Source: Deferrivibrio essentukiensis (GTDB taxonomy: Bacteria > Chrysiogenota > Deferribacteres > Deferribacterales > Deferrivibrionaceae). From it: 64,000 nt of DNA. Below the pieces are notes generated by a model. It made no database searches, was not told the DNA's origin, and worked only from the letters and a program-made list of their open reading frames with translations. This document shows, piece by piece, positions 1 to 64,000 of this stretch. A program made the position numbers and the translations under genes. Each line of letters opens with the position of its first letter. Position 1 is the first letter of the stretch. The DNA lies in assembly GCF_020480685.1 (NCBI RefSeq), contig NZ_JAJAFU010000001.1, positions 124,001-188,000 on the forward strand. The letters run 5' to 3'.

Positions 1-1
1 G

Positions 2-223
2 CTTGCTCTTTTAATGGCCAATGCTGGTGGAGCTTGGGATAATGCTAAAAAAGGTATTGAAAAAGGTGAATTGGAAGGTGAGAAAAAAGGTGGAGAAGCA
101 CACGCTGCTGCTGTTATTGGTGATACTGTGGGTGACCCATTTAAAGATACAAGTGGTCCGGCGATGAATATATTAGTAAAGCTTATGAGTATCGTCTCAC
201 TGGTTATAGCTCCATTGTTATAA
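2..223 (+). CDS. hppA: Membrane proton-translocating pyrophosphatase, C-terminal end (partial)
   Basis: This is the last 73 codons of an open frame that enters from the left edge. The tail reads [16 protein letters not shown], then an Asp/Lys-rich cytoplasmic segment with [17 protein letters not shown], and ends in a hydrophobic helix; this is the conserved C-terminus of H+/Na+-translocating inorganic pyrophosphatases. The enzyme hydrolyses PPi in the cytoplasm and pumps ions across the inner membrane. The [13 protein letters not shown] segment belongs to the pyrophosphate/Mg2+ site, and the conserved Lys/Asp residues are intact. The N-terminal part lies outside the window, so ion specificity and the start cannot be judged. 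A strong terminator follows at once, so it ends its own transcription unit. Confidence 0.93.
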
Positions 224-230
224 ATCTTAA

Positions 231-255
231 GGGCAGGTAAAACCTGCCCTTTTTT
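231..255 (+). terminator. Rho-independent terminator after hppA
   Basis: Perfect 8-bp stem GGGCAGGT / ACCTGCCC with a 3-nt loop, followed directly by six T. It lies 7 bases after the hppA stop and 26 bases before ychF, separating the two. Confidence 0.93.
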
Positions 256-280
256 GCATATAATTTAATCGAGGTTTAGT

Positions 281-1372
281 ATGGGATTTAATTGTGGTAT
301 TGTTGGGTTGCCAAATGTTGGCAAATCAACCCTTTTTAACGCACTCACAAAAGCAAAAGCCGAAAGTGCGAATTATCCGTTTTGTACGATCGATCCTAAT
401 ATAGGTATAGTTAATGTTCCTGATGAAAGGGTTGATTTTTTGGTTGAGCATATAAAACCAAAAAGTGTAGTTTATACGACAATTGAATTTGTAGATATCG
501 CAGGACTTGTAAAGGGTGCAAGTAAAGGGGAAGGTTTAGGTAATAAATTTTTAACTCACATAAGACAGGTAGATGCGATAGCACACATTGTCAGGTGTTT
601 TGAAGATAGTAACATAACTCACGTTGATGGCAATATTGATCCTGAAAGGGATATTGAGGTAATAAATACTGAGCTTTTACTTGCTGATTTGGAAGTACTT
701 GAAAGAGCGATAAACAGGATTTCTAAAGCTGCTAAAAGCGGTGATAAGGAGCTGAAAGAGAAGTTAAGTGTTTTGGAAAAGATATACCAAAAAGCAAGCG
801 ACGGTGTGATGCTTAGAAACGTTGTGGAAAAAGATGATTTAAAATATATTTCTGATTTATCACTTATTTCAGTCAAACCTGTAATGTATGTGGCAAATGT
901 TGATGAGGAATCAATAATCGAAGATAATGAATATGTTGAAAAGGTGAAAAATATCGCTCAAAAAGAGGGCGCTGCATTTGTAAAAATTTCTGGAAAAATT
1001 GAGTCTGAACTTGCTGAGCTAAGCAAAGATGAGGCAAAAGAGTTTTTAAATGAGCTTGGGGTTGAAAAATCAGGGCTTGAATCACTTATTGTTTCCGGAT
1101 ATCAATTGCTCGATTTGATTACATTTTTTACCGCAGGTGAAAAAGAGGTAAAGGCATGGACAATAAAGGGTGGTACAACTGCAAAAGAAGCAGCGGGGAA
1201 AATTCACTCTGATATTGAAAGAGGGTTTATTAGAGCTGAAGTTATAGATTTTGAGACGTTTAGGGCGATAAAATCTATGACTAAAATAAAAGAGCTTGGA
1301 AAAATGAGGCTTGAAGGGAAAGAGTATATTGTAAAAGATGGAGACATAATATATTTTAGATTCAATGTTTAG
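281..1372 (+). CDS. ychF: Ribosome-binding ATPase YchF (OLA1 family)
   Basis: Conserved Obg-related P-loop NTPase that prefers ATP and binds ribosomes. The G1 loop GLPNVGKST is at residues 9-17, the G3 region reads DIAGLVKGASKGEGLGN, and the protein ends in a TGS domain with the family terminus DGDIIYFRFNV. The length of 363 aa is normal for the family. Start ATG 281 follows GAGG at a usual distance. The stop overlaps the next gene by 8 bases, so the two are probably translationally coupled. In characterised bacteria it modulates translation and the oxidative stress response; nothing here suggests a special role. Confidence 0.97.
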   Translation: MGFNCGIVGLPNVGKSTLFNALTKAKAESANYPFCTIDPNIGIVNVPDERVDFLVEHIKPKSVVYTTIEFVDIAGLVKGASKGEGLGNKFLTHIRQVDAIAHIVRCFEDSNITHVDGNIDPERDIEVINTELLLADLEVLERAINRISKAAKSGDKELKEKLSVLEKIYQKASDGVMLRNVVEKDDLKYISDLSLISVKPVMYVANVDEESIIEDNEYVEKVKNIAQKEGAAFVKISGKIESELAELSKDEAKEFLNELGVEKSGLESLIVSGYQLLDLITFFTAGEKEVKAWTIKGGTTAKEAAGKIHSDIERGFIRAEVIDFETFRAIKSMTKIKELGKMRLEGKEYIVKDGDIIYFRFNV

Positions 1373-2135
1373 GATATTTTTAAGTACTTTACTATTTTTT
1401 GTTCTAAGTATGAATGCTTTTTCTCAAACAGATGGCGATGCTGTTGAGTTTGTGGGTATAGTTAAAAAACAGGTTGCTAATATTTATGAAAATCCGGACG
1501 AAAAGGCAAAAATATTAAGAAGATTTTACAGAGGGACTAAGCTCATAGTATTTGAAGTTGATGAGGAAGAATGGCTTAAAGTTAAAATAAATAATACGAA
1601 AACGGGATATATTAAAAGGGATGATGTAGATTTTAAAAATACATTAAAAAAAGAAGCTATTAAAAATTCTTATAAATATAATAAAGTAAGTCTAGAGTTA
1701 AAATCCGTAATTGAGAGGTTTAATATAAATTTTAGTGAATCAATGTACTTTCAGCAGGAAGGGATTGTGCCTCAATTTGAGTATATGGATCTGCTTTTTA
1801 AAGATGGTTTTCTTAAGGCTGAAATTGTTTATACTACGAAAACTAAATTTGAAAATGAAAGAACTGCAGGAAAGGAAAATCCGTTTGCGGAAGAGCTTAA
1901 GGATTTTATAGAGCTGTTGTTTTTTAAAATGATGATTTATGAAGCTGAATTTTACAGAATAAACTTGTATAAGTATAATAATAATGGCAAATTGGAAGAA
2001 AAAGTATTATATGCAACTTTTGAATATAAGTATGATGATGAACAGTTTAAAGTAATAAAAAACAAAAAGGGGATGATTTGGAATTTTGTCAAATCAAACA
2101 TCCCATTGGAAGAAGTGTTTAAATACTATCCTTAA
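1365..2135 (+). CDS. Exported SH3b-domain protein of unknown function
   Basis: 256-residue protein with a clear signal peptide (residues 1 to about 20, ending NAFSQ). A bacterial SH3-like domain follows at about 28-90; the stretch GIVKKQVANIYENPDEKAKIL and the WLKVK / TGYIKRDDV strands are typical of SH3b. The remaining 160 residues are mixed alpha/beta with many aromatic residues and match no family I recognise. SH3b domains of this sort usually bind peptidoglycan or proteins in the periplasm. It starts inside the end of ychF (8-base overlap) and is followed after 9 bases by moaC; neither neighbour explains its function. Confidence 0.75.
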   Translation: MFRIFLSTLLFFVLSMNAFSQTDGDAVEFVGIVKKQVANIYENPDEKAKILRRFYRGTKLIVFEVDEEEWLKVKINNTKTGYIKRDDVDFKNTLKKEAIKNSYKYNKVSLELKSVIERFNINFSESMYFQQEGIVPQFEYMDLLFKDGFLKAEIVYTTKTKFENERTAGKENPFAEELKDFIELLFFKMMIYEAEFYRINLYKYNNNGKLEEKVLYATFEYKYDDEQFKVIKNKKGMIWNFVKSNIPLEEVFKYYP

Positions 2136-2144
2136 GGTGTGCCT

Positions 2145-2627
2145 ATGGAATTTACACATTTTGATGAAAATGGAAAAAGTAGAATGGTTGATGTAACTGA
2201 TAAAAGTGTTACCGCAAGAGAAGCTACTGCCACCGGTTATATAAGTATGAAGAGAGAAACGTTAGAGAGAATTCTTGATAACAAGATTTTTAAAGGGAAT
2301 GTGTTTGAAGTTGCAAGAGTAGCCGGCATTATGGGGGTAAAGCAAACATCGAGCCTTATCCCAATGTGTCATCCTCTTAATATTTCATCCGTTGACATAG
2401 ACTTTATCCCTGAAATGGAAAACTCAAGGGTAAAAATATCTGTTACGGTAAAATTAAGTGGAAAAACCGGTGTTGAGATGGAAGCTTTGACAGGTGTAAG
2501 TATTGCAGCTCTGACAATTTATGATATGTGTAAAGCGGTAGATAAAGAGATGGTTATCAGTGATGTAAAGCTTATTGAAAAAAAAGGTGGTAAGTCAGGA
2601 CATTTTGTAAGGAGCGACAATGATTAA
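2145..2627 (+). CDS. moaC: Cyclic pyranopterin monophosphate synthase MoaC
   Basis: Second step of molybdenum cofactor synthesis: converts the MoaA product to cyclic pyranopterin monophosphate. The family motifs are present: MVDVTDK near the N-terminus, MCHPL in the active site, and the GVEMEALTGVS / AALTIYDMCKA core, followed by KKGGKSG. Length is 160 aa from ATG 2145. A GTG at 2139 would add two residues, but AAGG at 2134-2137 is too close to that codon and well placed for 2145. It overlaps the next gene by 8 bases. A cofactor consumer is encoded in this window at 41647-43293. Confidence 0.96.
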   Translation: MEFTHFDENGKSRMVDVTDKSVTAREATATGYISMKRETLERILDNKIFKGNVFEVARVAGIMGVKQTSSLIPMCHPLNISSVDIDFIPEMENSRVKISVTVKLSGKTGVEMEALTGVSIAALTIYDMCKAVDKEMVISDVKLIEKKGGKSGHFVRSDND

Positions 2628-3465
2628 TATTTCATTGGCACAGATAAAACCTTCTTTGGGCAACATTGCTAAAAATGCAGAAATACATTTTAAACATATT
2701 GAAGATGCTATTAAAAAGAATCAAGATTTAATTGCTTTTCCTGAACTTTCTTTAAGTGGTTACAATTTGCGTGATTTGGTTTATGATGTTGCATTAAATG
2801 AAGAGTCAAACATCATACAGCGATTAAAAGAATATTCGAAAGAAATTTCTATTGTAGCCGGTTTTGTTTACGAAGATAATAGACACCTATTTTATAATTC
2901 ATGTGGCTATTTTGAAAGTGGTAAAATAGTGCACCTTCATAAAAAGGTTTTTTTGCCAAACTATACTATGTTTGAAGAATCAAGGTACTTTGCAGCTGGT
3001 AATAATTTTAAGGCTTTTGATACTAAATATTTTAAATGTGGAATGTTGATTTGTGAAGATGCTCTACACTTATCATCAATATTGACATTAAGTAGACAAA
3101 ATGTGGATACGATATTTGTTGTTTCAAATAGTCCTGCAAGAGGGATATTTGAGGATAGTTTTTATCCAAAAGAACTTTGGTATAACACTTTGAAATATAT
3201 TGCTACAAACCTAACTGTTAATGTAGTTTTTGTTAATAGGGTTGGAGTTGAAGAGGGGGTGACTTTTTGGGGGGGGTCTACTGCATTTTCACCGTTTGGT
3301 AAATCTATTATTGAGTTAAAACTTTTTGATGAGCAGGTTAAAGATATAACTTTTGATAGAAAGGAAATTAGAAGAGCACGTATTCACTCACCATTTTTTA
3401 GAGATGAAGATTTTAAAATGGTTAAAAAGTTTGTTGAAGATTTTGGAGATAGCAATGAACATTAA
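2620..3465 (+). CDS. Carbon-nitrogen hydrolase, probable glutaminase subunit of a split NAD+ synthetase
   Basis: 281-residue nitrilase-superfamily protein. The catalytic triad is visible: Glu42 in FPELSLSGY, Lys108/109 in HKKVFLPNY, and Cys145 in GMLICED. In glutamine-dependent NAD+ synthetases a domain of this type is fused in front of the NadE synthetase domain and supplies ammonia from glutamine. Here it is a separate gene whose end overlaps the start of nadE by 11 bases, so the two halves are encoded back to back but not fused. The link to NAD synthesis is inferred from the overlap and from family knowledge; another amidase substrate is possible. Confidence 0.82.
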   Translation: MINISLAQIKPSLGNIAKNAEIHFKHIEDAIKKNQDLIAFPELSLSGYNLRDLVYDVALNEESNIIQRLKEYSKEISIVAGFVYEDNRHLFYNSCGYFESGKIVHLHKKVFLPNYTMFEESRYFAAGNNFKAFDTKYFKCGMLICEDALHLSSILTLSRQNVDTIFVVSNSPARGIFEDSFYPKELWYNTLKYIATNLTVNVVFVNRVGVEEGVTFWGGSTAFSPFGKSIIELKLFDEQVKDITFDRKEIRRARIHSPFFRDEDFKMVKKFVEDFGDSNEH

Positions 3466-4267
3466 TCCTGAGATTGTTACTAAGATATTATGTGATTTTA
3501 TTAAAGATGAAGTTGAAAAAATTGGTTTAAAGAATGTTGTGGTTGGATTGAGCGGGGGGATTGACTCGGCATTATCAGCTACACTTGCTACAAAGGCTTT
3601 AGGGAGAGAACGGGTACACTTATATTATCTCCCATATAAAACAAGCAGTAGTCAGAGTAGAGAAGATGCACAGGCTGTTGCAGATTATTTAAAAGTTAAC
3701 CTCGAAGAAGTTGAAATTACAAATTTTGTTGAGCCGTATTTTAATACTCAAAATGGTATGAGCAAGCTTCGCAAGGGTAATGTAATGGCAAGAATGAGAA
3801 TGATAGTACTTTTTGATAAGTCTGCTGAAGTTGGTGGAATGGTTTTGGGTACAAGTAATAAAACTGAATTGCTTTTGGGATACGGAACTTGGTATGGAGA
3901 TTTGGCTTCAGCCATTAACCCAATTGGTGATTTGTATAAGACGCAGGTGTGGAAGCTTTCCGAATATCTTGAAATCCCTACACAAGTTATTACTAAAAAA
4001 CCAACGGCGGACTTGTGGGAAGGTCAAACTGATGAAAATGAGCTTGGTTTCAGTTATCAACAAGTGGATAAGCTTCTTTTTAAAATGATAGATGAAAGGT
4101 ATTCGACAGAAGAGCTTATTCAAGAAGGGTTTGATGAAAATTTTATTAATAGTATTGCCGAGAGGATTAGAAAAAATCAATTTAAAAGGCAACTTCCTGT
4201 AATTGCTAAAATAAGTCTTAGAACAATAGATAGAGATTTCAGATATAGTAGAGATTGGGGATATTAA
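3455..4267 (+). CDS. nadE: NAD+ synthetase (ammonia-using domain type)
   Basis: Final step of NAD+ synthesis: amidation of nicotinate adenine dinucleotide with ATP. The PP-loop SGGIDS is at residues 33-38, and the family blocks GTSNKTELLLGYGTWYGD, NPIGDLYKTQVW and KKPTADLWEGQTDE follow. The total of 270 aa is the single-domain size. The frame opens upstream at 3353, but ATG 3455 has GGAG at 3444-3447 and fits family N-termini, so the longer version is rejected. It overlaps the nitrilase-like gene by 11 bases, arguing that the two products act together. guaB follows after 16 bases. Confidence 0.95.
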   Translation: MNINPEIVTKILCDFIKDEVEKIGLKNVVVGLSGGIDSALSATLATKALGRERVHLYYLPYKTSSSQSREDAQAVADYLKVNLEEVEITNFVEPYFNTQNGMSKLRKGNVMARMRMIVLFDKSAEVGGMVLGTSNKTELLLGYGTWYGDLASAINPIGDLYKTQVWKLSEYLEIPTQVITKKPTADLWEGQTDENELGFSYQQVDKLLFKMIDERYSTEELIQEGFDENFINSIAERIRKNQFKRQLPVIAKISLRTIDRDFRYSRDWGY

Positions 4268-4274
4268 AGTTTAG

Positions 4275-5750
<1,476 letters not shown>

Positions 5751-5770
5751 AATAATATTAGAGGTGGCAA

Positions 5771-7321
5771 GTGGATATACATTCTGAAAAGATTTTAATT
5801 TTAGATTTTGGCTCGCAATATACTCAGCTTATTGCAAGAAGGATAAGAGAAAATCAGGTTTATTGTGAAATATTTCCATGTAATGCTGACTTTGAAAAGA
5901 TAAAAGAGTTTGGAGCAAAGGGAATTATTTTGTCAGGTGGGCCTTCAAGTGTTTATGATGCAAACTCACCGGATGTTGACTCCAAGGTTTTTGAACTAAA
6001 TGTCCCTATATTGGGTATATGCTACGGTATGCAACTTATATGCAAGCATTTTGGCGGTATAGTGGCAAAGGCTGACCATAGAGAATATGGCAGGAGTATT
6101 TTAAATATTAACGACAATAAAGATATTTTTAAAGATGTTTCAAACGATAATAAACTTACCGTTTGGATGAGTCATGGCGATAGATTGGAAAAGAAACCAG
6201 ACGGTTTTGAGGTGATTGGTTTTACTGAAAATGCCCCTGTTGCAGCGATGAGGCATATTGAAAAGCCTATTTATGCTATTCAGTTTCATCCTGAGGTTGC
6301 TCACACGGTAAATGGCTCAAAGATTATAAAAAACTTTATTGTTGATGTTTGTGGATGTCTGCAGGTGTGGACTCCTGGCAACTTTATTCATGCTGAAATA
6401 GAAAGAGTAAGAGAAAGAGTTGGAGATAAAAAGGTTTTGTGTGCCCTTAGTGGTGGTGTGGACTCTTCAGTTGTTGCAGTTTTACTTCATCAGGCAATTG
6501 GAGAAAATCTTACGTGTATCTTTGTTAACAATGGACTGTTAAGGCTTAATGAGGCTGAGCAGGTAATAGATACGTTTAAAAATCATTTTAAAATCAATCT
6601 TGTTTATGTTGATGCAGAAGAAAAGTTTCTTGAAGTTTTAAAAGGGGTTAGCGACCCTGAGACCAAGCGCAAAAAAATAGGTAATTTGTTTATACAGGTA
6701 TTTGAAGAAGAGACCAAGAAGTTAGGAGATTTTGACTTTTTGGCTCAAGGGACACTATATCCTGATGTAATAGAGTCAGTATCATTTAAAGGGCCATCAG
6801 CTACTATTAAAACTCATCATAACGTGGGTGGCTTGCCTGAGGATATGAAGTTTGAACTGATTGAACCATTGAGAGAACTTTTTAAAGATGAAGTAAGACA
6901 GGTTGGCTTGCAGCTTGGCTTGCCTGCTGAAATAATTGGCAGGCATCCTTTCCCGGGACCGGGGCTTGCTATAAGGGTTTTAGGTGAAGTTACAAAAGAA
7001 CGTTTGGATGTGTTAAGACTGGCAGATGCAATATTTATAGAAGAGATAAAAAAGGCTGGACTCTACAATGAAATATGGCAGGCTTTTACCGTTTTATTAC
7101 CTGTAAGGTCAGTCGGAGTTATGGGGGACGAAAGGACTTACGAGCATGTAGCAGCATTAAGGGCTGTTACAAGTCTTGATGGTATGACTGCAGACTGGGC
7201 TCATATCCCTTATGAAGTTTTGGCAAAAGTCTCAAACAGGATAATAAATGAGGTTAAGGGGATAAATCGTGTTACATACGATATAAGTTCTAAGCCACCT
7301 GCAACAATTGAGTGGGAATAG
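5771..7321 (+). CDS. guaA: GMP synthase (glutamine-hydrolysing)
   Basis: Converts XMP to GMP. The class I glutamine amidotransferase domain (about 1-195) has the nucleophile Cys84 in GICYGMQL and the HPEV motif of the triad. The ATP pyrophosphatase domain has SGGVDSS, and the C-terminal dimerisation domain ends in the invariant KPPATIEWE. Length 516 aa. Translation most likely starts at GTG 5771, because AGAGGTGG precedes it and the protein then begins [19 protein letters not shown] as in homologues. The stop codon at 7319-7321 directly abuts the next ATG at 7322. Confidence 0.98.
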
Positions 7322-8542
7322 ATGAAGCTATCTAATTTTATTGCTTTAAGATATATAAAAAGCAGAAAAGAAACCCGAGTATTGTCTTTTATCTCGGCAA
7401 TATCAATTATTGGTATTGTTTTGGGAGTTGCTACTTTAATAGTGGTCATAAACGTAATGATTGGATTTGAAAATAACTTAAGAGATAAGATATTGGGAGC
7501 TAATTCGCATATTATTGTTAATAGAATTGACTCTTCTCCGATATCCAATTGGCAGGAAGTAGAATCACAAATTAAGACAGTGGAAGGTGTTAAAGGGGTT
7601 TCACCATTTTTGCTAAATCAGGTCTTACTTACAAGTGAAAGAAGCGTCAGTGGTGTTATTGTAAGGGGAATCGTGCCTGAAACTGAAATCAATGTTACAA
7701 ATATTGAGAAATATATGAAAGAAGGGGATTTAAAGTCTCTTGACGGTGAAGATTTTAATATTGTAATTGGAAAAGACTTGGCAAACAGTTTGGCTCTTAC
7801 CGTTGGGGATGAGATAGTTATGGTTTCCCCTTTTGGCAAAAAAGGGCCTCTTGGCTTTACCCCCAGGATGAAACGCTTTAAAATAACGGGTATATTTGAT
7901 ACTGGAATGTATGAATATAACAACACATTGACACTTATCCCTCTTAAAGCTGCACAAAAGTTCTTCGAGCTTGATGATATAGTGACAGGTTTTAGTGTAA
8001 GTGTTTTTGATGTAAATAAGGCAGGAGAAATTTCTCACGCTATCAGAAAAAAACTTGGATTCCCATTGTGGTCAAGAGATTGGTTTAGTATGAATCAAAA
8101 TCTATTTTCTGCTCTAAAGCTTGAGAAAGCTGCAATGTTTATCATCCTAACTCTTATTACTGTAGTTGCTTCGTTTAATATAATGAGTTTGATTACAATG
8201 ACGGTTAAGGACAAGAAGAGGGATATCGCAATCCTCAGAGCTATGGGAGCAAGCAGTAAATTTATAAGAAATATTTTTATAAGGCAGGGGCTGATAATAG
8301 GTTTGATAGGTATAGCTGTAGGAAATATTATAGGATATGCTATTTGCTATGTGCTTGAAAACTATAAGATAATCTCTTTGCCTGAAGATGTATATTTTAT
8401 GGACAGGATTCCTGTAAAAATTGTCCCTGAAGTGTTTATTTTGGTGAGTATCTCAGCAATTGTGATTACTTTTATATCTTCTATAATCCCGAGCATTCAC
8501 GCTTCCAAATTAGACCCGATTGAGGCATTGAGAAATGAATAA
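7322..8542 (+). CDS. lolC: LolC/LolE-type ABC transporter permease (lipoprotein release)
   Basis: 406-residue inner-membrane protein with the MacB/LolC layout: one N-terminal transmembrane helix (about 21-45), a large periplasmic domain, then three helices in the C-terminal FtsX-like permease domain. The block KKRDIAILRAMGASSKFI just after the second helix is the coupling region of the family, and the end LDPIEALRNE is typical. It pairs with the overlapping ATPase gene (8-base overlap) to extract outer-membrane lipoproteins. Only one permease is encoded, so the complex may be a homodimer (LolF type); choosing between LolC, LolE and LolF is not possible from sequence alone. Confidence 0.92.
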   Translation: MKLSNFIALRYIKSRKETRVLSFISAISIIGIVLGVATLIVVINVMIGFENNLRDKILGANSHIIVNRIDSSPISNWQEVESQIKTVEGVKGVSPFLLNQVLLTSERSVSGVIVRGIVPETEINVTNIEKYMKEGDLKSLDGEDFNIVIGKDLANSLALTVGDEIVMVSPFGKKGPLGFTPRMKRFKITGIFDTGMYEYNNTLTLIPLKAAQKFFELDDIVTGFSVSVFDVNKAGEISHAIRKKLGFPLWSRDWFSMNQNLFSALKLEKAAMFIILTLITVVASFNIMSLITMTVKDKKRDIAILRAMGASSKFIRNIFIRQGLIIGLIGIAVGNIIGYAICYVLENYKIISLPEDVYFMDRIPVKIVPEVFILVSISAIVITFISSIIPSIHASKLDPIEALRNE

Positions 8543-9194
8543 TCTTATACTGGAAGCTAAAAATATATATAAGAGCTTTAAAAAAGCTACTCATGTCGTA
8601 AATGTCCTTGTTAATATGAGTTTGCAAATAAATAAGGGTGATTTTACCGCTGTCGTCGGTCCTTCCGGTTCAGGGAAATCAACACTACTGCATATTTTGG
8701 GCGGACTTGACAAGCCTGATTCAGGGGAAGTCCTTTTTGAAGGTAAAAATATTTTTTCTTCAAACGGGTTTATAGATAAGTTTAGAAATGAGAATGTGGG
8801 CTTTATTTTTCAGTTTCATTATCTTTTAAATGATTTTAATGCGCTTGAAAATGTAATGTTCCCTGCCTTAATAAAGGATGGGAATAAAAATAGGGCTAAA
8901 ATGAGTGCAGAATATCTTCTTGAAAAAGTTGGCTTGAAAGATAGAATGAATCACTACCCTTCCGAGCTTTCCGGTGGTGAACAGCAGAGGGTGGCTATTG
9001 CAAGAGCACTTATTAACGAGCCGCATATACTTTTGGCTGATGAGCCTACAGGTAATCTTGATAGGGCAAACAGTTACAGCATATTTGAAATATTTAAAAA
9101 GTTAAATGATGACGGGCTTACCATACTTGTCGTGACACATGACAGTTATTTGGCAGGTATGACGAAAAACAAATTTAACTTATCAAAAGACTGA
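8535..9194 (+). CDS. lolD: Lipoprotein-releasing system ATP-binding protein
   Basis: 219-residue ABC ATPase of the LolD/MacB subfamily. Walker A reads GPSGSGKST, the signature is LSGGEQQR, Walker B is ILLADEPTGNLD, and the switch histidine is in VVTHD. It overlaps the permease by 8 bases and its own stop shares bases with the next start (TGATG type), so the run is a coupled operon. It powers transfer of lipoproteins from the inner membrane to the periplasmic carrier, which implies an outer membrane in the host. Confidence 0.95.
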   Translation: MNNLILEAKNIYKSFKKATHVVNVLVNMSLQINKGDFTAVVGPSGSGKSTLLHILGGLDKPDSGEVLFEGKNIFSSNGFIDKFRNENVGFIFQFHYLLNDFNALENVMFPALIKDGNKNRAKMSAEYLLEKVGLKDRMNHYPSELSGGEQQRVAIARALINEPHILLADEPTGNLDRANSYSIFEIFKKLNDDGLTILVVTHDSYLAGMTKNKFNLSKD

Positions 9195-9808
9195 TGAATG
9201 TTTTATATGTACTTGACCTTTTAGGGACATTTGCTTTTGCTATGAGCGGTGCCATAGCAGGTGTCAGGAAAGACCTTGACCTTTACGGTGTAACCGTTTT
9301 AGGTGTAGTCACGGCTGTTGGCGGAGGCACAATAAGAGATGTGCTTGTGGGCAGAATCCCTCCTTTTATCTTCCAAAACACTACATATCTTTTTATATCT
9401 ATTTTGGCCTCAGTAATCACATTTTATTTTAGCTCTTTTGTGGAAAAAAAGTTTAAGACGCTTCTTATAATGGATGCAATAGGGCTTGGAGTATTTACCG
9501 TGATTGGGATTTCAGTGGGTATTAGTTATCATATAGGATATTTTGGTGCGATAATTATGGGGGTTATGACCGGCACAGTGGGTGGAATGGTAAGAGATAT
9601 TCTGCAAGGCGAGGTCCCTTTGGTATTACAAAAAGAGATTTATGCATCTGCTTGCATTGTAGGAGGTCTAATATTTGCTTTTTTTGATCGGCTAAATTTA
9701 AATAAGACTCTTAATGTAGTTATTTGCATCGCAATAGTAATAACTATAAGGCTTATCGCAATTTATAAAAACTGGCATCTTCCAAAGCCTTCAAAACAAA
9801 AGGGGTAA
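9194..9808 (+). CDS. TRIC-family channel (UPF0126, YadS-like)
   Basis: 204-residue integral membrane protein with two homologous halves of three helices each plus a seventh helix. Both halves contain the glycine-rich signature of the family: GVVTAVGGGTIRDVL in the first and GVMTGTVGGMVRDIL in the second. Prokaryotic TRIC proteins form trimeric monovalent-cation channels. It starts on the stop of lolD and is followed after two bases by the MTA phosphorylase gene. Its position between them appears to be operon packing, not a functional link. Confidence 0.88.
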   Translation: MNVLYVLDLLGTFAFAMSGAIAGVRKDLDLYGVTVLGVVTAVGGGTIRDVLVGRIPPFIFQNTTYLFISILASVITFYFSSFVEKKFKTLLIMDAIGLGVFTVIGISVGISYHIGYFGAIIMGVMTGTVGGMVRDILQGEVPLVLQKEIYASACIVGGLIFAFFDRLNLNKTLNVVICIAIVITIRLIAIYKNWHLPKPSKQKG

Positions 9809-9810
9809 AA

Positions 9811-10602
9811 ATGAAGATTGGGATAATAGGGGGAAGCGGACTTTATTCTATCAACGGTTTTGAGTTTATAGAAGATATTGAAGTCAGCTCTGCTTTTGGC
9901 AAACCTTCATCACCTTACAAACTTTTTAGAAAAGGGGGAGTTGAATTTTATTTTTTATCAAGGCACGGAGCAAATCACACCCTTGCCCCACACAAAGTAA
10001 ATTACAGAGCAAATATTGACGGATTCAAACAAATTGGGGTCAGCCAAATACTTTCTTTTAATGCTGTCGGTGGGATTGCAAGTGATTTAAAGCCTTCGGA
10101 TATTGTTATTCCTGATAATGCTATCGATATGACATGTGGCAGAGCAAATACGTTTTACGAAGAAAATGATATAGTTCATATAGATTTAACATACCCTTTC
10201 TGCGAAACGATCAGAGATAAGCTAATCACTCTGTCAAAAGATTTTTCTTTTGGCATCAAAAATAAGGGTGTTTATGTATGTACTAACGGGCCAAGGCTTG
10301 AAACGGCTGCCGAAATTAAAATGTATAAGACTCTCGGTGCCGATATAGTCGGTATGACCCTTTTTCCTGAGGTAACGCTGGCAAGGGAAGCTGAGATTTG
10401 TTATGCAAATGTGAGTATTGTGACTAATTTTGCTGCTGGTATTTCGAAAAATAAACTGACAACCTCAGAAGTAATAGAAACAATAAAGAAGAGTGAAGAA
10501 AAATTGAAAGAAATTTTAGAGTTGTATAGTAAAAATATTCCGAATACGGATGAATGCAAATGCACAAAAGCTCTTGAAGATGCGGGGATTACCAAAAAAT
10601 GA
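9811..10602 (+). CDS. mtnP: S-methyl-5'-thioadenosine phosphorylase
   Basis: Phosphorolysis of methylthioadenosine (polyamine synthesis by-product) to adenine and methylthioribose-1-phosphate. N-terminal GIIGGSGLY, the SRHGANHTLAPHKVNYRAN phosphate/nucleoside loop, CTNGPRLET and GMTLFPEVTLAREAEICYA are the MTAP/PNP family blocks, and length (263 aa) agrees. The closely related methylthioinosine phosphorylase cannot be excluded without alignment of the purine-binding residues. The end overlaps murB by 4 bases (ATGA). Confidence 0.9.
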   Translation: MKIGIIGGSGLYSINGFEFIEDIEVSSAFGKPSSPYKLFRKGGVEFYFLSRHGANHTLAPHKVNYRANIDGFKQIGVSQILSFNAVGGIASDLKPSDIVIPDNAIDMTCGRANTFYEENDIVHIDLTYPFCETIRDKLITLSKDFSFGIKNKGVYVCTNGPRLETAAEIKMYKTLGADIVGMTLFPEVTLAREAEICYANVSIVTNFAAGISKNKLTTSEVIETIKKSEEKLKEILELYSKNIPNTDECKCTKALEDAGITKK

Positions 10603-11447
10603 GAATAATTAAAAATGAGCCGTTGTCAAAACACACAAGCTATATGACCGGTGGGAGTGCAAAACTTTTTTTAGAACCTTATACAACTCAAGATTTGAGA
10701 GAATCCTTAATTTACTTGAAAAATGAAAAATTTTTTATCCTTGGCAAAGGGAGTAATGTGCTATTTTCTGATAATTTCTTTGACGGGGTAGTGCTTAGTT
10801 TGAAAAATCTTAACAGGTATGCTTTGATAGATGGTAGTATGCTTGTCAGTGGAGCAGGTTGCCTGCTTGATGATATTGTAAAATTTTCTATTTCAAATAA
10901 TTTGGGTGGTATAGAAGACTTATCAGGTATCCCCGGCAGTGTGGGTGGAGCTGTTTTTATGAATGCAGGGGCATTTGACACTGAGATAAAGGATGTCGTT
11001 GATTATGTAAAAACCATTGATATGTCCGGTAAAGTTACTCTACTGAAAAAGAACGAAATAAATTTTACTTACAGAAGCTCAGGTTTAGATAAAAAAATAG
11101 TTGTTGAAGCGGGCTTTTTTTTGAGAAAAGGAGCAAATATGTACAGAAGGGAGGAAATCCTTTCTAAAAGGTGGTCAAAACAGCCCATCGATTATCCCAG
11201 TTGCGGCTCTGTTTTTAAAAGACCTAAAGGTAATTTCGCCGGGACTTTGATTGAAGGTTGTGGTTTGAAAGGGTATAGGGTGGGTAATGCTAAAGTTTCT
11301 GAAAAACATGCAAACTTTATTATTAATCTTGGTGGAGCAACAAGCTTAGACATATACAATATTATCCAACATGTTAAGGATAAGGTTTATAATGAGACAG
11401 GGATAATGTTGGAAGAGGAAGTCAAACTGGTTAATTTTGATGTTTAA
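10599..11447 (+). CDS. murB: UDP-N-acetylenolpyruvoylglucosamine reductase
   Basis: FAD enzyme making UDP-MurNAc in the cytoplasm. Visible motifs are GKGSNVLFSD and GIPGSVGGAVFMNAGAF for FAD binding, YRSSG, the catalytic-serine loop PSCGSVFKRP and the C-terminal EEEVKLV glutamate. The 282-residue length and the YRSSG-type loop fit the shorter type II form. It is the last protein gene before the tRNA-Asn that serves as integration site, and codon use is still AT-rich host style. Confidence 0.96.
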   Translation: MRIIKNEPLSKHTSYMTGGSAKLFLEPYTTQDLRESLIYLKNEKFFILGKGSNVLFSDNFFDGVVLSLKNLNRYALIDGSMLVSGAGCLLDDIVKFSISNNLGGIEDLSGIPGSVGGAVFMNAGAFDTEIKDVVDYVKTIDMSGKVTLLKKNEINFTYRSSGLDKKIVVEAGFFLRKGANMYRREEILSKRWSKQPIDYPSCGSVFKRPKGNFAGTLIEGCGLKGYRVGNAKVSEKHANFIINLGGATSLDIYNIIQHVKDKVYNETGIMLEEEVKLVNFDV

Positions 11448-11474
11448 ACAGTGTAAAAAAAACGAAAAAAAATG

Positions 11475-11503
11475 TTGACACTTTTAGTCAATGTTGCTAT
11501 ATA
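11475..11503 (+). promoter_or_regulatory. Sigma-70 promoter of tRNA-Asn
   Basis: TTGACA at 11475-11480, 17-base spacer, TATATA at 11498-11503. The tRNA starts 17 bases after the -10 box. Confidence 0.85.
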
Positions 11504-11519
11504 TCTCTCCTGCTTAAGT

Positions 11520-11595
11520 TCCCCGGTAGCTCAATCGGCAGAGCGGGTGGCTGTTAACCACTAGGTTGGCGGTTCGAGTCCGTCCCGGGGAGCCA
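11520..11595 (+). tRNA. tRNA-Asn (anticodon GTT)
   Basis: Full cloverleaf of 73 bases plus CCA. The acceptor stem TCCCCGG / CCGGGGA is perfectly paired, the discriminator is G at 11592, the anticodon GTT is at 11553-11555, and the T-loop is GGTTCGAGTCC. The last bases before CCA (CGGGGAG, 11586-11592) recur at the far end of the GC-rich block, and the encoded CCA may be supplied by the island. Confidence 0.97.
11586..11592 (+). repeat. Candidate attL core (CGGGGAG) at the tRNA 3' end
   Basis: The last seven bases of the tRNA body. The same heptamer lies at 28738-28744, exactly where GC-rich sequence turns back to AT-rich sequence. Together they are the candidate crossover sites of the island. 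Seven bases alone could be chance; the location on both borders is what supports the call. Confidence 0.55.
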
Positions 11596-11604
11596 AAATT
11601 CTAT

Positions 11605-11628
11605 CCGCTGAAATCAGCGGTTCTTATT
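11605..11628 (+). terminator. Hairpin after tRNA-Asn, probable terminator
   Basis: Stem CCGCTG / CAGCGG with loop AAAT at 11605-11620, followed by a T-rich run. It lies just inside the island and would replace the host terminator moved to 28745. Confidence 0.55.
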
Positions 11629-11634
11629 TAACGC

Positions 11635-11666
11635 AATACCCTGTGGGTTGATCCCCACGGGGTATT
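11635..11666. repeat. Long imperfect inverted repeat
   Basis: Arms AATACCCTGTGGG and CCCACGGGGTATT, 13 bp with one G-T type mismatch, 6-base loop. No T-tract follows. It may be a second transcription stop or a recombinase-related structure at the left end. Confidence 0.5.
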
Positions 11667-12098
11667 GTCGTTTCTGCCCTGTCTTCGCCGACTTACGCCG
11701 ACGGGCACATCCTTCCCGATTCTCCGTTTCGATGCTCTCCGCCCGGGGTTGCGATGCAACCATGGGGGTTCAGCCGCGGTTTTCGCAAATGTCCTTTCCT
11801 GATTCTCCCATTCTCCGCTTTTTGAATCCGGCTATTTAACAGCCCGGTTCCCCACAGAGCCTGCGCCGACATCAAACTCGATCCTCCGGTAGGTATCAGC
11901 CGGAAGCCGGACCAAGGGGTTCGGCGGCAAGTTGATCACCAGACAGCGGATGCGGCCGTGAGAACGGAGACCGTTGTGGGTGCCGGCGACATCGCTCTCG
12001 AGCGATATCGGACGGGCTCCAACGGTTCCTGACCAAGGTCGTTCATCCCGCGGCATCCACAACGGTCCTTCCAGCGGCCTTCCGCGAAGGAGGACCGG

Positions 12099-12320
12099 AT
12101 GCAGGCTGAAACCAACATCCCCGACACGATTGAAGCGGTGACCGCCGAAGTCGTCTCAATCCTGGCCCAGGGCTACATGCGCTACCGGAAAGGCCGAAGA
12201 CTTCCCTCTGATTCCCAAGATTCGGAGGGGAATGTGGCGCAAGTCCACGAATCTGAGGCGTTTACGGAGAAACGCCTTGATGTTTCGGGCCACCGAAGCC
12301 TTCATTCCACAAGGGGTTAG
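12099..12320 (+). CDS. Small protein of the recombination module
   Basis: 73 codons from ATG 12099, preceded by GAAGGAGGACCGG, the same leader found before the recombinase gene at 12915-12927. The N-terminal part (IEAVTAEVVSILAQGYMRYRKG) is a plausible amphipathic helix; the C-terminal half is low in hydrophobic residues and may be degenerate. Small frames of this kind often precede DUF2924 and recombinase genes in such elements. I recognise no domain. Function is unknown; the strong, shared ribosome-binding site is the main support. Confidence 0.5.
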   Translation: MQAETNIPDTIEAVTAEVVSILAQGYMRYRKGRRLPSDSQDSEGNVAQVHESEAFTEKRLDVSGHRSLHSTRG

Positions 12321-12388
12321 CGCCCCGAGAAGCCGCGGAGACCACCTGGCCGTGGCGTGGAAAAGAGAACGTCGAAAGGAGGTTTCGG

Positions 12389-12931
12389 ATGAACACGGAC
12401 ACCTACAAGGAGATCATGAGCCTCTCCCGGATGACGGTCGGGGAGCTCCGGGAGAAGTACCTCGAGGTCTTCGGCGAAGAGACGCGCTCCCACCACAAGG
12501 ACTTTCTGCGCAAGCGGATCGCCTGGCGGCTCCAGGCCCTCGCCGAAGGCGACCTCTCCGAGCGGGCCCGGCGGCGCGCCGAGGAGCTGGCCGACGACGC
12601 CGACCTCAGAATCCGCGCTCCCCGCGCCCGGCACAAGTCCGGCTCGGCCGAGGAGCGGGCCCGGAGCGTGCGCGGAAGGCTCCCGGCCTCACGCGACCGT
12701 CGGTTGCCCCTGCCCGGCACCCTGCTCGTAAGAGAATACAAGGGTCGAAGCGTGGTGGTGAAGGTGCTCGATGAAGGGTTCGAGTACGAGGGGCGGCGGT
12801 ACAAGTCGCTCTCCGCCATCGCCCGCGAGGTTACAGGCACCAAGTGGAACGGCTTCCTCTTCTTCGGCCTCGCAGGCGACGGCACGCCCGCGAGCGGAAC
12901 GGCCGAAAAACGTAGAAGGAGGACCGGATGA
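12389..12931 (+). CDS. DUF2924 family protein of the recombination module
   Basis: 180-residue, Arg/Ala-rich basic protein. The N-terminus (TVGELREKYLEVFGEETRSHHKDFLRKRIAWRLQ) and the C-terminal block YEGRRYKSLSAIAREVTGTKWNG match the DUF2924 pattern, a family commonly encoded next to serine recombinases in phages and islands. The start ATG 12389 has AAAGGAGG upstream. The stop overlaps the recombinase start by 4 bases (ATGA). The second half resembles a small DNA-binding domain, so a role as recombinase accessory factor is an inference. GC-rich codon use marks it as island DNA. Confidence 0.75.
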   Translation: MNTDTYKEIMSLSRMTVGELREKYLEVFGEETRSHHKDFLRKRIAWRLQALAEGDLSERARRRAEELADDADLRIRAPRARHKSGSAEERARSVRGRLPASRDRRLPLPGTLLVREYKGRSVVVKVLDEGFEYEGRRYKSLSAIAREVTGTKWNGFLFFGLAGDGTPASGTAEKRRRRTG

Positions 12932-14562
12932 GTATGACCTTGAACGAAGGAAGCTACACCCAGGCGGAACAGGCCAGAGGAACGGGAGCCCCGCCCCAGC
13001 GCCGCGACGGCCTGGTCCGTTGTGCCATCTATACCCGCAAGTCCACCGACGAGGGGCTCGATCAGGAATTCAACAGCCTGGACGCACAGCGCGAGTCGGC
13101 CGAAGCATTCATCAGGAGCCAGCAGCACGAGGGCTGGGTCTGCCTGCCGGAACGCTACGACGACGGCGGCTTCACCGGCGGTAACATGGAGCGTCCGGCG
13201 CTCAAACGGTTGCTTGCCGACATCGAAGCCGGTGAGATCGACTGCGTGGTGGTCTACAAGGTGGATCGGCTCAGCCGTTCCCTCCTGGATTTCGCCCGCA
13301 TGATGGAGCTGTTCGACAAGCATGCCGTGAGCTTCGTATCGGTCACGCAGCAGTTCAACACGACCAGCTCCATGGGGCGGCTCACCTTGAATATCCTGCT
13401 CTCGTTCGCCCAGTTCGAGCGGGAAATCATCTCGGAGCGCACACGGGACAAGATGTCCGCAGCCCGCAGGAAGGGAAAGTGGATCGGCGGCCAGCCTATC
13501 CTGGGATACGACGTGGACCGGCAAGGCGGCAAGCTGGTGGTAAACGAAGAGGAAGCCGCCCAGGTAAAAGCGATCTACCAGCTCTATCTCGAACATCAGG
13601 CCATGATCCCGGTGGTTGAGGAACTCGGACGAAGGGGCTGGCACGCCAAGCGATGGACCACCCAAAAGGGCAAGGACCGGGGTGGTAAGCCGTTCAACAA
13701 AGGCAGTTTGTTTCGGCTTCTGACCAACGTGACCTACACCGGCAAGGTCGCCTTCAAAGGAACCATCTATGATGGTGAACACGACGGGATCGTGGACATC
13801 GATCTCTGGCAACGGGTCCAGGATACGCTCCGGAGAAACGGGCGAACAGGCGGCAATGCGGTGCGCAACAAGTACGGTGCGCTCTTGAAAGGAATTCTCT
13901 ACTGTGCGCCCTGCGGCACCGGCATGCTCCATACCTACACCAACAAGAACGGCAGACTATACCGATATTACGTGTGCCTCAACGCCCAGCAGCGGGGTTG
14001 GTCGTCCTGCCCGAGCAAGTCGCTCAACGCCCAGGAAATCGAGAACGCGGTGGTTGAACACATCCGCGGCATCGGAAGCAACGAGACGATCATCGCGGCC
14101 ACGGCGGCGAAGGTCAGAGAGGAAAGCGAAAAACGGCTGGCGGAACTGAAAAAGGAACGGCAAAGCCATGAACGGGTGCTCAAGCGGTTGCACGCCAGGG
14201 TTCAGAAACTGATGAGCGAGTCCTTTTCCGTAGCCTCAGACCAGAAACTGGCGATTGATCAACTGGCCGACCTTCAGGACCAGATCGGGTCCCTGGATCA
14301 ACGGATGACCGCCATCCGTGAAGAGGTCATTTCCATCCAGAATGAAGCCGTGGATGAAGGTGACCTGGCCAAAGCCCTGACGGCTTTCGCCCCGGTGTGG
14401 GAATCCCTGTCGCCCCGCGAACAGACCCGGATCGTTCGGTTGCTCGTCGAACGCGTCGGCTATGACGGACGGGACGGCAAGGTGACGGTCACATTCCGGT
14501 CGCCGGGGATAAAAGCGCTGTGCAGTGAGGCTGCCGTCAGAGACGTGGAGGGAACGGCATGA
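12928..14562 (+). CDS. Large serine recombinase (integrase) with zinc ribbon
   Basis: 544-residue site-specific recombinase. The resolvase domain (about 30-185) has the nucleophile Ser39 in YTRKSTDE, the YKVDRLSRS arginine motif and FAQFEREIISERTRDK. A recombinase domain follows (KGKWIGGQPILGYDVD). Next is a zinc ribbon with four Cys (YCAPCGTGM and a later YVCLNAQ..SSC), then a coiled coil (EKRLAELKKERQSHERVLKRL). It most likely integrated the island at the tRNA. The start ATG 12928 has AAGGAGG at 12915-12921; a second ATG at 12934 is possible. It appears intact, so excision may still be possible. Confidence 0.95.
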   Translation: MSMTLNEGSYTQAEQARGTGAPPQRRDGLVRCAIYTRKSTDEGLDQEFNSLDAQRESAEAFIRSQQHEGWVCLPERYDDGGFTGGNMERPALKRLLADIEAGEIDCVVVYKVDRLSRSLLDFARMMELFDKHAVSFVSVTQQFNTTSSMGRLTLNILLSFAQFEREIISERTRDKMSAARRKGKWIGGQPILGYDVDRQGGKLVVNEEEAAQVKAIYQLYLEHQAMIPVVEELGRRGWHAKRWTTQKGKDRGGKPFNKGSLFRLLTNVTYTGKVAFKGTIYDGEHDGIVDIDLWQRVQDTLRRNGRTGGNAVRNKYGALLKGILYCAPCGTGMLHTYTNKNGRLYRYYVCLNAQQRGWSSCPSKSLNAQEIENAVVEHIRGIGSNETIIAATAAKVREESEKRLAELKKERQSHERVLKRLHARVQKLMSESFSVASDQKLAIDQLADLQDQIGSLDQRMTAIREEVISIQNEAVDEGDLAKALTAFAPVWESLSPREQTRIVRLLVERVGYDGRDGKVTVTFRSPGIKALCSEAAVRDVEGTA

Positions 14563-14996
14563 AACATCGTACACCGGACGCTTCGGGAACCGGACTGAGT
14601 CAGTTGGAGGTATCCTTCACCTTCCAGCCAAAGAACAGCCGGAAAAACGGCAATGCCCAATCAGGTAAAGACCGAAACATCGAGCCGGGAAACGTGCCCC
14701 GCATTTCGCGCCTGATGGCTCTGGCGATCCGCTACGACGGGCTGGTGGGCTGCGGCGAAGTGCGTGATTATGCTGATCTGGCACGACTCGGTTACGTGAC
14801 GCGGGCCAGGATCACGCAGATCATGAACCTGCTCAACCTGGCCCCCGACATTCAGGAAGCGCTCCTGTATCTGCCTCGCACGGTCAAAGGCCGTAATCCA
14901 ATCCGTGAGAAGGATGTCCGCCCCATCACCGCCGTCGCCCATTGGCACCGCCAGCGCAAGATGTGGGCGAAGCTGGTCAAGAACCGTATGCCCTAA
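14559..14996 (+). CDS. Helix-turn-helix protein following the recombinase
   Basis: 145-residue basic protein overlapping the recombinase by 4 bases. The central block RLMALAIRYDGLVGCGEVRDYADLARLGYVTRARITQIMNLL reads as a ParB/KorB-like helix-turn-helix, and the C-terminus is rich in Arg and Lys. Proteins with this sequence style commonly sit directly after serine recombinases. A role as regulator or recombination directionality factor is inferred from position and the HTH only. Confidence 0.7.
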   Translation: MKHRTPDASGTGLSQLEVSFTFQPKNSRKNGNAQSGKDRNIEPGNVPRISRLMALAIRYDGLVGCGEVRDYADLARLGYVTRARITQIMNLLNLAPDIQEALLYLPRTVKGRNPIREKDVRPITAVAHWHRQRKMWAKLVKNRMP

Positions 14997-15073
14997 TAGA
15001 AACCCATGCCGCACCTTATCTCTGCCCGAGGTTCTATTCCATAGGAAAATATCAGGTTTTTTTACATTTCCGC

Positions 15074-15101
15074 TTGACATGGGAACATCTTGTTTTATAA
15101 T
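15074..15101 (+). promoter_or_regulatory. Consensus sigma-70 promoter of the island cargo operon
   Basis: TTGACA at 15074-15079, 16-base spacer, TATAAT at 15096-15101. Both boxes are perfect. Transcription would begin near 15108, leaving a leader of about 70 bases before the TetR start at 15180; this rules out the longer frame opening at 15090. Confidence 0.8.
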
Positions 15102-15143
15102 CTGAAGCAGATGTCACATTATAGAATTTGTCGTCATTTAGCA

Positions 15144-15154
15144 GTATCTGATAC
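15144..15154. promoter_or_regulatory. Short palindrome in the leader, possible TetR operator
   Basis: GTATC-T-GATAC, perfect 5-bp arms, between the promoter and the tetR start. Autoregulation by TetR proteins usually uses a palindrome near the promoter; this one is short, so the assignment is tentative. Confidence 0.3.
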
Positions 15155-15179
15155 CGCCCAAGCATATGGAGGTCGAGTA

Positions 15180-15800
15180 ATGCAAGACAAAAAGCTCCCA
15201 CGTCGGGAAAGAGAAAAACGCAGACATCGTCGGCAGATGCTTGCCGCTGCACTCGAGCTTTTCTCGAAGAAAGGATACCACAACGTATCCATGCACGAGA
15301 TTGCAAAAAGAGCAGAGTTTGCCATCGGAACGCTTTACAAATTCTTCAAGAACAAGGAGCACCTCTACAAGGCCCTCATGATGGAAAAGGCAGCGGAATA
15401 TCATCATACCCTGAGCGGAGTCCTTTCGAGGGAAGGTGACGTCCTGACTATTCTCAAAGACTACATTTCCGCTAAAGCGGGGATCTTTGCCGATGACGTT
15501 GCCACGTTGCGGCTCTATTTTGCTGAAACGCGGGGTGCGAGTTTCAACATCAAGGCCGGTCTCGATCAGGACATTCGCAAGCTTTATGACGAACTGGTAG
15601 AGCAACTGGCTTCGACACTGGAAAAAGGTATTCGCAAAAACGTGCTTCGCGATCTGAACCCCTACTATATGGCCGTGGCCCTGGAGGGAATCACCAACGC
15701 TTTTCTCTTCTGTTGGCTGGAAGATCCGGAACGGCATTCATACAAGGCGAATGCCCCGGTGATCAGTGACATGTTTCTCAAAGGGGTGATGGCCGAATGA
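15180..15800 (+). CDS. TetR-family regulator of the island efflux operon
   Basis: 206-residue regulator. The N-terminal HTH domain (about 15-60) has RRQMLAAALELFSKKGYHNVSMHEIAKRAEFAIGTLYKFFKNKEHLYKAL, the standard TetR pattern. The rest is an all-helical ligand domain of TetR_C type. Start ATG 15180 has GGAGGT at 15168-15173. It is the first gene of the operon and overlaps the TolC-like gene by 4 bases, so it probably controls its own operon in response to a hydrophobic compound or acyl ligand; the ligand is unknown. Confidence 0.92.
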   Translation: MQDKKLPRREREKRRHRRQMLAAALELFSKKGYHNVSMHEIAKRAEFAIGTLYKFFKNKEHLYKALMMEKAAEYHHTLSGVLSREGDVLTILKDYISAKAGIFADDVATLRLYFAETRGASFNIKAGLDQDIRKLYDELVEQLASTLEKGIRKNVLRDLNPYYMAVALEGITNAFLFCWLEDPERHSYKANAPVISDMFLKGVMAE

Positions 15801-17272
15801 AAAAAGCCTTAAGGATAACAGCTCGCACCATGGTTATGCTTCTGGTGGGAGGTGGATTGCTGCTGACAGCGGGTTGTATTTCTATTAGCGCTGCCGCCGA
15901 GCCGTTGCACGGCCATTCCGATGCAATCGCCGAAAAATCGCCGGAAATAGAAGGCAATCGTCCCTCTGCTCCCGTTGAGGAGCTTCGCAAGCTCGAAAAG
16001 GATGGCAATATACACCTTTCGTTAAGCGATTGCCTGAAAATAGCGTTGCAACAGAATTACGATATCCGCCTTACACGGGAAGCCCTGACTCAAGCCAATA
16101 CAAAGATAACTCAGGCCAGATCGGCTATGCTCCCATTTTTGGGGGCGGAGGCTTCCTATACACGACTGGACGAGGAGTTGAGTTTTGCAATGGGACCGCA
16201 ATCATTGACCTTCATGGATCGTGATCAATACAAGGCGGGGCTCGTCATCCGGCAGCCCATTTTCACGGGAGGGCGATTGAATGCGGCGCGCAAGGCATCC
16301 CAGTATTCACGAGACGCTCAAGCTCAAGAGAACAGGGCCGTTGAAGAGGAAGTCGTTTTCCAGGTTACACGCGCTTATCGGACCGCACAGTTGGCCGAAG
16401 CGTTTCAAGGTGTTGCCGTGGAGGCCGTCGATCTTCTCAATGTGCATGAACATGACGTGGCGATTCTGGTGGAGAAAGGGGCGAATCCGGAAATTGACCT
16501 GCTTCGCACCCGAACGGAACTTGCCAATGCCCGCAAAGATCTGAATGGCGCTGACAACGCCGTCGACCTGGCATATTCTGCACTCAAGAACTTGCTGAGC
16601 ATGCCCCTTGAAGAATCAGTCCGTTTGACGGAAGCCTTGGTGCGGTCGCCCGGGCCGGGGGCGGATCTTTCGTCGTTGACCGAGTTGGCCCTTTCGCAAC
16701 GTCCCGAACTGTCTGCAATGGATTCCCAGGTGGCGGCCGCGGAACAGGCACTCAAGGCAGCCCGGGGAGAATATTTGCCGACCATCGCCCTGGAAGGGCG
16801 TTACGAATACATGGAAGGCGATTTCCGGGACCTGGAAGGCGGTGACCACTGGACAATCGGAGTAGGGGCACAGCTTCCCCTCTGGAATTGGGGGGAGACT
16901 GCGGCTAAGGTCCGAGAGGCGAAATCCCAACTGGTTCAGGTGAGAATCCAGCGAGATAAAACGACAGATCGCATTCGTCTTGAAGTGCGCCAAGCCTTCC
17001 TGGACCTCGGAAAAGCAGAAAAGAATATCGATGCGGCTGAGAGTGCACTGAAGACAGCCAGGGAGGCTTACCGCCTGGCAAGAGCCAGCTACCGGGCAGG
17101 AGAAGGCACAAATACCGACGTGCTGGACGTTCGTACGGCCTTAAGTCGAGCTGAAGCGAATCACACACAGGCTCTTTTTGATTACAACGTTGCCCTTGCC
17201 GCCCTTCATCGAGCGGTGGGCGTAATGGTGATAGAGCCGCCTGATATCAAGGAAAAGGAGTCTGCCGAATGA
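15797..17272 (+). CDS. TolC-family outer membrane efflux protein
   Basis: 491 residues with an N-terminal signal that ends LLLTAGCISISAAAE; the Cys may make it a lipoprotein. It has two OEP repeats of alternating beta strands and long helices (LSLSDCLKIALQQNYDIRLTREAL, then LSSLTELALSQRPELSAMDSQVAAAEQAL, and an RASYRAGEGTNTDVLDVRTALSRAEA helix), the standard TolC fold. It forms the outer-membrane channel for the RND pump encoded downstream. Overlaps: 4 bases with tetR and 4 with the membrane-fusion gene. Codon use is GC-rich island style. Confidence 0.93.
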   Translation: MKKALRITARTMVMLLVGGGLLLTAGCISISAAAEPLHGHSDAIAEKSPEIEGNRPSAPVEELRKLEKDGNIHLSLSDCLKIALQQNYDIRLTREALTQANTKITQARSAMLPFLGAEASYTRLDEELSFAMGPQSLTFMDRDQYKAGLVIRQPIFTGGRLNAARKASQYSRDAQAQENRAVEEEVVFQVTRAYRTAQLAEAFQGVAVEAVDLLNVHEHDVAILVEKGANPEIDLLRTRTELANARKDLNGADNAVDLAYSALKNLLSMPLEESVRLTEALVRSPGPGADLSSLTELALSQRPELSAMDSQVAAAEQALKAARGEYLPTIALEGRYEYMEGDFRDLEGGDHWTIGVGAQLPLWNWGETAAKVREAKSQLVQVRIQRDKTTDRIRLEVRQAFLDLGKAEKNIDAAESALKTAREAYRLARASYRAGEGTNTDVLDVRTALSRAEANHTQALFDYNVALAALHRAVGVMVIEPPDIKEKESAE

Positions 17273-18486
17273 GACGAAGAGGAGTCTATATATCCATTGC
17301 TATTGCGGCTGCTGTTATTGCGTTCTTGGCTGTCCAAGTTTCCAGGAAGCAATGGCAAAAAGATGAAGATCCGAACGCGGCGGGCAAGGCGTTGCCTGTC
17401 ACAATCGCATCTGTTGTCCCGCACGAATTCGCTGATGAAATCAGCGCCGTCGGCACCTTGAAAGCCCGAGACACGAGTCCGCTAAGCCCCAAGGTGGCAG
17501 GAACGGTGAGCCGGGTTCTGGTTGATATCGGTGAGCGCGTCAATGCCGGTGAGGTCGTTATAAAACTGGACAGAACAAACTATGATCTCGGCGTCAAGCA
17601 GGCCCGGGCGGCGCTAGCAGCTGCGGAAGCAGCAGTTCCGCAGGCTGAAGCCCATTTTGAACAGGCCGAGAAAGAATACCGACGCGCAATCGAACTGCTG
17701 AAGGAAAAAGTGATTCCGCAAAGTCGCTTTGATGCATCAGAAGCGGCCTTTAAAAGCGCCAAGGAAGCGGTGTTCTACGCCCGAGCACAGAGGGACCAGG
17801 CAAAGGCCGCCTTGGAGACAGCGCTGGAACATCTCAAGGATGCAGATATCCGATCGCCTATCGGCGGCGCTGTCGTGGAGAGAAATGTGGAAATCGGTCA
17901 GGCGGTCGCTCCCGGCGGCCGACTTCTGCTAATCGTGGACCAAACATCTCTGAACCTGGATGTCGATTTGCCGGAAGCAGACATTGGCCGGATTGTCGTT
18001 GGAACTGTTGCGCTGATCACGACAGACGCCTTCCCGGGACATGAGTATTCAGGGAAAGTAACCGTTATCAATCCATTGGTGGACCGAAAGACGCGTACTT
18101 TCCGCATGAGAATCGAGGTGCCGAATCCGTCCGGGAAGTTGGTGGACGGAATGTATGCCAGGGTGAAGCTTTCGGCAGAGAAAAGAAGGTCCCTTGCCGT
18201 TCCCCGTGAAACCTTGCAACGCCTCCCCGGCAGCGGCACCTATTACGTTTTTGTGGTGGAAGGAAATAAGGCCCATAAGCGAACGGTCGAAATTAGGGCC
18301 ATGGATGACCAATTTGCCGAAGTGATGGGCGGCTTGGTTGAGAATGACAAAGTGGTCACCAGCGGAGCGGGACGTTTACAGTCAGGCATGGAGGTAAGCG
18401 TGCAAGATATTTTGAACAAGAATGGGACGGATAACTCTGGGGGACAACTTTTCAAGAAGAACGGCGGTGAACATGTCGGACGATAG
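17269..18486 (+). CDS. RND efflux periplasmic adaptor (membrane-fusion protein)
   Basis: 405 residues with one N-terminal transmembrane anchor (about 7-23). The lipoyl/hairpin arrangement is clear: VGTLKARDTSPLSPKVAGTVSRVLVDIGERVNAGEVVIKLD, a coiled-coil hairpin (about 105-190), then the returning lipoyl half DIRSPIGGAVVERNVEIGQAVAPGGRLLLIVD, and beta-barrel and membrane-proximal domains. It bridges the pump and the TolC-like channel. It overlaps the next gene by 14 bases. Confidence 0.94.
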   Translation: MRRRGVYISIAIAAAVIAFLAVQVSRKQWQKDEDPNAAGKALPVTIASVVPHEFADEISAVGTLKARDTSPLSPKVAGTVSRVLVDIGERVNAGEVVIKLDRTNYDLGVKQARAALAAAEAAVPQAEAHFEQAEKEYRRAIELLKEKVIPQSRFDASEAAFKSAKEAVFYARAQRDQAKAALETALEHLKDADIRSPIGGAVVERNVEIGQAVAPGGRLLLIVDQTSLNLDVDLPEADIGRIVVGTVALITTDAFPGHEYSGKVTVINPLVDRKTRTFRMRIEVPNPSGKLVDGMYARVKLSAEKRRSLAVPRETLQRLPGSGTYYVFVVEGNKAHKRTVEIRAMDDQFAEVMGGLVENDKVVTSGAGRLQSGMEVSVQDILNKNGTDNSGGQLFKKNGGEHVGR

Positions 18487-19480
18487 CTCAGGTTTTCCGA
18501 AAAATATCGGCCTGGCTCTGGGTAGCGGCTCCGCACGGGGATGGTCTCATATCGGTGTATTGCAGGCACTAGCTGAGGCAGGAATAGAAATCAGGTACGT
18601 CGCCGGCACCAGCATTGGTTCGTTGGTAGGGGCCGCATGTGCCCTTGGCAAAATGGATGTGCTGGAAAATTTTGCCCGTCAGCTCGACTGGAAACAGATT
18701 GTTTCCTTCCTGGATGTAACTTTTCCGAGGTCGGGACTCATTGATGGAAAGAAGATCAGCGATTTCTTTCGTTCTCATGTTCGAGAAATGAACATTGAAG
18801 AATTACCTCTCCGCTATTGCGCGGTTGCCACCGACCTGGCCACGGGTCGTGAGGTCGTGTTGAACAAAGGGGACCTCATAGAGGCAATCCGCGCGAGCAT
18901 CTCGGTTCCGGGCATTTTCACGCCGGTCAGGAAAAACGGCGGCTTTCTGGTGGATGGAGGGCTGGTCAACCCCGTGCCGGTGAGCGCTGTCAGGAAAATG
19001 GGAGCGGATTACGTCATCGCTGTTGATTTGAACCATGACATTATCGACAAAAGGAGTACCGCCGGCATCGCTCCGGTTGATTCATCGGTGGCAGGTATGG
19101 TTGTTCAGCCCCAGCCCGCAGAATGGAGAATCGCGCAGGATCTGACCAACAGGCTCAGCGAATTCGGTTCGCCCGCGTTATCGCAAGTGCGCCAGTGGCT
19201 GCAAAGGGACCCCGTGCCAAATATCTTTGATGTGTTGACGACTGCAATCAATATTATGGAAGTGCAGATCACCGCAACAAGATTGGCAACCGATCCGCCC
19301 GATCTGCTGATTCGGCCGAAGCTGGGGGATGTTCGTTTTCTCGAATTCCATCGGGCCGAGGAGGCCATTGCCGAGGGGTACCGAGAAGCCATGGTGCAGC
19401 TCAAAGAAAGATGGAAGTGTGCCGCCAAAAGAGATTTGCCAGGAGGTTTTTTACCGGGGAGGACGGAAGATGGGAATTAA
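18473..19480 (+). CDS. Patatin-like phospholipase (RssA-type)
   Basis: 335-residue serine lipase of the patatin family. It has the oxyanion loop GSGSARG (residues 17-23), the nucleophile elbow GTSIGS with Ser47, and the catalytic Asp161 in VDGGLVNPVPV, so the Ser-Asp dyad is intact. No signal peptide is visible, so action at the inner face of the inner membrane is likely. The frame opens at 18422, but ATG 18473, with a GGCGG leader, gives the usual patatin N-terminus. It lies inside the efflux operon (14-base overlap upstream, 11-base overlap downstream), which is unusual and suggests lipid remodelling linked to the pump. Confidence 0.9.
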   Translation: MSDDSSGFPKNIGLALGSGSARGWSHIGVLQALAEAGIEIRYVAGTSIGSLVGAACALGKMDVLENFARQLDWKQIVSFLDVTFPRSGLIDGKKISDFFRSHVREMNIEELPLRYCAVATDLATGREVVLNKGDLIEAIRASISVPGIFTPVRKNGGFLVDGGLVNPVPVSAVRKMGADYVIAVDLNHDIIDKRSTAGIAPVDSSVAGMVVQPQPAEWRIAQDLTNRLSEFGSPALSQVRQWLQRDPVPNIFDVLTTAINIMEVQITATRLATDPPDLLIRPKLGDVRFLEFHRAEEAIAEGYREAMVQLKERWKCAAKRDLPGGFLPGRTEDGN

Positions 19481-19964
19481 TATTTGTCAGTTACAAGAAA
19501 AACGCCTCGTTGATCGTCTGCGTTCTCTGAGGGTCAAAGGAGAAGTGATCGAGAAAAAAAGAATGGAATCATTCAGTGGACGGCCCGAAAGGAAGATTGT
19601 CGTTGTCAAGTTCAAGAACAGGATAATTGAAACAAACCTTGATGACGCAGAATTCGAACGGACTGAGATCGGGGAACGGATTTGGTTCTCTCCTCCGGTC
19701 CCTGATCGTGATCCGTGCACTTGCCATCTATTCGTCTGGCTGATTGTTGGAATCACATCTGGGGCACTGGCAATCTGGGCCATCACAACCCATTTTCCTG
19801 GAAAAACCGCCGCTATCCTTTCTCTTGTCGCAGCAGGTTGGATCAGCGTTATTGCCTGGGCCAGGATATGTTCGCACGAGCAAAGCAAATGCCTTCGGGA
19901 CCTTAAGACGGAAGTCGACTTTTTTGAAGCTGACGGTGACGACAAGCAAGGGGAACAGAAATGA
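19470..19964 (+). CDS. Two-TM protein of unknown function in the efflux operon
   Basis: 164 residues from ATG 19470, with GGGGAGGA just upstream; the frame opens earlier at 19329 but inside the patatin gene. The N-terminal 80 residues are soluble and charged (VKGEVIEKKRMESFSGRPERKIVVVKFKNRIIETNLDD reads as beta strands). Two transmembrane helices follow (about 93-112 and 119-137), then a short acidic tail. I know no family. It overlaps patatin by 11 bases and the RND gene by 4, so it is co-translated with the pump. Confidence 0.75.
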   Translation: MGINICQLQEKRLVDRLRSLRVKGEVIEKKRMESFSGRPERKIVVVKFKNRIIETNLDDAEFERTEIGERIWFSPPVPDRDPCTCHLFVWLIVGITSGALAIWAITTHFPGKTAAILSLVAAGWISVIAWARICSHEQSKCLRDLKTEVDFFEADGDDKQGEQK

Positions 19965-22900
19965 AATTACCGGAGATATCCGTCCGCAGGCCGGTCACGA
20001 CCGTTATGGTTTTCGCTGCCATTACATTGCTGGGTTGCGTGGCTTTTTTCAGGCTCAACCTCGACTTGTTGCCGGATATTGAACCTCCGGCCGTGAGTGT
20101 CATCACACCCTATCCGGGGGCTTCCGCCACGGATGTTGAGTCGGAGGTGACCAAGTACCTGGAAGACCAGCTTTCCACCACACCGAATCTCGACCGGCTG
20201 GAGTCAAAGTCCAAAGACAACATCGCCATCGTCAATTGCATATTCAACTGGGGCACCGACCTGGATGTTGCGGTCAACGATATCCGGGAGAAGATCGATC
20301 TTGCCAAGCCGGACCTTGCCGATGGAGCGGAAGACCCCTTTATCTTCAAGTTCAGCAGTTCCATGGTGCCGGTGCTCATCATGACGGTGACGGCGGAAGA
20401 AAGCAGTCCCGATCTTTACAGAATTGTGGACAAGCAGATCGCCGATCCGTTGAAACGCGTGCCCGGCGTGGGCGCTGTCGTCTATGTCGGTGGTCGGGAA
20501 AGACAGATCAATGTGCATTTCGATCGCGAAGCAATAGAGGCTTATCACCTTTCTGTCCAGCAGATCAGAAATGTTCTTGTTGCCGAAAACCTGAACCTTC
20601 CGGTGGGCACCGCAAAGATCGGGAGGAATGAACTCCAGATCAGGGTGGCGGGGCGCTATCGGGATGCAGCGGAAATCGCCAATACGGTGATAGGCAGCAA
20701 CGGCGACGCGCTTGTGCGGCTCAGAGATGTGGCCACGGTCACCGATGCCTTTGAGGAGCCGCAGGAGTGGGCGCGTTCCGGACGGCTTCCTGCGGTTGCC
20801 TTGATTATTCAGAAGCAGTCCGGAGCCAACACCGTCAACGTGATCGAGGCCATAAAAGAATGCCTCAAGACAATAAAGACCGAAGTGCCGGCGGACATTG
20901 AAATCCATGAGATTCTGGATAACTCCGATCACATTTATGCGATGATTAATAGTTTGACCGAATCCGCCGTCGTGGGAGGTATTTTGGTCATTGTCGTCTG
21001 TTTCCTGTTTCTCCGGCGGTTTCGTACCAGCCTGGTTGTCACATTGGCAATTCCATTCTCTATCATCGTTGCCTTTATCGGCCTCTTTATCATGGGATAC
21101 ACCATCAATGTCATTTCCCTGATGAGTCTTGCCATCGCCGTGGGAATGGTGGTGGACGATGCCATCGTCGTACTTGAAAACATCGTACGGCATGTGGACG
21201 ATGGCATGTCTCCGAGGCTGGCCGCCGTGGAGGGAACATCAGAAGTGGGCATGGCGGTGGCCGCGTCAACGTTGACCATTGTGGCTGTTTTCGCCCCTCT
21301 TCTCTTAGTGAAAGGGATCGCCGGCATCATCTTTGGGCAGTTGGCGTTCATGATCCTGATCACGATTCTGGCCTCGCTCTTCGTTTCATTGACGTTGACC
21401 CCCATGGCTGCTTCCCGTTTGCTCCGTTCACGGGACCAAAGAAAGCTCAATCCGGTATTTGTATGGAGCGAGCGTTTGCTGAATGAAATCGAAGCCGGCT
21501 ATTCCCATGTTCTGGAGTGGGGGCTGAGACACCGCAAGATTGTGCTTTCACTCATAATAATTGTATTCATCGGCAGTCTGGCACTGATTCCATTGGTCGG
21601 TACCGAATTTTTCCCAGAAGTGGATTCGGGGGAAGTGGAAGTTGTCCTGGAGATGGCGCAGGGCACCCGAGTGGAGATCACGGCCGGAACCACGGAAGAA
21701 ATGCTCAAAGCGGTGAATGCCATTCCGGAAATGGAAGCAAGTTATGCCCTGGCAGGTCAGACCAAGAAAGGTTTTTTAACGGCCCTCGGTTTTGAAGAGG
21801 GGACCAACATCGGTCGCATCGGAGGCCGTCTCATTGATAAGAAAGAACGGAGTCGCCATGCCAAGGAGATCGCTTCGGAGCTTCGTGAGCAAGTCACAAA
21901 ACTGCCGGGTGTTGAAAAGTTTTCCGCAAGCGCTGTTAGCGCTATCCAGAAGGCCTTTCTGGGAGGCGGTCGCCCCATCAGCATTGAGATTCTAGGCCAT
22001 GATATCGAGATGACAAACGAAGTTGCTGCGAAAATCCAACGCATCGTGGAATCAACACCCGGAGCGGTGGATGTCGCTGTCAGTAGAAAGAGACCACGGC
22101 CGGAAGTGCGGATTTTTCTTGACCGGGATAAGGCGGCATCTTTGGGGTTGAATGTGGCGCTTGTCGCCGACGCATTGAGAACCAACTACTATGGTTTCGA
22201 TGATACGAAGTTCCGGGAGGCGGGTGACGACTTCGACATCGAGTTGCGACTGAAAAAAGACCAGCGGGAAACGATTCGTGAAATCGGGGAAACCCCCATC
22301 ACCACCCTGACCGGTCAGACCATCAAGCTCCGGAACGTCGCGTCTGTTCGGGAAACCTTTGGGCCTGTGGAGATCGACCGGAAAAACAGGACCCGCGTCA
22401 CAAAGGTTCAGGCGGGCGTCCAGGGCAGGGTTCTGGGTGATGTGGTACGAGATATTCGAGAAAAGATGACCTCGCTTGACCTGCCTCCCGGCGTTTCCAT
22501 CGAATGGGGCGGGGAGGTGGAGGAACAGCGAAAAGCGTTCCGCGACCTGACCCTCCTTTTGATTCTGGGAATAGTCCTTGTCTACATGGTCATGGCAGGG
22601 GAGTTCGAGGATTTCGTTGATCCATTCATCATCATGTTTTCGGTTCCTTTCGCCTTCGCCGGAGTGATATGGGCCTTCGTTGCCACGGCCACTCCGCTCA
22701 ACCTGATGAGCTTCATCGGGGTAATCATGCTCATGGGCATTGTTGTAAAGAACGCCATTGTGCTCGTGGATTATACCAAGCAACTGAGAGCAGGTGGGAT
22801 GACGCTAAACGAAGCGGTGGTCACGGGCGGAAAAACACGCCTGAGGCCGGTGCTCATGACGAGTTTGACCACCATATTCGGCATGGTCCCATTAGCCCTT

Positions 22901-23035
22901 TCCAGAGGGGAAGGCTCTGAAATATGGAATGCACTGGGCATCACGGTCATTGGGGGACTGTCGGTCAGCGGCCTTGTGACATTGATTCTGGTGCCGCTAA
23001 TGTATTCGCTGGTTCACCGGGGTAAAGCAAAATGA
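19961..23035 (+). CDS. RND-family efflux transporter (HAE1/AcrB-like)
   Basis: 1024-residue inner-membrane pump. The N-terminus reads EISVRRPVTTVMVFAAITLLG, two large periplasmic loops alternate with twelve helices, and proton-relay aspartates D399 and D400 are present in GMVVDDAIVVLEN of TM4. The duplicated motif in the second half is GVIMLMGIVVKNAIVLVDY, and the C-terminal GKTRLRPVLMTSLTTIFGMVPLAL is typical. The sequence suits the hydrophobe/amphiphile branch more than heavy-metal pumps (CusA). With the TolC-like and adaptor genes it forms a complete tripartite system; substrate not predictable. Confidence 0.96.
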   Translation: MKLPEISVRRPVTTVMVFAAITLLGCVAFFRLNLDLLPDIEPPAVSVITPYPGASATDVESEVTKYLEDQLSTTPNLDRLESKSKDNIAIVNCIFNWGTDLDVAVNDIREKIDLAKPDLADGAEDPFIFKFSSSMVPVLIMTVTAEESSPDLYRIVDKQIADPLKRVPGVGAVVYVGGRERQINVHFDREAIEAYHLSVQQIRNVLVAENLNLPVGTAKIGRNELQIRVAGRYRDAAEIANTVIGSNGDALVRLRDVATVTDAFEEPQEWARSGRLPAVALIIQKQSGANTVNVIEAIKECLKTIKTEVPADIEIHEILDNSDHIYAMINSLTESAVVGGILVIVVCFLFLRRFRTSLVVTLAIPFSIIVAFIGLFIMGYTINVISLMSLAIAVGMVVDDAIVVLENIVRHVDDGMSPRLAAVEGTSEVGMAVAASTLTIVAVFAPLLLVKGIAGIIFGQLAFMILITILASLFVSLTLTPMAASRLLRSRDQRKLNPVFVWSERLLNEIEAGYSHVLEWGLRHRKIVLSLIIIVFIGSLALIPLVGTEFFPEVDSGEVEVVLEMAQGTRVEITAGTTEEMLKAVNAIPEMEASYALAGQTKKGFLTALGFEEGTNIGRIGGRLIDKKERSRHAKEIASELREQVTKLPGVEKFSASAVSAIQKAFLGGGRPISIEILGHDIEMTNEVAAKIQRIVESTPGAVDVAVSRKRPRPEVRIFLDRDKAASLGLNVALVADALRTNYYGFDDTKFREAGDDFDIELRLKKDQRETIREIGETPITTLTGQTIKLRNVASVRETFGPVEIDRKNRTRVTKVQAGVQGRVLGDVVRDIREKMTSLDLPPGVSIEWGGEVEEQRKAFRDLTLLLILGIVLVYMVMAGEFEDFVDPFIIMFSVPFAFAGVIWAFVATATPLNLMSFIGVIMLMGIVVKNAIVLVDYTKQLRAGGMTLNEAVVTGGKTRLRPVLMTSLTTIFGMVPLALSRGEGSEIWNALGITVIGGLSVSGLVTLILVPLMYSLVHRGKAK

Positions 23036-24060
23036 CGGCCGATGTTGTAAACTTCTTCTTTTCTTTCTCCTTTTTTTCCATTCTTGGATGGATGCTGGAG
23101 GTCTCCTATCGTTCTTTGCGTGACAAACGGTTCGTCAACCCCGGCCTCTTGAAGGGACCGTATCTCATCCTTTACGGTGCCGGCGCAGTGATGCTTATGG
23201 CAGCGGTTTCATTGCTGCAGGAATCCAATTGGGGAACCAAGGCCTTCGCTTATTTCATAATCACAACCGGACTCGAATTCGGCTCCGGATTGGTTGCTCA
23301 ATACTTTTTCCAGATCCGTCTGTGGGACTATTCGGACCAAAGATTTAATTACAGGGGGCACATCTGTCTAAAATTCTCCCTGTACTGGATACTGCTGGCC
23401 TTCGCTTTTGAATATGCCGTTTTGCCCCCCTATCAAAGCATGCTCGTCCTGCTTTCACCGGTCTTCAAGTGGATAGTGGCCGGAGCAACGATCTCAATCA
23501 TGTCGATGGATTTCCTGGCGGTTGCAGCCGGGCGTTTCCTCCGCCTGACGCCGGAAGAGAAAACTCTGATGGAGGCGGAATTCGTCAACACGGCAAGGCC
23601 GCTTCTCGATCTGCCGGAGGTTGCAAAACTGGCGCAGTATAACCATCACAGGGGGAAAACCCGATTGGATCATGTGGAGGAGGTGGCCTGCCTGAGCTTT
23701 CGCTGGGGAAAAAGACTTTCCCTTGACACCCGGGCGATTATCCGGGGGGCGCTGTTGCACGATCTTTTCTATTACGACTGGCTGCATGAAGGACCCAGAT
23801 TGCATGGTTTCCGGCACCATAATATCGCGCTTAAGAATGCGCGCAAAATAACCCTCCTTACTAAAAAAGAAGAAGATATTATCAAAAAACACATGTGGCC
23901 GCTTACCGTTGTACCACCGCGTTATATGGAGTCGCTTGTCGTTTCACTGGTGGATACATTTTGCTCTGCAAGAGATTATTTGAGGGTGAAAAAACAAGAC
24001 AAACACGCAAAGGCAGTCGCCGGTTGCGTTGGTTCGGAATCGGGGGATAAACAAAAATGA
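23032..24060 (+). CDS. CmpB/ABC-type-IV membrane domain fused to an HD domain
   Basis: 342 residues. The first 170 residues contain about five transmembrane helices and resemble the putative ABC-transporter type IV (DUF1113/CmpB) family: FSFFSILGWMLEVSYRSL, NPGLLKGPYLILYG, and the LWDYSDQRFNYRGHICLKFSLYW block. The C-terminal half is an HD-type phosphohydrolase: RLDHVEEVACLSFRWG, then GALLHDLFYYDW with the HD pair, RHHNIALKNA, and HMWPL. The metal-binding His and Asp residues look complete. The fusion of a membrane domain and an HD domain suggests a membrane-bound phosphohydrolase, substrate unknown. Overlap of 4 bases on both sides. Confidence 0.82.
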   Translation: MTADVVNFFFSFSFFSILGWMLEVSYRSLRDKRFVNPGLLKGPYLILYGAGAVMLMAAVSLLQESNWGTKAFAYFIITTGLEFGSGLVAQYFFQIRLWDYSDQRFNYRGHICLKFSLYWILLAFAFEYAVLPPYQSMLVLLSPVFKWIVAGATISIMSMDFLAVAAGRFLRLTPEEKTLMEAEFVNTARPLLDLPEVAKLAQYNHHRGKTRLDHVEEVACLSFRWGKRLSLDTRAIIRGALLHDLFYYDWLHEGPRLHGFRHHNIALKNARKITLLTKKEEDIIKKHMWPLTVVPPRYMESLVVSLVDTFCSARDYLRVKKQDKHAKAVAGCVGSESGDKQK

Positions 24061-27000
24061 CAAAACAGGCGGACAATCTCTATTTTACCGGGATTGACAT
24101 AGGTTCAACAACGGCCAAGGCGGTGGTCCTGGATAAAGAGGGCGGCATGGTGTTTTCCCGCTACTGTCGTCATCAGGGCAAAACCGTGGAAACCACACGG
24201 GGCATTTTCAAGGAGGCACTTGAGGAACTGGGCGACGTGGAACTTGATTTGGCGGTTACCGGATCGGCGGGGATGGGTGCGGCCGAATTCTTCGGCCTGC
24301 CGTTTGTGCAGGAAGTGGTGGCCTCCGCGCACTACATTGAAAAATTTCTTCCGGGAGTCAGAACTTTTATCGAAATCGGCGGCGAAGACTCCAAAATCAT
24401 ATTTTTCGACGACAATGGTCGTCCCGATATCCGGATGAACGGCAGTTGCGCCGGCGGGACCGGTGCTTTTATCGATCAAATGGCGGTTCTCCTGGGTGTT
24501 GATGTAGCGGAACTGAACGTTCTGGCCGGAAAAGCCACGAATATTTATCCGATTGCGTCGCGGTGCGGCGTTTTTGCCAAAACCGATATTCAGGCTCTGC
24601 TAAGCCGTCATGTATCCAAAGAAGATGTTGCGGCTTCCATATTTCATTCGGTCGCCCTTCAGGTGATAACCGCCTTGTCCCGTGGACGGGAGATGGAAAG
24701 AAAAATACTGATCGGGGGCGGCCCGCTGACGTTTTATCCGAACCTGCGGAAAGCCTTTGCAAATCTGCTCGGCATTGAGCATCCGGATGACCTGGTACTT
24801 CCGGATCATCCGGAACTGCTTCCCGCCATGGGAGCGGCCATGGTGCGCAATGGCAAACCATGTCGGGGCCGGATCAGCAATTTTTTATCCATGTCCGAGA
24901 GAGGTGTCAGCCGTGCAACCAACAGCGGCACCAAAAGGCTGCCCCCCCTGTTTGCAAGCAATTACGAATTTGAAATATGGCAAAAAAGGCATGAGCGAAA
25001 TTTGGTTCCCAGGATTGACCTGCCTGAGGCAAAAGGAAAAGATCTTTTTTTAGGTGTGGATTCGGGGTCAACCACCACCAAGATCGTCCTTGTCGATGAG
25101 AAAGGCAAACTGGTTCTGAGCTATTACGGCCCCAACAACGGCGATCCCATCCAGGCGGTAAAAAAGGGACTGGCTGAATTCAGAAAAAAGTTTGTTTCTG
25201 CCGGCTTTGCCCCGCGGATCACCAGAACGGCGGCCACCGGCTATGGTGAAAGTCTCATAAGAACCGCCTTCGGGTTGGACGACGGCCTGGTTGAGACCAT
25301 GGCGCATTACCGGGCGGCGCGGCGCTTTGAGCCGGATGTATCCTTTATTCTGGATATCGGCGGGCAGGACATGAAGGCGATCTATATTCATGACAACGCC
25401 GTGGCTGAAATTCAGATCAATGAGGCCTGCTCATCGGGATGTGGTTCCTTTATTGAGACGTTTGCCCGTTCGCTAGGGTATAGTGTCCAGGAATTCGCAG
25501 AGATTGCATGCGATAGCAAATCACCTTTTGATCTGGGAACCCGCTGCACCGTCTTCATGAACTCCAAAGTGAAGCAGGCGCTCCGGGAAGGGGCGACGGT
25601 CGGCGACATTTCGGCAGGTTTGGCGTATTCGGTTATCAAAAATGCTCTGTACAAAGTGCTGAAGCTGAAGGACGTCGATGTCCTGGGGGACAAAATCGTA
25701 GTTCAGGGCGGAACATTTCGAAATCCAGCCGTATTACGCGCCTTGGAGGTGCTTCTGAACAAGGAGGTTATGAGACCGGATATTTCCGAGCTGATGGGAG
25801 CCTACGGTGCGGCCCTGACAGCCCTTGCCAATCATCGTGCGCATGTTGTGGCGGCCGTTGCTCCGCAGCAAGAAGCGCTGAAAGGTCCGGATCGGCCGGG
25901 ACGGGAGACCGACGACCTGGTTTTTGAGAAATTGGTGATGGGAAGTGGTTTTTCAAAAAAGGAAATCCGCTGCCGGGGATGTGAAAACCAGTGCAGGGTT
26001 TTGAAGCTGACTTTCAGCAACGGAAACCATTTTTATACAGGGAACCGATGCGAGCGGCGCTTCAGCAACAATCCGGATGCTCAACGCAAAGGAAGGAACC
26101 TGATTGATGATCAGATAAGGCTCCTGTTTGAGCGAAACACGGAACCCGAAGGCGAACCGATTTTCACCTACGGTATCCCCCGCTGCCTGAACATGTATGA
26201 AAACTTTCCATTCTGGTGTGCCTTTTTGACCACGTGCGGGTTCAGGGTGGTTCTCTCTTCCGAATCCGGTTTCAAACTTTACGAAAAGGGTTCCGCCACG
26301 GTCATGTCGGAAAACATCTGCTTTCCCGCCAAGCTTGCCCATGGTCACATTTTCGACCTTATCGGAAAAAAAGTCGACCGGATATTCTACCCTACCGTGG
26401 TCTATGAGCAGGAAGAATACGAAAATGCTTTAAATACTTATAATTGCCCGGTGGTTACCGGATATCCCGACCTTTTGAAAAGTGCGGTTAACCCTGAGCG
26501 GAAATTCGGGATTCCCCTGGATAACCCGGTGATCAGCTTTAAGGATTTCAATCGGCTGAAGGATCAGCTTTATCTATTCTTCAAGCAGTCCGGAATCAAT
26601 TACCGGACGGTGTCGGAAGGCGTCGAAAAGGGGATGGCGGCACAATCGGATTACAGGAAACAACTCAGGTCCATGGCGAAAACCCTGCTGAGCAAGGCGG
26701 ATGCCGGGGGGCGGACAACAGTTGTTCTTGCCGGCCGACCCTACCATGCAGACCCGCTTGTCAACCACGGTATTCCGAATCTGTTGACGGAACTGGGCGT
26801 GGATGTCATCAGTGAAACGGCTGTCCCCTTGAATGCAGATGCCGTTTCACTGGAAGATGTCAATGTCCTGACCCAGTGGAGCTATGCAAACAGACTGTAC
26901 GCGGCGGCCGGGTGGGTAACGGACACGGCCAATGCCCAAATGGTTCAGTTGTCCTCTTTTGGCTGCGGGCCGGATGCGGTTTCAACCGACGAGGTCAAAG

Positions 27001-28388
27001 AAATTTTGCGCCATGGCGGGAAGATTCATACCTTGATCAAAATGGATGAAATCGTCAACGTGGGCGCCGTCAGGATCAGACTGCGCTCCATGCTGGATGC
27101 GGTAAAAGAAAAAAACGGTAAAACGAATGCCACAGGGACCGGCACAATGAAAAAAAACCGGGCGGTTGTGGAAGAAGACAGAAAGAGAATCCTGATCGCC
27201 CCCTATTTTTCACCCTTTTATTCACCACTGATCCCGTCTGCTTTCAGGCCCCTGGGTTACCGGGTGGAAGTCCTTCCGCCCCAGGACAGGGTATCGGTTG
27301 AATGGGGCCTTAAAACCATCAATAACGACATGTGCTACCCCGCTATCCTGGTCGCCGGCGATATTATCAAGGCCTTTCAGTCAGGCCGCTACGATCCTGA
27401 AAATACCGCTGTTATTCTGACCCAGACCGGTGGTCAATGCCGGGCATCCTCATACGTGTCGCTTATCAGAAAAGGATTGGCCGCCGCCGACCTGGATGAG
27501 GTTCCGGTAATTGCCATATCCAATGAGGAAATTGATCCTCAACCGGGATTTAAAATAGATAAAAAGGGGCTGATAAAACGGCTGGGCCTGGGAATTATTT
27601 TTGCGGATCCCCTGGCCAGGATGTATCTAGCCACAATGGTCAGGGAAAAGGTGCCAGGGACATCCAAAAACCTGCATGAAAAATACCTCTTTGAAATGGA
27701 GACGGGCATCGAGAATGCAGATTATTATTATCTTCTCAATCTTCTGAAAAGGGCCGTGGCGGACTTCAACCGGGTTGAGATCAACGACAAGACGGTCCCA
27801 AGAGTCGGGATCGTTGGAGAGATCTTTGTTAAATACAACTTCTTCTCCAACGGAAATATCATCGACTGGCTGTCCGGCCAGGGGGTGGAAGTGGTTCTTC
27901 CTCCGATACAGAGTTTTTTCGCCCAGCGCTTTATCAATGAAACCTACAATCAAAAGGCCTTTTTTAAACGTTCTTTGGCAGATCGCATCAAGTACAGGCT
28001 GCTGGAGATATACTCAAGATACCACATCGGTCAAATCGAGCGGGTTATGCAGGGATTTCGCTTTTACAAAAAGGCGCATGACTTGAGAGAACTGGCTGAA
28101 ATAACCGACGAGGTTGTCAGCCTGGCTAACCAGTTTGGCGAGGGGTGGCTTCTTACCGCCGAAATGATCGCCATGCTCAATGAAGGGATCGGTAACATCG
28201 TCTGTCTCCAGCCCTTCGGCTGCATTGCCAATCACATCACCGGAAAGGGGATGGAGAATAAACTCAAGGAGATGTTTCCTTCTTTGAATCTGCTTTCACT
28301 CGACATGGATGCGGGGGCAAGCGAGGTCAATTTACTGAACCGGCTACACTTCATGGTAACAGCGGCACGGGAAGAGGTGGACCGCTAG
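24057..28388 (+). CDS. Large double acyl-CoA dehydratase activase (BadF/BadG/HgdC type) with DUF2229
   Basis: 1443 residues. Two ASKHA ATPase modules are present: GIDIGSTTAK at 12-21 with Cys131 and Cys170, and GVDSGSTTTK near 333 with Cys458 and Cys497. In each module the two Cys are 39 residues apart, the spacing of the [4Fe-4S] ligands in HgdC-type activators. A Cys cluster CRGCENQC (639-646) is followed by the DUF2229 region and an HgdB-like C-terminal part (MCYPAILVAGDII, TGGQCRASSY, CLQPFGCIANHI). Known relatives use ATP hydrolysis to send single electrons to low-potential clusters in dehydratases or double-cubane reductases. Oxygen-sensitive chemistry is expected. No separate dehydratase is encoded nearby. 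Confidence 0.92.
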   Translation: MTKQADNLYFTGIDIGSTTAKAVVLDKEGGMVFSRYCRHQGKTVETTRGIFKEALEELGDVELDLAVTGSAGMGAAEFFGLPFVQEVVASAHYIEKFLPGVRTFIEIGGEDSKIIFFDDNGRPDIRMNGSCAGGTGAFIDQMAVLLGVDVAELNVLAGKATNIYPIASRCGVFAKTDIQALLSRHVSKEDVAASIFHSVALQVITALSRGREMERKILIGGGPLTFYPNLRKAFANLLGIEHPDDLVLPDHPELLPAMGAAMVRNGKPCRGRISNFLSMSERGVSRATNSGTKRLPPLFASNYEFEIWQKRHERNLVPRIDLPEAKGKDLFLGVDSGSTTTKIVLVDEKGKLVLSYYGPNNGDPIQAVKKGLAEFRKKFVSAGFAPRITRTAATGYGESLIRTAFGLDDGLVETMAHYRAARRFEPDVSFILDIGGQDMKAIYIHDNAVAEIQINEACSSGCGSFIETFARSLGYSVQEFAEIACDSKSPFDLGTRCTVFMNSKVKQALREGATVGDISAGLAYSVIKNALYKVLKLKDVDVLGDKIVVQGGTFRNPAVLRALEVLLNKEVMRPDISELMGAYGAALTALANHRAHVVAAVAPQQEALKGPDRPGRETDDLVFEKLVMGSGFSKKEIRCRGCENQCRVLKLTFSNGNHFYTGNRCERRFSNNPDAQRKGRNLIDDQIRLLFERNTEPEGEPIFTYGIPRCLNMYENFPFWCAFLTTCGFRVVLSSESGFKLYEKGSATVMSENICFPAKLAHGHIFDLIGKKVDRIFYPTVVYEQEEYENALNTYNCPVVTGYPDLLKSAVNPERKFGIPLDNPVISFKDFNRLKDQLYLFFKQSGINYRTVSEGVEKGMAAQSDYRKQLRSMAKTLLSKADAGGRTTVVLAGRPYHADPLVNHGIPNLLTELGVDVISETAVPLNADAVSLEDVNVLTQWSYANRLYAAAGWVTDTANAQMVQLSSFGCGPDAVSTDEVKEILRHGGKIHTLIKMDEIVNVGAVRIRLRSMLDAVKEKNGKTNATGTGTMKKNRAVVEEDRKRILIAPYFSPFYSPLIPSAFRPLGYRVEVLPPQDRVSVEWGLKTINNDMCYPAILVAGDIIKAFQSGRYDPENTAVILTQTGGQCRASSYVSLIRKGLAAADLDEVPVIAISNEEIDPQPGFKIDKKGLIKRLGLGIIFADPLARMYLATMVREKVPGTSKNLHEKYLFEMETGIENADYYYLLNLLKRAVADFNRVEINDKTVPRVGIVGEIFVKYNFFSNGNIIDWLSGQGVEVVLPPIQSFFAQRFINETYNQKAFFKRSLADRIKYRLLEIYSRYHIGQIERVMQGFRFYKKAHDLRELAEITDEVVSLANQFGEGWLLTAEMIAMLNEGIGNIVCLQPFGCIANHITGKGMENKLKEMFPSLNLLSLDMDAGASEVNLLNRLHFMVTAAREEVDR

Positions 28389-28568
28389 GTGGGAACACAG
28401 CCGGCGCAGAAGACCGCTCGAAGATTTGCCATTCCCGATGCATGGCCGCGCGAACTGGATTCCTTCAACGCTTACACGTCTTTGGAGGTCGAAAAATGGA
28501 GGGCCTGGGCGTCCAACCTGGGACTGTGGGATAAGGCGCGGCAGATGAAGCGCTGGATCGGTATGTAA
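28389..28568 (+). CDS. Possible small gene or gene remnant after the activase
   Basis: 59 codons from GTG 28389, which directly follows the TAG stop of the activase. The product contains FAIPDAWPRELDSFNAYTSLEV and ends KARQMKRWIGM, with GC-rich codon use like its neighbours, so coding is plausible. I recognise no family. It may be the tail of a larger lost gene fused here, or a real small protein co-translated with the activase. Confidence 0.4.
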   Translation: MGTQPAQKTARRFAIPDAWPRELDSFNAYTSLEVEKWRAWASNLGLWDKARQMKRWIGM

Positions 28569-29038
28569 CCTGCAGCATTACTGAATTTGACGGTCAGAAG
28601 GCAGAGGGCATAACCCTCCGCTCGTCAAACGAGACATGCGGATTCCTCCCTCCTGGCAGGACTCTTCTGTGAACTTCACCTGAAGGGGAAATATCTCAGA
28701 TGAACGAATGGAGAACGGTTATGAAGAGGGTTGCACGCGGGGAGTTTTTTTTATCTTTTCTCCTGAGTTATAACATCCTGTAAAATAAAAATCTCAAATA
28801 AATTATAATGAGCTTGCGTATATTGTTTATTGTTCAGGGTTTTAATATTTTGATAAAGAAATAGTAAAGGTATTTGTTTTAAATGTTTTTATGCCAAATC
28901 CTTGATTTTTGGGTTTCTGGGTTCTTGTACTCCTTTAAAATTACTGATTTAAATCATTTTATTTTGTTAATCCTGGGTAAAATGATTTTGCTTGTTTAAT
29001 TTTATTTTGGTGGTATGATTTGATGTGCAGGAGGCTTT
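28569..29038. other. Island right end and host AT-rich spacer, no gene
   Basis: The first part, to 28744, is GC-rich and contains small hairpins (GAGGG/CCCTC at 28604-28618, CTCGT/ACGAG at 28621-28633). A short frame begins at ATG 28700 (MNEWRTVMKRVARGE) and runs across the border into AT-rich sequence, so it is a truncated gene start, not a gene. From 28745 the DNA is AT-rich host sequence with no credible frame. Confidence 0.6.
28738..28744 (+). repeat. Candidate attR core (CGGGGAG)
   Basis: Heptamer identical to the last bases of the tRNA-Asn body at 11586-11592, followed by eight T. It marks the point where GC-rich DNA stops. Confidence 0.55.
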
Positions 29039-29206
29039 ATTACGCGGAAAGGGTTTTCTCTGATTGAAATGTTGATTGTTATTGCAATACCTCAGTATGC
29101 AAAGATAAGGATTAGGGTTGCCAATACTACTACACTTAGCGATGTAAAAAATACAAAGACAAACCTAAATGTTTTTTATTCAGAGAAAAATTATTACCTT
29201 TTTTAG
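29039..29206 (+). pseudogene. Type IV pilin gene remnant, start lost and helix shortened
   Basis: AGGAGG at 29029-29034 precedes the codons ATT ACG CGG AAA GGG, then GFSLIEMLIVIAIPQYAKIRIRVA in translation. This is a class III prepilin N-terminus, but normal pilins read IVIAIIGILAAIAIPQY; about eight residues are missing between the two IAI repeats, as if short repeats recombined. The expected ATG is ATT, and the frame ends at TAG after only 56 codons. A functional pilin is unlikely. Confidence 0.75.
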
Positions 29207-29218
29207 TAATGGTTAAAT

Positions 29219-29556
29219 ATGAGAATATTGCTTGTTTTATATATGATATTTTTGCCATTTGTTTTGTTTGCCCAGAAGGTAGGAAGTAGCAATACACTTG
29301 AGATATCGACTTCAAGTGGAGTGACTTTTGTTTACTATAACTCTCAGGATTGTTCATCGTCTATCCTGAAAATTGCAAAAAATATGTGATTGTGATAGGA
29401 GGCATAAACAAAAGGGGGGATATTGGTTATGCCACTACATCAAATATGTCCAATATAGTAAAGAAAAAATTTTCAACAGGTTTGACTTCAGACTCCTTGA
29501 ATATCCAGCAAACAGATGCCGGAGTTGACAATATGTCTGGCTGGTCTGATTTATAG
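29219..29556 (+). pseudogene. Frameshifted exported or pilin-like gene
   Basis: ATG 29219 opens a frame with a signal-like start (MRILLVLYMIFLPFVLFAQ) and continues TLEISTSSGVTFVYYNSQDC before stopping at about 29390. A second frame, open from 29341, carries on with VYPENCKKYVIVIGGINKRGD and ends SWSDL-like (MSGWSDL) at 29556. The two frames are offset by one base in the 29341-29380 region, so a single indel explains the break. The second part resembles the C-terminal domain of a pilin; it could be the displaced tail of the neighbouring pilin. Sequencing error is a possible alternative. Confidence 0.55.
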
Positions 29557-29565
29557 GGGAAGTTT

Positions 29566-30171
29566 ATGTCTTTACTGACTGCATTTGGCCTTGCGTTAGC
29601 AATATTTATTCTTGCAGTTGTCCCTGGCCCAGGGGTGTATGCTGTAGTTTCAAAATCCATTGCTCATGGTTTTAAAAATACGATTCCAACTGTTTTGGGT
29701 ATTGTGGCAGGGGATATACTTTTTCTTACTTTTGCACTTTTTGGGCTTACTATTATTGCGGAAACACTTTGGTTTTTATTTCTTGTCATAAAATATGCTG
29801 GTGCAGCTTATTTGTGTTTTTTAGGTGTAAAGCTTTTCTTCTCAAAAAATTCAAATATTACTGTTAGTAAAAATTGTAACAAAACAGGTTTCTTTAGCGG
29901 TTTGTTTATAACGTTAGGTAATCCAAAGGTAATACTCTTTTATGTAGGATTTTTGCCCACATTTCTTGATTTTAGTTTATTGACATGGGTTGATATAGCT
30001 TTAACTATTACAATAGTTTGTGCAGTATTATCAGCTGTTATGTTATTTTATGCTTTTTTATCTTTTAAAGTAAGAAAATTTATTAGAGGTGATGCGGCAA
30101 CAACTGCTTTTAATAAGCTGGCTGGCATGACAATGTTTAGTGCCGGTGTATTGATATTATCCAGGAAGTAG
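29566..30171 (+). CDS. LysE/RhtB-family amino acid exporter
   Basis: 201 residues, about six transmembrane helices, with the N-terminal signature ALAIFILAVVPGPGVYAVVSKSIAHGFKNTIPTVLGIVAGD of the LysE superfamily and the inner GNPKVILFYVGFLP motif. Members export amino acids or their analogues. The start ATG 29566 has GGGGAAG upstream. AT-rich host codon use. The substrate is not predictable from sequence. Confidence 0.92.
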   Translation: MSLLTAFGLALAIFILAVVPGPGVYAVVSKSIAHGFKNTIPTVLGIVAGDILFLTFALFGLTIIAETLWFLFLVIKYAGAAYLCFLGVKLFFSKNSNITVSKNCNKTGFFSGLFITLGNPKVILFYVGFLPTFLDFSLLTWVDIALTITIVCAVLSAVMLFYAFLSFKVRKFIRGDAATTAFNKLAGMTMFSAGVLILSRK

Positions 30172-30241
30172 AAATAATATTATTTTATAAATGAGTTAAA
30201 TGCAAGTATAAATAATGTTTGATGGAAAGTTTAAATAATCC

Positions 30242-30270
30242 TTGACTTATACGCTTAAGAGAAATAGTAA
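30242..30270 (+). promoter_or_regulatory. Probable promoter of the polyamine-type ABC operon
   Basis: TTGACT at 30242-30247, 17-base spacer, TAGTAA at 30265-30270, about 40 bases before the first start. Confidence 0.5.
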
Positions 30271-30308
30271 AAAGGTGTTCTGTTCTTAAACTGAAAAGGA
30301 GGATGCAT

Positions 30309-31367
30309 ATGAAAAAAGTTCTATTGCTATTGTTAGTTTTTGTGTTTGGTATTTCATCAGTTTTTGCAGAGGGGACTTTAAGGCTGTTAACCTGGAAAGG
30401 TTACGCTCCTAATGCACTTATTGAAAAATTTGAAAAGGAAACAGGTATTAAGGTTGAGGTAACATATTCGAATAATGAGGAGATGATTGCAAAATTAAGA
30501 GCTACAAGGGGAGCTGGTTTTGATTTGGCTCAGCCAAGTCAGGACAGGATATCTTCTGTTCAAGCAAAGTATAAAATTTATAAGCCCCTTGACTATTCAA
30601 AAATAAAATCAGAGCAAATTATACCATCAATGCTTAAAGCAGTAAAAGATAACACTAAGGTTGGAAAAGACTCTTATGCCGTTCCTTTTTGTTGGGGGAC
30701 ATCAGGCTTGATTGTTAATAAAAAATACGCTCCTGAGGCAAGCGATTATACAGATCTTTTAAATCCAAAGTATGAAGGAAGAGTTAGTTACAGACTTAAA
30801 AGGCCTACGTTGATAGCTCTTGCTTTTGCTATGGGTAAAAATCCTTTTGCACTTTATAATGACCCGAAAGCTTATGAAGAGCTGATGGAAATGGTTGGGC
30901 AAAAGATGATTGAAGCTAAGAATATTGTTAAGAATTACTGGACAAATGGTGACGCATTATTGCAACTTTTAAGATCAGAAGAAGTATATGTGGCTATGGG
31001 ATGGGATGGTGGAGGTTGGAAACTTCATCAGGACAATCCAAATATAGATTTTGTTGCCCCAAAAAGCGGAGCATTGGGATGGATTGACACATTTGCGATT
31101 CCTGCTAAGGCTAAAAATGTTGATGCTGCTTATAAGTGGATTAATTTTATGCTTAGACCTGAGAATGCTGCATATTTTACAAATACGGAAGGGTATTTTA
31201 CTGCGTCAAAAGATGCTGCAAACTTTTTAAATCCTGATGTAAAAGACAATCTTAAGCGTTCTTTTCCTCAGGAAGATATAGACAATATTAAATGGTATCC
31301 GCCTGTTCCATCAAATATAGAATCAATAGAAGCAAAAATTTTAGATAAGGTCAAATCAGCAAGATAA
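30309..31367 (+). CDS. potD: Spermidine/putrescine-type ABC substrate-binding protein
   Basis: Periplasmic binding protein, 352 aa, with a signal peptide MKKVLLLLLVFVFGISSVFA. Mature sequence begins EGTLRLLTWKGYAPNALIEKFEKETGI, the PotD/PotF pattern, and continues with DLAQPSQD, VPFCWGTSGLIVNKK and the C-terminal IDTFAIPAKAKNVDAAYKWINFMLRPENAA. ATG 30309 is chosen over 30303, because AAGGAGG at 30296-30302 leaves a proper 6-base spacing only for the second. First gene of potDABC. Ligand could be a polyamine or a related cation; specificity is inferred from family. Confidence 0.9.
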   Translation: MKKVLLLLLVFVFGISSVFAEGTLRLLTWKGYAPNALIEKFEKETGIKVEVTYSNNEEMIAKLRATRGAGFDLAQPSQDRISSVQAKYKIYKPLDYSKIKSEQIIPSMLKAVKDNTKVGKDSYAVPFCWGTSGLIVNKKYAPEASDYTDLLNPKYEGRVSYRLKRPTLIALAFAMGKNPFALYNDPKAYEELMEMVGQKMIEAKNIVKNYWTNGDALLQLLRSEEVYVAMGWDGGGWKLHQDNPNIDFVAPKSGALGWIDTFAIPAKAKNVDAAYKWINFMLRPENAAYFTNTEGYFTASKDAANFLNPDVKDNLKRSFPQEDIDNIKWYPPVPSNIESIEAKILDKVKSAR

Positions 31368-31378
31368 TAATGAAACGA

Positions 31379-31404
31379 TAGGCAGGCTAAGGTCTGCCTA
31401 TTTT
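31379..31404 (+). terminator. Hairpin between potD and potA
   Basis: Stem TAGGCAG / CTGCCTA (31379-31385 and 31394-31400) with 8-base loop, then TTTT. It lies directly before the potA start and may act as an attenuator that keeps the binding protein more abundant than the transporter. Confidence 0.65.
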
Positions 31405-32502
31405 ATGGATAAGTTTATGAAATATGATTTAGATGTTAGAAATGTGACAAAAAAGTTTGGTGAATTTGAAGCGGTAAAGAAGGTTAGTTTTACGGTAGAA
31501 GAAGGGAAGTTTTTCTCTATTTTAGGCCCATCAGGTTGTGGTAAGACAACTCTTTTAAGAATGATTGCAGGATTTATTGAGCCTACTGATGGTGAAATAT
31601 TTATAAGGGAGAAATTAGTAAACGGACTTCCACCTAACAAAAGACCGGTTAACCTTGTGTTTCAAAATTTGGCGCTATTTCCCATGATGAATGTGGAAGA
31701 AAATATTGCGTTTGGACTGAAAAGAAAAAAGGTGCCAAATGCTGAGATTAAGAAAAAGGTCAAAAATATTCTCGAAAGGGTTGGATTGCCGGGTTTTGAG
31801 AACAAAGAGGTACAACAACTTTCTGGTGGACAGAAACAGAGGGTTGCAATTGCAAGGTGTTTGGTGCTTGAGCCATCAGTGTTGCTGTTGGATGAGCCTT
31901 TAGGTGCTCTTGATTTAAAGCTTAGAGAAAAGATGAAGGTAGAGCTTAAAAAACTTCAAAATGAAGTCGGCACGACCTTTGTTTACATAACTCATGACCA
32001 GTCGGAAGCACTTGTTATGTCCGATTATGTGGCTGTAATGAATGGAGGAGAGTTTGAACAGCTTGATACCCCGGCAAATCTTTATCATCATCCTCAAACA
32101 TCTTTTGTGGCACAATTTGTCGGCGATAATAACAAGTGGGAAGGTTACGTGGTTAATCAAAGCGATGGGTTCGCAAAAATTACTACAAAAAATAATTATG
32201 AGTTTTTGGTGAAAACTTTAAAGCCTATCAATAAAAATGAGTGTGAGTTCTTTGTCAGACCGGAGGCATTTTTGATTGAGCCGTCAAAAGACTTGGATAA
32301 ACTGAATCGTATAAAGGTAAACGTTAAGGCGATTTTGTTTGATGGTGCAAACAGCAGACTTTTGACATCTATTAAAAATAGTACTAATGAAATTTTAGTG
32401 GCACTTCCGCAAAATAAACAGTTTGACTATATCAGGCCGGGCAAAGAAATTGAGATCGGTTGGTATCCTGAAAACTCTATAGCTTTTGAGAGAAATGCCT
32501 GA
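31405..32502 (+). CDS. potA: Polyamine-type ABC transporter ATP-binding protein
   Basis: 365 residues. Walker A is GPSGCGKTT, the Q-loop reads LVFQNLALFPMM, the signature LSGGQKQR, Walker B LLLDEPLGALD, and a TOBE domain follows at about 280-365. This layout fits PotA/CysA-type importers. No strong ribosome-binding site precedes ATG 31405; ATG 31417 is an alternative. The stop overlaps the start of the permease gene by one base. Confidence 0.93.
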   Translation: MDKFMKYDLDVRNVTKKFGEFEAVKKVSFTVEEGKFFSILGPSGCGKTTLLRMIAGFIEPTDGEIFIREKLVNGLPPNKRPVNLVFQNLALFPMMNVEENIAFGLKRKKVPNAEIKKKVKNILERVGLPGFENKEVQQLSGGQKQRVAIARCLVLEPSVLLLDEPLGALDLKLREKMKVELKKLQNEVGTTFVYITHDQSEALVMSDYVAVMNGGEFEQLDTPANLYHHPQTSFVAQFVGDNNKWEGYVVNQSDGFAKITTKNNYEFLVKTLKPINKNECEFFVRPEAFLIEPSKDLDKLNRIKVNVKAILFDGANSRLLTSIKNSTNEILVALPQNKQFDYIRPGKEIEIGWYPENSIAFERNA

Positions 32503-33356
32503 TGAAACATGCAAAATTAGGTTTTTATATTTTTCTGATTCCGGTTATTTTATGGTTGTTTTTGTTAATAGTAATTCCGCATATTGATTTATTATTAATG
32601 TCTTTTAAATCTGAAAACATTTATGGTAAGCCCACATTTAGTTTTGCCAATTATAAAAATTTTTTTGTTGAGCCGATATATTGGCTGACATTTGTAAGGA
32701 CTGCCATTTATTCTATAATAGTCACCGTAATTACCGCAATTATATCTTTGCCGATTGCATTTTATATTACAAAGGTTGTTAATACAAAATTTAGCCGATT
32801 TTTATCGATACTTCTTTTGATGCCGTTTTGGGTTAGTGAATTGGTGAGGGTTTACGGATGGATGATTTTGTTGAGAGAAAGTGGTGTGGTAAACCATTTT
32901 TTACTGAAGTTAGGACTTATTAATAAACCTATAGAGCTTTTATACAATGACGTGTCAATGGTTATGGTTTTAGTTTATACATCTATGCTTTTTATGGTAG
33001 TCCCTTTAATATCCGTAATGGAGAGTCTTGATGACCATTTAATAGAAGCTGCATACGATTTGGGAGCTTCCACCAAGGATATTGTATTTAAAATAATTAT
33101 TCCTCACTCAAAACCGGGACTTACATCGGGTGCAATAGTTGTTTTTATGTTAACATTGGGTAACTATTTAACGCCAAACCTGATTGGCGGTAAAAATTCG
33201 TTGTGGTTTACGGAGCAGATTTACACTCAGTTTATCGCAAGCTTTAATTGGAATCAGGGAGCTGCTTTCGGTTTTCTTCTGTTAGTGTTGTCTACTGTAA
33301 TAATTTGGTTAGGCTTGAAGGTGACCAGACAAAATTTAAGTAAGGTAGTCCAATGA
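32502..33356 (+). CDS. potB: Polyamine-type ABC transporter permease 1
   Basis: 284 residues, six transmembrane helices, with the EAA loop EAAYDLGASTKDIVFKIIIPHSKPGL that docks to the ATPase. The N-terminal LIVIPHIDLLLMSFKSE and AFYITKV segments suit the PotB subfamily. It overlaps potA by one base and potC by 4. Confidence 0.93.
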   Translation: MKHAKLGFYIFLIPVILWLFLLIVIPHIDLLLMSFKSENIYGKPTFSFANYKNFFVEPIYWLTFVRTAIYSIIVTVITAIISLPIAFYITKVVNTKFSRFLSILLLMPFWVSELVRVYGWMILLRESGVVNHFLLKLGLINKPIELLYNDVSMVMVLVYTSMLFMVVPLISVMESLDDHLIEAAYDLGASTKDIVFKIIIPHSKPGLTSGAIVVFMLTLGNYLTPNLIGGKNSLWFTEQIYTQFIASFNWNQGAAFGFLLLVLSTVIIWLGLKVTRQNLSKVVQ

Positions 33357-34207
33357 TACGCAGTTTACCGAGGTCTAAAAAATACAATTTTACATTTGTG
33401 CTTTTTGTAATACTATTTTACACATTTTTGTTTGCACCCCTTGTTGTGACATGTGTGTTGGCCTTTAATAATTCCGATTTTCCAAGCCTTCCTTGGAATG
33501 GTGTTACATTGGACTGGTTTTTTGCAAATGATGCCCATCGAGTAGGGATTTTCCATGATGCTAACAATCTAAGAAGCATATTTACCAGTGTAAAGACAGC
33601 AGTTATTGTATCCATATTGTCATTAATAGTGGGAACTTTCGGTGCATTTTTATTTGAACAAGAGGAATTTAAATTTAAGCAGGCTCTTTATTTTTTAACT
33701 CTTGCGCCACTTGTAATACCTGGAGTTATTCTTGGTATTTCTATCCTTTTGGCAAGTAACTCTGTCGGCCTTTTTATTGAGGAAAGGTTAGGTTTTGAAG
33801 CTCCACTTTTTGCACCGGGCTTTTGGCTTGTAGTGCTTGGACAATTCTCATTTATTACAACATTTGTAGTGCTTGTTGTGTCAGCAAGACTTAAAAAATT
33901 TGATAGGACACTTGAAGAGGCTGCACTTAACCTTGGAGCAAATAGATTGCAGGTCATATGGTATATAACATTAAAATATTTAAAACCTTCATTAATTGGT
34001 GCCGGCACGGTCGCATTTTTGATGAGTTTTGAAAACTTTAATACTACACTATTTTTGGTGGGCTCTGAGCCGACATTGCCGATTAATCTATATTTACAGG
34101 TTAGGGATGGAAGCACCCCTGTAATAAATGCAATATCATTCTTAATGATAGTATTTACTTCTTTTCTTGCACTGATAAATCTTTATTTTAGTAAAAATAA
34201 AGATTAG
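33353..34207 (+). CDS. potC: Polyamine-type ABC transporter permease 2
   Basis: 284 residues, six helices, EAA loop EEAALNLGANRLQVIWYITLKYLKPSL and SFENFNTTLFLVGSEPTLPINLY near the C-terminus, as in PotC. Together with the preceding three products it forms a full importer. The 3' end overlaps the convergent glycerophosphodiesterase gene by 4 bases, and no terminator is visible between them. Confidence 0.93.
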   Translation: MIRSLPRSKKYNFTFVLFVILFYTFLFAPLVVTCVLAFNNSDFPSLPWNGVTLDWFFANDAHRVGIFHDANNLRSIFTSVKTAVIVSILSLIVGTFGAFLFEQEEFKFKQALYFLTLAPLVIPGVILGISILLASNSVGLFIEERLGFEAPLFAPGFWLVVLGQFSFITTFVVLVVSARLKKFDRTLEEAALNLGANRLQVIWYITLKYLKPSLIGAGTVAFLMSFENFNTTLFLVGSEPTLPINLYLQVRDGSTPVINAISFLMIVFTSFLALINLYFSKNKD

Positions 34208-34941
34208 GCAAAGAGGTGCTTCATAATCCAGTCCGGCCTGTTTGTAGTTAGAGTTGTCACCCCTAAATTCATTAATTGTTTTGCAAGATGAGGGTTATCC
34301 ACAGTCCACACATTCCAAATCCAGTTGTGGTTCTTTATTTCCTTAGCCATTTTTATACAATGAGTTAAATCTGCATAGGTTGAAATACCGTCAAGTTTAG
34401 CATTTAAAATCATTTTGTATACATTGCTATACATGTCTTTATTTTTAGGAACATTGTAGCCATATTCTACTATCCATAATATGGTAAAGTTTGGGAGTAA
34501 TAGCTTGAGTCTTTTAACAACATTATAATCAAATCCTATAATGACAATTCTGTCATGGATTTCTTTGTATTTTGTAAAAAAATTGACAAAATTATCTACA
34601 GATTTAATATTGCTTTTTATTTCTATATAAAGTTCAAAATTACTGGGTATCTTCTCTAGTACATCTTCCAAATGTGGAATTCTTTCCCCCATATATTTTG
34701 CATCAAACCAATTACCTACATCTACTTTATCTAGGGTTTTAAGATTACTGTTTTTTATCTTAATATTTCTAGTTCCTGTTCTTCCTGTAGTATCATCATG
34801 AATAACAACTATTTTACCGTCTTTTGTGACATGAACATCCATTTCTATACCATCTACTCCATATTCCATAGCTAGTTTGAAGGCAGACATTGTATTTTCA
34901 GGTGCATAAAAAGAAGCTCCTCTGTGGGCAATTATTTTCAT
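34204..34941 (-). CDS. ugpQ: Glycerophosphodiester phosphodiesterase
   Basis: 245-residue cytoplasmic enzyme (no signal peptide) that cleaves glycerophosphodiesters to glycerol-3-phosphate and alcohols. The start IIAHRGASFYAPENTMSAFKLA holds the catalytic His and metal-binding Glu, followed by GIEMDVHVTKDGKIVVIHDDT with the second His and metal ligands. ATG 34941 has AGGAG on the minus strand. Divergent from the amidoligase gene and convergent with potC. Confidence 0.93.
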   Translation of the reverse strand: MKIIAHRGASFYAPENTMSAFKLAMEYGVDGIEMDVHVTKDGKIVVIHDDTTGRTGTRNIKIKNSNLKTLDKVDVGNWFDAKYMGERIPHLEDVLEKIPSNFELYIEIKSNIKSVDNFVNFFTKYKEIHDRIVIIGFDYNVVKRLKLLLPNFTILWIVEYGYNVPKNKDMYSNVYKMILNAKLDGISTYADLTHCIKMAKEIKNHNWIWNVWTVDNPHLAKQLMNLGVTTLTTNRPDWIMKHLFA

Positions 34942-35050
34942 ATCTTCTCCTGATAAAAATATATTAAAGTTCAGCAGTTATTAAACCACTTTTGCGTGGA
35001 ATACAATATAAAAATAAAATGAGCAAATTATTTAGGTTATTATCGTTTAA

Positions 35051-35079
35051 TTGACAAATTGTCTGAGGTGTTTTATTAT
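35051..35079 (+). promoter_or_regulatory. Promoter of the amidoligase pair
   Basis: TTGACA at 35051-35056, 17-base spacer, TATTAT at 35074-35079. The predicted transcription start nearly coincides with ATG 35085, so the messenger may be leaderless; GAGGTG at 35066-35070 lies too far upstream for a good ribosome-binding site. Confidence 0.65.
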
Positions 35080-35084
35080 TTACT

Positions 35085-36356
35085 ATGAATAATAAAACAG
35101 TATTATGTTACTTATTATCCGGATATAAATACTATAAAATAAGGGATAATAAAGATATTTTTAAAAGTATAGAAGATGACTCTGATGGTGAAATAAAATA
35201 TTTTTTTAATAAAAGGTATTTTAGGAATGAATCTTGGTATTTAAGATATCTAAAAATATTGGCAGCAGTTTTTACTGTCAATATTTTGGCACGCCACTAT
35301 GAAAGGTGGTTAAGTAAAAAATGCCTTTTTTTAAATAATAAATACTCGGTATTTGCTCCGGCGACATATTATGCCTTAATGGCATATAACTCTAATATGA
35401 GGCATTTCAATATTAAAATTAGTAGAGATATTTTTATAAGCGATATCATTTATGAGATAAATGAGAGGGTTAAAAATTATTTTATAAATATTGAGACTGA
35501 AAGCAAACTTATCTCTTTTATTCATAGTAATACACCTATTGGTATTGAGCTTGAATTTACAAATGTTGGACCTAAGGCAGGAAAATTTTTTGTATCGGAA
35601 AAGGGTGATCCATTATTGAATTTTTCCAAATATCACCACTACCACCTAAAAAAATTTTTGTGGAGATTTGGGGCGTATATTGATTCGGAAATGCCTTTTA
35701 AACAGCTCATTAAAAAGGGGGGATTTTTGGAATATACATTTACTCGACCTGATTCCACATTAGCCTCTTCTATTCCACTTACAAATAGTCCCCAATTTGC
35801 TTCAAAACTTATTGAAGAAGCTGTGAGATTCACTCCGGTAAGGCCTCATAGCTTGCATATTACGTTGGAATCTCCAAATGATGGCTTTAGAAGACCTAAG
35901 ATAGGTTTTGAAGAATCTCTGTTTATCCTTATGTGTACAGGTCAATTTATCAGGTTTGGCTCAAAGGTTTTTGAGGCAAGGATAATGGAAAAGAATATGA
36001 AGGATATTTTTCTAAGTAGGAAGAGGAAAAATGATGGAAAATGGGTTGATACGATTGAGTTTTCAAATATGAGGCTTTGTAGAGATTTTGTAAAAAGAGG
36101 TGTGTATGAACCCTCGATTTTTGTTTTTATTGCGTTTAAGAATCTTTTTCAGTTTGATGAAATACTCCCTTTTTCTCACAATATTGAAAAATGGGGTGAA
36201 AATCCCGATTATAGAAAGATTGACGCTGATAAGATGTTTGAAATATTAAAAAAGGGGCTTGATTTTGAAAAAAGCCTTCCAATAAAATACAAAGAGGCTA
36301 TAATTTTAAAAATAAAGGATCTTTATCAGTACAACTGTTCAATAATAGGAGCATGA
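35085..36356 (+). CDS. Predicted amidoligase-like enzyme (glutamine-synthetase fold)
   Basis: 423 residues. The first 140 are helical and unrecognised. From about 150 the pattern matches the Amidoligase_2 type: IGIELEF with Glu155 and Glu157, RPHSLHITLE with His255, His258 and Glu262, FEARIME with Glu297 and Arg299, and DTIEFSNMRL with Glu325. These fit the metal and nucleotide residues of glutamine-synthetase-like amide ligases described with AIG2-type partners, and such a partner follows here immediately (next start is the base after the stop). It would join an amine to a carboxylate using ATP. Assignment is by motif order, not alignment. The adjacent polyamine importer makes an amine substrate worth considering. 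Confidence 0.55.
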   Translation: MNNKTVLCYLLSGYKYYKIRDNKDIFKSIEDDSDGEIKYFFNKRYFRNESWYLRYLKILAAVFTVNILARHYERWLSKKCLFLNNKYSVFAPATYYALMAYNSNMRHFNIKISRDIFISDIIYEINERVKNYFINIETESKLISFIHSNTPIGIELEFTNVGPKAGKFFVSEKGDPLLNFSKYHHYHLKKFLWRFGAYIDSEMPFKQLIKKGGFLEYTFTRPDSTLASSIPLTNSPQFASKLIEEAVRFTPVRPHSLHITLESPNDGFRRPKIGFEESLFILMCTGQFIRFGSKVFEARIMEKNMKDIFLSRKRKNDGKWVDTIEFSNMRLCRDFVKRGVYEPSIFVFIAFKNLFQFDEILPFSHNIEKWGENPDYRKIDADKMFEILKKGLDFEKSLPIKYKEAIILKIKDLYQYNCSIIGA

Positions 36357-36851
36357 ATGGAAAGTAGTACATTTACTGTATTTACATATGGTACTCTCAT
36401 GCGTGGTTTTATAGGTTATGAGAAGTATCTTAAAAATGCAGTATTTTTGGGTAATGGAAGTATAAAAGGGAAAATGTATCAGACCAATTCTGGATATCCT
36501 GTTGTCACTAAATCTAAAAATGGTAGGGACATTCACGGTGAGCTTTTTGAAGTAGATAAGGATACAATGATAAAATTGAGAAATTATGAAGGGGTATATT
36601 CCTTTTTTACTTACTATAGAGAGGAGTTGTTACCTGTAAAGTTGGCCGATGGAAGTGTAAAGTATGCAAGAGTTTTTACCGCTCACCCTTTTGTAAAGCC
36701 ATTAATTAAATTGACTGCAAAAAGGGTCAAAAATGGCGATTGGAAAGAATATATTGCCGGCCCTCCAAAAAACTACAGAAAATGGGCTTTAACCTTATTA
36801 CTGATTCTGATTAACTTTATTATTTTGATTGAAGTTTTTGCCCACTCCTAA
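36357..36851 (+). CDS. AIG2/GGCT-like gamma-glutamylcyclotransferase with C-terminal TM
   Basis: 164 residues. The N-terminal FTYGTLMRGF is the glycine-rich substrate loop of the AIG2/GGCT fold, DIHGELFEV is the conserved strand, and the catalytic Glu lies in LRNYEGVYSFFTYYREEL. Relatives cleave gamma-glutamyl amides with cyclisation to pyroglutamate. A hydrophobic helix (WALTLLLILINFIILIEVF) at the C-terminus probably anchors it to the inner membrane, an uncommon addition. Its start directly follows the amidoligase stop, and its tail overlaps the convergent MFS gene by 32 bases. The pair suggests make-and-trim chemistry on a gamma-glutamyl product. Confidence 0.8.
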   Translation: MESSTFTVFTYGTLMRGFIGYEKYLKNAVFLGNGSIKGKMYQTNSGYPVVTKSKNGRDIHGELFEVDKDTMIKLRNYEGVYSFFTYYREELLPVKLADGSVKYARVFTAHPFVKPLIKLTAKRVKNGDWKEYIAGPPKNYRKWALTLLLILINFIILIEVFAHS

Positions 36852-37995
36852 ATTTTTCCATTGGTAGCAGGATGATAGCTGCCAAAATCACTGAAAAGAA
36901 CGCGATTATGATAGATATGTTAAAGTTTCCATAAATGTCGGCAAGGTAACCTGCGATAACAGGGCTAATTATTTGCCCTATCCCAAAAAGTATAGTCAAA
37001 TCTCCAATTACTTTGTTTGAAGCTTGAGGTGATATCTCCCTGCCGTAACTTAGCGTCATAGCAACAATTCCTAAAAATGTTCCTCCAAAGCCGATAGCAC
37101 TGATGATATAGCCAAAAGTATTTGGTATCATTAGAGGGAGTATTATTGCAACACTCTGGATTAAAAAAGCTGTAATTAAAGATTTGTGGGCACCAAATTT
37201 ATTTGATATTTTAGGCCAAATCAGTGTGGTAACAGCAGCAGATATTCCGATTAATATCCATGAAACATTTGCAGCGTAAATAGAGTTAAGTGTTTTTGTC
37301 AGTATGCTTACAATAAATGTTGCGGTAATTATGTAACCAAAACCTTCTAAAAAATATGAGATATATAATTTCCTAATCATAGGGTTTTTATCATTTGATG
37401 CTGTTGTTGATAGATTATGTTGTAGTTCAACCTTTTTAACGGCAGTCCAACCAAAGTAAAATGGTATAATACTTAATACAGAAAGCCCTAACCATATTTG
37501 GTCAGCAGTTAGTATTGTGCTAAGGGCTGGGACTGCTATGCCTGTCAGTGCAATCCCTGTCCCTACACCACAAAACATCCAACCTGAAATATGGGATTTT
37601 CCAAGCAAGGCAAGACTCTGAAGAACAAAAGCTACCCCAAGTACATTTAGGAATCCGCTGGCAATGCCTATGATAAATCTCCAAAAATACCATGAAAATA
37701 TAGTGTGTGAAAAGGCCATTGCCGCAGTTGACAATATGCATATTATCAAGCTGACTTTATATATTGCATACTGAGTATTATTATTTTTAACATACTTTGA
37801 AAGTATTGCACCTAAGAGATAACCAAGGTAATTTATTGAGGCTATATTTCCTGCAATGGTATTTGAAAAGCCGTAGTTTGACTGCATGATTGGCAAGATA
37901 GGTGTGAATGCAAATCTTCCTACAGCCATTGCAAGAAACAGTGCAAAAAAACCGCCAAATACAATTTTGTAAGGTTCTTTTAAGTTGTTGGACAT
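36820..37995 (-). CDS. YbfB/YjiJ-family MFS transporter
   Basis: 391 residues, about twelve helices. The N-terminal block FGGFFALFLAMAVGRFAFTPILPIMQ is the signature of the YbfB/YjiJ branch of the major facilitator superfamily; AINYLGYLLGAI-type and GRFIIG-like loops follow (here WRFIIGIASGF). Substrate unknown. It converges on the cyclotransferase gene and overlaps it by 32 bases, so the last ten residues of each are read from both strands. Confidence 0.9.
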   Translation of the reverse strand: MSNNLKEPYKIVFGGFFALFLAMAVGRFAFTPILPIMQSNYGFSNTIAGNIASINYLGYLLGAILSKYVKNNNTQYAIYKVSLIICILSTAAMAFSHTIFSWYFWRFIIGIASGFLNVLGVAFVLQSLALLGKSHISGWMFCGVGTGIALTGIAVPALSTILTADQIWLGLSVLSIIPFYFGWTAVKKVELQHNLSTTASNDKNPMIRKLYISYFLEGFGYIITATFIVSILTKTLNSIYAANVSWILIGISAAVTTLIWPKISNKFGAHKSLITAFLIQSVAIILPLMIPNTFGYIISAIGFGGTFLGIVAMTLSYGREISPQASNKVIGDLTILFGIGQIISPVIAGYLADIYGNFNISIIIAFFSVILAAIILLPMEKFRSGQKLQSK

Positions 37996-38062
37996 GATAA
38001 ATTGTATCTAAAAAATATAAAATTGCAAAAGTAAAATTGAGAAAATGAAATAAAAAAAACTC

Positions 38063-38091
38063 TTGATTTTTTCGACTGTAATTTATATATA
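38063..38091 (+). promoter_or_regulatory. Promoter of groESL
   Basis: TTGATT at 38063-38068, 17-base spacer, TATATA at 38086-38091, just upstream of the CIRCE element. Confidence 0.75.
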
Positions 38092-38100
38092 TAAGTACTG

Positions 38101-38127
38101 TTAGCACTCGGTATAGATGACTGCTAA
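38101..38127. promoter_or_regulatory. CIRCE operator (HrcA binding site)
   Basis: TTAGCACTC, nine bases, GACTGCTAA. The consensus is TTAGCACTC-N9-GAGTGCTAA, so one base of the right arm differs. Position at the transcription start of groES fits HrcA repression of the heat-shock operon. Confidence 0.92.
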
Positions 38128-38161
38128 TAACATTAATATAAATAATATCAAGGAGGTCAAA

Positions 38162-38452
38162 ATGGCAAACATTAAGCCACTTCAGGACAGAGTACTTGTT
38201 AAACGTATTGAAGCTGAAGAGAAAACAGCTTCAGGAATTATTATCCCTGATACTGCAAAGGAAAAACCACAAGAAGGTGAAGTTATCGCTGTTGGTCCGG
38301 GAAAAGTGTTGGACAACGGGACCAAGGTCGAGCTTACTGTAAAAGTAGGTGACAAGGTTCTTTTCAGCAAATATGCCGGTACAGATGTTAAGATTGACGG
38401 CGTTGAATATCTCATTATGAGAGAAGATGATATCTTAGGAATTATTGGATAA
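38162..38452 (+). CDS. groES: Co-chaperonin GroES
   Basis: 96-residue cap protein of the GroEL folding machine. Start ATG 38162 has AAGGAGG upstream and gives the normal N-terminus [36 protein letters not shown], with the mobile loop [13 protein letters not shown] longer frame from 38117 would read through the operator region and is rejected. groEL follows after 25 bases. Confidence 0.98.
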
Positions 38453-38474
38453 TTAATAATATTAAGGAGGATAG

Positions 38475-40109
<1,635 letters not shown>

Positions 40110-40120
40110 AAAATATATAA

Positions 40121-40146
40121 AGCCGACCTTTGGGTCGGCTTTTTTG
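40121..40146 (+). terminator. Rho-independent terminator after groEL
   Basis: Perfect 8-bp stem AGCCGACC / GGTCGGCT with loop TTTG, then TTTTT. Confidence 0.95.
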
Positions 40147-40156
40147 TTGCCTGCTG

Positions 40157-40184
40157 TTGACAATAATGGTATCTAAGTTAAAAT
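40157..40184 (+). promoter_or_regulatory. Promoter after the groEL terminator
   Basis: TTGACA at 40157-40162, 16-base spacer, TAAAAT at 40179-40184. It would start transcription near 40191, close to two ATG codons at 40190 and 40193. Confidence 0.55.
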
Positions 40185-40687
40185 ATGATATGATGGAAAC
40201 TTATATATTGGACAGACTCAATAATATAGTGGCAACAGAAAATGTCAAATATAATATAGTAGGTGTAAATTATTTTGACTTTTCATATGACGAAGTTCTT
40301 GTAAATATTCTTAAAGATATATTTGATAAAGTTAGAATAAATGAAAAAACGTTTTCAATTACGTATCGGTGCGACAATGACGATTATGTTCGATATTTTA
40401 AGTTAAATATTATTCCGATGAAAAATCAAATGATTAAATTGGAGCATATTTTAACCAAGCAAACAAAAAGAAAGACAAGCTTAAAAAACTTTAGTCGTTC
40501 TTCAAAAAATTACAAGATGTGTGCATGGTGTAACAAAATTTTACATAATGGCAAATATATAGAAATTGAACATGCAATAAACGAACTTAATATTTTTGAC
40601 GATGAAGGGATTCCTTCTTTTACCCATGGCATATGTGAGTCCTGTATATCGAAAATTGACAGAGAGTTAACCTCTTATGAATTATAA
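40166..40687 (+). CDS. Sensor-like protein with a C-terminal CxxC...HGICxxC metal motif
   Basis: 173 residues from ATG 40166; ATG 40190 or 40193 are possible, and the promoter at 40157-40184 favours these, in which case the messenger is nearly leaderless. The N-terminal 110 residues look like a PAS-type alpha/beta domain (VKYNIVGVNYFDFSYDE, TFSITYRCDNDDYVRYFKLNIIPM). The C-terminus holds MCAWCNKIL and SFTHGICESC, a four-Cys metal site of the kind found at the end of some PAS and response-regulator proteins. Probable signal-transduction accessory; ligand unknown. Confidence 0.7.
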   Translation: MVSKLKYDMMETYILDRLNNIVATENVKYNIVGVNYFDFSYDEVLVNILKDIFDKVRINEKTFSITYRCDNDDYVRYFKLNIIPMKNQMIKLEHILTKQTKRKTSLKNFSRSSKNYKMCAWCNKILHNGKYIEIEHAINELNIFDDEGIPSFTHGICESCISKIDRELTSYEL

Positions 40688-40697
40688 TTATCCTTTA

Positions 40698-41612
40698 TTA
40701 TAAAATCGATATCCAAAAAACAAAAGAAAATATAGAAAGTGCACTACTTAATATTATTACGCTACTTGCCAAATCTTTATCACCACCCATTTCGGAAGCT
40801 AAAATATAGTTGACCGTTGCAGCAGGGGAAGAAAGCATCACTACCAATATTTTTGATGCAAATGTCATTGAATTTGAAGAAATCTTCAGCAGGGTAAGTG
40901 CAATTAATGGCAGTATAATAAGTTTTAGAAAAACATTAAATGATATAATTGCAATATTACCTTTTACCTTTTTAAAATCAAGAGTTGCCCCGATACTGAA
41001 AAGTGCGAGTGGAAGTGTGACATTGCTCATTAATTCAAGAGATTTATTTATAAATATTGGAATTTTTATGGATAAAACAGAAAACAGTATCCCTAAAATA
41101 CACGCAACAGCCAAAGGATTAAAGAGCGTATTTTTGATAAATGTTTTTAAATTCATTTTTGAGTTTGAGGTAAGTGTCAAACTTATTACCGACATCAAAT
41201 TGACTAAAGGCACGATAAAAGCCATAAGTATACTTGCAATTGTAAGTCCCTTATCCCCAAATGCATAGTAACATACGGGAAGACCCATATATGCGTAGTT
41301 TGCCCTGAAACTATTCATTGCAAATGTGCCGATGGAAGATTTCTTAAATTTAAAGATTTTGCCTAAGACAAAACTTATGACAAACATTGCAATTATGGTT
41401 AATCCCATTATTGTAAGTAGATATGATAGGGAATAACTTTTAATATTTGCATTTCCAATTTTATAAAAAAGTAAAACGGGCAATAGAAAATAAAAGATAA
41501 GTTTGTTTGCTACAGATATAAAATGCTGATCGAAAAATTTTAATTTATAAAGAATGTTTCCTGTTGCCAAAACAATAAATATTGGTAAAACTAAAAAAAG
41601 AATATCAATCAT
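40698..41612 (-). CDS. AEC-family transporter
   Basis: 304 residues and about ten transmembrane helices with a mirrored arrangement. DILFLVLPIFIVLATGNILYKLKFF at the start, SFRANYAYMGLPVCYYAFGDKG in the middle and SSPAATVNYILASEMGGDKDLASSVIILSS near the end are typical of the auxin efflux carrier-like family, which carries organic acids such as malate or malonate. Runs opposite to its neighbours, and a 34-base gap separates it from the divergent oxidoreductase gene. Confidence 0.92.
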   Translation of the reverse strand: MIDILFLVLPIFIVLATGNILYKLKFFDQHFISVANKLIFYFLLPVLLFYKIGNANIKSYSLSYLLTIMGLTIIAMFVISFVLGKIFKFKKSSIGTFAMNSFRANYAYMGLPVCYYAFGDKGLTIASILMAFIVPLVNLMSVISLTLTSNSKMNLKTFIKNTLFNPLAVACILGILFSVLSIKIPIFINKSLELMSNVTLPLALFSIGATLDFKKVKGNIAIISFNVFLKLIILPLIALTLLKISSNSMTFASKILVVMLSSPAATVNYILASEMGGDKDLASSVIILSSALSIFSFVFWISIL

Positions 41613-41646
41613 TGCTTTTTATATTATAAAATTTAAGGAATTGTAA

Positions 41647-43293
41647 ATGAAATATTTTTGTTCCAAAGATTGCCCTGATGGATGCAGCTTTGAAATTTTA
41701 GAAGATGGTAGTTTTAGTCCTCTGTCAAACTCATTTGATAAGTATCCTTTTTTCTGCAGTAAATTGAGGAAATTCTACAAAAGAGAGTTAGAAAAGGCAG
41801 CCTGTTTTTACAAAGAAAAAAATGTCAAGATTGAATGTGACCACAATACCGCAATTGACAAAATGTCGGAAATGTTAAACACCTCAAAAAAAGTATTGTA
41901 TTTAAGAGGCTCCGGTAGCCTTGGCTATAAAATGAAATATTGGGACTACTTTTTTACTAAATTTGATAGCTGCTATTTTGTGTCAGATAATCCTTGTGAT
42001 GAAACTGGAATAGTTGCTCATGAGGAAGATTTTGGAGTATGCATAAATCCTGATATAGAGAATCTAAAGGATGTAGACACAGTTATAATCTTTGGCAGAA
42101 ATGCCAGAGTCACAAATCAGCACCTTTATGCATTTTTAAAAAATCTCAAAAAAGAGATAATTTACATAGACCCGATAAAAAGTGAAACAACGAAATTGAC
42201 AAGCAAATACATAAGAATTAATCCGGCTTCAGATGGTGTACTTTGTCATTATATTTTGGGAAGTTTAGGTTACATAGAAAATAAAGTTAATCTCGAGCAA
42301 GCAGTCCAAATAACAGGTATTTCTAAAGAAGATATAGAGTTTTTAAAGAGTAAGATAAAGTTAGGAAAGACAGGCTTTATTACAGGTTTTGGTCTTCAAA
42401 GATATTCCAATGGAAAGAATATTGTTCAATGGATTAATAGGCTTGCATATTATACAGGCAATATGGACAACCTTTATTATGGGAAATCATCAAGTGCCTA
42501 CATTTCAGGTATTGATGTTGAAAAGAAAAATAAAATCACAATAAAGGAATTTTATGAAAAGTTAGAGGAAGATTATTTTGACCTGATTGTTATTGTTGGG
42601 GCAAATCCTATTGTAACTTATCCTGAAACCTCTTTTTTAAGAAAATATTTAGATAAAAATAGGCTAATAGTAGTAGATACAAACATAACTGAAACGGTTA
42701 AACTTGCCGATATTTTTATAAAAGTCGGAGGGATGTTTGCTCAAGACGACATTTTGGGGAGCTATTTTTTTGACGAAATTATTAACAGGAGAGAGAAATA
42801 TTTGAATTATATTTCAGATACTGATATAGTTAAAGAGCTGTCAGATAAGCTTGGGTTTGATATAAACATAAAAAGTGTTGATGAATTAAAATATGACAAA
42901 AAACCAATATTTAGAAAATTTAACAATAAAGATATTAAACTATTACCACCTTTTTCAGACAAAGGATTAAGGTTGATAACTAACTCTCATACCCTTTATC
43001 TCAATTCTCAGTTGGCTGACATCCCAATAAAAGAGGATTATTTGCATATTTCTGAAGAAGATGCCAAAAATAATGGGATTGGTGACGGAGAAATTGTTGA
43101 ACTTTTTAATGACCTTGGGAAACTAAGGATAAGAGCTAAAATATCGGATAAGGTTGCAAAAGGGTATATAATGATTTATAAGAGCAGAAACTATTTCGGG
43201 GAAACACCCAATATCTTAACTAAGATGGTGCAGACAGATGCAAATATGGCTGTTTCTTACTATGATACATTTGTAAATATCAGGAGAGTGTGA
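41647..43293 (+). CDS. Short molybdopterin-dependent oxidoreductase
   Basis: 548 residues of the DMSO-reductase superfamily, about 150 fewer than most members. The N-terminus CSKDCPDGC with a later FFC gives Cys5, Cys9, Cys13 and Cys37, a possible [4Fe-4S] site. The Mo-binding body has SDNPCDETG (Cys may be the Mo ligand) and GANPIVTYPET, and the C-terminal cofactor-binding domain has TNSHTLYLNSQLAD and DGEIVELFNDLGKLRIRAKIS. No twin-arginine signal, so it is cytoplasmic. moaC at 2145 supports the cofactor. Natural substrate unknown; no partner subunits are nearby. It overlaps the small membrane protein by one base. Confidence 0.8.
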   Translation: MKYFCSKDCPDGCSFEILEDGSFSPLSNSFDKYPFFCSKLRKFYKRELEKAACFYKEKNVKIECDHNTAIDKMSEMLNTSKKVLYLRGSGSLGYKMKYWDYFFTKFDSCYFVSDNPCDETGIVAHEEDFGVCINPDIENLKDVDTVIIFGRNARVTNQHLYAFLKNLKKEIIYIDPIKSETTKLTSKYIRINPASDGVLCHYILGSLGYIENKVNLEQAVQITGISKEDIEFLKSKIKLGKTGFITGFGLQRYSNGKNIVQWINRLAYYTGNMDNLYYGKSSSAYISGIDVEKKNKITIKEFYEKLEEDYFDLIVIVGANPIVTYPETSFLRKYLDKNRLIVVDTNITETVKLADIFIKVGGMFAQDDILGSYFFDEIINRREKYLNYISDTDIVKELSDKLGFDINIKSVDELKYDKKPIFRKFNNKDIKLLPPFSDKGLRLITNSHTLYLNSQLADIPIKEDYLHISEEDAKNNGIGDGEIVELFNDLGKLRIRAKISDKVAKGYIMIYKSRNYFGETPNILTKMVQTDANMAVSYYDTFVNIRRV

Positions 43294-43538
43294 TGAAAAG
43301 ATTTAACAAGTATTTTGGCGGCGAATATATGAAATATTGGTATGTAGCTTTTTTTATAGTTTTGTCTTTTATGGTGTTTGACTTCTATAATGACAGGTCA
43401 GTTGAGGCTTACAAACTGACTATTTATGACAACAGTGGAAATGTAGTTGAGGTTAAAAACATAAGCAGGCTTGAACTATCAAGAAGTAACCTTAACTTGC
43501 CTATTACCAAGGCTTTTGAGCCGATTAAAAAGTTTTAA
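43293..43538 (+). CDS. Small single-TM protein
   Basis: 81 codons from ATG 43293, which shares its first base with the stop of the oxidoreductase gene. One transmembrane helix (YWYVAFFIVLSFMVFDFY) and a periplasmic tail with beta-strand character. No family recognised. A shorter start (ATG at 43329, residue 13) with GGCGG upstream is possible. Co-transcribed with the oxidoreductase and probably with ahcY, 18 bases downstream. Confidence 0.65.
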   Translation: MKRFNKYFGGEYMKYWYVAFFIVLSFMVFDFYNDRSVEAYKLTIYDNSGNVVEVKNISRLELSRSNLNLPITKAFEPIKKF

Positions 43539-43556
43539 AATAGATTGGAGGAATTG

Positions 43557-44957
43557 ATGGATTTCAAAGTAAAAGATTTAAATTTAGCTGATTGGGGTCG
43601 TAAAGAGATAGAGATAGCTGAGCACGAGATGCCAGGCCTTATGGCAATCAGGGAGAAATACAGTGCCGAAAAGCCGTTAAAGGGTGTACGGATAACCGGC
43701 TCACTGCATATGACTATTCAGACTGCTGTACTTATTGAAACGTTAGTTGAGCTTGGAGCAGATGTAAGATGGAGCAGCTGCAATATTTTTTCTACTCAAG
43801 ACCATGCTGCAGCAGCGATTGCCAAAAGCGGTGTACCTGTATTTGCCTGGAAAGGTGAAACTTTGGAAGAGTATTGGTGGTGCCTTGAGCAGGCTTTGAC
43901 ATTTCCTGGTGGTAAAGGTCCTCAGCTTATTGTGGATGATGGCGGAGATGCTACATTAATGGTTCATCTTGGTGTAAAGGCAGAGAAAGATCCTTCTGTC
44001 CTTGATAAAGAGACGCACGGTGAAGATGAAAAGGAACTGATCAAAAGGTTAAAAATAATTTTAAAAGAGAGTCCTGGTAAGTTCACAGAAATGATAAAAG
44101 AGCTTAAAGGTGTTTCTGAGGAAACTACGACTGGTGTCCACAGACTTTATCAAATGATGCAAAAAGGTGAGCTTTTAATTCCCGCAATAAATGTAAATGA
44201 TTCAGTTACTAAATCAAAATTTGACAATCTTTATGGCTGCAGGGAGTCATTGATTGACGGTATAAAAAGAGCAACTGATGTGATGATAGCAGGAAAAGTT
44301 GCCGTTGTTTGCGGTTATGGGGATGTGGGCAAGGGTTCTGCTCAATCTTTGAGGGGCCAAGGTGCAAGGGTTATAGTAACGGAGATTGACCCAATTTGCG
44401 CCCTTCAAGCTGCAATGGAGGGGTATGAGGTAAAAACTGTTGAAGATACTCTTGGTATTGGAGATATATATGTGACTACTACCGGTAACAGGGATGTTAT
44501 CAGAATAGAGCACATGGAAAAGATGAAAGACCAGGCAATAGTGTGTAATATTGGACACTTTGATAACGAAATTCAGGTAGACAAATTAAATAATTACCCA
44601 GGGATAAAAAAGGTAAACATAAAACCACAGGTGGATAAATATATTTTTCCTGACGGACATGAAATATTCCTGCTTGCAGAAGGCAGACTTGTAAATCTTG
44701 GTTGTGCTACCGGTCACCCATCATTTGTAATGTCCAACAGCTTTGCCAATCAGGTGCTTGCACAGATAGATTTGTGGAAAAACAGAGATAAATACAAACC
44801 AGGTGTGTATGTACTGCCGAAGAAACTTGATGAAGAGGTTGCAAGACTTCATTTGGAAAAAATCGGAGTCAAGCTTACAAGGCTTACTCCTGAGCAGGCA
44901 GAGTACATAGGTGTACCTGTTGAAGGGCCATATAAACCTGACCACTACAGATATTAA
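43557..44957 (+). CDS. ahcY: Adenosylhomocysteinase
   Basis: 466 residues. Cleaves S-adenosylhomocysteine to adenosine and homocysteine. [13 protein letters not shown] and [16 protein letters not shown], the NAD+ loop [20 protein letters not shown], and the terminal [13 protein letters not shown] are all canonical. ATG 43557 follows TTGGAGGA at 43545-43552; the frame opening at 43545 begins within the ribosome-binding site and is not used. With mtnP upstream it completes salvage of both SAM by-products in this window. Confidence 0.97.
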
Positions 44958-44960
44958 ATA

Positions 44961-44990
44961 AAAAAGGGGAATTACTTCCCCTTTTTTTTA
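44961..44990. terminator. Bidirectional terminator between ahcY and the selenoprotein gene
   Basis: AAAGGGGAA (44963-44971) and TTCCCC (44976-44981), then a T-run on the plus strand and an A-rich region that becomes a T-run on the minus strand. It ends ahcY and also covers the 3' end of the minus-strand small gene. Confidence 0.85.
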
Positions 44991-45130
44991 TCTTTCTTTT
45001 TTGCTTCCTTTTTGTATCGATCCTCGATACTGCATGAATCGGTAGCTCAGCCGCCACCTTTGAAAAGGCTTAAAACAATTATCAAGCCTATAAATAGGAT
45101 AAGGCCGATATACTCACTGTATTGGCTCAA
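44972..45130 (-). CDS. Candidate small membrane selenoprotein with in-frame UGA
   Basis: 52 codons on the minus strand, not found by ordinary frame calling because codon 28 is TGA (45049-45047). Start TTG 45130 has AAAAGGAGG (45144-45136), five bases upstream. The product is MSQYSEYIGLILFIGLIIVL, then SLFKGGG-U-ATDSC, then a Lys-rich tail ending KKKDKKKGK at TAA 44974-44972. One transmembrane helix, then GGGU and a Cys five residues further, an arrangement recalling SelK-type proteins. A SECIS-like hairpin follows the TGA (see 45014-45030). It lies 18 bases after the exported protein gene at 45149. If TGA is a true stop, a 27-residue peptide remains. The A-rich tail is weak evidence by itself. 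Confidence 0.5.
45014..45030 (-). promoter_or_regulatory. SECIS-like hairpin downstream of the in-frame TGA
   Basis: On the minus strand GTATCG - AGGAT - CGATAC, perfect 6-bp stem and 5-base loop with GG, beginning 16 bases after the TGA codon. Bacterial SECIS hairpins lie directly downstream of the selenocysteine codon with a small loop that holds conserved G and U. Confidence 0.5.
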
Positions 45131-45148
45131 AATTGCCTCCTTTTGATT

Positions 45149-47161
45149 TTATTCTAATTTAGTTATCTTCCTACTTAATTCAACCTTTTTGCCGTTAAGT
45201 GTCAAAACAATATCCATAAGGCTATTATCAAAGTTTACCCATGAAGGATAACCTAAATATAACAAAAGTTCATCATCTTCAGATAATTTCAGATTAAAAA
45301 GTCCATTTTTAGAATTGGCAATTTTTCCATTCAACAAGACAGCAGGCACAGGCAGAATTTTGTTTGGTACTGTTGACCAGTGATATTTGAATTTTCCGCT
45401 GAGAGATACTTCAATATCTGTTATTTCACCTTTTATCCCTTTTAATCTTATGAGTGTATCGGGCTTGCCATCACTTTTAATCTCTTTTGTAGTAGAAGCA
45501 AAATCATTTTCACTTTTATGAACCGTAAAATTAATTTTTTGTTCAGGTAAATCATTTTCAAAAGACTTTACTATAAATTTAGGCGCAATAGCTTCAATTG
45601 CTGTTTCAAGGGAAAATAATATTGTTTCTTTAAAGCTATATTCAGGTAGAAAACCTATGAAATAATCTTTTTTGGGTGACTCTATTTTAAATGAATATTC
45701 TTCAGGCTTCTCCGAATTTTTGATAATAATCTCCTCTTTTTTGGTAAGTATTAGCTTATTATCCCTGATTTCCCCCTCAAAAAGATATATGGGAGCTGCT
45801 GATTGCTTCATAAGTCCGGGTAATTTCGTAAGCATTAGCTCATATGAAATGTCCAATGGTGAAGGGTTGTATTTGTTTAACTTGAAATGGACAAGCTCCT
45901 TTATTTCATTTGAGTTAGTTATGACTAAGTTATTCTTTTCTATATTTTTAATATTGAGCTTACTATCTGCAATTATTTTTTCAAGAATAAGGTTATTTCC
46001 CACGAAAAAAGCTTTTTCTTTGATTTTACTATAAACTTCCCCGGTGATTGTCCCTTTTCCACCAAATCCAATAATTGTCCCGGTTATGTTGTTATCTTTT
46101 ACAACAAATTCAATCTTCTGATTACATTTAAATGTAGAGCCTTTTGGTGAGCAGTCCCTTACGAAACTCAAGGTGTTGTTATTATGTTTTATATTTGTAA
46201 GTTTATTTATTCTATCGCCAGATATTAAATCTCCTGTTAACTCTTCAAAATCTATTTTCACTATGGCATTTTCAGTTTTATGTGCCTGCTTTATTTCAAT
46301 TTTTGCCACTAAAGGCAACTTCTCTTGTTTGACCTTTTGAGATGGAAGTATGAAATTTTTTGTAAACTCTGTGTATTTTTTATTTTTAGCAGCTGTCTTT
46401 ATTTCAAAACGATACTCACCTTTTTCATCTGTTATAGTTTCATAACCGTAGCCTAAGAGGCTTAATTTGGCGTTAAAAACAGGGTTTCCCTTACTGTCTA
46501 TAACTTTCCCTTTGATAATTATTGTACCTACATCCGTATTTGTAGATACAATTTCTTCGGACAATTTATAGTCGTTATAAGAAAGCTTAATCTTAAACCT
46601 ATCAAGAAAAAACCTGTCTATGTTGGCGAGCATATAGTTTTTGACAATTTTATCAAAGTAGTCCGCAAACTCCATCAACGCAAAGCCATCGTCGGTTTTA
46701 ATACTAATTAAAAAATTCTTATTTAATATAAAAATATTATATTCTGCTTTGAGGGCTTTTAGTGAGATAGGATTGATTAATACAGTAGATTCTTCACCAA
46801 AATCAACTTCTCTTCTTACAGGAAGTTTGGATTCTTGTATTTTTTTATTGTATAAAGATTTTGCAACAGTCGGATTTTTTGCAAAGTAAATAGAAATATC
46901 GACAGCAAAGTTTGTATTCCTGTTTATCCCCAATATTTTTTCATTTTGCTCATTATAATATGTATATGTATTTGATAAAACAACATAATCATCATATCTT
47001 TTCTCCATTATACTTGTATAAAGCCATTTTTTATTCCCACCCTGCAGCTGGCTTGATTTTGGGAAAAAGTTGTACAGGTCATCAAGAGGGCCTGCAGAGA
47101 ATATCACAAAAGGAAAAAGGATAAAAAATATTAAACTCTTAAGCATAGGCCTTTTTTTCAC
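45149..47161 (-). CDS. Large exported protein with a carboxypeptidase-regulatory-like domain
   Basis: 670 residues with an N-terminal signal (about 1-22, PFVIFSAG). A carboxypeptidase-regulatory-like beta-sandwich lies at about 212-270: TIIIKGKVIDSKGNPVFNAKLSLLGYGYETITDEKGEYRFEI. The rest is beta-rich with many Lys and Ile and shows no family I know. Probably secreted to the periplasm or the cell surface. It is the first gene of a short minus-strand operon whose second member is the candidate selenoprotein. Starts divergently to amt. Confidence 0.75.
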   Translation of the reverse strand: MKKRPMLKSLIFFILFPFVIFSAGPLDDLYNFFPKSSQLQGGNKKWLYTSIMEKRYDDYVVLSNTYTYYNEQNEKILGINRNTNFAVDISIYFAKNPTVAKSLYNKKIQESKLPVRREVDFGEESTVLINPISLKALKAEYNIFILNKNFLISIKTDDGFALMEFADYFDKIVKNYMLANIDRFFLDRFKIKLSYNDYKLSEEIVSTNTDVGTIIIKGKVIDSKGNPVFNAKLSLLGYGYETITDEKGEYRFEIKTAAKNKKYTEFTKNFILPSQKVKQEKLPLVAKIEIKQAHKTENAIVKIDFEELTGDLISGDRINKLTNIKHNNNTLSFVRDCSPKGSTFKCNQKIEFVVKDNNITGTIIGFGGKGTITGEVYSKIKEKAFFVGNNLILEKIIADSKLNIKNIEKNNLVITNSNEIKELVHFKLNKYNPSPLDISYELMLTKLPGLMKQSAAPIYLFEGEIRDNKLILTKKEEIIIKNSEKPEEYSFKIESPKKDYFIGFLPEYSFKETILFSLETAIEAIAPKFIVKSFENDLPEQKINFTVHKSENDFASTTKEIKSDGKPDTLIRLKGIKGEITDIEVSLSGKFKYHWSTVPNKILPVPAVLLNGKIANSKNGLFNLKLSEDDELLLYLGYPSWVNFDNSLMDIVLTLNGKKVELSRKITKLE

Positions 47162-47234
47162 AATTTTTATAAATTTTCAACAGAATAATTACTTGAAATT
47201 ATTTGATATAGATTATGCCTTAAAAAAGTGCACA

Positions 47235-47255
47235 CTTGGTTAAAATTTAACCAAG
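47235..47255. promoter_or_regulatory. 21-base perfect palindrome upstream of amt
   Basis: Arms CTTGGTTAAA and TTTAACCAAG around a central A, about 48 bases upstream of the sigma-54-like -24 element, in the divergent region between the exported-protein gene and amt. Probably an operator or activator site. Confidence 0.5.
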
Positions 47256-47302
47256 AATAATGCTTTTTAGTTAAATAATCCTATGAAAGCGCCAATAATT
47301 TT

Positions 47303-47318
47303 TGGCATGAGTTTTGAG
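47303..47318 (+). promoter_or_regulatory. Sigma-54-like promoter of amt
   Basis: TGGCATG at 47303-47309 and TTGAG at 47314-47318. The -24 GG and the -12 G are exactly 12 bases apart, as in TGGCACG-N4-TTGCW; the -12 element reads GA in place of GC. Nitrogen-regulated amt genes commonly use sigma-54. Confidence 0.45.
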
Positions 47319-47347
47319 TATTATTAAGGAAAACTTCGGAGGACGAT

Positions 47348-48631
47348 ATGAAAAAGTGGATATTTTATTTTATAATAACTATTTTTCCAATTTATGGATT
47401 TGCATCGGAAGGTGCGAAGATAAATGGTGGGGATACTGCTTGGATGATTGTTGCTACCGCTTTGGTCATGTTGATGACTCCTGCGGGGTTAGCACTATTT
47501 TATGGCGGTATGACAAGGACAAAAAATATTTTAAATACTATTGGCATGAGCTTTGTTTCTTATGCTGCAGCTTCTGTATTGTGGATTCTTTTTATATACA
47601 GTCTTGCATTTGGTGATGATTTTGGTGGAGTAATAGGTGGATTTAATTATATTTTATTCCATAATATTAAAATAACAGATATCGAAGGGACAATTCCAAA
47701 AATCCTTTTTGCTACATTTCAAATGACATTTGCTGGTATAGCACTTGCTTTAGTAAGTGGCTCAGTTGTGGAGAGAATAAAGTTTAGTTTTTGGATGATA
47801 TTTGGAGTCCTGTGGCTTACCTTTGTCTATGCACCAATTACTCATTGGGTATGGGGCGGCGGATTTATAGGCAATATGGGAGCATTAGATTTTGCAGGTG
47901 GGACTGTTATTCATATAAATGCAGGTGTAACAGGGTTGGTTTTAGCTCTTTTATCAGGAAAAAGAAGGGATTATGGCAAGACGGCAATTATCCCATCTTC
48001 GATAGTTTTAACAGTGTTTGGCGCAGCTCTACTTTGGTTTGGATGGTTTGGATTTAATGCAGGCAGTCAGCTTGCTGCAGATGCAATAGCAGCTAACGCA
48101 TTTTTGGTTACAAATACTTCGGCCGCCAGCGGAGTTTTAGCTTGGTTGTTAGTTGAAAGGGTGGTAACAAAAAAGGTTACTCTACTTGGTGCAGCTTCAG
48201 GAGCAGTAGCAGGGCTTGTAGCAATAACCCCGGCCGCAGGATTTGTATCTGCAGGTTCTTCTATAATATTTGGTTTTTTATCAGGGATATTGGGATTTGT
48301 AGGGGTTTTTGTGCTTAAAAGCAAGCTCAAATATGATGATTCTCTTGATGCCTTTGGAGTCCACGGATTGTGTGGTATTTTAGGTGCTCTTTTGACGGGT
48401 ATTTTTGCTGACCCCGAAATTAATGCCATAGGTAAAGGTCTGCTTTACGGAAATCCTTACCAAGTATGGATACAGTTTGTTTCAGTTATTGTAACAATAG
48501 TTTATTCAGCAGTACTTACTATCATCCTGTTTTATGTCACTAAATTGTTTGTAAATGTAAGGGTCGATGATGAGTCTGAGCTTAGAGGCCTTGACGAAGT
48601 TGAACACGGAGAAAGAGGGTTTAATATATAA
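47348..48631 (+). CDS. amt: Ammonium transporter
   Basis: 427 residues with an N-terminal signal-like helix and eleven transmembrane segments. DTAWMIVATALVMLMTPAGLALFYGG, APITHWVWGGGF, GTVIHINAGVTGLV (pore His) and GVHGLCGILGALLTGIFA (second pore His) are the Amt family signatures. Ammonium uptake across the inner membrane. The usual partner glnK is not adjacent. The sigma-54-like promoter upstream fits nitrogen control. Start has CGGAGGA upstream. Confidence 0.96.
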   Translation: MKKWIFYFIITIFPIYGFASEGAKINGGDTAWMIVATALVMLMTPAGLALFYGGMTRTKNILNTIGMSFVSYAAASVLWILFIYSLAFGDDFGGVIGGFNYILFHNIKITDIEGTIPKILFATFQMTFAGIALALVSGSVVERIKFSFWMIFGVLWLTFVYAPITHWVWGGGFIGNMGALDFAGGTVIHINAGVTGLVLALLSGKRRDYGKTAIIPSSIVLTVFGAALLWFGWFGFNAGSQLAADAIAANAFLVTNTSAASGVLAWLLVERVVTKKVTLLGAASGAVAGLVAITPAAGFVSAGSSIIFGFLSGILGFVGVFVLKSKLKYDDSLDAFGVHGLCGILGALLTGIFADPEINAIGKGLLYGNPYQVWIQFVSVIVTIVYSAVLTIILFYVTKLFVNVRVDDESELRGLDEVEHGERGFNI

Positions 48632-48638
48632 TTTTAAG

Positions 48639-48657
48639 AGCGGGGCAAGTCCCCGCT
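48639..48657. terminator. Hairpin between convergent amt and terC genes
   Basis: Stem AGCGGGG / CCCCGCT with 5-base loop. It overlaps the last codon of the minus-strand gene and lacks a good T-run on the plus strand, so function is probable but not certain. Confidence 0.55.
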
Positions 48658-49372
48658 AATTGCTTTGTGCAATTTTCTTCCTTTTCGCTATTATCGTCAT
48701 AGTTTCTACAAAGCCTGAAAAGCCCATCGCAAAATATAGATAACCTTTTGGAATATGAAAATGTGCCCCTTCGGCCACAAGCGTAACACCTATTAAAAGT
48801 AAAAAACTCAGGGCAAGCATTTTTATTGAGAGGTGTTGCTCAATAAAGTGGCTTATCTTTTCAGCGGCGAAAAGCATTACAAACATTGCAATAATTATTG
48901 CCCCAATCATGGCTGCCAAATTGTGCCCGATGCCTACTGCAGTTATTACCGAATCAAGAGAAAAGACTATATCAAAAAGCCCAATTTGGACTACTACAGC
49001 AGTTAAGGTAATCTGTTTTAAGCCTTCTTCTTCCTTATGATTATCCTCATCTACAAGATTATGAATTTCATGTGTCCCTTTATAAATTAGAAAAAGTCCG
49101 CCTAACAGAAGGATTAAATCTTTGAAGGAAATTCCTTTATCAAATACTGTAAATAGAGGATTTGTCAGCATCATGAGCCACGTAATGCTGAGCAGTAGAA
49201 GTAACCTTGTTACAAGTGCTAATGCTATGCCTAATTTTCTTCCAAGTTTTTGTTGATGTTCAGGTAGTTTCCCGGAAAGGATTGATATTACTACTATATT
49301 ATCAACACCTAATACAATTTCAAGTATACTTAGCGTTAATAGGCTAACAAAGAAGGCTGATGAAATTTCCAT
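48656..49372 (-). CDS. TerC-family membrane protein
   Basis: 238 residues with about seven helices. ILEIVLGVDNIVVISILSGKLP and GLFDIVFSLDSVITAVGIG carry the paired Asp-Asn / Asp-Ser ligands of the TerC family, which is associated with metal (manganese) transport. The end KGYLYFAMGFSGFVETMTII is typical. Runs on the minus strand, 8 bases after the peptidase gene in reading order, so the two form one operon. Confidence 0.92.
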   Translation of the reverse strand: MEISSAFFVSLLTLSILEIVLGVDNIVVISILSGKLPEHQQKLGRKLGIALALVTRLLLLLSITWLMMLTNPLFTVFDKGISFKDLILLLGGLFLIYKGTHEIHNLVDEDNHKEEEGLKQITLTAVVVQIGLFDIVFSLDSVITAVGIGHNLAAMIGAIIIAMFVMLFAAEKISHFIEQHLSIKMLALSFLLLIGVTLVAEGAHFHIPKGYLYFAMGFSGFVETMTIIAKRKKIAQSN

Positions 49373-49380
49373 ATTTTACC

Positions 49381-51315
49381 TCACAAAATGCCACAAAGTT
49401 TTAAAAGATTTTTATTGTCAACTTTTCTACCTGCAAACTTCTCGTAAGCTTCTGTAATATTTATGCTACCACCTTTTGATAATACGTTGTCAACAAAATT
49501 GTCGGCGAGTTTTTTGTCAAATATATTGTTTTCTACAAACAGATAAAATGCATCAGCACTGAGTCTTTCAGCCCATTTGTAGCTGTAATATCCGGCAGCA
49601 TAGCCACCTGAAAATATATGGGAAAATTGATTTTCAAATAGTACATATTCAGGCACTTCAAACAGAGAAGTTTTTTCTCTTATCTGTTTAAGGATATTGT
49701 GAGCAGTATCAAAGTCAGTGACATTTTTATGATGAATCTCCATATCAAATATGGCAAACTCAAGCTGTCTTAAAAACATTATGCCTGAGTTAAAGTTTTT
49801 TATCTTTTTTAATGTTTTTTTCATATCGTCAGGCATTTTTTCGCCTGATTTATAATGACTTGCAATCATATCTAAAACTTCACTTTCGAAATAAAAATTT
49901 TCTAAAAACTGTGAAGGAAATTCTACTACATCCCACTTCACGCCATTTATTCCGCTTACAAAAATATTGTCTACGTTACTTAAAAGATGATGCAAAGCAT
50001 GTCCCATTTCGTGAAAGAGTGTTTCTACATCTGAAGGTCTTAAAAGGGAGCATATTCTTGATGTTGACTTTGGAAAATTTGCTACCACAAAGGCTGACGG
50101 AAGGTGAGTATTCCCTTTTAAATCTTTAAATCGTGTTTCATAGTCATGCATCCATGCCCCATCCCTTTTCCCTTTTCTCGCCTCTAAGTCCATGTAAAGT
50201 CTGCCGATAATTTTTCCATTCTTTTTTAAATTGAAAGCATCTGCTTTTTTGTGCCATAGAGGGATATCAACTTTTTCAAAAGCAATACCTAAAAATTTTT
50301 CCAGGAAAGAAAACATTCCTTTTACTACACGCTCTTTTTCAAAATACACCCTGAAATCTTCATCTTTGTATCCAAATTTTTTTATTTTTAACTTTTCTGA
50401 CAAAAATGCCGTATCGTAAGGCATTATTTTGCTTATTCCAAATTCACGGGCAATATCTTTTAGCTCTGCTAATTCACTTTCTGCCTTTTTTTTACAAGGC
50501 TCTATCATTTCATAAAGGAAGTCTAAAACTTGCTGCGGAGTGTTTGCATCTTTTGTGGCAAGGGATAGCTCGGCATAATTTTTAAATTCTAAAATCTTTG
50601 CCATTTCATCTCTTAACAAAAGTATTTCGGATATAATTTCACTATTTTGTTTAGCTCTCGTGTAGTAATGTTTGTACATATGCTCCCTTTTTTCTCTGTT
50701 GTTGCAGAATGTCATGAATGATATATAGCTTGGAGCATGAAGCGTAAATTCAAATGTATTCCCTTTTTTATATGTGGCCTTATCTGATTCGGGCATATCT
50801 TTGATATCTGCCTCATCTGCCTGCATTTTAAAGGCATTAGTATCGTTTAATACATTTTGAAAGAAATTGTTAGTAAGCTCACTCAGCTTCAAATTTATCT
50901 CTTTAATTCTCTTTTTCTTGTCCTTTTCAAGGCCTACACCTGAAAGTTCATAATCTCTTATTAAGTTGGTCAACACTTCCTTTTTTTCAGTATCAATTTG
51001 AAATTGATTCTGATAAGTTTTAAGCTTTTGGTAAATATCTTCATCCTGAGAAAGCTGTGTATGAAATTCTGTAAGGTAGTTAATAGCTTTGGAATATTCT
51101 TTTTGGGTAATTTTGCTGTTTTTTACTGAGTTTAAATGGGAAAGAGGGGTGAATTCCAACCCTACTGGGTAAGTGGTTTCCTGATATTTTGATAAAAAAT
51201 TATCGTCAATGTCACCATTTTTAATGTTGTTAATTTTTTCTTCAGTTTCGCTGATTAATGCTTTTAAACGTTTTGCTGAGCCTTTTGTCTCAAATTTGCT
51301 GATATCACAAAACAT
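49381..51315 (-). CDS. M3-family oligopeptidase
   Basis: 644-residue zinc metallopeptidase. The active site LFHEMGHALHH has the HExxH pair and is preceded by DVET; downstream Glu is in the FPSQFLENFYFE block, and SGGYAAGYYSYKWAERLSADAF is typical of the C-terminal lobe of oligopeptidase A / PrlC. Cytoplasmic peptide degradation. Length and motifs fit PrlC-like enzymes. Expressed with terC. Confidence 0.93.
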   Translation of the reverse strand: MFCDISKFETKGSAKRLKALISETEEKINNIKNGDIDDNFLSKYQETTYPVGLEFTPLSHLNSVKNSKITQKEYSKAINYLTEFHTQLSQDEDIYQKLKTYQNQFQIDTEKKEVLTNLIRDYELSGVGLEKDKKKRIKEINLKLSELTNNFFQNVLNDTNAFKMQADEADIKDMPESDKATYKKGNTFEFTLHAPSYISFMTFCNNREKREHMYKHYYTRAKQNSEIISEILLLRDEMAKILEFKNYAELSLATKDANTPQQVLDFLYEMIEPCKKKAESELAELKDIAREFGISKIMPYDTAFLSEKLKIKKFGYKDEDFRVYFEKERVVKGMFSFLEKFLGIAFEKVDIPLWHKKADAFNLKKNGKIIGRLYMDLEARKGKRDGAWMHDYETRFKDLKGNTHLPSAFVVANFPKSTSRICSLLRPSDVETLFHEMGHALHHLLSNVDNIFVSGINGVKWDVVEFPSQFLENFYFESEVLDMIASHYKSGEKMPDDMKKTLKKIKNFNSGIMFLRQLEFAIFDMEIHHKNVTDFDTAHNILKQIREKTSLFEVPEYVLFENQFSHIFSGGYAAGYYSYKWAERLSADAFYLFVENNIFDKKLADNFVDNVLSKGGSINITEAYEKFAGRKVDNKNLLKLCGIL

Positions 51316-51332
51316 GTTGCCTCCAAATATAT

Positions 51333-51360
51333 TTGTTATTTTTTGTAGTTATGTTATAAT
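51333..51360 (+). promoter_or_regulatory. Probable promoter of acnA
   Basis: TTGTTA at 51333-51338, 16-base spacer, TATAAT at 51355-51360. The -10 box is perfect. About 40 bases precede ATG 51403. Confidence 0.5.
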
Positions 51361-51402
51361 AATTTTAAAATAGTGTAAACCAATTAAATAATGAGGTGAA
51401 AC

Positions 51403-54036
51403 ATGGAAAAAGAAAAATTTATCAAATATTTTGAACATGAAAATAAAAAATATCAATATTTTGACATTTCAGAGTTATCGCCGGAGGTTAAAAATCTACC
51501 CTTTTCAATAAGGGTACTTCTTGAAAATATTTTAAGAAAGTATGACGGTAAAATAGTCAAAGATGAACATATTAATGAAATATTAGAGTATAAAGGGAAA
51601 TATGACAAGCCATTTGAAATACCTTTTTATCCGGCAAGAGTGTTAATGCAGGATTTTACCGGCGTACCCTGTGTGGTTGACCTTGCAATGCTTAGAGATG
51701 CAGTTAATGAAAAAGGGCTGGATGCCTCCATGATTAATCCTCAGGTGCCAGTGGAGCTTATATGTGATCACTCTGTTCAGATAGATTATTATGGTGCTTC
51801 TGATGCGCTTAATAAAAATGTTGCCCTTGAATACAGCCGAAATAGTGAAAGATACAAATTATTAAAATGGGCGCAGAAAAGTTTTGAAAATTTCAAAGTA
51901 GTTCCGCCAAATTCAGGAATTTGCCATCAGGTAAATCTTGAGTATCTTGGCAGAGTAGCTATGACAGATGAGGTAGGTGGCTCAGACTTAGTTTTCCCCG
52001 ATACTGTTGTAGGGACAGATTCTCACACACCTATGATAAATGGTATAGGTGTACTTGGTTGGGGGGTTGGTGGTATTGAAGCTGAAGCTGTTGCACTGGG
52101 GCAGCCTTATTTTATGGCACTTCCAGAAGTAATAGGTGTGAGACTCTATGGAGAATTGAAAGAAGGGGTAACAGCTACCGATTTAATTTTAACAATTACG
52201 GAGATGTTAAGAAAATATAAAGTAGTAGGTAAATTTGTCGAATTCTTTGGGCAGGGTGTTTTGAATCTTCCTATTCCGGACAGGGCTACCATTTCCAATA
52301 TGACTCCTGAATGCGGGTCTACTGTCAATTTCTTTCCTGTAGACAGTCATGTTGTTGATTTTCTGGGAAGGACAAATAGGAAGAATTATGCGACACTTAC
52401 TGAAAAGTTTTACAAGCTCAGCGGTATGTTTTTCAAGGGGGATGAGAATCCAAAATATACCGATTTATTAGAGCTTGACTTGTCAAAGGTGGAGCCTTGC
52501 CTTGCAGGACCTTCAAGACCTCAGGATAAAATTTTCCTTAAAGATATCAAGGTGAAATTTGATGAAATAATTGAAAATAAATATAGCCAAACCGAAATTG
52601 TACTAAATGATGAAAGGGTTACCTTAAAAGATGGCAGTGTTGTGATAGCTGCAATCACCTCATGTACAAATACTTCAAACCCTTCTGTAATGATTGGTGC
52701 AGGACTTGTTGCTAGGAAAGCCGTAGAAAAAGGGTTAAAGGTTAAACCATATGTAAAAACCTCCCTTGCTCCAGGTTCCAAAGTAGTTACAGATTATCTA
52801 AAAAAGTCAAACCTTTTGCCATACTTGGAAGCACTTGGTTTTCATGTTGCAGCCTATGGATGTACCACTTGTATAGGCAACAGCGGTCCACTTAACCCTG
52901 TAATTGAAAAGGCAATAGTTGATAACAAGTTAAATGTTGCTTCCGTATTGTCAGGCAACAGAAATTTTGAAGCAAGGGTACATAACAGGGTCAGGTCAAA
53001 TTTTCTTGCATCCCCTATGCTTGTGGTTGCTTTTGCCATTGCGGGAAAAGTAAATATTGATATGGATAAAGAGCCACTTGGATATAACCCTAACGGTGAG
53101 CCGGTATATCTAAAAGATATATGGCCAAGCCAGGAAGAGATAGCAGAATATGTTCAGAACAGTATAGACCCGGAATTTTACAAAAAAGAGTATAGCGTAA
53201 TTTTTGATGGCGATAAATTCTGGCAGAGTCTTGATGCTGAAAAGAGTAAAGTATATAGCTGGGATGAAAATTCTACTTACATCAAAAAACCACCTTTTGT
53301 GGATGATTTTGATAAAGTAAAAGATAATGGTGATATAAATGATGCTTATGCGCTTCTTGTTTTGGGGGACAGTGTAACTACTGACCATATTTCCCCGGCA
53401 GGCTCTATTCCAAAAGATTACCCTGCAGGGAGATATCTTCTTGAGCATGGAGTAAAGGTTGAGGATTTCAATTCTTACGGTTCAAGAAGGGGGAATCATG
53501 AGGTTATGATGAGGGGTACATTTGCAAATGTCAGAATAAAAAATAGATTGGTTGCGCCAAAAGAGGGTGGATTTACCGTTAAATTTCCTGAAAAAGAAGA
53601 AGGATATGTTTTTGATATTGCTATGCAATATTTAAAGGAAGGAAGAAACCTCATTGTCCTTGGCAAAAAAGAATATGGGAGTGGCTCATCAAGGGATTGG
53701 GCGGCAAAAGGGACAGTGCTTCTTGGTGTAAAGGCTGTAATAGCAGAGAGTTTTGAGAGGATTCATAAGAGCAATCTTGTAGGAATGGGTGTCTTGCCGC
53801 TGCAGTTTAGGGAAGGTCAGTCTTATGAAAGTCTTGGAATAAGCGGAAATGAAAAATTTTCGATTTTAGGGCTTGGTGATTTAAAGCCCGGGCAAATTTT
53901 AAAAGTTATAGCCGAAAAAGAGGATGGTGCAAAGATAGAATTTGAAGCCCTTTCAAGACTTGATACTGAAATAGAGGTAGAGTACTATAAATCTGGTGGA
54001 ATATTACCTTATGTGCTAAAGAAATTTGTGGGGTAA
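51403..54036 (+). CDS. acnA: Aconitate hydratase AcnA
   Basis: 877 residues. Isomerises citrate to isocitrate in the TCA cycle. SVQIDYYG, VVGTDSHTPMINGIGVLGWGVGGIEAEA, TSCTNTSNPSVM (Fe-S Cys) and CTTCIGNSGPL (two more Fe-S Cys) are all present, and the C-terminal swivel domain has GSRRGNHEVMMRGTF and YGSGSSRDWAAKG. Start ATG 51403 has GAGGTG. Followed after 17 bases by the restriction-modification genes, which suggests read-through but not shared function. Confidence 0.98.
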   Translation: MEKEKFIKYFEHENKKYQYFDISELSPEVKNLPFSIRVLLENILRKYDGKIVKDEHINEILEYKGKYDKPFEIPFYPARVLMQDFTGVPCVVDLAMLRDAVNEKGLDASMINPQVPVELICDHSVQIDYYGASDALNKNVALEYSRNSERYKLLKWAQKSFENFKVVPPNSGICHQVNLEYLGRVAMTDEVGGSDLVFPDTVVGTDSHTPMINGIGVLGWGVGGIEAEAVALGQPYFMALPEVIGVRLYGELKEGVTATDLILTITEMLRKYKVVGKFVEFFGQGVLNLPIPDRATISNMTPECGSTVNFFPVDSHVVDFLGRTNRKNYATLTEKFYKLSGMFFKGDENPKYTDLLELDLSKVEPCLAGPSRPQDKIFLKDIKVKFDEIIENKYSQTEIVLNDERVTLKDGSVVIAAITSCTNTSNPSVMIGAGLVARKAVEKGLKVKPYVKTSLAPGSKVVTDYLKKSNLLPYLEALGFHVAAYGCTTCIGNSGPLNPVIEKAIVDNKLNVASVLSGNRNFEARVHNRVRSNFLASPMLVVAFAIAGKVNIDMDKEPLGYNPNGEPVYLKDIWPSQEEIAEYVQNSIDPEFYKKEYSVIFDGDKFWQSLDAEKSKVYSWDENSTYIKKPPFVDDFDKVKDNGDINDAYALLVLGDSVTTDHISPAGSIPKDYPAGRYLLEHGVKVEDFNSYGSRRGNHEVMMRGTFANVRIKNRLVAPKEGGFTVKFPEKEEGYVFDIAMQYLKEGRNLIVLGKKEYGSGSSRDWAAKGTVLLGVKAVIAESFERIHKSNLVGMGVLPLQFREGQSYESLGISGNEKFSILGLGDLKPGQILKVIAEKEDGAKIEFEALSRLDTEIEVEYYKSGGILPYVLKKFVG

Positions 54037-54053
54037 AAAATCGAGAGGTTGCA

Positions 54054-54998
54054 ATGGCAAAACCATTTGTTAAATGGGCGGGCGGGAAATCTCAGCTTTT
54101 AGATGAAATTGGTAAAACAATACCTGCCTGCTTTAAATACAAAAAATTTACTTTTATTGAGCCTTTTGTTGGTGGAGGTGCAGTTTTATTTTATATGATT
54201 GAAAATTATCCCGAATTGGAAAAAATAGTTATAAATGATATTAATTCTGATTTGATAAGTACTTACAATGTAATAAAAAATGATATAAATGAACTGATTT
54301 TAGTCTTGAAAGAATTGGAAAAAGAATATCACTTACTTGAAGACAATTTAGATGCAAAAAAACATTTTTATTATTCAAAAAGGGACGAATTTAATATGCG
54401 AGGTTCAAAACCAACTATGCAGGCAGCTTTGTTTATTTTTCTGAACCGCACATGTTTTAATGGTTTATATCGTGTAAACCGTAAAAATGAATTTAACGTT
54501 CCTATAGGTAGTTACAAAAAGCCCATGATTTGCGATGAGGAAAATTTAAGAGCAGTAAATAAAGCATTACAAAAAGTAATTATATTAAATGAAGATTTTG
54601 AAGAAACATTGAAATATGCTGAGGAGGAAACTTTATTTTATTTTGACCCTCCATACAAACCTTTAAGTAAAACCTCCAGTTTTAATTCTTATTCAAAAGA
54701 AGAGTTTGACGATGCGGCTCAAATAAGACTCTCTAATTTTTGTAAAAAATTAGATTCTTTAGGTTATTGTTGGATTTTAAGCAATTCCGATGTAAAAGGA
54801 AAAAATCCGAACGACAACTTTTTTGATGACTTATACAGTGAATTTCATATAAAAAGGGTGTTTGCAAGAAGGAATATAAACTCAAATCCGGATAAAAGAG
54901 GAGAATTGACAGAACTGTTAATAACAAATTTTTCTTTAAATGAAATGGAGCTTATGGATGGACAGAGAAAAAGCACATTTACTACTTCAGGAACTTAA
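54054..54998 (+). CDS. Dam-like DNA adenine N6-methyltransferase
   Basis: 314-residue D12-class (alpha) methyltransferase. The N-terminal FVKWAGGKSQLLDEI is the AdoMet loop, FIEPFVGGGAVLFYM is motif I, and the catalytic motif DPPY is in FYFDPPYKPLSKTSSFNSY. Enzymes of this branch methylate GATC. ATG 54054 has GAGAGG upstream. First of three overlapping genes of a restriction system; the overlap with the nuclease gene is 41 bases. Confidence 0.94.
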   Translation: MAKPFVKWAGGKSQLLDEIGKTIPACFKYKKFTFIEPFVGGGAVLFYMIENYPELEKIVINDINSDLISTYNVIKNDINELILVLKELEKEYHLLEDNLDAKKHFYYSKRDEFNMRGSKPTMQAALFIFLNRTCFNGLYRVNRKNEFNVPIGSYKKPMICDEENLRAVNKALQKVIILNEDFEETLKYAEEETLFYFDPPYKPLSKTSSFNSYSKEEFDDAAQIRLSNFCKKLDSLGYCWILSNSDVKGKNPNDNFFDDLYSEFHIKRVFARRNINSNPDKRGELTELLITNFSLNEMELMDGQRKSTFTTSGT

Positions 54999-55569
54999 AG
55001 GTAAGGATTTAAGAGAATTAGCTAAGAGTTATGATGTAACCGTATTTAAAAATGGGAAGAAAAATAAAGGTTGGGCTGGCCATGTTATAGAGCATTACCT
55101 AGGTTTACCTATTAATTCAGCTCAATCTCCTAACTTTGGCTCATGGGAGTTAAAAACAATATCTTTAAAAAAACTTAAAAACGGAAATTTAACAATCAAA
55201 GAAACTATGGCAATTACCATGATTGATCCGTTTAATGTTAAGAATACACCATTTGAAGAAAGTCATTTACTGGCAAAAATGAAGAAAATACTGATACTAT
55301 CCAGAATATGGGAGGGTGTTAATGAGCCGGCTTCTGTGGTATATGGAATACATACATTCAATATTGAAAACGATGAAATATATGCACAAATTAAAGAAGA
55401 CTATGAATTGGTAAGAAAGACGATTATAGATAAAGGGTTTGATGCATTGAGTGGTAAAATGGGAAAATTTGTCCAGCCTAGAACAAAAGGTGCCGGTCAT
55501 GGTTCAACTTCACGAGCTTTTTATGCTAGGGTTCCTTTTTTAAAAAAAGTAATATTGTTAAATGATTAA
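54958..55569 (+). CDS. MutH/Sau3AI-type restriction endonuclease
   Basis: 203 residues from ATG 54958, with GGAG at 54947-54950; the frame opens at 54940 inside the methylase gene. LKGKDLRELAKSYDV and KGWAGHVIEHYLGLPINSAQSPNFGSWELKTISLKKLKNG fit the MutH fold, with the D/E...ExK catalytic pattern in GSWELKTI. MutH and Sau3AI cut at GATC. Placement between two adenine methylases, not with mutS/mutL, argues for a restriction enzyme. Its stop overlaps the second methylase by 8 bases. Confidence 0.85.
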   Translation: MDREKAHLLLQELKGKDLRELAKSYDVTVFKNGKKNKGWAGHVIEHYLGLPINSAQSPNFGSWELKTISLKKLKNGNLTIKETMAITMIDPFNVKNTPFEESHLLAKMKKILILSRIWEGVNEPASVVYGIHTFNIENDEIYAQIKEDYELVRKTIIDKGFDALSGKMGKFVQPRTKGAGHGSTSRAFYARVPFLKKVILLND

Positions 55570-56440
55570 ACCATATTTCAAATCAAAAGACAAAGCATTT
55601 ATTTTACTACACGGTGATGTGTTTGAACTTTTACCGCAATTTGACTTTAAATTTGATATGGTTTTTGCCGACCCACCTTATTTTTTGTCTAATGATGGGC
55701 TGACTATAAAAAACGGGAAAATAACGAGTGTTAATAAAGGGGAATGGGATAAATCAAAGGGTTTTAAATTCGTTAATGATTTTAATCGAAGGTGGCTAGA
55801 GCTTATTCGAGATAAAATGAAAGAGGACGCTACTATCTGGATAAGTGGCACTATTCATAATGTTTTTAGTATTGGGCAAATTTTAACTGAGCTTGATTTT
55901 AAAATATTAAATGTAATTACTTGGCAAAAAACAAATCCGCCTCCAAATTTTTCATGTCGTTATTTTACTCACTCAACAGAGCAGATAATTTGGGCAAGAA
56001 AAAATGCAAAAGTGCCGCATTATTTCAATTATGAATTAATGAAAGAATTAAATAACGGAAAGCAAATGACAGATGTATGGAGATTACCTGCTATTGCAAA
56101 GTGGGAAAAAACTTGTGGCAAACACCCAACACAAAAACCATTATCTGTATTAACACGAATAATTCTTGCTTCAACCAAACAAGATGCTTGGATTTTAGAT
56201 CCATTTACTGGAAGTAGTACAACAGGAATTGCTGCGAATATATTAAATAGAAAATTTTTGGGGATTGATATTGAGGAAGAATATCTTGAAATAAGTAAAA
56301 ATAGAAAAATTGAAATAGAAAATGAAACAATATTGAATGAATATAGAAAAAAACTGCAAGGGTTTAAAAATGAAAATCAGCTGGAAAGTTGCTTGCTAAG
56401 AGAGCCTATTGAAGAATATGATTTAGATTTACCTTTATAA
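55562..56440 (+). CDS. DpnA-like DNA adenine methyltransferase
   Basis: 292-residue beta-class N6-adenine methyltransferase. The catalytic motif DPPY is in FADPPYFLSNDG near residue 35, HPTQKP lies around 205, and the AdoMet motif DPFTGSSTTGIAA near 220, so motif order is IV then I as in DpnA. DpnA-type enzymes also act on single-stranded DNA, protecting it during transformation. It completes a three-gene GATC-type system. Confidence 0.92.
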   Translation: MIKPYFKSKDKAFILLHGDVFELLPQFDFKFDMVFADPPYFLSNDGLTIKNGKITSVNKGEWDKSKGFKFVNDFNRRWLELIRDKMKEDATIWISGTIHNVFSIGQILTELDFKILNVITWQKTNPPPNFSCRYFTHSTEQIIWARKNAKVPHYFNYELMKELNNGKQMTDVWRLPAIAKWEKTCGKHPTQKPLSVLTRIILASTKQDAWILDPFTGSSTTGIAANILNRKFLGIDIEEEYLEISKNRKIEIENETILNEYRKKLQGFKNENQLESCLLREPIEEYDLDLPL

Positions 56441-56569
56441 TTCAGTGATGATAAGAATAGTTATTGATTTTGTTATGGTAAATTGAGGTAAGATATGCAA
56501 TAGTTTAAAACTTCTGTTGATTATTTCACTCAAAAGTAATAAATGATTCAAAAAAAATAAGGATGTAAT

Positions 56570-57367
56570 ATGGGAAAAACACAATATATTCAGGACACGC
56601 CGCTTTATGTTGGCACAAGCGGATACAAGTATGATGACTGGAAAGGGACATTTTATCCCCAAAATGTATCAAATTATGATATGTTAAATGAGTACTGTAA
56701 ATATTTTAACTTTTTAGAGCTTACCTATACTTTTTATAAGATGCCAATTTTAAAAACTACTATGAGTATTGCTGAAAGGTTGAAAGGGAATACCAAAGTA
56801 TCCATCAGAATAAATAAGATATTTATGAAAGGGAAATATACGGCAGATGATTTAAAAGAGTTTAAAGATGCTGTGGCCCCGTTGTTAAAAGAAGATATAG
56901 GGATAGCGTATCTGTGTGATTTTAGTACAAAATTTTCTGCTTCAAAGGCAAATTTTGAACTGATGCTTAAGCTGAAAGATGATTTTAATGAGTTACCTAT
57001 ATTTTTTGAGCTGCCAAGCAGGACTTGGTATAAAGAAAGATATTTGGAAGATATGAGGACACATTCTCTGGGCTTGGTTGTTGTAGACATGCCTAAAACA
57101 ACAGGATTTGCGCCATATTATCCTGTAACAACAAACAGTAATACTTATTTTAGACTTTATGGTAGAAGCAATCTTTGGATGATTCCTGAAGAGAAGATTT
57201 TAAACTACTCTTACAAAGAGGAAGAGCTTCAGAAAGTTTATGAAGATATAAGAAAGCTTAGTATCGTTTCTAATAATGTGTTTGTTTCATTTTGCAATCT
57301 TGAAAATGGCAGAGCAGCAGTCAATGCGCTGTATTTTGCCGATATGGCGGGGAAAAAAGATGAATAA
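56570..57367 (+). CDS. DUF72 family protein (YecE-like)
   Basis: 265-residue TIM-barrel protein. YVGTSGYKYDDWKGTFYP near the N-terminus, LELTYTFYKMP, and the FRLYGRSNLW block are the DUF72 signatures. Function is not known for the family. ATG 56570 is preceded by AAGGATG-type sequence. It overlaps the next gene by 8 bases. Confidence 0.88.
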   Translation: MGKTQYIQDTPLYVGTSGYKYDDWKGTFYPQNVSNYDMLNEYCKYFNFLELTYTFYKMPILKTTMSIAERLKGNTKVSIRINKIFMKGKYTADDLKEFKDAVAPLLKEDIGIAYLCDFSTKFSASKANFELMLKLKDDFNELPIFFELPSRTWYKERYLEDMRTHSLGLVVVDMPKTTGFAPYYPVTTNSNTYFRLYGRSNLWMIPEEKILNYSYKEEELQKVYEDIRKLSIVSNNVFVSFCNLENGRAAVNALYFADMAGKKDE

Positions 57368-58646
57368 AATTTACAAAAAATATTCTGCAAAATTTTTTGA
57401 ATCGGGGCAGCTTTTCAATGAAAAGTTTTTGAATATTTTTCCCGGCGGTGTTTGTCACGATATAAGGTTTTTTGAACCTTTCCCTTTTGTGATAAAGAAA
57501 TCCAAAGGCCCTTATATATATTCTATTGAAGGTAACAGGTTGATAGATTTATGGATGGGACACTATGCAAATATCCTTGGTCATTGTGATAAAAATCTTT
57601 TAAAGCAAGTGATTCAGGCAGAAAAAAATGGATGGCATACAGGTATTATAAATGAATATCAGTTAAAGTTGGCAGAGTCAGTTAAATCAGCAATCCCTGA
57701 AGTTGAAAAACTAAGGTTTTGTACTTCAGGGACAGAGGCCACAATGTACGCCACAAGACTTGCAAGGGCATACACTGAGAAGAGTATCGTTGTTAAAATT
57801 AAAGGTGGCTGGCACGGTGGTAATTCTGACCTTGCATATCAGGTAAAGCCTCCATTTGAAAACAGATGTGATGAAACTGTTGCAATCCCCTTTAATAACA
57901 TTGATGAGTCAAGTAAAATTTTGAATGCAATAAAACAGAAAGTTGCATGTATTATAATTGAGCCTGTGTTGGGTGCTGGCGGTGGTATTGCTGCGGATGA
58001 AAAATATCTTAAATTCTTAAGAAAATTTTGCGACGAAAATGGCAGTGTTTTGATTTTTGATGAGACTATTACAGGGTTTAGATTCAGGTACGGTAGTATT
58101 TCTGAGGTGTTTGGTGTGTCGCCCGATATGATTACAATGGGTAAAATCATTGGTGGCGGTTTTCCGATTGGGTGTTACGGTGGTAAAAAAGAGATAATGG
58201 AGTTGATATTAACCAAAAAGGTTATTACCGGTGGCGGTACATTTTCTGCAACTGTGCCTGCTATGGTTGCAGGGGTAACAACACTAAAGCAGCTAAAATA
58301 TCTTAATTATGATGAACTGAATAAATCGGGTGAAAATCTTATAGGTGCGGTATCGGAAATTGTCAAAAACCTTAAAATAAATGCCCTTGTCAAGGGCTAC
58401 AGGTCACTTTTTTCTATCTCATTTTTTGAAAAAGGATTTAGCCTCAACGATTTTTCAGTTGGTAATATTTTGAGTAATGAGTCTTCTCGACTTGATAATC
58501 TTTTTAAGGTAATTTTAATCAATAATGGCATATACACAATGCATGGTGGTGGCGCCTTGTCGTTTTCTCATATTGAAAGAAAACTCGAAAAGAAAATTGC
58601 CGATATATATTTGAAATCTCTAAAAGAATATAAAAAGTTTGCCTAA
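57360..58646 (+). CDS. HemL-like class III aminotransferase
   Basis: 428 residues. Pyridoxal-phosphate enzyme close to glutamate-1-semialdehyde aminotransferase. FCTSGTEATMYATRLARAYT binds the cofactor, IIIEPVLGAGGGI and LIFDETITGFRF carry the Asp, and the Schiff-base Lys is in MITMGKIIGGGFPIG. The start is ATG 57360, overlapping DUF72 by 8 bases. It may be HemL itself or a paralogue with another amino-ketone substrate; SGTEATM is shared with HemL, but N-terminal sequence differs from canonical HemL. Confidence 0.82.
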   Translation: MNKIYKKYSAKFFESGQLFNEKFLNIFPGGVCHDIRFFEPFPFVIKKSKGPYIYSIEGNRLIDLWMGHYANILGHCDKNLLKQVIQAEKNGWHTGIINEYQLKLAESVKSAIPEVEKLRFCTSGTEATMYATRLARAYTEKSIVVKIKGGWHGGNSDLAYQVKPPFENRCDETVAIPFNNIDESSKILNAIKQKVACIIIEPVLGAGGGIAADEKYLKFLRKFCDENGSVLIFDETITGFRFRYGSISEVFGVSPDMITMGKIIGGGFPIGCYGGKKEIMELILTKKVITGGGTFSATVPAMVAGVTTLKQLKYLNYDELNKSGENLIGAVSEIVKNLKINALVKGYRSLFSISFFEKGFSLNDFSVGNILSNESSRLDNLFKVILINNGIYTMHGGGALSFSHIERKLEKKIADIYLKSLKEYKKFA

Positions 58647-58921
58647 TGAAATTTACAAGAAAAAAAGCTACGGCACTAAAATATGACCCTGAAAAAAATA
58701 AAGCTCCGGTGGTTACTGCCAAAGGTCAGGGGTATGTGGCTGAAGAGATACTAAAGCGTGCCCGTGAGCACGGAATTGAGATAAAAGAAGACCCAAATCT
58801 TGTAGAAGCACTTTCCAAAATAGAAATTTATACTGAGATACCGGAAGAGCTTTACAAGGCAGTAGCTTTGATATTGTCTGAAGTTTATAAAATCAACGAA
58901 AAATTTAGAAGAAAAGTTTGA
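58646..58921 (+). CDS. Stand-alone FlhB C-terminal domain protein
   Basis: 91 residues matching the cytoplasmic tail of flagellar export switch protein FlhB: ATALKYDPEKNKAPVVTAKGQGYVAEEILKRAREHGIEIKEDPNLVEALSKIEIYTEIPEELYKAVALILSEVYK in outline. The autocleavage motif NPTH is not present (KAPVVTAKG replaces it). Such FlhB-tail (FhlX/YlqH) proteins occur outside flagellar operons. It shares one base with the aminotransferase gene. No other flagellar gene is seen in the window. Confidence 0.85.
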   Translation: MKFTRKKATALKYDPEKNKAPVVTAKGQGYVAEEILKRAREHGIEIKEDPNLVEALSKIEIYTEIPEELYKAVALILSEVYKINEKFRRKV

Positions 58922-59034
58922 TTCTTGTTTAACGTGTTTTTTTAATCTTTATCCTACTAAATTTATATGTTTACTTTTTAAAATTTGCTCATATATTTTA
59001 TCAACATAACAAATACAAATGATTGAGGTTAAAT

Positions 59035-59685
59035 ATGGATTTGAATAGCATGTTGGCAAATTTTAAACAAGAAAGGCTTAAAGAGATTCCAGATGAAATC
59101 AAATTAATAATGAAAAAAGCGACTGATGATTTGGTGGCATCCAAAATAGAGGAAAAATTGCCAAAAGTTGGGAGTAAAGCCATAGATTTCACGCTGAAGA
59201 ATCATTTGGGGAAAGAATTCAAATTGTCAGAAGCTGTAAAAAACAGATTTGTTATTTTGACTTTCTATAGAGGTGGCTGGTGTCCATATTGCAATCTGCA
59301 GCTTAATTATCTTAATAGCAGACTTGATGAATTTAATTCTGTAAATGCTGACCTTGTGGCCGTATCCCCCGAGTTGCCAGATTTTGCTGACAAAACCATT
59401 GACAGACACGGATTAAAGTTTCAGGTATTATCTGATGTAGGGAATAAAGTTGCAAAGAAGTATAATCTTGTGTTCAAACTTCCTGATGAATTGGTTGCTC
59501 TATACTTAAAACTTGGGCATAATTTAAGTGCATATAATGGAAATGAAAATGCTGAAATACCAGTGCCTGCAACTTTTGTAATAAACAGCGATATGAGAAT
59601 TAGTTACAGTTTTGGTAAGGCTGACTATACAGTTAGGGCTGAGCCTGATGAAATAATTGAAGCTATAAAAAGGGAGACAGTGTAG
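59035..59685 (+). CDS. Peroxiredoxin-like (AhpC/TSA family) protein
   Basis: 216 residues. LPKVGSKAIDFTLKNHLGKEFKLSE followed by FYRGGWCPYCNLQL is the AhpC/TSA fold with Cys residues of the active loop. The WCPYC arrangement (CxxC) differs from classical peroxiredoxin PxxxTxxC. The end SFGKADYTVRAEPDEIIEAI is typical of the peroxiredoxin-like branch. ATG 59035 has GAGGTT upstream; the frame begins at 59023, but without a site. Function as peroxidase or disulphide reductase is inferred. Confidence 0.85.
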   Translation: MDLNSMLANFKQERLKEIPDEIKLIMKKATDDLVASKIEEKLPKVGSKAIDFTLKNHLGKEFKLSEAVKNRFVILTFYRGGWCPYCNLQLNYLNSRLDEFNSVNADLVAVSPELPDFADKTIDRHGLKFQVLSDVGNKVAKKYNLVFKLPDELVALYLKLGHNLSAYNGNENAEIPVPATFVINSDMRISYSFGKADYTVRAEPDEIIEAIKRETV

Positions 59686-59752
59686 TTATTTTGACTTTGA
59701 AAGATATTTTTTTGATGTTTATTTACTTTAAATATGCTAAAATTATTTTGCT

Positions 59753-60784
59753 ATGCGGACAGTTAAAATTGAAGTCAGTCTAAAACAGATTTTTTTGCTG
59801 GTGTTCCTTTTCTTGTTATTTGTTGTTGTCAATAAATTAAAAGATATAGTAACCACTTTTGCCATATCAATACTACTTGCTTATTTATTTGACCCGTTAA
59901 TTGATTATTTGGAAAAAAAGAGGATGGGGCGTACTTTTGCAATTGTAGCTGTGTTTTTAATATTTTCATTAATTCTTGCTATGGTTGTTATATTTGTATT
60001 GCCTATTTTGTATTCTGAGCTTCTGACAATAATTAATAATTTTCCGAAATATTTTCAGATTTTTTCCGCAAAGATTGAAACCTACGCTAAAAATATAAAC
60101 CCTGAATTTGATATAAATATGCTTAAAGATTTTGTTTTAGGAAAGTTTGATGTACTGTCAAAGTTTTTATTCTCCTTTACAAAGAATTTTACGTCCTCGG
60201 TTTATACGTTTGTTCAGTCTTTTTTTAATTTTATGATTATACCTATATTGGTTTTTTATTTTTTGAAAGATTTTGATTTGATAAAAGATAAATTTTTTAA
60301 AATCGCCAACAAAAATTTTGGAAACTTGAATATAGAGAATTCATTTTATGAGTTTAATGAAATTATCAGCAGGTATTTTAGAGGTCAGCTGTTTGTAGTC
60401 ACTTTTCTCGGGATAAGTTACTCAGCTTTGCTGGTAATTGTGGGGGTAGATGGCGGACTTTTGATAGGAGTAATATCGGGGATACTAAGCTTTATCCCTT
60501 ATTTCGGGTTTTTGTTTGGTTTTGTTTCTTCAATTGTAATGTCTTATTTGCAATTTGGTGATTTCTTTCACCCTCTGTATATCATAATAGGTTTTACCGT
60601 GATTCAATTTATAGAAAGTAATATTGTTACGCCTAAATTTGTTGGTGAATCTTTGGGACTTCATCCTACTGCTGTGATATTTGCTTTGATGGTGGGGGGC
60701 TATCTTTTGGGGCTTGGCGGGATGATTTTTTCTTTACCGGTAGCAGCATTCCTCAAAATTTATCTTAAAAGAAAATTTGTGTAA
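59753..60784 (+). CDS. AI-2E/PerM-family transporter
   Basis: 343 residues, seven or eight transmembrane helices with a soluble insertion (about 95-150). KDIVTTFAISILLAYLFDPLIDYLEKKRMGRTFAI, FNFMIIPILVFYFLKDFD and the second-half GLHPTAVIFALMVGGYLLGLGGMIFSLPVAAFLKI are family signatures. Proteins of this type are named for AI-2 export, but many are sodium/proton antiporters; substrate cannot be assigned here. No clear ribosome-binding site before ATG 59753. Confidence 0.88.
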   Translation: MRTVKIEVSLKQIFLLVFLFLLFVVVNKLKDIVTTFAISILLAYLFDPLIDYLEKKRMGRTFAIVAVFLIFSLILAMVVIFVLPILYSELLTIINNFPKYFQIFSAKIETYAKNINPEFDINMLKDFVLGKFDVLSKFLFSFTKNFTSSVYTFVQSFFNFMIIPILVFYFLKDFDLIKDKFFKIANKNFGNLNIENSFYEFNEIISRYFRGQLFVVTFLGISYSALLVIVGVDGGLLIGVISGILSFIPYFGFLFGFVSSIVMSYLQFGDFFHPLYIIIGFTVIQFIESNIVTPKFVGESLGLHPTAVIFALMVGGYLLGLGGMIFSLPVAAFLKIYLKRKFV

Positions 60785-60809
60785 TACAATCAATACTTAA
60801 AAAAGCTTA

Positions 60810-60838
60810 TTGACGTTCTTTGTTAACTTGTATATACA
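60810..60838 (+). promoter_or_regulatory. Promoter of the hut operon
   Basis: TTGACG at 60810-60815, 17-base spacer, TATACA at 60833-60838. The -10 box lies inside the operator. Confidence 0.75.
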
Positions 60839-60850
60839 AGTATATACAAG
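60827..60850. promoter_or_regulatory. HutC-type operator, two overlapping sites
   Basis: CTTGTATATACAAG (60827-60840) is a perfect palindrome; a second near-copy CAAGTATATACAAG overlaps at 60837-60850. The TGTATATACA core is the usual HutC binding pattern. Since the -10 box is covered, binding would block transcription of hutC-hutH-hutU. Confidence 0.85.
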
Positions 60851-60862
60851 TTAGGAGTGTTT

Positions 60863-61609
60863 ATGATTCCAAGTTATGTTAAAATAAAAAAATTTATTGT
60901 TGATAGTATTCAATCTGCCAGCTTGAAACCAGGAGACAGAGTATTTTCAGAAAATGAGCTCGCAAAAAAATTTAAAGTCAGTCGGATGACTGCAAATAAA
61001 GCGATAAATGAGCTTGTGTCGGATGGTTTCTTAGTGAGAATTCAAGGGAAAGGGACTTATGTGGCAGGTGAAAGCAGAGTCTCAGAAATTTTGGAAATTA
61101 AAAATATCAAAGAGGAGATAACCCAACTTGGCAAAAAATACTCAATTAAAGTTTATGAGATAGAGGATATAAAAGCAGCCTCAAGTATCAGTAAAATAAT
61201 GGGGTTAAAAGCCGGGGAAAGGGTATATCGCGGAATATTTGTACATTTGGCTGATGGTGTCCCTTTTCAGTTTGAAGAAAGGTATGTTAATAAAAAACTG
61301 GTACCTGATTTTATAAAATGTGATTTTTTTATTGAAACTCCCCACGAATATCTTATGAAAACTATACCGCTAAGTGAGGCAGAGCACATAGTGCAGGCAG
61401 TATTGCCGGATAAAGATGTTAGCCAGCTTTTAGGTATATCTTTAAATACCCCTTGTCTGTGTCTTACACGTCGAACATGGTTTGATGATACAATAGTTAC
61501 ATATGCAAGATTTATTTCGCCTGGAGACAGGTACAAAATAGGCACTAAGTTTAAGTTTAATCAGCATGGCTCAATTGTAAGAAAATCGGTTAATTTGGAG
61601 GCAAAATGA
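60863..61609 (+). CDS. hutC: GntR/HutC-family histidine-utilisation repressor
   Basis: 248 residues. A winged HTH lies at about 5-70: SVKIKKFIVDSIQSASLKPGDRVFSENELAKKFKVSRMTANKAINELVSDGFLVRIQGKGTYVA. A UTRA ligand domain follows, typical of HutC regulators that bind urocanate. Start ATG 60863 has TAGGAG at 60852-60857; a GTG at 60857 would extend by two residues but overlaps the site. The gene is preceded by its own operator and overlaps hutH by 4 bases, so autoregulation is likely. Confidence 0.92.
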   Translation: MIPSYVKIKKFIVDSIQSASLKPGDRVFSENELAKKFKVSRMTANKAINELVSDGFLVRIQGKGTYVAGESRVSEILEIKNIKEEITQLGKKYSIKVYEIEDIKAASSISKIMGLKAGERVYRGIFVHLADGVPFQFEERYVNKKLVPDFIKCDFFIETPHEYLMKTIPLSEAEHIVQAVLPDKDVSQLLGISLNTPCLCLTRRTWFDDTIVTYARFISPGDRYKIGTKFKFNQHGSIVRKSVNLEAK

Positions 61610-63171
61610 AAAAGTTTTATTTAGGTAAAGACAAACTCACCCTTTTTATTATCAATAAGATACTAAATAAAGACGTTGTGTTGGAGATTTCAGAGGAAGT
61701 TAAAGAGAAGATTGAAAAATCATATCGTGCTACACAGACGGCAGCTGCAAGAGAAAACCCTGTATATGGTGTTAATACAGGCTTTGGCCCCCTATGTTCT
61801 ACTAAGATTTCAACATCTGAAACGGTTAAACTCCAATACAATATTTTAAAAAGCCATAGTGCGGGAGTGGGTGATAATTTGCCAGATGATATTGTTAAGA
61901 TTATGCTTATTCTAAAAGCTCATTCTTTATCTTTTGGATACTCAGGTGTGAATATTGATACTATAAAAAGGATGTTGTGGTTTGTGGAAAATGATGTTTT
62001 CCCTGTTGTGCCATGTCAAGGCTCGGTAGGAGCTTCTGGTGATTTAGCTCCGCTTGCTCATCTATTTTTGCCTTTGATAGGTCAGGGGCAGGTAAAATAT
62101 AATGGTAAAGTTTGTGATACTTTTGAAGTGTATAGCAAGTTCGGCTTAAACCCTGTTGAATTGGGGCCTAAAGAAGGGTTGGCATTAATCAACGGGACAC
62201 AATTTATGGCGGCTTTTGGTGTAAAGTCCCTGCTTAGAATGAATAATCTTCTTGATAATGCTGATATAATAGGAGCGATGTCCTTGGAGGCACTTATGGG
62301 CTCTGTCAAACCTTTTGAAGAAAGGCTACATAAATTAAGAGCCTATGTAGGTTGTCTTTATGTAGCGCACAGATTTAGAAAGCTGCTTGAAGGCTCAGAG
62401 ATATTGAAAGCGCATGAATATTGCGATAGGGTGCAAGATCCATATTCACTAAGATGCATCCCGCAGGTTCATGGTGCTTCACGAAATGCCTATCTGCATA
62501 TGAAAGATATCGTTTTGACTGAAATAAACTCTGTAACGGATAATCCTATTATTTTCGGAGAGGATGATATAATTAGTGGAGGTAATTTTCACGGTCAGCC
62601 TATAGCACTTCCAATGGATTATGCTTGTTTTGCTATGAGTGAAATCGGCAATATTTCAGATAGAAGGATATATTTGCTTCTTGAAGGGAAAGTGGGGTTA
62701 CCAAAACTATTAATGAAAGATACTGGGATAAATTCCGGTTTTATGATTCCACAGTATACATCTGCAGCCCTTGTGACTGAGAATAAAACACTATGCTTCC
62801 CTGCCAGTGCTGACAGTGTGCCAACATCACTTGGACAGGAAGACCATGTGAGTATGGGTTCAATAAGTGGAAGGAAGCTTGATAAAGTGCTTGATAACTT
62901 GGAGAATATTTTGGCAGTTGAACTTCTGTGTGCTGCCCAGGCCTTTGATTTTAGAAGACCTTTAAAATCGAGCATATTTTTGGAAGAGTGTCACGAAGTT
63001 GTGAGAAAAATAATTGATCACGCCGATGAGGACAGAATATTTGCTGAAGACCTGAAAAAAGCGGCAGATATAATCAGGCAAGGATTGATGGTGAGTGTAA
63101 CGGAAGAGATAGCAAAAACGAAGAATATAGATTTAAAAGGGGGATTTGATGAGTTATTTGGAATTTATTAA
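61606..63171 (+). CDS. hutH: Histidine ammonia-lyase
   Basis: 521 residues. Converts histidine to urocanate and ammonia. Ala143-Ser144-Gly145 in [14 protein letters not shown] make the self-formed MIO cofactor, [10 protein letters not shown] is the N-terminal motif, and [16 protein letters not shown] and [16 protein letters not shown] complete the site. Overlap: 4 bases with hutC and 23 with hutU. Part of the histidine degradation path, with ammonia release complementing amt in nitrogen supply. Confidence 0.96.
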
Positions 63172-64000
63172 GAGATATGCAAATCATCCGGAGTACAAAG
63201 CTCCTACAGGTGATAAGCTTAATGCAAAATCATGGCAAACGGAAGCACCTTTACGCATGCTTTTGAATAATCTTGATAGAGAAGTGGCGGAAGACCCTGC
63301 AAATCTCATAGTTTATGGCGGGACTGGACAGGCGGCAAGAAACCCGGAAGCTTTAAAAAATATCATAAACATCTTGCTGGAGCTTGATAATGAACACAGT
63401 TTGTTAGTCCAGTCGGGTAAGCCTGTTGGCGTGGTGAGGACTCACGAAGAAGCACCAAGAGTACTTATTGCCAACAGCAATTTAGTCCCGAAGTGGGCTG
63501 ATTGGGAATATTTTAATCAACTTAAAGAAAGAGGGCTGATTATGTATGGTCAGATGACCGCTGGAAGCTGGATTTACATAGGTTCTCAAGGAATTTTACA
63601 AGGGACTTATGAAACTTTTGTAGAATGTGGGAATAAATATTTTAATGGTGATTTGAGAGGTAAGCTTCTTGTTACAGGGGGATTAGGTGGAATGGGTGGC
63701 GCTCAGCCTTTGGCTGCTACTTTGGCAGGTGCAACATTTTTGGGGATAGATGTTGACCCTGAAAGAATTAAAAAAAGACTTGATACAAAGTATTTGGACG
63801 TGATGACCGAGTCCTATGAGGAAGCAGTCAAACTTGTATTAGATGCTAAAACACAGAAAAAATCCATCTCCGTAGGACTTGTGGGAAATGCCGCTGATGT
63901 ATTGGAAAAACTGCTAGAGGATGGGATAATCCCTGAAATAGTAACTGATCAGACATCTGCCCATGACCCAGTAAATGGGTATGTCCCATCAGGTATGAGT
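63149..64000 (+). CDS. hutU: Urocanate hydratase (partial, cut by window end)
   Basis: 284 codons are visible from ATG 63149 (AAAAGGGGG upstream), overlapping hutH by 23 bases. The N-terminus reads [48 protein letters not shown] in outline, the NAD+ site of urocanase follows ([15 protein letters not shown]), and the edge shows [18 protein letters not shown]. These are invariant family blocks. Second step of histidine degradation, urocanate to imidazolonepropionate. The rest of the gene and the later hut genes lie outside. Confidence 0.95.

Follow-up and report, generated by a model that had tools for sequence, protein, structure and literature searches.

Selenoprotein surveys depend for the most part on homologues with cysteine or on conserved frames of greater length. 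The FeoB-associated Cys-rich small membrane proteins (PF12669) have a tiny N-terminal transmembrane helix, followed at the membrane surface by a Gly/Cys segment. SELENOK and SELENOS are defined by a Sec residue second or third from the C-terminus (PMC10650576). For bacterial SECIS elements (bSECIS), the published model sets a stem of 4-16 bp, a loop of 3-9 nt lying 16-37 nt from the UGA, a G within the first two loop positions and an energy of at most -7.5 kcal/mol (PMC13188914). None of the 119 prokaryotic selenoprotein families catalogued in 2026 has the layout described below (PMC13188914), and the reviews and the deep-Sep paper mention neither Deferribacterota nor such a protein (PMC13188914, PMC9312934, PMC12013277). 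The gene analysed here would thus found a new, apparently undescribed family of selenoproteins.

In the window (the whole 64 kb stretch of DNA that was analysed), the minus-strand frame 45130-44972 translates as LSQYSEYIGLILFIGLIIVLSLFKGGG-U-ATDSCSIEDRYKKEAKKKDKKKGK-TAA. It comprises 52 codons plus stop, starts with TTG and has TGA as codon 28. Along the frame, a hydrophobic helix is followed by GGG, the TGA, ATDSC, SIEDRY, a Lys-rich tail and the TAA. A sequence-only reading had proposed this frame as a small selenoprotein gene; the TTG start, the ribosome-binding site, the TGA at codon 28, GGG before it, ATDSC after it and the Lys-rich tail were all present as claimed. The features were assigned as follows, in the order of transcription.

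45149..47161, minus strand: gene of a 670-aa secreted beta-rich envelope protein, upstream in the same presumed operon
45136..45144, minus strand: ribosome-binding site AAAAGGAGG, from the window sequence, with SD-like motifs in homologues
44972..45130, minus strand: coding sequence of the putative selenoprotein from TTG to TAA, with Sec as residue 28 of 52, assigned with homologues
45062..45118, minus strand: predicted single transmembrane helix, residues 5-23 (AlphaFold2), hydrophobic in 21/21 members
45047..45049, minus strand: in-frame TGA (Sec28), with GGC directly before it in 19/21 members
45032..45034, minus strand: invariant Cys33 codon, U-x4-C here and U-x6-C in family f5
45014..45030, minus strand: putative SECIS hairpin GTATCGA-GGA-TCGATAC, overlapping the codons of S34-Y39 (SIEDRY)
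44975..45013, minus strand: Lys-rich tail of variable sequence in the alignment of members, probably cytoplasmic
44960..44987, minus strand: bidirectional intrinsic terminator (12-bp) between this gene and the convergent ahcY, common to both

The TAA of the gene sits in the terminator loop (44960-44987). Both strands of the window were scanned for an SD motif and start, a TGA, about 20 further codons and, within 10-24 nt past the TGA, a perfect 6-bp hairpin; this site was the sole match. It is far beyond chance, because it is common to 20 further genomes. The one transmembrane helix of the sequence-only reading was recovered by AlphaFold2 (pLDDT about 90 over residues 11-20). GGG-U-ATDSC was placed in a loop, followed by a second helix of low confidence.

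The hairpin with a GG loop that had been claimed downstream of the TGA was borne out at 45030-45014. It can be drawn as GTATCG-AGGAT-CGATAC (6 bp) or as GTATCGA-GGA-TCGATAC (7 bp) and starts exactly 16 nt past the TGA. The 71-nt stretch around it had a folding z of -3.6, and 0/200 shuffles were as stable. In position and form it fits the bSECIS model, as the reading had anticipated. The hairpins of all members have a 3-nt GGA loop with G first and 7 bp, at a distance from the UGA of 23 or 29 nt by the measure of that model; the TGA-to-hairpin distance is 16 or 22 nt. When the 50 nt following the UGA were folded, 20/21 members kept within the energy limit, the hairpin of G008 falling just above it at -7.4 against -7.5 kcal/mol. 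The hairpin DNA is identical in 20/21 genomes. The exception is again G008, where a single base change gives I35V and the pair is kept as G-U (stem GTGTCGA). The gene with this sole variant hairpin (G008:C85, L063) has a different neighbourhood and is located near a transposase-like ORF. Near-matches to the hairpin outside the gene (e.g. in G020, G001 and G005) were rejected, being in unrelated reading frames.

Homologues were searched at the protein level in 51 Deferribacterota genomes, which yielded 21 in five families. They are 46-58 residues long with a single transmembrane segment; their starts align and are preceded by SD-like motifs (GAGG before the G008 start). A profile built from the 21 members retrieved no further homologues from the 51 genomes. 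A wider search for relatives (385 genomes from 319 genera, at least 334 of them outside the phylum) matched only the same 21, and 103 genomes of a further phylum gave one chance match only. No relatives were found in viral contigs and plasmids. The scan of genome contigs was run with a single-sequence query, to which distant relatives may escape; 6 among the matches listed belonged to Deferribacteraceae, Calditerrivibrio and Denitrovibrio. Weak profile matches in G003, G011, G006, G027, G019 and G441 (the last from another phylum) were read and rejected as lacking the family anatomy. As judged from these searches, the family is so far known only from Deferribacterota. No member among the 21 matched NCBIfam at curated cut-offs or Pfam, and a sequence search of the PDB with family members gave no meaningful match. 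Homologues with Cys in place of the Sec, which the sequence-only reading had suggested looking for at position 28, did not appear in any searched genome (51 of the phylum, at least 334 of other phyla and 103 of the further phylum).

The simplest rival reading takes the UGA as a true stop, so that the gene would encode a 27-residue membrane peptide followed by an untranslated regulatory or SelB-binding hairpin RNA. It can draw on a frame that already has ribosome-binding site and transmembrane helix before the TGA, and on the hairpin being the best-conserved feature of the locus. Further, the Lys-rich tail is loosely conserved (amino-acid change exceeds silent change in most close pairs), so that conservation after the UGA rests on Cys and SIEDRY. 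Yet the in-frame TGA stands at the same place in 21/21 members and is never TAA or TAG; a sense codon occurs there in none. Homologues ending at the TGA were looked for, and none was seen: the frame continues in 21/21. Where members differ in length past the TGA, the reading frame is preserved (16 versus 22 nt to the hairpin), with the Cys at +5 in families f1-f4 and at +7 in f5. This Cys is invariant (21/21), and it is followed by SIEDRY in 20/21 members and SVEDRY in G008, so the conservation past the TGA on which the selenoprotein reading depended is present.

SIEDRY is encoded by AGT ATC GAG GAT CGA TAC, identical at 125/126 codons across members, whereas identical residues before the TGA show a synonymous difference in 52% of comparisons. 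All 864 synonymous encodings of SIEDRY were enumerated: 2 give a perfect 7-bp stem, and only 1 of them has a loop starting with GG, which is the encoding in use. In this stem, the bases at third codon positions are paired with bases at the second positions of other codons. A silent change therefore disrupts or weakens a pair, and a compensating one changes the peptide. If the hairpin acted as RNA only, it could covary like the selD SECIS of the same genomes, whose stem varies with compensation, e.g. from TAGGTCC/GGACCTA to TAAGCCC/GGGCTTA. Since the selD SECIS covaries in the phylum, SelB does not demand the GTATCGA stem sequence there. A stem that is frozen exactly at the SIEDRY codons while the selD SECIS covaries thus argues that the amino acids are under selection together with the RNA, and selection on the SIEDRY amino acids is evidence for translation through the UGA. 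On these comparative grounds, the freeze is best explained by joint selection on peptide and RNA, i.e. by a translated UGA. A true stop accordingly appears highly improbable, also because loss of the gene follows the Sec machinery (see below), and we consider it very likely that the gene is a translated selenoprotein of a new family.

The complete set of selA, selB, selC and selD, without which the gene could hardly be read as a selenoprotein, was located in the source genome. selB and selA are adjacent on the same contig, about 37 kb before the window, and the tRNA-Sec (selC) has the anticodon TCA. selD itself carries an in-frame UGA (L049, G000:C4:65227-66135), and its hairpin has the same 7-bp/GGA form as the hairpin of the small gene. 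The selD loci L138-L159 likewise encode a UGA selenoprotein with a 7-bp/GG-loop SECIS covarying between families. The small gene is present in 21/23 genomes with UGA-type selD and in 0/28 others (Fisher p = 2e-12, uncorrected for kinship). The two remaining genomes, G038 (L101) and G050 (L099), have UGA-containing selD and selB without the small selenoprotein; they may have lost it independently, or the assemblies may be incomplete. Genus g6 and genus g15 of family f7 are both without selA; there the upstream gene runs straight into kdsA, and the selenoprotein gene has dropped out cleanly, without a Cys version in its place. Sec appears to be needed for function, because loss of the Sec trait went with loss of the gene and not with its conversion to Cys. 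G001 and G003 (L136, L137) belong to another class of the phylum; their selD has no UGA and they lack selA, suggesting a use of selenium other than Sec, e.g. selenouridine.

Alternatively, the locus might be a selenium-responsive leader: with SelB bound, stalling at the UGA or its readthrough would regulate an adjacent gene, and the product would be of little importance in itself. A tiny ORF with UGA and SECIS would suit such a role, and in family f5 it is soon followed by the start of the next gene, kdsA or one resembling hemW. In the window, however, a terminator and a convergent gene come next, neighbours differ between families (alaS is upstream in f2), and the peptide with its transmembrane segment and C-SIEDRY is conserved. 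We regard a leader as the least probable of the readings considered, marginally behind the true stop.

A third proposal leaves the selenoprotein as such in place and concerns its function: it could be a subunit of the adjacent 670-aa envelope protein. Both genes are co-directional and 18 nt apart in the window, and they adjoin in families f1, f3, f4 and f5. Family f2, however, has the selenoprotein gene without any homologue of the partner, the partner occurs in many Sec-less genomes from which the selenoprotein gene is absent (in Sec-less genera it directly precedes kdsA), and co-occurrence of both was not significant (Fisher p = 0.35, likewise uncorrected for kinship). A subunit role is therefore unlikely, though less so than either rival to the identity of the gene, and by its distribution the 670-aa gene would be a neighbour more than a necessary partner. 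Homologues of the 670-aa protein occur in 37/51 genomes of the phylum, and 21 columns, two Cys among them, are invariant in an alignment of 26 sequences. Against Pfam nothing exceeded the cut-off (a carboxypeptidase-regulatory-like domain was sub-threshold), and a fold search gave a weak carbohydrate-binding-module-like match. Reading a function of the selenoprotein from this neighbour was abandoned in view of the weak domain matches and the missing correlation with selenoprotein presence, and the neighbour gives no functional clue.

For the selenoprotein, the following mechanism is proposed. SelB with Sec-tRNA would bind the hairpin and insert Sec at UGA 28. The N-terminus would face out and the Lys-rich C-terminus would be cytoplasmic, because of the positive-inside rule. 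Sec and the invariant Cys could then form a selenol-thiol pair beside the membrane surface on the cytoplasmic face; U-x4-C and U-x6-C are not the classical CxxU/UxxC motif. That the pair carries out redox or metal chemistry, probably together with a larger partner in the membrane, has in our estimate about an even chance.

A family of about 50 residues, apparently without a Cys form and unmatched in NCBIfam and Pfam, would escape standard gene callers and, if indeed Sec-obligate, would be invisible to selenoprotein searches based on Cys homologues. Bacterial selenoproteomes therefore probably contain more such small members. Demands of RNA signal and encoded peptide that together freeze the DNA can serve as a test for Sec readthrough that needs no proteomics. 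For selenium biologists, the family offers a membrane selenoprotein that is short, easy to test and present in genera that can be cultured. It could equally well be true or not that it is a lineage-restricted, Sec-obligate family lacking a Cys form, with SECIS and peptide locked to a single DNA sequence, which may help to maintain the Sec trait in these anaerobes.

Compared with known systems, the family resembles SELENOK and SELENOS in its small size, one N-terminal transmembrane helix, glycines between helix and Sec, a probable N-out/C-in topology, a basic tail and Sec on the cytosolic side. Of the SelK-type likeness put forward by the sequence-only reading, the TM-Gly-Sec outline stood; the closer relation did not, as there was no SelK/SelG Pfam match, BLASTP to an approximate human SelK query sequence gave no match, and Sec lies well inside the protein, about 20-30 residues from the C-terminus. 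Unlike in SELENOK and SELENOS, the mid-protein Sec is followed by an invariant Cys and SIEDRY, the SECIS is bacterial and within the coding region, and sequence similarity is lacking. The comparison is thus an analogy only. The FeoB-associated proteins (PF12669) share a transmembrane helix and then a Gly/Cys segment, but no member matched their Pfam model. UGA-type selD of the same genomes has the same 7-bp stem, GG-starting triloop and Sec machinery; it is an unrelated protein, and its SECIS stem compensates whereas that of the small selenoprotein is frozen. With the 119 catalogued prokaryotic families the new one shares UGA, a SelB-type SECIS and a second redox-capable residue (Cys) near Sec. 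It differs from most of them in that no Cys homologue was found, and from all in its single-TM, 46-58 residue layout with GGGU...C-SIEDRY.
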